A stretch of DNA of 21,886 bases from the IMG/VR virus record IMGVR_UViG_3300046010_005740, positions 1 through 21,886 of that record, one strand, 5' to 3'. Position 1 is the first letter of the stretch; the number at the start of each line of letters is the position of its first letter. The notes beneath the pieces are model-generated. The model saw only the letters and a program-made list of their open reading frames with translations, had not been told where the DNA came from and ran no database searches. The translations under genes were made by a program, and so were the position numbers. This DNA is from a virus. Below are positions 1 to 21,886 of the stretch, in pieces.

Positions 1-157
1 ATATATCCGTGAGCATTGCCCACATCTTTGCGTTTTGATCGAGCGTGCGCTTTGGGGCTTTGAACTCGATCCGTGTCCCGTGCGGAAGGCGACGGCACCA
101 ATCAGCCGCCTTTGCGCGTAGCGTGTCGTTAGAGAGGACGAGAAGCGCGCGGGACAT
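1..157 (-). CDS. ninB: NinB-type recombination protein (3' end off window)
   Basis: About 52 N-terminal residues are present; the gene runs off the left edge. The stretch RIEFKAPKRTLDQNAKMWAM, followed by LTDI, is the characteristic N-terminal block of the phage lambda NinB (Orf) family. That family consists of single-strand DNA-binding recombination mediators that act with annealing proteins and can stand in for RecFOR. The start ATG at 157 overlaps the stop of the preceding gene as TAATG, so translation is probably coupled. It is the last visible gene of the leftward recombination operon. The identification is from motif recognition; the rest of the protein cannot be checked here. Confidence 0.85.
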   Translation of the reverse strand, partial: MSRALLVLSNDTLRAKAADWCRRLPHGTRIEFKAPKRTLDQNAKMWAMLTDI

Positions 158-420
158 TAGAAGGGAATGTCCCCGTCCAGAGGATCACGCCCGCCGCGCG
201 TCGGGGCCTGCTGCCTTGCTGGCGGCGCTGAATCGTCCTTATCCTTCGGCACAAACGCGGAAACCCAAACTTCGCCCTTGTCATTCGGCAGAGGCAGGGC
301 TTCCAACTTGATCGCGAAGCCGTCGCCATTCTTGGCCGGGAACATGACGCCAATCTTGGTCCAGTGCGTCTTGTCGTTTTGGTCCTTGCGGTCCGTGCAT
401 AGATCGTAACGAGTTGTCAT
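157..420 (-). CDS. small protein with SSB-like acidic C-terminal tip
   Basis: This is an 87-residue protein starting at the ATG at 420, seven bases after a GAGGG ribosome site, and overlapping the exonuclease stop as ATGA. An N-terminal globular part (about residues 1-60, with THWTKIGVMFP and ALPLPNDKGEVWV) is followed by a charged, disordered tail ending DPLDGDIPF. A C-terminal acidic-Ile-Pro-Phe tip is the hallmark of bacterial SSB proteins, which use it to recruit partner enzymes. The body does not show a clear full-length SSB OB-fold and is half the usual length. Between exonuclease and NinB, a single-strand-binding or partner-recruiting role is plausible. The function is inferred from the tip and the context. 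Confidence 0.7.
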   Translation of the reverse strand: MTTRYDLCTDRKDQNDKTHWTKIGVMFPAKNGDGFAIKLEALPLPNDKGEVWVSAFVPKDKDDSAPPARQQAPTRGGRDPLDGDIPF

Positions 421-1040
421 GCTGCTACCCTCATTCCATAGTTGCGAACCTTCGCGACAATCTCCGCAAGTTCTTCGTTGAACTGCGCGACCGCGCTTGC
501 GATTTGATTGATGTATTCTTCGTCGCGATGCGCGCGTTTCACGAACAGCGGCAGGCCGGGCCAATAAACCGCTATGTCAATCCATTCGCGCTCAGCTACC
601 CAAAGCGCGCCTTGGCATTGCGCCCGATGCTCAGGCGGGAAGTTGTCTTTCAGCAGGCAATCAATCAGCAGATGCGGGAGCTTCGTCTTGATTTCTAGCA
701 TCCCGCTTTTGCCTATGAGCGAGTCCGGGCTGCATCCCGTGTCGCCAGATCGAATGAAGCCGACTTGATCCGGCTCATTGCCTGTTTCGAATTGGTAGGC
801 GGCGCGGACTTCTTCCTCCATTGCGTGGCCGCGTTCCATGTGGGCATTTGAATAGCCCTCGGTCGGCACGCCTGTCAGGACTTCGCCAGCAAGCTTTAGA
901 AGGTACGTGCGGCGCGTCTTGCTCTCGTCGCCGCCGCGTCCCTTCGCCATGATTGTGGCGTACTCTGAGGCTGTAGGAATGCCAGCACGCGCCGCGTACC
1001 ACTCCGGGGAGTTCTGTTCGCATTCGATAATCTGCGGCAT
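417..1040 (-). CDS. YqaJ/lambda-type phage exonuclease
   Basis: This 207-residue protein belongs to the YqaJ viral recombinase family, PD-(D/E)xK nucleases that resect double-strand ends 5' to 3' for single-strand annealing. Visible motifs are SPEWYAARAG near residue 11, the MERG helix with Glu69, the active-site Asp106 in CSPDSLIG, and Glu116-x-Lys118 in LEIKTK, followed by a Gln-containing helix near 140. Length is normal for the family. The ATG at 1040 overlaps the stop of the annealing-protein gene (TGATG). A TTG one codon upstream is less likely. Together with the neighbouring Erf-like protein it makes a two-component Red-like recombination system. Confidence 0.9.
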   Translation of the reverse strand: MPQIIECEQNSPEWYAARAGIPTASEYATIMAKGRGGDESKTRRTYLLKLAGEVLTGVPTEGYSNAHMERGHAMEEEVRAAYQFETGNEPDQVGFIRSGDTGCSPDSLIGKSGMLEIKTKLPHLLIDCLLKDNFPPEHRAQCQGALWVAEREWIDIAVYWPGLPLFVKRAHRDEEYINQIASAVAQFNEELAEIVAKVRNYGMRVAA

Positions 1041-1792
1041 CAAGCCCTCGCCATTTTCTTGAGGTCCATCAGCGCAGACGGGCCAAGCGTCTTGCGGTCA
1101 GCCGCCGTCAGTGTCTTGGTCCACCATTCGCCAAGCGCGACTAGGCCATCATCCTTGGCGATGCGCTCGCCTTCGGCTTTGAGGTCTGCGGCGTCTGCTG
1201 GCGGGTTAGCAGCGCGCCCGTCGTCATCGCTTGACGTTGCAATGCCGAGCGCCAGTTTCAGCGTCATGCGCTGCAAGTAGGTGGCTGCTGAGCCAATCGC
1301 TTGAATGGCGTTCTTGTTGCCGGAATGATCCTCCGGGGCCTCAAGTGTGGTTTCCTCGAAATAGCCGCCGTCATGCGAGAGGATGCACGTAACAGCCAGC
1401 TTTTGCCCGTTTTGAGCCGAGCGGAACCGGTAGTGAAGCCCGTTCTTTTTCAGGACAGGATCAACCACCTTTGCCACGGCGGCAAAGTCCTCATAGCGGT
1501 AGTTCGTGCGGCCCTTCTGAGAAGTGAAATCCACCTCGCGATTCTTAAAAATCGGGGGGATATCGTTCTTTGCCGCCGACGCCGCCGCGTTAAACGCCTT
1601 GCGCGCCGCTTCCTTTTCGACGCGCTCTTTCATCAGCATCAGGCGTTCAAACTTGTCCACATCCACATTTGGATCACGGGCGGCGCGTTCGATCATGGAG
1701 AGCATCGCCGCGCCTTCGCTGGCGGGCCGCTCCGTCATGGTGACAGCGTTGCCTTCAATCGTTGTCGTTAGTTCCCTTGCTGCGTTGTTCAT
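1040..1792 (-). CDS. erf: ERF-family single-strand annealing protein
   Basis: This 250-residue protein is recognisable as ERF superfamily, the P22 Erf type. The core includes KVVDPVLKKNGLHYRF around residues 110-125, a CILSHDGGYFEETTL strand region, and GSAATYLQRMTLKLALGIAT followed by SSDDDG, the usual Erf signature. The N-terminal third (MIERAARDPNVDVDKFERLM) is the common helical lead-in. Erf proteins form rings on single-stranded DNA and anneal complementary strands in phage recombination and circularisation. It is coupled by ATGA to the small gene before it and by TGATG to the exonuclease after it. The C-terminal part, with an AAD-rich linker and a short helical domain, is less conserved. 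Confidence 0.9.
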   Translation of the reverse strand: MNNAARELTTTIEGNAVTMTERPASEGAAMLSMIERAARDPNVDVDKFERLMLMKERVEKEAARKAFNAAASAAKNDIPPIFKNREVDFTSQKGRTNYRYEDFAAVAKVVDPVLKKNGLHYRFRSAQNGQKLAVTCILSHDGGYFEETTLEAPEDHSGNKNAIQAIGSAATYLQRMTLKLALGIATSSDDDGRAANPPADAADLKAEGERIAKDDGLVALGEWWTKTLTAADRKTLGPSALMDLKKMARA

Positions 1793-1980
1793 CGTCCAAT
1801 TTCCTTCCTAAGCGCGTCGTGTCGTTCGCTTTTCAGTTTCGCGACAATGTGCGAGGTTTTCTTATGCTGTCTCTTTGCCGCCGCGATTTTCCGTTGGTAG
1901 TAGCGGACGAATGCGGGCTGTGCGTGCGCGGTCCAGTGCAGCCAGAGACGCCAGCGCCAATAGGAAAGAGCGCGGATCAT
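1789..1980 (-). CDS. small basic hypothetical protein
   Basis: A 63-residue, strongly basic protein with a Trp/Arg-rich start (MIRALSYWRWRLWLHW) and a Lys/Arg-rich helical second half. The start at 1980 is chosen because the ATG overlaps the previous stop as ATGA and follows a GAGGG ribosome site; longer versions would overlap the neighbour more deeply. I do not recognise the family. Its charge could suit nucleic-acid or membrane-surface contact, but nothing proves a function. It lies immediately upstream of and coupled to the annealing-protein gene. Confidence 0.6.
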   Translation of the reverse strand: MIRALSYWRWRLWLHWTAHAQPAFVRYYQRKIAAAKRQHKKTSHIVAKLKSERHDALRKEIGR

Positions 1981-2171
1981 GCGGCCCTCACTTCGTTTGC
2001 CTGTTGCCGTGCGCGCTCGCGTTTCCACACCTCGCAACCGTGCTTGCAAATCTCTGTGTCAGTGTAGCCAGCAGCGCGAAGCTTCATCACGAAGTCGCGC
2101 AAGTCGCTAAAGTCGCGGACGGCTTTAGACATTTCGACAAGGTAGGATTCGTGCATCAGCCAAGGGGTCAT
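1977..2171 (-). CDS. small hypothetical protein
   Basis: A 64-residue, mostly helical protein (SKAVRDFSDLRDFVMKLRAA, then YTDTEICKHGCEVWKRERA). ATG at 2171 overlaps the upstream stop as ATGA, and its own stop overlaps the next start. The pattern of a short helix, the turn AAGYTDTEI and a second helix could be a small helix-turn-helix, but the match is loose. Not recognised. It is supported as a gene by the unbroken coupling on both sides. Confidence 0.6.
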   Translation of the reverse strand: MTPWLMHESYLVEMSKAVRDFSDLRDFVMKLRAAGYTDTEICKHGCEVWKRERARQQANEVRAA

Positions 2172-2437
2172 TGGCGGCCCTCCGCTAGTTTAACTGCGGC
2201 AACGCCTGCATTAAGCCCGTCGATCCAGTAGGCGTTGACCTCATTCCAAGAACGCCCGCTCAAATGTTCTTGCGGGCAGTCACCTTGGATTGTGTCGTCG
2301 TTTTCAATGAACCATTGCAGCGCGCTATGGAGCGCCTCGATCACATCGGCGGCATGGTCCGCGACTAGGAGCGCTTGCCCCGGATCGCGTAGCTGCTTGC
2401 ATAGGTCTAGCGTCTGGCGTGTTTCAGCGTCGGTCAT
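2168..2437 (-). CDS. hypothetical helical protein
   Basis: An 89-residue acidic protein with long predicted helices (ETRQTLDLCKQLRDPGQALL; VADHAADVIEALHSALQWFI) and a C-terminal Trp/Tyr-containing helix ending KLAEGRQ. It begins at an ATG overlapping the stop of the Gly-Tyr repeat gene as ATGA. No signal peptide or membrane segment is visible. I do not recognise the family. Phage early operons often carry such small accessory proteins. Confidence 0.6.
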   Translation of the reverse strand: MTDAETRQTLDLCKQLRDPGQALLVADHAADVIEALHSALQWFIENDDTIQGDCPQEHLSGRSWNEVNAYWIDGLNAGVAAVKLAEGRQ

Positions 2438-2724
2438 GGCGACACCTTCGCGCGTCGGATGTGATCGCTATTGTTGACAGTTCCGTAGCCGTTGCCGTAG
2501 CCGTCGCCGTAGCCGTCGCCGTAGCCGTTGCCGTAGCCGTAGCCGCTGCCGTAGCCGTCGCCGTAGCCGTAGCCGTAGCCGTCGCCGTAGCCGGAGCCGT
2601 CGCCGTAGCCGCTGCCGAAGCCGTTTCCGTATCCGTCTCCGTCTCCGTTTCCGTATCCGTAGCCGTAGCTGGAGCCGGAGCCGGAGCCGGAGCCGTTGCC
2701 GACAGGCTTAAAGCCTGCGCTCAT
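2434..2724 (-). CDS. Gly-Tyr dipeptide-repeat protein
   Basis: A 96-residue protein. A short N-terminus (MSAGFKPVGN) leads into about 70 residues in which every second residue is Gly, alternating with Tyr, Asp, Asn and Ser (GYGDGYGYGYGDGYGSGYGY is a typical stretch). It ends with a normal-looking tail of about 16 residues, TVNNSDHIRRAKVSP. The start ATG at 2724 overlaps the preceding stop as TGATG, and the stop overlaps the next gene as ATGA. The coupling argues that it is translated despite the low complexity. Such sequences are intrinsically disordered. Low-complexity Tyr/Gly proteins can self-associate, but no function is established here. My impression from memory, not a search, is that similar repeat proteins occur in other phages. 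Confidence 0.65.
   Translation of the reverse strand: MSAGFKPVGNGSGSGSGSSYGYGYGNGDGDGYGNGFGSGYGDGSGYGDGYGYGYGDGYGSGYGYGNGYGDGYGDGYGNGYGTVNNSDHIRRAKVSP
2483..2703 (-). repeat. hexanucleotide tandem repeat tract (GGCTAC/GGCGAC type)
   Basis: About 220 bases built from six-base units. On the minus strand these read GGC followed by TAC, GAC, AAC or AGC; on the plus strand they read as GTAGCC/GTCGCC variants. Unit changes are nearly all in the second codon. Because the unit equals two codons, gain or loss of units changes protein length without shifting the frame. The tract also leaves several other frames open, which produces spurious Val-Ala repeats on the plus strand. Confidence 0.85.
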
Positions 2725-3020
2725 CACAGCCCCCAGCCATCAGCAACAGGCACGCAAAACACTTCCGCGCCTTCTGGAATATCAACGTCTGCAACCTTGC
2801 GCAGATCAGCTTTGGCTTTCTTGGGATCGGCCACCATTCCAGAGAAGCCTTGCGACTCCCACTTGAAAACATGCAGCGCGTTGGCGAGCTTGATGCGGCC
2901 ATTTGCGCGCGTTACATCGCCTGCAAAAATCCACCCGCGATCTACGACGACAACAGCGCGCGAGCCGGTTGCTTTCTTGACGGGCGCATATTCGACACCG
3001 TTAATAACTACGTTTTCCAT
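2724..3020 (-). CDS. hypothetical protein, possibly DUF6948-like
   Basis: A 98-residue protein. After MENVVINGVEYAPVKK it contains SRAVVVVDRGWIFAGDV, ANALHVFKWESQGFSGMV and a C-terminal EVFCVPVADGWGL. The pattern of a beta-strand-rich fold, an alanine/Trp motif and a closing strand recalls small phage proteins of the DUF6948 type; that link is from memory and uncertain. The ATG at 3020 is preferred because GGAG lies eight bases upstream. The in-frame ATG at 3041 overlaps the stop of the microprotein as ATGA and is a real alternative, adding seven residues. It directly precedes the Gly-Tyr repeat gene. Confidence 0.7.
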   Translation of the reverse strand: MENVVINGVEYAPVKKATGSRAVVVVDRGWIFAGDVTRANGRIKLANALHVFKWESQGFSGMVADPKKAKADLRKVADVDIPEGAEVFCVPVADGWGL

Positions 3021-3037
3021 TGTGCTTTCTCCGTTGT

Positions 3038-3115
3038 TCATGGCGTTGCAATCCAAGCTATCGCGCCTAGCGCAAGGATCATGGTAAAGGCGAGGAAGTC
3101 AGAGAGGTCGCGCAT
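3038..3115 (-). CDS. 25-residue single-pass membrane microprotein
   Basis: A 25-codon frame beginning at ATG 3115, overlapping the upstream stop as TGATG and ending TGA at 3038-3040. The peptide starts MRDLSDFLAF and continues as a hydrophobic helix (TMILALGAIAWIATP), long enough to span or insert in a membrane. Evidence for translation is the perfect overlap at its start and the ATGA overlap at its end with a start codon of the next gene. Size, hydrophobicity and position resemble the microprotein at 4434-4517. Function unknown. Confidence 0.45.
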   Translation of the reverse strand: MRDLSDFLAFTMILALGAIAWIATP

Positions 3116-3486
3116 CACGCCCCCCAGCTTGTTTGCTGACGCGCCCATTCGTTGTAGCGGCGCGGATCGGGTTCGCGTTCGTCTTCGTCAGATGGCGGGA
3201 ACCAAGGCGTCCGCTTCAACACGCGCTCAATAAATAAGAGGGTTTCATCGCAGGGCTGAGCGTTTAGGTTTCTGCTGCGCTCATCCACTTCCTCCGCAAG
3301 CTCGCGCAAGGCATCGACGCACGTTCCCTTGACGGGATCGACTAGATGGCAGGCCGTCACATCATCCCATTCGCCAGACCAGACTAGCGCGGTAATAGCG
3401 GCAAGCTGCTCATCGAGCGGCTTGGCGATGTGGTCATTTTCGTAGCTGTACTTGCCTTGGCAAATGACTGTGTAGAAAGCGCTCAT
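3115..3486 (-). CDS. hypothetical acidic protein
   Basis: A 123-residue protein starting MSAFYTVICQGKYSYENDHI, with an internal EWDDVTACHLVDP segment and a charged C-terminal part rich in Glu, Asp and Arg that ends RQQTSWGA. ATG at 3486 follows a GGGGG-rich ribosome site and overlaps the upstream stop as TGATG. Longer versions reading through the operator region are rejected because they would start upstream of the predicted promoter. I do not recognise the family. Confidence 0.65.
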   Translation of the reverse strand: MSAFYTVICQGKYSYENDHIAKPLDEQLAAITALVWSGEWDDVTACHLVDPVKGTCVDALRELAEEVDERSRNLNAQPCDETLLFIERVLKRTPWFPPSDEDEREPDPRRYNEWARQQTSWGA

Positions 3487-3647
3487 CACTTGCCCCCTGT
3501 AGCTTTGGAGAGGGCGGCGCGATTGCGTCGGGCAATTTCGTCCTTTGCCGAAACAAGCTCTAACCAGAAGCGTCCGTTGGGGTTTGTGCTGCGGACAATC
3601 GCGATAAGTTCGCGCGTCGGGAGCGCTGTAATCTGATCTTTGCTCAT
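3486..3647 (-). CDS. 53-residue hypothetical protein, first gene of leftward operon
   Basis: The frame from ATG 3647 encodes 53 residues, beginning MSKDQITALPTRELIAIVRS and ending ALSKATGGK, mostly helical and basic. A strong GAGGGGA ribosome site sits six bases before the ATG, and the predicted leftward early promoter lies about 30 bases upstream. Its stop overlaps the next start as TGATG. Being first after the repressed promoter, it could be an early regulator, but no family is recognised. Confidence 0.65.
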   Translation of the reverse strand: MSKDQITALPTRELIAIVRSTNPNGRFWLELVSAKDEIARRNRAALSKATGGK

Positions 3648-3678
3648 CTTCGTCCCCTCTCAGTGCGAACCATGGGGA

Positions 3679-3708
3679 TATAGTTGCACAACTTGCAACG
3701 AGTGGCAA
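3679..3708 (-). promoter_or_regulatory. leftward early promoter with internal operator
   Basis: On the minus strand a -35 element TTGCCA (3708-3703) and a -10 element ACTATA (3684-3679) are separated by 18 bases. The spacer and -10 contain the operator-like GTTGCAAGTTGTGCAAC. The architecture matches the rightward promoter at 4187-4216 base for base in spacing. Transcription would begin near 3672 and enter the gene starting at 3647 after a leader of about 25 bases that holds its ribosome site. Confidence 0.6.
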
Positions 3709-3718
3709 TAGGGGAAGA

Positions 3719-3733
3719 TGCGCAACTTGCAAC
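3719..3733 (-). promoter_or_regulatory. second left operator-like site
   Basis: On the minus strand GTTGCAAGTTGCGCA repeats the operator core of the leftward promoter about 34 bases upstream of it, without an adjacent -10 sequence. It matches the shared consensus GTTGyAAGTTGyGCA exactly. Likely an auxiliary repressor or Cro-like protein binding site. Confidence 0.55.
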
Positions 3734-3759
3734 TTTTTAATTAGAGTGATTTTACGTGC

Positions 3760-3770
3760 GGGGGGGGGGG
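3760..3770. repeat. homopolymer of eleven G
   Basis: An uninterrupted run of eleven G on the plus strand lies seven to nine bases beyond the repressor stop codon and upstream of the leftward promoter. It is noncoding in both directions. Such runs vary in length by slippage and are also prone to sequencing miscalls. Confidence 0.9.
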
Positions 3771-3776
3771 TAGATA

Positions 3777-4127
3777 TTAGGCGGCAGAACTACCGGGTTC
3801 GCTGTGCTTGCGAGGAAAGGTGATTTCTAGCACCTGTTTCATCTTTTCAATTTCAGCGCGGGACCGGCCCTCGAAGAACTTGGCGAGCCAATCATCGTCA
3901 GGGTGACGAAATAGGGACTCCGGTTCGCAATGAAATAGGGCCGCAAGACGTCCTTGCCACTCGACGCCGGGGGTGGTCCCTGAGAACCAACGGGAAATTA
4001 CACTCTTATCGGCCTCAAGTTCCCGCGCCAAATCCGCCTGGCTCAATCCCCGCGCCGCCGCCCACGCATCAATGAAATGCGGGCGTCTTGGTTGGCGTTT
4101 GCGGTGAATCGACTGGATTTTTCGCAT
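3777..4127 (-). CDS. XRE-family phage repressor (CI-like)
   Basis: A 116-residue protein with a basic N-terminus (KRQPRRPHF) and a helix-turn-helix of the Cro/CI (XRE) type at about residues 28-50 (LSQADLARELEADKSVISRW). A short helical C-terminal region, DDWLAKFFEGRSRAEIEKM, probably mediates dimerisation. There is no S24/LexA-type peptidase domain, so RecA-stimulated self-cleavage is unlikely to be the induction route. The ATG at 4127 lacks a clear ribosome site; an in-frame TTG at 4211 would lengthen it but would start inside the opposing promoter. It is divergent from the Cro-like gene and flanked by operator-like sites. Confidence 0.85.
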   Translation of the reverse strand: MRKIQSIHRKRQPRRPHFIDAWAAARGLSQADLARELEADKSVISRWFSGTTPGVEWQGRLAALFHCEPESLFRHPDDDWLAKFFEGRSRAEIEKMKQVLEITFPRKHSEPGSSAA

Positions 4128-4168
4128 TGCAGCGCGGTAGCCGAAAGAAGGGGAATCGTCGTTAGCGT

Positions 4169-4180
4169 GATGCGCAACTG
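4169..4180 (-). promoter_or_regulatory. partial operator-like site between repressor and Cro-like gene
   Basis: The minus strand reads AGTTGCGCATC here. The same eleven bases occur in the site at 3719-3733 and most of them in the two promoter operators. The left half of the consensus is missing, so it may be a weak or half site. It lies between the predicted rightward promoter and the repressor start, where it could control the repressor's own transcription. Confidence 0.4.
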
Positions 4181-4186
4181 AGCGGC

Positions 4187-4217
4187 TTGACTTTGGTTGT
4201 AAGTTGCGCAACTATAC
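4187..4217 (+). promoter_or_regulatory. rightward early promoter with internal palindromic operator
   Basis: TTGACT at 4187-4192 and ACTATA at 4211-4216 are separated by 18 bases. Between them lies GTTGTAAGTTGCGCAAC, which includes the perfect 12-base palindrome AGTTGCGCAACT (4202-4213). The expected transcription start falls at about 4222-4223, exactly at the start codon of the Cro-like gene, so the message is predicted to be leaderless. Binding of repressor would cover the spacer and -10. Confidence 0.65.
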
Positions 4218-4221
4218 GGCC

Positions 4222-4437
4222 ATGAACAAAACGCGATTGCAACTCCTCCTTGAAGAACGGGACATGAAGCTGTCCGATTTGGCGCGCGCGGTTGACGTTG
4301 ACAAAGCGACGGCTACGCGATGGTCGAAGGGCAGCATCCCGCCTGAGCGTGTCCGCGATGTGACGACCGCGACCGGCATCCCGCCGCATGAGCTGCGCCC
4401 TGACTTGTGGGATGCGCCAGCGGAGGCCGCGCAATGA
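4222..4437 (+). CDS. Cro/YdaS-like DNA-binding protein
   Basis: A 71-residue protein with a helix-turn-helix at about residues 17-37 (LSDLARAVDVDKATATRWSK) followed by the motif PERVRDVTTATGIPPHELRP. That motif is the usual end of YdaS/Cro-like regulators of lambdoid-type phages. ATG at 4222 is preferred; there is no room for a ribosome site, which fits a leaderless message. The divergent repressor and the shared operators indicate the lytic-side regulator of the switch. Its stop overlaps the next start as ATGA. Confidence 0.8.
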   Translation: MNKTRLQLLLEERDMKLSDLARAVDVDKATATRWSKGSIPPERVRDVTTATGIPPHELRPDLWDAPAEAAQ

Positions 4438-4517
4438 CCGCCGCCCAGATCATTTTCTGGTCCATTATCCTCGGCCTGCTTGCCGTTGTCGCTCATGCTT
4501 ATGCGAGGGCGAAATGA
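4434..4517 (+). CDS. 27-residue membrane microprotein
   Basis: The frame starts at ATG 4434, overlapping the Cro-like stop as ATGA, and ends TGA at 4515-4517. The peptide MTAAQIIFWSIILGLLAVVA plus a short HAYARAK tail is a single hydrophobic helix with a positively charged C-terminus, so it would sit in the inner membrane with the tail inside. Function unknown. Supported by coupling and by a clean hydrophobic profile. Confidence 0.5.
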   Translation: MTAAQIIFWSIILGLLAVVAHAYARAK

Positions 4518-4551
4518 GCCGGGCGCTACAGGGGGCGTGCGCGCCCGGCTC
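4516..4551. terminator. perfect 11-bp hairpin, possible bidirectional terminator
   Basis: GAGCCGGGCGC (4516-4526) pairs perfectly with GCGCCCGGCTC (4541-4551) around a 14-base loop. On the minus strand the stem is followed by ATTTCG, a weak T tract; on the plus strand there is no T run. It sits between the end of the Cro-microprotein pair and the end of the opposing gene at 4576-4779, the right place to stop converging transcription. Confidence 0.5.
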
Positions 4552-4575
4552 TCGCCAGCGGGGGCTTGCTGACGA

Positions 4576-4779
4576 TTACTTGAATTTCACAGCTTCGCGC
4601 CGTTCCAAAGGCGGCGCGGAGGTCTCCTCCAGAGACTTTCCCTCCCTCGACTTGCTGGCGGGGGCTTCGGCTTCCGCCAGTCTTTCGGGCGTCTGATTTC
4701 TTAGTTTCAGGACCAGCTTCTGCACCTGCCAAGGCAAGCTAGTCCAAGTGTGTTCTGCGTTTTCGTCCTCGGTTTCCAT
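4576..4779 (-). CDS. small hypothetical protein, opposite to early operon
   Basis: A 67-residue frame starting METEDENAEHTWTSLPWQVQ, with a central helix and a charged, disordered C-terminal half ending REAVKFK. Composition looks protein-like and it ends just before a strong hairpin. There is no good ribosome site, and its start codon lies within a 20-base imperfect palindrome. The plus strand also has a 60-codon frame (4514-4696) that begins with an ATGA overlap. Its Ser/Ala-rich product looks less natural, so I prefer the minus gene, with moderate doubt. The remainder of 4518-4839 appears regulatory. Confidence 0.4.
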   Translation of the reverse strand: METEDENAEHTWTSLPWQVQKLVLKLRNQTPERLAEAEAPASKSREGKSLEETSAPPLERREAVKFK

Positions 4780-4818
4780 GTTCCGATTGAAACATGGGAG
4801 TCGTTTGCAGTGTGCAAA
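4777..4818. promoter_or_regulatory. two adjacent palindromes upstream of the 4840 gene
   Basis: CATGTT (4777-4782) and AACATG (4791-4796) form an inverted repeat eight bases apart. TTTGCA (4804-4809) and TGCAAA (4813-4818) form a second, with a three-base spacer. They differ from the repressor operators. They lie just upstream of the gene at 4840 and could bind another regulator of the right early operon. No convincing -35/-10 pair was found. Confidence 0.4.
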
Positions 4819-4839
4819 AAGCCTTTGCGAGTTGAACAA

Positions 4840-5169
4840 ATGAACCCGAGCGCGTTTGTAGATCACGCCGTCGAAATGAACCGCAAGCTTGTCGCTGGCG
4901 AGTGTCGCGGTTCTGGCGACTTGGGTAACGCAATGCGCCGGGTAGAGCAGAAATGGGGCATCCCGTTCTCTGCATCGTGGGCGTTCCACTATCGCAGGCC
5001 CAAGACGGTATCAGCGGACATATACGCGCGCCTTGTGTGCGCGGTTGAGGCCTTCAGAGAGACACAAATTCAACGGCTGCAAGATGAACGAACCGGCACT
5101 AAAGCGACGAATAGGCTTGCTGCGTATTTTGTTGGCGCGGCTGATGCTTTGGCTCGCAAGGAAGATTAG
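4840..5169 (+). CDS. hypothetical phage early protein
   Basis: A 109-residue protein starting MNPSAFVDHAVEMNRKLVAG, then MRRVEQKWGIPFSASWAFHY, RRPKTVSADIYARLVCAVEA and a C-terminal helix rich in Arg and Ala. The middle section could be a DNA-binding helical domain. The ATG at 4840 is chosen because the longer reading (from 4750) crosses the palindromes and gives an unlikely N-terminus; the ribosome site is weak. Family not recognised. It heads the RusA-methyltransferase operon. Confidence 0.6.
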   Translation: MNPSAFVDHAVEMNRKLVAGECRGSGDLGNAMRRVEQKWGIPFSASWAFHYRRPKTVSADIYARLVCAVEAFRETQIQRLQDERTGTKATNRLAAYFVGAADALARKED

Positions 5170-5188
5170 CAGATAACGCGGGGGCGTG

Positions 5189-5566
5189 ATGAGCGAAGCG
5201 ACTGGACCGCTGATCTTTGAACTTCCGTTCCCGCCAACGGTCAATAACCTATTTGTCAACGGGCGAACGGGCCGCTTCACATCGCCTGCCTATCGCGCGT
5301 GGAAGATTGAAGCCGGAACTATTGCGAAGGGCCAAGCGCAAGGAAAGCGGATACCAGGCCCTTACGCGCTTGAATTGCAATTAAGCCGCCCCGACAAGCG
5401 CCGCCGCGATGCGTCTAACTACATCAAGCCGGTCGAGGATTTGCTGGTCTGGCTACAGATCACTGACGATGACTCAGAATGCCAGTTTGTGTCTGCCGAG
5501 TGGGTAGGCAAGGGCGAGGGCGTTCGTGTGGCTGTCAGGCCATGCAAGCGGTGGGGCGAGCAATGA
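5189..5566 (+). CDS. rusA: RusA-type Holliday junction resolvase
   Basis: A 125-residue protein, standard length for RusA. It opens with FELPFPPTVNNLFVNGRTGR, the family N-terminus. It contains SRPDKRRRDASNYIKPVEDL (about 67-85) and ITDDDS (91-96), the acidic clusters that bind magnesium and cut four-way junctions symmetrically. The second acidic position of the usual RRDLDN motif is Ser here (RRDASN), a variation I believe occurs in part of the family. The ATG at 5189 follows CGCGGGGGCGTG; a GTG one codon earlier is possible. It probably resolves recombination intermediates before packaging. Its stop overlaps the next gene as ATGA. Confidence 0.88.
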   Translation: MSEATGPLIFELPFPPTVNNLFVNGRTGRFTSPAYRAWKIEAGTIAKGQAQGKRIPGPYALELQLSRPDKRRRDASNYIKPVEDLLVWLQITDDDSECQFVSAEWVGKGEGVRVAVRPCKRWGEQ

Positions 5567-5790
5567 GCGACTTCGCCGAACTAGCCCGCTACGCCGACAT
5601 GCACTTGCGCGAGTATGCGGAGCAAACGACTAACCTCGCCAATTCATCCAAAGCCGCCATCTCGCCAGAGATGTTGCAATCGCGCCGGAACGCATATGCG
5701 GAACGCGCGAAGGTCGCACAGGTCATCAAGATTATAGCCAGCCACGCGCATATCAGCGCGCTCGTGGCTGAGCAAATGGGGGCGGAATGA
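5563..5790 (+). CDS. small helical hypothetical protein
   Basis: A 75-residue, almost wholly helical protein (MSDFAELARYADMHLREYAE; RRNAYAERAKVAQVIKIIAS). ATG at 5563 overlaps the rusA stop and its stop overlaps the next ATG, both as ATGA. A short coiled coil is possible. Not recognised. Confidence 0.6.
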   Translation: MSDFAELARYADMHLREYAEQTTNLANSSKAAISPEMLQSRRNAYAERAKVAQVIKIIASHAHISALVAEQMGAE

Positions 5791-6005
5791 GCAGCAAAGC
5801 GCACCACAACAGAAGCCAGAAGCCCCGCGAACGTGTCGCACTTAACGTGCGCTGCGATGCTGTTTCAGAACTTAAGATGGAGGCTGACGCGCGCAACGTG
5901 GCGTTTGGAACGCTTTGCACGCGGCTGCTCGAAATCATCGCGGAGGACTCAAGCCTACTTGAGAACATTCTGGACGGCGACTTGGCAAAGCAGGAGGGCA
6001 GATAA
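5787..6005 (+). CDS. ribbon-helix-helix-like small protein
   Basis: A 72-residue protein with a basic N-terminus (HHNRSQKPRERV), a short strand VALNVRCDA, and two helices (ELKMEADARNVAFGTLCTRL and LEIIAEDSSLL). The order strand-helix-helix with a basic lead-in fits Arc/CopG-type DNA-binding proteins, so it may be an early regulator. The identification is by pattern only. It is coupled on both sides (ATGA before, TAATG after). Confidence 0.55.
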   Translation: MSSKAHHNRSQKPRERVALNVRCDAVSELKMEADARNVAFGTLCTRLLEIIAEDSSLLENILDGDLAKQEGR

Positions 6006-6454
6006 TGGGTAGTGGAAAACAGATTTGCAAGCGGCGCTCGCCTTACGTGTGGACGCCTGAGCGCGTTACTATGCTAACCGAAATGCACGACCAAGGCGTG
6101 AGCGATGAACAAATCGCAGTCGCACTCGGCCATGGCTTTAATCAGAAAATAGTGGAAAGCGCGCGCTGGCGGTTTGGAATAACCACGCGCCCCTTGATTG
6201 ACACCGAGAGAAAGCCAAGTGTCCTAATTGGCAAATCTTCGCGCGAAGTGATCGACCACCTGATGAAGAAATCCCCCGCGCAACTGACGCCAGCCGAGGC
6301 CAGCTTTTGCCACCTGATCGACCTTAAGCGGGCCGGTCATTCGCCCTCTGTCACTGAAGAACGCATCGACCACGATGGCGGCTTGCCGTGGCGTTGGAAC
6401 CCTCCCCCGTCGCTTATGTACCGCTCCCCCGCCGCCGCGCTTGTGGAGGGGTAG
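6005..6454 (+). CDS. GcrA-like helix-turn-helix protein
   Basis: A 149-residue protein. Near residues 15-45, VWTPERVTMLTEMHDQGVSD continues into EQIAVALGHG. This resembles the Trp-x-x-Glu-Arg-Val N-terminus and the helix-turn-helix of GcrA, the alphaproteobacterial cell-cycle regulator that binds methylated promoters. The C-terminal two thirds (SREVIDHLMKKSPAQLTPAE; DHDGGLPWRWNPPPSLMY) is not GcrA and is unknown. ATG at 6005 overlaps the previous TAA. If the likeness is real, it supports an alphaproteobacterial host. Confidence 0.55.
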   Translation: MGSGKQICKRRSPYVWTPERVTMLTEMHDQGVSDEQIAVALGHGFNQKIVESARWRFGITTRPLIDTERKPSVLIGKSSREVIDHLMKKSPAQLTPAEASFCHLIDLKRAGHSPSVTEERIDHDGGLPWRWNPPPSLMYRSPAAALVEG

Positions 6455-6457
6455 GGG

Positions 6458-7153
6458 ATGGGGCTTAACGCCGCTGCCGTCCGTGCATTGAAGGCTGCCG
6501 GGGTGTCCGATAGCCAAATCCTCGAAGCCTTTATTAAGGCGGACGAGGAACGGGTGGCGCGTGCGCGCGAGGGCAATCGTATTCGTCAGGCAACGCATAG
6601 GGCGCGTAACGCTAATAACGCTGTTACGCCCGTTACTGACGTGACAGAGACGGAGCAAAAGAAAGTTCCCCCAGACCCCCTAAAAGAAAATATATCCCCC
6701 AAAGAAAAGCCCCCTAAAGGGGGCCAAAAGAAAGGGGCGCGACTGCCTGACGACTGGCAACCGTCACCGGCTGACCGTGACTACGGCGCAAAGCTCGGGT
6801 TCTCGACTTCCGAAATGGACGGGATGGCTGAGGACTTGCGGTTGTGGGCATCGGCTGCGGCTGGCCCTGCGGCGATCAAACGGGATTGGGGTTCGGCTTT
6901 CAAAGGGTGGATGCGCCGGGAGGCACGGAAGCGCCCGCAGAACGGCGGCAAGCTGGCCTTGGTTTCATCGACGCCTGAGGATCGCAACGCAGCGTTGGCT
7001 AAGTCCGGGCAGCGATATTTACCCGGAGACCATCCGTTATTTTCGCAAGCAAGCGAGGACTACCGCGCCGAGCATGGGAAGTATCCGCCACGGGATAAAA
7101 ACGGCGGCTGGTATTTCCCTGAATCGTATTTCGCAGCGGAACACGCAGCATGA
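6458..7153 (+). CDS. putative phage replication-type protein
   Basis: A 231-residue protein in the position usually held by a phage replication initiator. An N-terminal helical part (VRALKAAGVSDSQILEAFIK, then a basic GNRIRQATHRARNA segment) leads into a Lys/Pro-rich linker at about 65-95. The C-terminal domain contains RLPDDWQPSPADRDYGAKLG and AIKRDWGSAFKGWMRREARK, a module found in DUF1376-associated and O-like replication proteins. The linker is encoded by repeated C-tracts and A-rich sequence that could form an origin. The start ATG at 6458 follows GAGGGGTAGGGG. The stop overlaps the methyltransferase start as ATGA. Replication role is inferred. Confidence 0.55.
   Translation: MGLNAAAVRALKAAGVSDSQILEAFIKADEERVARAREGNRIRQATHRARNANNAVTPVTDVTETEQKKVPPDPLKENISPKEKPPKGGQKKGARLPDDWQPSPADRDYGAKLGFSTSEMDGMAEDLRLWASAAAGPAAIKRDWGSAFKGWMRREARKRPQNGGKLALVSSTPEDRNAALAKSGQRYLPGDHPLFSQASEDYRAEHGKYPPRDKNGGWYFPESYFAAEHAA
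6665..6736 (+). repeat. C-tract/A-rich repeats within the replication gene, candidate origin
   Basis: Four CCCCC boxes (6668-6672, 6676-6680, 6696-6700, 6710-6714) alternate with A-rich spacers such as TAAAAGAAAATATAT. The last one pairs with GGGGGC in the hairpin GCCCCC-TAAA-GGGGGC (6709-6724). Iteron-like boxes beside an A+T-rich stretch inside a replication gene resemble the lambda O/ori layout. The repeat could equally just encode a Lys/Pro linker. Confidence 0.35.
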
Positions 7154-7980
7154 AAGAGCCATACAAACTCCTAGACCTATTCAGCGGGATAGGCGGGTTC
7201 TCCCTTGGTCTTGAACGCACAGGCGGGTTCAAGACGGTCGCGTTCTGCGAGATTGATCCGTTCTGCCGCAAGGTTCTCAAGAAACACTGGCCCGAGGTTC
7301 CGCAATATGACGACGTTCGCACGCTTACCGCAGAGCGACTTGCCGCAGATGGAATTGCCGTTGACGCAATCTGCGGAGGGTTCCCGTGCCAGGACATTAG
7401 CTTCGCTGGTAATGGAGCAGGCCTTGCCGGTGAACGCAGCGGACTATGGGCAGAAATCCGCCGTTTGGTTTGCCAACTACGACCAAAAATCGTGTGCGTG
7501 GAAAACGTCACAGCTTTGCTTAGTCGAGGGCTTGGAACGGTTCTCGGAGACTTGGCCTCGGTCGGGTATGACACGGAATGGCAAGACGTATCTGCTGAGG
7601 ACATCGGAGCCCCGCATCCGCGCTCGCGGGTCTGGATTGTTGCCTACCCCAGCGGCGCGCGACTGGAAAGATTGTGGTGCAATGAGCGAGTCGAAGCGCA
7701 AATCGCCAACACTCGCCGCGCTAATGATGCTTGCAACGCCGCGTTCATCGCGCGGTTACACGGCGTGGGCAAACGAGGGCTATCCGCCATCGTTGACGGA
7801 ACAGCTAACAGGCCTTCGTGGGCCGGCCAACAATGGCCTTCGTCCCAACCCCTGCTTTATCGAGTGGATGATGGGGTTCCCGATCGGGTGGACAGAACTA
7901 GCGCCCTCGGAAACGCCGTAGTTCCTCAAATTCCAGAACTCATTGGCCGCGCAATACTAGCGGCTGATGCCGCCGCCTAA
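7150..7980 (+). CDS. C5 cytosine DNA methyltransferase (orphan)
   Basis: A 276-residue enzyme that transfers a methyl group from S-adenosylmethionine to C5 of cytosine. Motif I is DLFSGIGGFSLG (9-20), motif IV is GGFPCQ with catalytic Cys80, motif VI is ENV (118-120), motif VIII is DIGAPHPRSRVWIVA (151-165), and motifs IX/X are ALGNAVVPQIPELIGRAI (252-269). The target-recognition region (about 166-239) is short. No restriction enzyme lies nearby, so it probably protects phage DNA or alters expression. ATG at 7150 overlaps the preceding stop as ATGA. The gene body contains a second long frame in the +1 register, described separately. Confidence 0.93.
   Translation: MKEPYKLLDLFSGIGGFSLGLERTGGFKTVAFCEIDPFCRKVLKKHWPEVPQYDDVRTLTAERLAADGIAVDAICGGFPCQDISFAGNGAGLAGERSGLWAEIRRLVCQLRPKIVCVENVTALLSRGLGTVLGDLASVGYDTEWQDVSAEDIGAPHPRSRVWIVAYPSGARLERLWCNERVEAQIANTRRANDACNAAFIARLHGVGKRGLSAIVDGTANRPSWAGQQWPSSQPLLYRVDDGVPDRVDRTSALGNAVVPQIPELIGRAILAADAAA
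7307..7921 (+). CDS. overprinted +1-frame gene inside the methyltransferase
   Basis: From ATG 7307 a 204-residue frame runs entirely within the methyltransferase in the +1 register, with GAGG nine bases upstream (7294-7297). The product does not look random. It contains ARTLASLV, YDQKSCAWKTSQLCLVEGLE, RFSETWPRSGMTRNGKTYLL, GSGLLPTPAARDWK, and near the end FIEWMMGFPIGWTELAPSETP. I recognise the ARTxA, FSETWPRSGM(T/M)RNG, LPTPxAxDWK and EWMMGFPIGWT blocks from separate phage proteins encoded next to C5 methyltransferases. Near the 3' end the same bases encode DDGVPDRVDRTSALGNAVVP in the methyltransferase frame. Upstream in-frame TTG at 7205 and downstream ATG at 7349 are other possible starts. 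Function unknown. Confidence 0.6.
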   Translation: MTTFARLPQSDLPQMELPLTQSAEGSRARTLASLVMEQALPVNAADYGQKSAVWFANYDQKSCAWKTSQLCLVEGLERFSETWPRSGMTRNGKTYLLRTSEPRIRARGSGLLPTPAARDWKDCGAMSESKRKSPTLAALMMLATPRSSRGYTAWANEGYPPSLTEQLTGLRGPANNGLRPNPCFIEWMMGFPIGWTELAPSETP

Positions 7981-7997
7981 CAACCAAGGGGGACAGA

Positions 7998-8561
7998 ATG
8001 GCGAAACGAGGAAGGCCACGTAAGCTAATCGCGCGCGAACCAAATGGCCGGGCGCAGCGTCCAACCCTTGCGCAGATCAAGGAAGCTGACCGCAAGCAGC
8101 GTTTGGCGGAAACCGCCGTAGTTATGGCGCAGCCGCACCGGGCATGGGCGCGCGATCCGGGCGATCCTCGGTTGGCGTCGGCCTTGGGCCGTCTTGTCAT
8201 TCGCCACAGGCTTCGCTCCGAGCTATTTGACGCGGGCAGCGAATGGACGGGCACATATCGCCGCTGGCGGGCGGCAAGCTCCATTCCAGACCCGTTGCAC
8301 TCCCAATCGCTCGGAGGCGGTCTGGGGCCATCTGATAGGCTTGTGGCGTCATGGTGGGCCGATATTGTCCGGGTAGAAAACGCCTTGCGCCAGTATGGGC
8401 AGGGGGCTTACCTCGGGGTTCGGCACGTTCTGCTTGATGACGCCGACTTGCCGGATGAGGCCATTGCGGACGCGATTGTGGGCCTCCGGGTTGTCGCGGT
8501 CGAAATGGGGAGGCTTCCCAAGGGGGCGCACCCTTTTGTGGATAATCGGATTGCCGCTTGA
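7998..8561 (+). CDS. AT-hook-tipped hypothetical protein
   Basis: A 187-residue protein beginning MAKRGRPRKLIAREPNGRAQ, where RGRPRK is an AT-hook-like basic motif for the DNA minor groove. The remaining part is helical (LAQIKEADRKQRLAETAVVM; GRLVIRHRLRSELFDAGSEW; VLLDDADLPDEAIADAIVGL). A clear GGGGGA ribosome site precedes the ATG. Its place as last gene of the early operon, just before a terminator, is where a late-gene activator or antiterminator often sits. That role is a guess; the family is only recognised as a phage hypothetical. Confidence 0.65.
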   Translation: MAKRGRPRKLIAREPNGRAQRPTLAQIKEADRKQRLAETAVVMAQPHRAWARDPGDPRLASALGRLVIRHRLRSELFDAGSEWTGTYRRWRAASSIPDPLHSQSLGGGLGPSDRLVASWWADIVRVENALRQYGQGAYLGVRHVLLDDADLPDEAIADAIVGLRVVAVEMGRLPKGAHPFVDNRIAA

Positions 8562-8615
8562 CATGGCGCGCAAATCAGTTCACAGATTGTCATTAATCTA
8601 CCATCCGAATTTTTG

Positions 8616-8639
8616 CGCCCGGCTTAGGTCGGGCGTTTC
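8616..8639 (+). terminator. intrinsic terminator of the early operon
   Basis: CGCCCG (8616-8621) pairs with CGGGCG (8630-8635) across an eight-base loop and is followed by TTTCGATT. It lies 55 bases after the last early gene. It also argues against a 77-codon frame that would cross it (8563-8796). Confidence 0.65.
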
Positions 8640-8788
8640 GATTCCAGAGTTTGCCTGTCTAAAAATGCGAACGGCGGCAGCCGGGATGGGCAATACAGTT
8701 CGGCGGCCTCCCCTATCAGCCAGTCCCCTCCTAGCGCCTCGGGGTGATGTGCCGCCGATCCTATCCCGCGCTCATCTAGGACGCGCCC
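8640..8788 (+). other. noncoding interval with long-range inverted repeat
   Basis: No gene is supported between the terminator and the ATG at 8789. CGGCGGCA (8672-8679) is the exact complement of TGCCGCCG (8750-8757), with smaller pairable segments inside (CCCC and GGGG around 8730), so the interval could fold into a branched RNA. A late promoter is expected here, but no clear -35/-10 pair was found. An AGGA ribosome site precedes the next gene. Confidence 0.35.
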
Positions 8789-9022
8789 ATGACTGACCGC
8801 TATGTGATTGTGGACCGAGTTGGACGCATCGGCCCCGGAATGGATAGACAGGGGCCGGACACTGCGCTGTGCTATTCTCGGCTTTCGGGAAACCCCGGAC
8901 GCTGGCCCGCCTACCGCATCCGCATACAGATGAAGCCAACCACCAATTCTCGCGTCAACCCCTATTATACGGATTGGCGGCTGTTGATGAGCATTGCCGC
9001 GCCTGACGAGACTGGCGTCTAA
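8789..9022 (+). CDS. hypothetical protein, first gene of the late operon
   Basis: A 77-residue protein starting MTDRYVIVDRVGRIGPGMDR and ending MSIAAPDETGV, predominantly beta-strand with several Tyr and Arg. AGGA lies about ten bases upstream of the ATG. No membrane segment or known motif. Not recognised; its position suggests co-transcription with packaging genes. Confidence 0.55.
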   Translation: MTDRYVIVDRVGRIGPGMDRQGPDTALCYSRLSGNPGRWPAYRIRIQMKPTTNSRVNPYYTDWRLLMSIAAPDETGV

Positions 9023-9025
9023 CCC

Positions 9026-9234
9026 GTGAAACTCATCCAAGCCCCTGCGATATACTCATATTAAACGCGGATCAGGCATGGGAGAACTACTGTACCGCCC
9101 TCCACCTAGCACTAGGCCAGCGGTACAGAATAGACGCCACTCAATTCCACGACATAGCCGCGCGGTCCCTTGATCAGCATTTTGCCGAGGTTGAACGCCG
9201 GATGATCCGGGCGAATGAGAGGGGCATCGTATGA
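9026..9234 (+). pseudogene. small gene with apparent frameshift or noncanonical start
   Basis: A GTG at 9026 opens VKLIQAPAIYSY and hits TAA at 9062-9064. From 9058 the -1 frame continues without a stop to TGA at 9232-9234 and reads like a real protein: NADQAWENYCTALHLALGQR, YRIDATQFHDIAARSLDQHF, AEVERRMIRANERGIV. Its stop overlaps the next start as ATGA, as true genes do here. The downstream frame has no ATG, GTG or TTG before its last dozen codons. A one-base deletion, a sequencing error, recoding near 9058-9064 or an unusual ATA start could each explain it. Joining both parts gives about 70 residues. Function unknown. Confidence 0.5.
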
Positions 9235-9434
9235 CACGACCATTCCCCGACCGCCTGGACCGCATCGCCGCCGATGTAGAAGAGCTAAAGCGCCGCCAGC
9301 AGACCGCGCGGATACAGCAAATGACCGCCGAAATGGCCTCCGAGATCGAGCGCATCAAAGCCGAAGACTGGAAAGAGCCGGAAGATTTGGTCGAGTTCGC
9401 GAAGGCGGGCGAGTTTAAGGGTTCCGATCAATGA
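9231..9434 (+). CDS. small coiled-coil protein
   Basis: A 67-residue, highly charged helical protein. DRLDRIAADVEELKRRQQTA and MTAEMASEIERIKAEDWKEP show heptad-like spacing of hydrophobic residues. It starts at ATG 9231 overlapping the preceding stop and ends overlapping the next start (ATGA both). Not recognised. Confidence 0.6.
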   Translation: MTRPFPDRLDRIAADVEELKRRQQTARIQQMTAEMASEIERIKAEDWKEPEDLVEFAKAGEFKGSDQ

Positions 9435-9646
9435 AGCGGTCCATGCGACTTAGCTCCTTAGAATCGGAAGCTAAGTCTAAACTTCGTGTTGAGCGGGAAA
9501 AGGAATACCAGCTAATAAAAAAGATTGGGCTTAACACACTTCCTTGGTCAAAAGTCTCAAGGCAACTTTGTGGTTATAGGGCTAATAAACCTAAGCCTGT
9601 CACGCTTGCGCCGGTTAGCTTTCTGAAGTCCGATGCCCATTCTTGA
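9431..9646 (+). CDS. A+T-richer small basic protein, possible insertion
   Basis: A 71-residue basic protein (SLESEAKSKLRVEREKEYQL; GLNTLPWSKVSRQLCGYRAN). Codon use differs from its neighbours: TTA, AAA, ATA and AAT are frequent, and G+C is visibly lower. The C-terminal third (KPKPVTLAPVSFLKSD) overlaps the start of the terminase small subunit by 14 bases. The middle may be a small DNA-binding helix pair. It may be a recently acquired gene just before the packaging genes. Family not recognised. Confidence 0.55.
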   Translation: MKRSMRLSSLESEAKSKLRVEREKEYQLIKKIGLNTLPWSKVSRQLCGYRANKPKPVTLAPVSFLKSDAHS

Positions 9647-10055
9647 AAACTCCCGCCATGAGAAGTTCGCCCAAGGCTTAGCGCAGGGCATGAGCGCGGC
9701 GGAAGCGTACCGCCAAGCTGGCTACGAAGTGAAGGGGAATGTTGCCGAGGCCGCCGCATCCCGCCTGTTACGGAATGTTAAGGTGGCATCCCGCGTTGAG
9801 GAATTGAAATCTCGCGCCGCTGTGTCAATCCAGATTAGCCGCGAATGGGTTCTTGAGCAGCTTGTGGACAATCTGCGCCTTGCCAAGGACACGGGCCAGC
9901 TTGCCCCAGCAAATCGCGCCGCCGAACTGCTCGGCAAAGAGCTGGGCATGTTTGTAGATCGCTCGGAGAACGTCAACCAGAATGTCTCTTACGTCATCTC
10001 AGGCGAACCCGTCGAGGACGCCGACGAGTGGCTTGCCGAACACCGGCCAAACTAA
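9633..10055 (+). CDS. terS: terminase small subunit
   Basis: A 140-residue protein. MPILENSRHEKFAQGLAQGM followed by SAAEAYRQAGY, a block of small residues and ASRLLRNVKVASRVEELKSR is the helix-turn-helix region of the phage terminase small subunit (Terminase_2-like). The C-terminal part (NRAAELLGKELGMFVDRSEN) is the helical oligomerisation region. The subunit recognises phage DNA and feeds it to the large subunit. It overlaps both the gene before it and the start of the large subunit. Confidence 0.88.
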   Translation: MPILENSRHEKFAQGLAQGMSAAEAYRQAGYEVKGNVAEAAASRLLRNVKVASRVEELKSRAAVSIQISREWVLEQLVDNLRLAKDTGQLAPANRAAELLGKELGMFVDRSENVNQNVSYVISGEPVEDADEWLAEHRPN

Positions 10056-11526
10056 ACTTGCATGGGCGCCGCAAGCAGGCCCGCAGGCTGCTTTGGTCAA
10101 ATGTCCGGTCGATGAGATATTCTTCGGCGGCGCACGCGGAGGTGGCAAAACTGACGGGATGCTTGGAAAGTTCGCCAGCAAGGCGAGCAAGTACGGCAAG
10201 GACTGCGTAGGGGTTTTCTTTCGTAAGACCCGCGAGGACTTGAAAGAGGCCATGGAGCGTTCCGCCCAGATTTATGGGCCGATTGGCGCAAAGTGGCATG
10301 AGCAGAAGAAGTGGTGGCGGTTTCCTAACGGCGCTCGGTTGAAGTTTGAATACCTAGAACGAGACGCCGACGCGGACAATTATCAGGGCCATAGCTATAC
10401 TGACGTATTCTTTGAAGAGTTGACGCACTGGGCAGACCCTAAGCCGGTCAACAAGCTCAGGGCAACGCTACGCAGCGCGGCGGGTGTGCCGTGTCAGTTC
10501 CATGCGACGGGCAATCCGGGCGGGCCGGGCCATCAGTGGGTGAAGGCGAGATACATTGATCCTGATCCGCGCGGTTGGCAGATCATCAAGGACGAGTTTG
10601 AAAACCCATTCACGGGTGAAAAGGTTAGTAAGAGCCGCATATTCATCCCGTCCAGGCTGATTGATAATCGCTTCCTCGGTTCTGAGTATGTCGCGAACCT
10701 GTATCAGTCAGGTTCAAAAGAACTTGTTCGGGCGTGGCTTGAGGGCGACTGGTCTGTAATCGAGGGTGCGTTCTTTGACTGCTGGTCGAACGAAAAGCAT
10801 GTCATCAAGCCGTTCGTTATCCCTGATGATTGGCTTCGTTTCCGATCTGCTGACTGGGGTTCTGCTGCTCCTTTTGCTGTTGGCTGGTGGGCTGTTTGCC
10901 CCGATGAATTTCGGTTACCATCTTGTCCATCTGTCGTCATTCCTCGTGCTGCTATCGTGCGTTATCGTGAGTGGTATGGCGCTTCTGGACCCAACAACGG
11001 GTTAAAGCTCACAGCCGAAGAAGTCGCCCGAGGCATAAAGGCCAAGGAAGCTGGCGATGCCATCGCTTATGGCGTCCTAGACCCCGCAGCGTTCGCTGTA
11101 GATGGCGGGCCAAGCATTGCAGAGCGCATGATGAAAGAGGGCGTTGCCTTCCGTCGTGCGGACAACAAGCGAGTTTCCCAACGCGGCGCAATGGGCGGTT
11201 GGGATCAAATGCGCGCACGCATGAAGGGCGGGGAAGATGGCCGCCCCATGCTGTACGTGTTTGATACGTGCAAGGACTTCATACGCACGGTTCCGGCGTT
11301 GCAGCATGATCCGGACAAGCCGGAAGATTTGGACACTGACGCCGAAGACCACGTAGCGGACGAGGCGCGTTACGGCTGTATGTCGCGGCCTTGGGTTCCC
11401 AAGCAAGCCGAACACGAAACACCAGACCGCCTTGATGTGCAAGTTCTGCCTGGCGGTGGCGTGCGGATGAATATGTCAGTGTTTGAAATTATCGAAGCCA
11501 AACGGAAAAAGCGAGCCAATAGCTGA
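9982..11526 (+). CDS. terL: terminase large subunit
   Basis: A 514-residue DNA-packaging motor. Walker A is GGARGGGKT (49-57) and Walker B is TDVFFEE (140-146). The C-terminal RNase H-like nuclease carries Asp291 (RSADWGSAAPF), Asp367 (GVLDPAAF) and Asp460 (HVADEARYG), which chelate metal to cut DNA. Translation from ATG 9982 overlaps the small subunit by 74 bases with only a weak ribosome site. An in-frame TTG at 10033, just before the conserved LAWAPQAGPQ segment, is a likely alternative that would remove 17 unconserved residues. The stop overlaps the portal start as TGATG. Confidence 0.93.
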   Translation: MSLTSSQANPSRTPTSGLPNTGQTKLAWAPQAGPQAALVKCPVDEIFFGGARGGGKTDGMLGKFASKASKYGKDCVGVFFRKTREDLKEAMERSAQIYGPIGAKWHEQKKWWRFPNGARLKFEYLERDADADNYQGHSYTDVFFEELTHWADPKPVNKLRATLRSAAGVPCQFHATGNPGGPGHQWVKARYIDPDPRGWQIIKDEFENPFTGEKVSKSRIFIPSRLIDNRFLGSEYVANLYQSGSKELVRAWLEGDWSVIEGAFFDCWSNEKHVIKPFVIPDDWLRFRSADWGSAAPFAVGWWAVCPDEFRLPSCPSVVIPRAAIVRYREWYGASGPNNGLKLTAEEVARGIKAKEAGDAIAYGVLDPAAFAVDGGPSIAERMMKEGVAFRRADNKRVSQRGAMGGWDQMRARMKGGEDGRPMLYVFDTCKDFIRTVPALQHDPDKPEDLDTDAEDHVADEARYGCMSRPWVPKQAEHETPDRLDVQVLPGGGVRMNMSVFEIIEAKRKKRANS

Positions 11527-13754
11527 TGGATGAGTCAAGCGCCACATATGAGACGAAAGAGCAGTCGCAGGAAAGCGATGCTGATTTCGTGCGCTTTTGG
11601 CTCGACGCTATAGAAGCGGCTTCGCGCGAGGAAAAAGAGTTCCGCGACGATGGCGAAGATGTCATCCAGATTTATCGCGGCGAGAAGGATAGCGAGACAG
11701 AGTTTAACATCGTCTATTCCAACGTCGAAACGCTTCTCCCGGCGATCTACAATTCAACGCCTGTGCCTGATGTTCGTAGGCGTTTTGGCGACCGTGACGC
11801 CATCGGCAAGACGATTGCAGACATGCTGGAGCGCGGGCTATCTTACTCGCTGGATAGCTACGACTTTGACGCCACCATGCGCAACGTCATCTTTGATAGC
11901 GCGCTTTCCGGGCGTGGCTTGGCTCGTGTCCGGTACATTCCGTACATGGATGAAACGGGCGAGGCTGTCGCTTACGAGGAAGCATCCTGCGAATATGTGC
12001 CGTGGAAGCATTTTCGCCACGGCGCGGCGCGCGTATGGGATGAGGTGCCGTGGATTGCCTTTGAGCACTTCCTAAACCGCGACCAGTTGCGCCAGTTGAA
12101 TGAGGAACTTGCCGACGAGGTGCAGCTTGATTGCTCGACCCGTGGCGAGGCTGCGCAAGAGGACAAGAGCGACATATTCAAGCGCGCCCGCGTTTGGGAG
12201 ATTTGGGACAAAGACGCGAAGGAAGCTATATTCATCGCGACGGGCTACACCGACAAGGCTTTAAGCCGTCAGCCTGACCCGCTCGGATTGACTGGCTTTT
12301 ATCCTATCCCGCGCCCCGTGCAGCCTATCTCGACACCCGGCAAACTTTGCCCTGTCACGCCATACAAGGCGTACAAAAAGCTCGCGGAAGAATTAAACAG
12401 CGTCACGCAGCGCATTCAAAAGCTCGTCAAGCAGATCAAGGTCAAGGGCGGCTATCCGTCAGGCGGGCAGGACGTCAGCGCGCTTGCGAATGCGGACGAT
12501 GGCGAAATCGTAGCATTGCAGGGGCTTGAGGCTTTTGTCTCGTCCAATGGCGATGTGAATAAAATGATTGCTTGGTGGCCGATTGAGCCACAGGTAAAGG
12601 CCCTTGCGCAGCTTTACCAGCAGCGCGAACTAATCAAGCAGACCATTTATGAAGTCACGGGCTTGTCGGATATTGTGCGCGGGGCTTCGATGGCCTCGGA
12701 AACGGCGACGGCGCAGCAGATCAAGGCCCAGTGGGGTTCGCTTCGTATTCAGCGCCTACAGGCCGAGGTTCAACGCTTTGCGCGCGATTTGTTCCGCCTT
12801 AAGGCTGAGATATTCGCGACGAAGTTTGATATTCGCAATCTCTCGCTGATTACCGGCATTGCGGTATTGCCTCAACAGCAGATTGCGATGGCGCAGCAGC
12901 AGGCGCGGGCTTTGCAGCAACAGCAGCAGCCTATCCCGCCTGAATTGGAACAGGCGTTGAAGGCCGCGCCGCTCGAACAGGTTGAGCAAATCATGCGCTC
13001 TGACCTGATGCGCTCTTACAAGATTGACGTAGAGTCCGACTCGACCATTCGCGCCGATCTAACCCGCAATCAAGAGCAGATGGCCGGATTTATTCAGGGG
13101 ACGGCGCAATACATGCAGGCGGCTCTTGCATTGGCCCAAGGCGGCATGGCGCGTGAGCCGTTGGTTGAGATTTATTCGGCCTTTGCCCGCCAGTTCAAAT
13201 TGGGCAAGCAGGCAGAAGATGCGCTTGACCGCATGGCCGAAATGGCAAAGCAGCCGCAAGAGCCTAAGCCCGATCCAGAAGCGGAAAAGCTGAAACTGGA
13301 ACAGCAGCGGATGCAGATGCAGGCGCAGGCAGACCAGCAGAAGCAACAGGCCGATATGCAAATGGAGCAAGTGCGGCTTCAAATGGAGCAGCAAAAGGCC
13401 CAACAGCAAATGGCGCTTGAGCAATACAAGATGGCCTCAGACTTTGAACTAAAGCGCGAGGGCCAGCAGATTGAAGGCGAACTTGAGCGCGAACGCATGG
13501 CCGGAGAACAAGGTGTTCCCGCGCTCAAGGGCAATAAGCAGGCATCGGCTGGGCCTATCGGCGGCGCTGTCGCGAAGATGGGCGAAAGCCTTGGCAAGAT
13601 GATTGCCGAGCAGAACGCGGCATCTGACGCCCGGCACGCGGACATGATGCAGATGTTTGGCGAAATGATGCGCCAGCAGAGCGCGCCCAAGCGCGTTGTT
13701 CGGGATCGTGCTGGCAATGTCGTGGGCGTTGAGCCTGCGGTTACGGTGAACTAA
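11526..13754 (+). CDS. P22-like portal protein
   Basis: A 742-residue protein, close to the P22 portal in length and well beyond typical siphophage portals. The N-terminal region has NIVYSNVETLLPAIYNSTP, the central region has PYKAYKKLAEELNSVTQRIQ and YEVTGLSDIVRGASMASETA, which are standard portal wing and stem blocks. From about residue 450 the chain becomes Gln-rich. From about 590 to 690 it is a long Gln/Met/Lys coiled coil (KLKLEQQRMQMQAQADQQKQ), probably the barrel or internal extension. The dodecameric portal forms the entry vertex and docks terminase. It is coupled to its neighbours by TGATG and TAATG. Confidence 0.92.
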   Translation: MDESSATYETKEQSQESDADFVRFWLDAIEAASREEKEFRDDGEDVIQIYRGEKDSETEFNIVYSNVETLLPAIYNSTPVPDVRRRFGDRDAIGKTIADMLERGLSYSLDSYDFDATMRNVIFDSALSGRGLARVRYIPYMDETGEAVAYEEASCEYVPWKHFRHGAARVWDEVPWIAFEHFLNRDQLRQLNEELADEVQLDCSTRGEAAQEDKSDIFKRARVWEIWDKDAKEAIFIATGYTDKALSRQPDPLGLTGFYPIPRPVQPISTPGKLCPVTPYKAYKKLAEELNSVTQRIQKLVKQIKVKGGYPSGGQDVSALANADDGEIVALQGLEAFVSSNGDVNKMIAWWPIEPQVKALAQLYQQRELIKQTIYEVTGLSDIVRGASMASETATAQQIKAQWGSLRIQRLQAEVQRFARDLFRLKAEIFATKFDIRNLSLITGIAVLPQQQIAMAQQQARALQQQQQPIPPELEQALKAAPLEQVEQIMRSDLMRSYKIDVESDSTIRADLTRNQEQMAGFIQGTAQYMQAALALAQGGMAREPLVEIYSAFARQFKLGKQAEDALDRMAEMAKQPQEPKPDPEAEKLKLEQQRMQMQAQADQQKQQADMQMEQVRLQMEQQKAQQQMALEQYKMASDFELKREGQQIEGELERERMAGEQGVPALKGNKQASAGPIGGAVAKMGESLGKMIAEQNAASDARHADMMQMFGEMMRQQSAPKRVVRDRAGNVVGVEPAVTVN

Positions 13755-14047
13755 TGGCCTCCGGCGTCGGTGTCGCTGAAATAGACTTCGGCGCATGGCC
13801 GGGGACTAACGAGGCGTCAATAGCTGTCACGGGGCAGGGTGAGATTACCTCGGCGGCCAGTGCTGAGGCTTGGTTGATGGCGGATGACACGACAACGGAT
13901 CATGACGCAAACGATCATCGGTACGCATCTATATTGATGGGCCTGACATGCGGCACGCCATTGGATGGCGTCGGCTTCACGATCTACGCCCGCTCGCTTG
14001 AGAAATTAACCGGCGCATTCAAGGTGCGTTGGGTGTGGTCAGTCTGA
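13754..14047 (+). CDS. small virion-associated protein (putative)
   Basis: A 97-residue protein with IDFGAWPGTNEASIAVTGQG, a MADDTTTDHDANDHRYASIL segment and a closing FTIYARSLEKLTGAFKVRWV strand pair. The TTDHxxNDHxYA block followed by GxxFTIYA is one I associate with small phage structural proteins near portal or fibre genes. No enzymatic motif. The ATG overlaps the portal stop (TAATG). Probably virion-associated. Confidence 0.6.
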   Translation: MASGVGVAEIDFGAWPGTNEASIAVTGQGEITSAASAEAWLMADDTTTDHDANDHRYASILMGLTCGTPLDGVGFTIYARSLEKLTGAFKVRWVWSV

Positions 14048-14056
14048 GGATAACCT

Positions 14057-15502
14057 ATGGCTCTTGACGCAAATATCCGTGGTCAGTCTGGCATTCAGGC
14101 CGATGTTGATGCGAGTGGCCGCCAGCTTGTGCGGCTTCCAGATGCAACCACGCCCGCCAACGTGGGCGGCGTGCGTCTCTTCTCGGAAAACGATGCTGGC
14201 GAAGGCACCGGTACGCCGCATCTTATGTCGCCTGAGACAGACGAGGATTTTCGCCTTCGTGTCGCTCAGGATACGCCGCTTGATATTGAGACGTTCAATT
14301 ACACGGCGCAGAACACCGGCAAGCACAATTACGCCAACACGACGCTTGCAGCCACCTGGGGAACGGGCGGCCTGCTGACCAATTCCGGCTCCGTCACGAC
14401 GACAACGACCGGCCTGCGCGTTCGTACCTATGCGTCCTTTCCCATTATGGACCCCGGCACGCTGAATGTCTCGGCGACTGTGGCATTTAGCTCGCAACCA
14501 GTGGCGAACTCGATTATTGACTTCGGCCTGTTCCTTGACGGCGCGGCCAACCCCTTTGCGCCGACTGATGGCGCTTATTTCCGCCATTCATCGGCGGGCC
14601 TCTTTGGTGTCATCAATCACAACGGCTCGGAACTCACAACCACGGCGCTCGACTTCTCCTATGTGGTCAACCGCTTTTATGCCTTCGCGATTATCGTTCA
14701 TGAGCGTAGCGTCGAGTTCTGGATTGATAACGTCCTTTACGCTACGATTGATACGCCTGTAGGGCAGGGACAGCCGTATGCGTCTGAATCGCTCCCCTTC
14801 GCCATGCGTCACGCCATTGTCGGCGGCGCGGCTGGCGGCGTCTTGCAGGCGACCCTAAAAGAATATTCTGTTTCAATCGGCGGCCTGCAAATCGCAGATA
14901 CGCTTGGGGAGATCAACAACCGCATTGTGGGAGCCTATCAGGGCCTTTCAGGCGGCACGATGGGCACGCTTGCCAGCTATGCCAACTCGGCAGACCCGAC
15001 TGCCTCGGCGGCTATATCAAACACGGCGGCGCTTGTTACTGGCCTCGGCGGTCAGTTTCGCTTCAACGCTGGCGCAACGGCTGTAACTGATGGCATCATT
15101 GTATCGTATCAGGTTCCCGCCCTTGCAGTTACCGCGCGTAATCGCCGTCTCAAGGTCAACGGCATCCGTATTTCGTGCATCAACACGGGCGCTGCTGTTG
15201 CGACGACCGCGACCGCAATTCAGTGGTCCCTGGCCTTCGGCCATACCGCAGTTTCACTCGCGACGGCGGAAGCGGCTACGACGAAGGCCCCGCGCCGCAT
15301 TCCGGTCGGGATCATGACTTGGCCTGTTGCCGCTGCGATTGGCGCAGCCCCTACCGGGGGCGATATTGTCGTTCTTTTTGATAGTCCGATCTACGTCAAC
15401 CCCGGCGAGTTCTTTGCGTTCGTCGCCAAGTTCATCCTTGGCACGGCAACCGCGTCTCAGGTCATTTGGGGAACGGCGACCGTCATTCATTCTTGGGAAT
15501 AA
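14057..15502 (+). CDS. virion structural protein, fibre- or decoration-like
   Basis: A 481-residue, beta-rich protein low in charge and rich in Thr, Ala and Gly. The N-terminus (MALDANIRGQSGIQADVDAS) resembles virion-attachment segments. Residues about 75-280 look like a jelly-roll or LamG-like domain (VEFWIDNVLYATIDTPVGQG). A C-terminal region from about 300 has repeated strands ending in GTATASQVIWGTATVIHSWE. No protease or lyase motif was seen. A receptor-binding or head-decoration role is possible; the position between portal and scaffold favours a head-associated protein. Confidence 0.6.
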   Translation: MALDANIRGQSGIQADVDASGRQLVRLPDATTPANVGGVRLFSENDAGEGTGTPHLMSPETDEDFRLRVAQDTPLDIETFNYTAQNTGKHNYANTTLAATWGTGGLLTNSGSVTTTTTGLRVRTYASFPIMDPGTLNVSATVAFSSQPVANSIIDFGLFLDGAANPFAPTDGAYFRHSSAGLFGVINHNGSELTTTALDFSYVVNRFYAFAIIVHERSVEFWIDNVLYATIDTPVGQGQPYASESLPFAMRHAIVGGAAGGVLQATLKEYSVSIGGLQIADTLGEINNRIVGAYQGLSGGTMGTLASYANSADPTASAAISNTAALVTGLGGQFRFNAGATAVTDGIIVSYQVPALAVTARNRRLKVNGIRISCINTGAAVATTATAIQWSLAFGHTAVSLATAEAATTKAPRRIPVGIMTWPVAAAIGAAPTGGDIVVLFDSPIYVNPGEFFAFVAKFILGTATASQVIWGTATVIHSWE

Positions 15503-15506
15503 TTAA

Positions 15507-15941
15507 ATGTCGCTCCTACTCAGGCTTGTAGGGGCTGAAAGCCCGCCGCCCGAAGTTATCACAGGCGGCGGCTGGGTAGAGCTAGACGTTGCCAGAGAAG
15601 CGCGCAGGACAGCAGAAAAACGCAAGCGCGAGATTTGGCGATCAATCGAGCGGACGATTGAGGAAGCCTACGCAACGGCCACAGGTGGGCCGCGCAAGGA
15701 AATAAGAGCTGAGGTTAGGCAGGAACTAGCGCAGCGCGACCCCGCAAGGATCGCAGCCATTGCCGCGCGCCTAACTGAAACGAGCGACCCGGAATCTTTG
15801 AAGCTAGTCAAATCACTAAACGCCCGCTTGGCCGAATTGGAGCAGGCGGCGCTTGTTTATGACCGCATGGAACAACAGGCCCGCATGTTGTGGGCTAGGC
15901 AGAATGACGACGCAATAACCGTCTTACTTATGGTGGACTGA
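15507..15941 (+). CDS. helical hypothetical protein
   Basis: A 144-residue charged helical protein. After MSLLLRLVGAESPPPEVITG it has long helices (AREARRTAEKRKREIWRSIE; VKSLNARLAELEQAALVYDR) and ends AITVLLMVD. The N-terminal segment with LLRLVG and a Pro-rich turn recalls short phage proteins found after fibre-like genes. Coiled-coil multimers are likely. Its stop overlaps the next ATG (TGATG). Function unknown. Confidence 0.6.
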   Translation: MSLLLRLVGAESPPPEVITGGGWVELDVAREARRTAEKRKREIWRSIERTIEEAYATATGGPRKEIRAEVRQELAQRDPARIAAIAARLTETSDPESLKLVKSLNARLAELEQAALVYDRMEQQARMLWARQNDDAITVLLMVD

Positions 15942-16279
15942 TGAGCAATCAGGAAAAGCGCCAACAGTCAGTTAGGGCTTCTACCGGCACGGCTTACACG
16001 TATAACGATGACTGGATGGCGCTCTTTACCGCAGCCGGGATTACGTCAGGGACGTATAACGAGCGGCTTAGGGCGTGGATCAATGCGCAACTAAGCACGG
16101 CTTACACAACGCTTCCCGATGCGATGCGGGCATATGCCGTCAACCAAGGCGTTTCATCATGGAATGAGCTTGGGACGTTTACGCCCGGTGGTGGCGGTGG
16201 GCCAACAGGAACGGGCATCGTTTGGGGTTCCGGCAATTACATTGTTTGGGGAACCGGCAACTATATTACGTGGGGCTAA
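15941..16279 (+). CDS. small structural-type protein with C-terminal VWG repeats
   Basis: A 112-residue protein. The N-terminal helical part (DDWMALFTAAGITSGTYNER; LRAWINAQLSTAYTTLPDAM) is followed by a Gly-rich linker (TPGGGGGPTG) and the repeats VWGSGNYI, VWGTGNYI and TWG at the very end. The repeat units are 24 bases long with third-position changes. Such VWG/NY repeats likely form short beta strands; similar ones occur in surface proteins. It is coupled to the preceding gene by TGATG. Probably virion-associated. Confidence 0.6.
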   Translation: MSNQEKRQQSVRASTGTAYTYNDDWMALFTAAGITSGTYNERLRAWINAQLSTAYTTLPDAMRAYAVNQGVSSWNELGTFTPGGGGGPTGTGIVWGSGNYIVWGTGNYITWG

Positions 16280-16282
16280 GAC

Positions 16283-17365
16283 ATGCCAGAATTTGATATT
16301 AAAGCCGCGTCTCCTGATACATCGCTTCCGTCAACGGGCTTCCTGTTTGGCGCTGATTCGCAGGCTTCGGCGAATCCAAGCATTTACTCGACGCAGACCG
16401 TAGCGACGGCGCTTCTCGGCTCTACGTCGCTGACGGGCGCAACAGAGACGACCAGCAAGCCGCTGCTCGACCTCACGCAGACATGGAACGCTGGCGCTGT
16501 CACGTTCACGGGCTTGCGGTTTAATGCTGCTGGAACATCAGATGCAAATAGCGCGGCGGATTCGTTGCTGATGGATTTGCAGGTTGGTGGAGTTAGTAGA
16601 GCAAAAATCAATAAAGCGGGGCAGCTTACAGTTGCAGGAGGAAGCGGCGGGTCTAATGGGTTTTCACTAAACATCGTTGCGGGAACAAACAACTGGGGTT
16701 TTGTGGATGGCGGCGCTAATGCACTAAGGTTTGGTTTCAACAACAACGCTGTATATTATGCTTATTCATCGCCTTACGAAATAAGATTTGCTGGAACAGC
16801 TCTCGTAACTTGGGCGCCCACAAGTCCGGACGGCGCGGCTGATTTAACCCTTCGCCGCCGTGCAGCCGCCAACCTCCAACTTGGTGCAGCCGACGCAGCC
16901 GCTCCCGTAGCCCAAACGCTCAGCGTTCAATCCGTCGTCGCGGGTACGAGCAACACGGCGGGGACGAACTTTACGATTGATGGCTCGCAGGGCACAGGAA
17001 CGGGCGCTGGCGGCTCGCTGATCTTTCGTGTTGCGCCTGCTGGGTCGAGCGGCTCGGCGCAGAATGCGTTGAGCACGGCGCTGACGATTGCGACAACGGC
17101 TATCACGGCGCAGAACCATCTGCTGTTTAGTGCTGACAACACCTACGACATCGGCGCAAGCGGTGCTACGAGGCCGCGTGACTTGTTCCTTGGACGCAAT
17201 CTTGTTCAGGTTGGCGCGTATCACGAAATGGCTGAAATGACCGCACCCGCCGCGCCAGCAACTAATAGTGTTCGCATCTACGCAGAAGATAACGGCTCAA
17301 GCAAAACCCGACTAATGGCTCGCTTTGCCACGGGCGCTGCTGTCCAGATCGCGATTGAGCCGTGA
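16283..17365 (+). CDS. tail-fibre-like virion protein
   Basis: A 360-residue protein low in charge and rich in Ala, Thr, Ser and Gly. The N-terminus (MPEFDIKAASPDTSLPSTGF) is followed by repeated beta segments. The C-terminal block, LLFSADNTYDIGASGATRPR, DLFLGRNLVQVG and SVRIYAEDNGSSKTRLMARF, is the type found in many phage fibre and tail-spike proteins. It lacks a visible chaperone or endosialidase domain. Codon use changes sharply between about 16560 and 16815, consistent with an exchanged segment. The location between portal and scaffold is uncommon for a fibre. Confidence 0.7.
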   Translation: MPEFDIKAASPDTSLPSTGFLFGADSQASANPSIYSTQTVATALLGSTSLTGATETTSKPLLDLTQTWNAGAVTFTGLRFNAAGTSDANSAADSLLMDLQVGGVSRAKINKAGQLTVAGGSGGSNGFSLNIVAGTNNWGFVDGGANALRFGFNNNAVYYAYSSPYEIRFAGTALVTWAPTSPDGAADLTLRRRAAANLQLGAADAAAPVAQTLSVQSVVAGTSNTAGTNFTIDGSQGTGTGAGGSLIFRVAPAGSSGSAQNALSTALTIATTAITAQNHLLFSADNTYDIGASGATRPRDLFLGRNLVQVGAYHEMAEMTAPAAPATNSVRIYAEDNGSSKTRLMARFATGAAVQIAIEP

Positions 17366-17403
17366 TGAAACACATTGCCACCATACCAGTGCAGAGGGGA
17401 CCA

Positions 17404-17577
17404 ATGCTAACCGTAACTTTCACTCAAGACGACCTCAACGCCCTTTCCGCTCTCTTGGATGCAGCCGTGAAGGCGACCGGCATTCAGGGCGCAAAGGCTG
17501 CGCTGCCCATCATCGCAAAGCTGGAACAGGCTGTTGCGGAAGCGAACAAGCCGAAAGAGGACATCGACAATGGCTAA
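17404..17577 (+). CDS. small helical hypothetical protein
   Basis: A 57-residue protein (MLTVTFTQDDLNALSALLDA, then AVKATGIQGAKAALPIIAKL). The ATG at 17404 is preferred because GAGGGGA lies four to ten bases upstream. An ATG at 17365 overlaps the previous stop as TGATG and would add 13 residues. Small helical proteins of this kind are common in head operons. Its stop overlaps the next gene. Confidence 0.6.
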   Translation: MLTVTFTQDDLNALSALLDAAVKATGIQGAKAALPIIAKLEQAVAEANKPKEDIDNG

Positions 17578-17932
17578 AATCACCATTAGCTTTGAATCGC
17601 CATCCGTGCTTGCTGGCGGCCCTGCGACATTCGTTTATGAAGTGGATGAGGCCTACGCGCCAGACTTCGCGGCTGCCGTCTACGCATCGCGTCATGGGCA
17701 GGTTGCTGAAACCATCATGGCTGATACGGGCCAGAAGGATGAAGATGGCAATCCGGTCTTCGGGCCTGCTATCCAGATGCGCCCCGCGTCATTCACCGAG
17801 GGCTTGCAGTCTTGGTCCGACCTCAACATTCGCGATGTGATCCTTGGTGCGGTGAATACGTTCCGCGTTGAAAAGGCCAAGGCCATTGCGCTTGCGGGTG
17901 TGGTTGTCCCGCCGATTGGCTTGAAAGAATAA
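17570..17932 (+). CDS. hypothetical head-operon protein
   Basis: A 120-residue protein with an N-terminal strand (MAKITISFESPSVLAGGPAT), an acidic YEVDEAYAPDFAAAVYASRH helix, and a C-terminal segment NTFRVEKAKAIALAGVVVPP. GAGG lies about nine bases before the ATG, which sits inside the preceding gene. Not recognised by family; it lies in the stretch leading to scaffold and capsid. Confidence 0.6.
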   Translation: MAKITISFESPSVLAGGPATFVYEVDEAYAPDFAAAVYASRHGQVAETIMADTGQKDEDGNPVFGPAIQMRPASFTEGLQSWSDLNIRDVILGAVNTFRVEKAKAIALAGVVVPPIGLKE

Positions 17933-17935
17933 GCA

Positions 17936-18220
17936 ATGGTGACCTTCGTTCTTAGGAATGGCTTGCTAGTCGATAAACAGACCGGAGAGCGGATGGCTTT
18001 GCCGAAAGACTGGAAGCCTGTAGCGCCGCGTATTCAGCCCGATATGGAACCTTTCGTCTCTCCCGTCTCAGGACAGGTTATCGGCGGTAGAGCGCAACGC
18101 CGTGACGACATGAAGCGTCATGGTTGCATTGATGGCCGGGACATTCCGCGCCGCCCCTACGTGCTGAGTGAGAAGTACGCAAAGTTGACCGGCCTGCCTT
18201 TGAAGGGCCGCGACTGCTAA
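17936..18220 (+). CDS. hypothetical head-operon protein
   Basis: A 94-residue basic protein: VTFVLRNGLLVDKQTGERMA, then VSPVSGQVIGGRAQRRDDMK and a C-terminal YVLSEKYAKLTGLPLKGRDC. The SPVSGxVIxxRAxRRxDxKRHGC pattern is one I have seen in small phage proteins next to scaffold or capsid genes. The His-Gly-Cys and final Cys could bind metal, but no full zinc motif exists. It precedes the scaffold gene by 11 bases. Confidence 0.6.
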   Translation: MVTFVLRNGLLVDKQTGERMALPKDWKPVAPRIQPDMEPFVSPVSGQVIGGRAQRRDDMKRHGCIDGRDIPRRPYVLSEKYAKLTGLPLKGRDC

Positions 18221-18234
18221 GGAGCTAAACATTG
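18219..18234 (+). promoter_or_regulatory. strong ribosome site for TTG-started scaffold gene
   Basis: AAGGAG (18219-18224) is followed by a seven-base spacer and TTG at 18232. No ATG or GTG in this frame comes near. A near-consensus ribosome site with a TTG start decides the start of the scaffold protein. Confidence 0.75.
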
Positions 18235-19344
18235 TCAGAATTGGAAACCGCCAACGCGGGAGCAATCGCTTCCGCGAGCGAAACTCCGTCGCCTGCGCCA
18301 TCAACGCCAAGCGAACAGACGCCATCCCCGGAAGCCAGCGAGGCCGCCATTGATGCGGATTTGCAGGCCATATGGGCAAAGAATAACCCAGCCCGCGATG
18401 AAAGCGGAAAGTTCAAATCAACCAATCCCGAAGCGCCCGCAGCGGAAACGCAAAGCAATGCCACGGGAGAAACGAAATCCGAGGGCCAGACCCCAGGAGA
18501 CAAGCCCGTCGAAACGGTAAAGCCGTCCATCGACCCGCCGTCTTCCTGGTCCCGTGAAGTCCGCGAGAAGTGGGCTTCGCTTCCACCTGACGTGCAAGAG
18601 TATGTTGCGCGCCGGGAAAGCGAGAGCCATTCGCAGATTACACGCTTGGGGCAGACCGCAAGGGCCGCAGAGCCATTGCTAAGCGTCATCGAACAGAACC
18701 GCGAGCTATTTTCCAGACGTAACGTGCAGCCAGAGCAGGGCGTTGCTGCCTTGCTTAATGCACAGCGGAAACTGGACGAGAACCCGGTTGCTGCCATCGG
18801 TTGGCTTGCCCAGCAATACGGCGTGGACCTTTCAATGTTCGCCAATGCGGACGGATCACAGTCGGCGCAAAGCCCACAAGTGGCGATGTTGCAGGCTGAA
18901 ATCGCGTCAATGCGGCAGCAACTAGCGGAAACATCTTCAACCGTCAGGCAGACGCAAGCCGAAAGGCAGGCGAATGAACTGGCAAGACATCAATCAGCGG
19001 TCGATGCGTTTCTGAATGGCAAAAGCCTGACGGAATCTGACGAGTCGGAACTGGTTGTCCTCATTGCATCCGAACGGCAGTTTAACCCCGGCAAGAATGC
19101 CGAACAACTGTTGCAAGATGCGTGGGAGACGTTCCAAGCCCGTTCCCCCGAACGCCGTCAGAAGATGATCGAGCAGCAAATCTCTGAGGCTCAGGCCAAG
19201 AGAGACGAGGAAGCCAAGAAAAAGGCGACCGAGGCAAAGAAGCTCGCATCAATCAACGTCAGGTCAACGCCCGCAACTTCGCCCAACGGTAAAACGATGG
19301 ACGACACGTTGCAGGAAATCGCAAGGCGCGCTTACGGTCGATAA
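18232..19344 (+). CDS. capsid scaffold protein (putative)
   Basis: A 370-residue protein with an acidic, Pro/Ser/Glu-rich disordered N-terminal third (ETPSPAPSTPSEQTPSPEAS). A middle helix block, PPSSWSREVREKWASLPPDV, is typical of phage scaffold-like proteins. A long Gln/Glu coiled coil follows (MLQAEIASMRQQLAETSSTV; IEQQISEAQAKRDEEAKKKA). The C-terminal end is basic (LQEIARRAYGR), as scaffold ends that contact the coat protein usually are. Starts at TTG with a strong ribosome site. It lies directly before the capsid gene. Scaffold is the best call; a fused protease is not seen. Confidence 0.75.
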   Translation: MSELETANAGAIASASETPSPAPSTPSEQTPSPEASEAAIDADLQAIWAKNNPARDESGKFKSTNPEAPAAETQSNATGETKSEGQTPGDKPVETVKPSIDPPSSWSREVREKWASLPPDVQEYVARRESESHSQITRLGQTARAAEPLLSVIEQNRELFSRRNVQPEQGVAALLNAQRKLDENPVAAIGWLAQQYGVDLSMFANADGSQSAQSPQVAMLQAEIASMRQQLAETSSTVRQTQAERQANELARHQSAVDAFLNGKSLTESDESELVVLIASERQFNPGKNAEQLLQDAWETFQARSPERRQKMIEQQISEAQAKRDEEAKKKATEAKKLASINVRSTPATSPNGKTMDDTLQEIARRAYGR

Positions 19345-19356
19345 GGAAACTGAGCA

Positions 19357-20316
19357 ATGCCTTCACCTAATGCAACTTTTACCGAAATGGTCACGACGAC
19401 CCTCCGCAACCACAAGAAGCAGCTTACGGACAACGTGTCCGCGAACAATGCGCTCCTCCGCGTCATGAAGGAAAAGGGCAAGATTCAGACCCGCTCCGGC
19501 GGCTATGAAATCGTCCTCCCCCTCGATTACGCAGAGAACGCGACGTATCAGCGTTACGCTGGTTATGATCCGCTCAACATCTCCGCTTCTGACGTTCTGT
19601 CGGCGGCCAAGTATGATTGGGCACAGGTCGCTATTCACGTGACGGCTTCCGGTCGCGAGCTTCGCATGAACAACGGCCCGGAGCAGATGATTAATCTGGT
19701 CAAGGCACGCATTGCTAACGCGATGCGCACCGCCGCCAACAACTTCTCCATCGACCTGTACTCGTCGGGCGCACTGACGAACCAGATTGGCGGACTTGCC
19801 ACCCTTATCCAGACGAACGGACAAGGCACGGTCGGCGGCATCAACGCGGCAACTTATAGCTTCTGGGCGAACAAGTTCCGCGAAATGACCGGAACCAACA
19901 CATATGCGTCGATCCAGGCGGATATGAACAACCTCTGGCTGGCAACCAATCGTGGCACGGATAAGCCCGACCTTATCGTGTCCACGCATGACCTGTACGC
20001 GGCCTATGAAGCCACGTTGCAGTCCAACCAGCGTTACGCTGACGCGAAGCTTGGCGCGCTTGGCTTTGAAGCCCTGCGTTACAAGTCCGCACCCATCGTG
20101 TTCGATTCCAATTCGAACTTTGCGACGAACGGCGAGCGTATGTACTTCCTCAACACTGATTACCTCTACCTGATCGAGCATCCCGAGGCCAAGTGGACCG
20201 AGGACGAGGAGAAGGTGCCGGTTAATCAGGACGCGGTCGTGGTCCCGATCTACTGGATGGGCCAGCTCGTGACCTCGCAGCGTTCGCTGCAAGGCATCAT
20301 GTTTGACGCCGCGTAA
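19357..20316 (+). CDS. major capsid protein
   Basis: A 319-residue protein in the place and size of a major capsid protein. The N-terminal region TFTEMVTTTLRNHKKQLTDN and NNALLRVMKEKGKIQTRSGG, the central HVTASGRELRMNNGPEQMIN, and late segments APIVFDSNSNFATNGERMYF and LNTDYLYLIEHPEAKWT match an HK97-fold capsid family. The pattern of P-domain helices and beta strands agrees. AAGG lies upstream of the ATG. Coat-type codon use is uniform, favouring high expression. The long opposite-strand open frame here is a by-product of that codon use. Confidence 0.88.
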   Translation: MPSPNATFTEMVTTTLRNHKKQLTDNVSANNALLRVMKEKGKIQTRSGGYEIVLPLDYAENATYQRYAGYDPLNISASDVLSAAKYDWAQVAIHVTASGRELRMNNGPEQMINLVKARIANAMRTAANNFSIDLYSSGALTNQIGGLATLIQTNGQGTVGGINAATYSFWANKFREMTGTNTYASIQADMNNLWLATNRGTDKPDLIVSTHDLYAAYEATLQSNQRYADAKLGALGFEALRYKSAPIVFDSNSNFATNGERMYFLNTDYLYLIEHPEAKWTEDEEKVPVNQDAVVVPIYWMGQLVTSQRSLQGIMFDAA

Positions 20317-20340
20317 TCAGAGACAGAAGGAGAAACGAAC

Positions 20341-20835
20341 ATGCCTTACTACATCACTAACGCAATCGCGGGAACGCAGTCGATTGCTGAAACGGACACG
20401 GTTCAGCGTCATGCGCTCGGAACCATCGTCGATGCCTACGATCCTGTCTATGGCGCCGGCGAGTTTGTTTACCTTGCTGGCGTTGCAAGCACGGCAATTG
20501 GTTCTTGGGTTACGTTCAACCGCGATGATGGCACGACGGCGCTTCTCGCCGCCAATGCCATCGGCCCGGTTGCCGTCGCCATGTCGGCTAACGACGCGGC
20601 AACCAAGTTCGGCTGGTATCAGATCACGGGCAAGGCCATCGGCCTCTGTCTCGCGCTCTTTGCTGACAACGCCAACGTCTACGCAACCGCGACTGCTGGC
20701 AGCGTCGATGACGCGGTTGTGGCAGGCGACCGCGTGAAGAATGCCAAGGGCGCGTCCGCTATCGGCACGCCTTCGGGCAGCTTTGCCGAGTTTGAGATTG
20801 ATCGTCCCTTCATGGATGACGCTCTTGCGGCCTAA
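20341..20835 (+). CDS. head decoration protein (putative)
   Basis: A 164-residue, Ala/Val-rich, beta-type protein (MPYYITNAIAGTQSIAETDT; GAGEFVYLAGVASTAIGSWV; AAATKFGW region; FAEFEIDRPFMDDALAA at the end). The strand-rich motif FVYLAGVASTAIGSWVTFN is typical of small capsid-binding or decoration proteins directly after the capsid gene. A strong ribosome site AGAAGGAG precedes the ATG. It is followed at once by a strong terminator. Confidence 0.75.
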   Translation: MPYYITNAIAGTQSIAETDTVQRHALGTIVDAYDPVYGAGEFVYLAGVASTAIGSWVTFNRDDGTTALLAANAIGPVAVAMSANDAATKFGWYQITGKAIGLCLALFADNANVYATATAGSVDDAVVAGDRVKNAKGASAIGTPSGSFAEFEIDRPFMDDALAA

Positions 20836-20842
20836 CGAATAC

Positions 20843-20873
20843 GGGCGGGGGCTTCGGCTCCCGCCCTTCCTCT
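20843..20873 (+). terminator. intrinsic terminator after the decoration gene
   Basis: GGGCGGGGGC (20843-20852) pairs with GCTCCCGCCC (20857-20866), including one G-U pair, across a TTCG tetraloop, followed by TTCCTCT. This very stable hairpin comes seven bases after the stop. Because late genes continue in the same direction, it may be a partial terminator that raises the coat and decoration mRNA above the downstream genes. Confidence 0.75.
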
Positions 20874-20888
20874 AACAACAGGTGATTG

Positions 20889-21476
20889 ATGGTTGATCTA
20901 GCGCCTTCCAGCAAAATTGGCGTTCGTTATCTTCGTGCTGAAACCGAAATTACGGTTGACGAAAAGACGGGCCAATCGCGAACGAGGGATCGGGTTTATT
21001 TCTGCCAACCGGGTTCGGCCCAGATTGCGCAGACCTCGGAATATGTTTCGCTACTTAGCAAGAATAAGGAATTGTGGACTGTTCTTGGCCCGCATTACGA
21101 AGCGTGGAAGCAGAACAACGAAATCCCCGCGCATGGCACGCCACTGGCGGCTTGGGCGGGCATCACGCCCCAGGAAGCGGAAATCCTCAAGTCGTTTAGC
21201 ATCCCGACTGTAGAGGAATTGTCAGTCGTACAGGATAGCATGATGGCGCGTATTCCCTTGCCGAATATCAGGGCGAAAAGGGACATGGCGCAACGCTATC
21301 TCGCATCGTCGGACACGCGCAAGACGGAGCAGGCTTTAGCCGAAAAGGATCAGCAGATTGCTGATTTGCAGGCCAAGCTGGAAAACCTTGCGGAACTGGT
21401 GGCGGAGAAGCTTGACGCCGCCGAAGCGCCAAAGCGCGGGCCGGGGCGTCCACCTAAGCAAGCGTCATCGGAATAA
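20889..21476 (+). CDS. AT-hook-tailed head-region protein
   Basis: A 195-residue protein: a beta-rich N-terminal half (KIGVRYLRAETEITVDEKTG; DRVYFCQPGSAQIAQTSEYV), then helices, a Gln/Lys coiled coil (EQALAEKDQQIADLQAKLEN) and a terminal KRGPGRPPKQ AT-hook-like sequence. The hook suggests contact with DNA, perhaps packaged DNA. ATG at 20889 is chosen; AGGTG lies upstream and a TTG one codon earlier is less likely. Not assigned to a known family. Confidence 0.6.
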   Translation: MVDLAPSSKIGVRYLRAETEITVDEKTGQSRTRDRVYFCQPGSAQIAQTSEYVSLLSKNKELWTVLGPHYEAWKQNNEIPAHGTPLAAWAGITPQEAEILKSFSIPTVEELSVVQDSMMARIPLPNIRAKRDMAQRYLASSDTRKTEQALAEKDQQIADLQAKLENLAELVAEKLDAAEAPKRGPGRPPKQASSE

Positions 21477-21500
21477 CTGAGAAAGCAGAGGGATAACTGA

Positions 21501-21886
21501 ATGTCGCTCCTAACGATAACACAGGACGCCATGTCCCTCTGCGGCCTTTCGGCGGCTACTGCGGTTTATGGAACGAATGACCCGACAACGGCGCAATTCG
21601 TCGCGCTGGCTCAAGTCGAGGGCGACGAGCTTTCCCGCTTCCATGATTGGCGTGCGCTTAAGACGGCGTTCACGATCACGGGCGATGGAACCACAACGCT
21701 GTGGGATTTGCCCGCTGCCTTTGATCGCTTCATGTCGGGTGAAATCCTTTGGTCTGACCAATCGGCTGGCGAACTTCTCCCGCTTGTTTCAGATCAGGAA
21801 CTAGTCGCGCTTAAAGCTCAGGAAACAGACCCGCCAGAATCAGTCTGGCGCTTGTTTGGCGATCAGATCGAGATATGGCCCGCGCT
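21501..21886 (+). CDS. head-tail connector/adaptor-like protein (3' end off window)
   Basis: The first 128 residues of a protein cut by the window edge. MSLLTITQDAMSLCGLSAAT is followed by FVALAQVEGDELSRFHDWRA, TTTLWDLPAAFDRFMSGEIL and a closing GDQIEIWPA. The N-terminal helix followed by ALAQxEGxELxRxHDW is the pattern of phage tail-tubular, gp4-like or gp11-like adaptors that sit under the portal. GAGGG lies upstream of the ATG. Position after the capsid genes agrees. Confidence 0.7.
   Translation, partial: MSLLTITQDAMSLCGLSAATAVYGTNDPTTAQFVALAQVEGDELSRFHDWRALKTAFTITGDGTTTLWDLPAAFDRFMSGEILWSDQSAGELLPLVSDQELVALKAQETDPPESVWRLFGDQIEIWPA

Follow-up and report, generated by a model that had tools for sequence, protein, structure and literature searches.

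Overlapping reading frames for two putative subunits of a C5 cytosine methyltransferase in viral DNA

Described split methyltransferases and the viral locus

In single-chain C5 cytosine methyltransferases such as M.HhaI, M.HaeIII and Dcm, one polypeptide holds the catalytic domain, the target recognition domain (TRD) and motif IX. Individual restriction-modification systems are known in which two subunits of an enzyme are dual-coded, and the β polypeptide of M.EcoHK31I is likewise encoded in another frame within the α gene. The large subunit of M.EcoHK31I carries motifs I-VIII and X and the small subunit motif IX only, and in M.AquI motifs IX and X are located on the small subunit (PMC3404938). 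The DNA analysed in this study, hereafter the window, is the whole stretch of 21,886 nucleotides of the IMG/VR virus record IMGVR_UViG_3300046010_005740. A single 831-base stretch on its plus strand, 7150-7980, reads as two open reading frames (ORFs) in overlapping frames, termed α and the nested β, with the following features.

7150..7980, plus strand: α ORF, 276 amino acids, C5 cytosine methyltransferase with motifs I-VIII and X and no motif IX
7180..7197, plus strand: α motif I, FSGIGG, SAM binding; conserved in the α alignments of relatives
7294..7297, plus strand: GAGG, putative Shine-Dalgarno sequence of β by its sequence, 9 bases before ATG 7307
7307..7921, plus strand: β ORF in the +1 frame of α, 204 codons plus TAG, carrying motif IX
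7375..7392, plus strand: α motif IV, GGFPCQ, with the catalytic Cys; invariant or near-invariant in α alignments, overlapped by β
7501..7509, plus strand: α motif VI, ENV; E118 and N119 conserved in α alignments, overlapped by β
7541..7582, plus strand: β conserved block FSETWPRSGMTRNG; P84, G87 and G92 invariant in 69 β sequences
7615..7644, plus strand: α motif VIII region, HPRSRVWIVA; H156, R158 and R160 conserved, overlapped by β
7634..7666, plus strand: β conserved block GLLPTPAARDW; G110 and T114 nearly invariant in 69 β sequences
7862..7894, plus strand: β motif IX, EWMMGFPIGWT, dual-coded with α VDDGVPDRVDR; M189, G190, P192, W195 and T196 invariant in 69 β sequences
7903..7929, plus strand: α motif X, ALGNAVVPQ, immediately following motif IX in the DNA; G254, N255 and P259 conserved, with confident C-terminal helices in the model

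An earlier note on this DNA had described the 204-codon +1 frame inside the methyltransferase, the GAGG nine bases before its ATG and a list of sequence blocks in its product, and all of these are present. As it also stated, the same bases near the end of β give DGVPDRVDRTSALGNAV in one frame and MGFPIGWTELAPSETP, followed by the stop, in the other; the TAG of β sits inside GTA-GTT of α motif X.

The locus resembles M.EcoHK31I (YGGCCR) in its architecture. In both, motifs I-VIII and X are carried by the larger polypeptide and motif IX by the smaller one, and the small polypeptide lies in another frame inside the α gene, an arrangement seen in the window and its relatives. M.EcoHK31I belongs to a restriction-modification system, whereas a scan of neighbouring ORFs in the window recognised no restriction gene. 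It also has a predicted TRD in α, whereas the stretch between motifs VIII and X of the window α is variable among relatives and modelled with low confidence. The sequence of M.EcoHK31I (X82231) was sought via E. coli genomes, plasmids and Enterobacteriaceae species, where only other homologues were found. The two-polypeptide architecture is thus already known; as far as the open-licence literature shows, its wide spread in phages and prophages and on one archaeal contig is new, as is its near-absence from annotation. No phage description of such an overlap was found among open-licence papers.

The locus is flanked on one side by recombination genes (YqaJ, ERF, RusA) and a GcrA-like gene, and on the other by terminase genes. 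The GcrA-like match, at 6005-6454 just upstream of the methyltransferase, is weak (E 0.004) and below the curated cut-off. This match and the location of the nearest relatives on Rhizobiales and Sphingomonas contigs hint at a host among the Alphaproteobacteria. Elsewhere in the window, a short-period repeat gives low-complexity ORFs on both strands, of the GYGYGNGDG and AVAVAV kind (2434-2727, minus strand; 2419-3087, plus strand).

The two proteins and their relatives

The α protein matched Pfam family PF00145 over residues 5-173 (2.7e-42) and, over nearly its full length, PHROGs family phrog_363 (3.3e-82). It holds all the motifs by which the catalytic domain of C5 methyltransferases was assessed, namely I, IV with PCQ, VI with ENV, VIII and X. 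Its predicted structure had an overall pLDDT of 81 and was confident for approximately residues 1-167 and the last 20, and residues 215-247, between motifs VIII and X, fell under a pLDDT of 50. Compared with M.HhaI, the model gave a Z score of 26.3 and an rmsd of 2.8, with 216 of 327 residues aligned. α shares the catalytic domain with M.HhaI, M.HaeIII and Dcm but not the TRD and motif IX; motif IX was found in the α frame of none of 80 window-type loci and none of 80 loci of a second clade. Lacking motif IX and a recognisable TRD, α alone is not a complete single-chain member of the family, and the α/β pair is. From the model we infer that the part missing from α would be the small domain with the TRD and motif IX.

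A search of β against Pfam matched no family, and a search of the β profile against PDB sequences returned nothing relevant. In PHROGs, β matched phrog_1008 (2.5e-27), as did 69 of 69 aligned β sequences. This family, annotated as DNA methyltransferase, corresponds to the β family and phrog_363 to the α family; the PHROGs descriptions returned for the two hold nothing on overlapping subunits. The motif IX of β is spread over phrog_26627, phrog_27243, phrog_35493 and phrog_31772. Structure prediction of β alone was poor (pLDDT 60, pTM 0.26), and its fold is unproven.

A tblastn search at E<=1e-5 found β homologues in 130 phage records. Across phage, plasmid, viral and genome collections, the β homologue lay in the +1 frame in 256 of 256 loci, among them all 80 viral loci that had been picked by the methyltransferase motifs of α alone. 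The loci come from Pseudomonadota, Actinomycetota and Chloroflexota, a Bacteroides plasmid (L012) and an archaeal contig (L139, Candidatus Alkanophagales). The second clade, in which α starts with variants of AYYNE[FI]D, shares the nested frame and occurs commonly in enterobacterial prophages. In the records that were opened β is seldom annotated, and it is unannotated even in RefSeq E. coli prophages. The earlier note had recognised the blocks of β from free-standing phage proteins; the blocks are there, and in the cases opened the proteins turned out to be the overlapping ORF, annotated separately in Firecracker and Toaka, or its non-overlapping tail, the only part of β annotated in Samy.

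Several prophage records were viewed individually. The second-clade methyltransferases of an E. coli ST131 lambdoid prophage (L459, nin region) and of L288 are annotated as one gene with no β CDS, and that of L459 adjoins ninE/ninF. For a prophage of E. coli PCP07014 (L010), the annotation lists the methyltransferase as a pseudogene that contains an internal stop; the +1 ORF also ends nearby.

The position of the β start recurs among relatives. In the window's subfamily, the commonest first ATG lies 19 bases past the Trp codon of WPEVPQYDD (40 loci), as in the window, and 51 of 94 loci have a Shine-Dalgarno-like stretch ahead of the first β ATG. In relatives with the N-terminal sequence xNELALFAG, the β ATG is found 4 bases past that first codon in 67 of 67 (p 2.6e-28, not corrected for relatedness). 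The second codon of these relatives is AAT in 67 of 67, compared with 212 AAT and 335 AAC elsewhere, and an ATG for β is thereby created.

Selection in the overlap and the placement of motif IX

Synonymous shuffles, which preserve the α protein and its codon usage and composition, gave a mean of 4.2 stops in the +1 frame of 254 homologous loci and the real loci had none, an openness that is partly by construction because the region was set by the β match. When the region was set by methyltransferase motifs alone, the +1 frame was open in 60 of 66 testable loci against 2.8 expected from synonymous shuffles, and the +2 frame in none of the 66. In the second clade the +1 frame was open in 79 of 80 loci, with 3.3 expected. 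Unlike in the window family, the +1 frame is not kept open in Dcm-type genes, being open in 0 of 27 controls, which are few and in many cases close copies of one another. Because the loci are mutually related, these counts are not independent events. Scored with the β HMM, the real +1 frame exceeded all of its own synonymous shuffles in 254 of 254 loci.

Substitutions change position where the frames overlap. Differences at the third α position, which is the second of β, decrease from 0.552 before the overlap to 0.466 inside it, and those at the first α position, the third of β, increase from 0.208 to 0.344. This shift from third- to first-position change was seen in 388 of 407 informative pairs, and 19 showed the opposite. 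In the clearest pair (L087 and L094), 18 first-position changes and one third-position change were counted in 220 overlap codons, compared with 15 third-position changes in the 78 codons before the overlap (p 8e-9). In the comparison of the window with L098, its nearest relative, third-position changes drop from 24 of 45 before the overlap to 58 of 205 inside (p 0.0025), and N/S is 0.59 of expectation in β and 0.58 in α. At the dual-coded motif IX, β keeps MGxPxGWT. Its Thr is encoded by ACC or ACA in 123 of 125 sequences, though ACG is the commonest Thr codon across β, because only then is the α Arg retained; the α positions left free by β do vary, for example among D, H, N and Y. Each frame is thus constrained separately, and the substitution patterns show that purifying selection acts on both. 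The earlier note had called the locus genuinely dual-coding, with both frames looking conserved near the end of β, and had proposed two checks, that the +1 frame be kept open in phage C5 methyltransferases and that it show purifying selection beyond that of the main frame. The open-frame counts bear out the former, and the shuffle, open-frame, substitution and motif-IX codon tests support dual coding in which both frames are conserved and selected.

By regular expression, motif IX was found in β and motif X in α in 204 of 256 loci. In a 63-locus set, the expression found motif IX in neither frame in 24, and three of the 33 +1 matches, those of L393, L400 and L411, look spurious, so that about 30 remain. 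Other relatives place the motifs differently. The mycobacteriophages Firecracker and Toaka, the Gordonia phage Camerico and the Streptomyces phage Samy have a short α with motifs I-VIII and a β with motifs IX and X, a split enzyme like M.AquI (CYCGRG). A small subunit with both motifs was found in L004-L007, L369-L371 and L373; the window differs from M.AquI in that motif X lies in α and β is fully nested. The Gordonia phage Baddon (L014) and L372 are single-chain forms with motif IX in the α frame, and the +1 frame has stops in 6 of 6 loci of that kind.

The single-chain ORF of L372 has 504 residues, is close to Firecracker α and has 7 stops in the +1 frame; it represents either a fusion of the two frames that arose naturally or the state preceding a split. 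Baddon is a mixed form that has motifs IX and X in the α frame, yet also a 250-codon +1 ORF whose match to phrog_1008 (4.2e-27) covers the N-terminal part of that family.

Profile comparisons connected these forms. The β profile matched the AquI-like βs (99.8%) and the motif-IX stretch of the Baddon single chain (93%, E 2.4e-7). The AquI-like βs matched the C-terminal part of the single-chain family phrog_116, and the Baddon enzyme matched both phrog_116 and the β family phrog_1008. Against canonical E. coli Dcm, the profiles were in register on RLTPRECARLMGF...FGNSVVVP (motif IX), below significance. In a family tree, which was quick, with long branches and an arbitrary root, the AquI-like forms grouped with the single-chain L372 and L014 (SH-aLRT 99), near the nested forms; the tree gave no firm count of origins. 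The earlier suggestion that overprinting of motif X gave rise to the EWMMGFPIGWT family is rejected, since the block represents motif IX of the methyltransferase itself, displaced to the other frame, and is in frame with motif X in partly overlapping and single-chain relatives.

A putative two-subunit enzyme and alternative readings

We estimate a probability of about 0.88 that the locus encodes a two-subunit α/β C5 methyltransferase in overlapping frames, jointly active and most likely modifying phage DNA. α (7150-7980) would provide the SAM-binding and catalytic domain and motif X, without motif IX or a recognisable small domain. β (7307-7921) would have a translation start of its own within α, in the +1 frame, and would supply motif IX (EWMMGFPIGWT) and, probably, some or all of the small domain that recognises the target. 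Both proteins would then assemble into one active enzyme that needs each of them. Its role would most likely be the modification of phage DNA against host restriction; the recombination and terminase neighbourhood, where no restriction gene was recognised, makes such protection likely.

Motifs VIII, IX and X are collinear on the DNA as in the canonical enzyme, and IX and X switch frames among relatives, as might be seen if programmed ribosomal frameshifting produced one full-length methyltransferase with motifs I-VIII in frame 0, IX in +1 and X in frame 0. However, the nested form would require two opposite shifts, and α is open across the whole overlap with selected residues of its own. β moreover has its own start, marked in the window by GAGG and ATG and in 67 of 67 relatives by the ATG 4 bases after the first α codon, and we consider frameshifting very improbable. 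Only marginally better are the chances that β acts independently, as a regulator, inhibitor or anti-restriction protein whose gene happens to overlap that of the methyltransferase. This would be compatible with its missing Pfam match, but single-chain relatives hold the β motif within the methyltransferase chain, and motif IX was not found in the α frame of the nested loci tested. The earlier note had left it open whether the product modifies, inhibits or assists the enzyme; assistance appears most likely, and a separate regulator or inhibitor is disfavoured.

Long +1 ORFs are commoner at high GC, and codon bias or constraint on the α protein might therefore have produced the +1 frame as an artefact. 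Yet shuffles keeping composition and protein still gave about 3 to 4 stops, the low-GC loci (n=32) had none where shuffles predicted 5.9, and the position-specific substitutions contradict such an origin, whose probability we regard as negligible. A chance ORF or codon-bias artefact was ruled out by the synonymous shuffles and the Dcm control (0 of 27 open).

Within the two-subunit reading, it is possible, at somewhat less than even odds, that β is the whole specificity subunit, so that one overlapping pair yields a catalytic and a separate target-recognition subunit. If this is true, changes in DNA specificity would be constrained by two reading frames simultaneously and could be read from both, and some relatives would start both proteins 4 bases apart. 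More generally, overlapping two-subunit coding would be the norm in large families of phage and prophage methyltransferases. Because β is seldom annotated, an entry named DNA cytosine methyltransferase may cover one half of the enzyme, and the annotated product, if cloned by itself, could prove inactive or altered. The loci together also offer rich natural material for studying the evolution of overlapping frames, including transitions among the nested, partly overlapping and single-chain arrangements.
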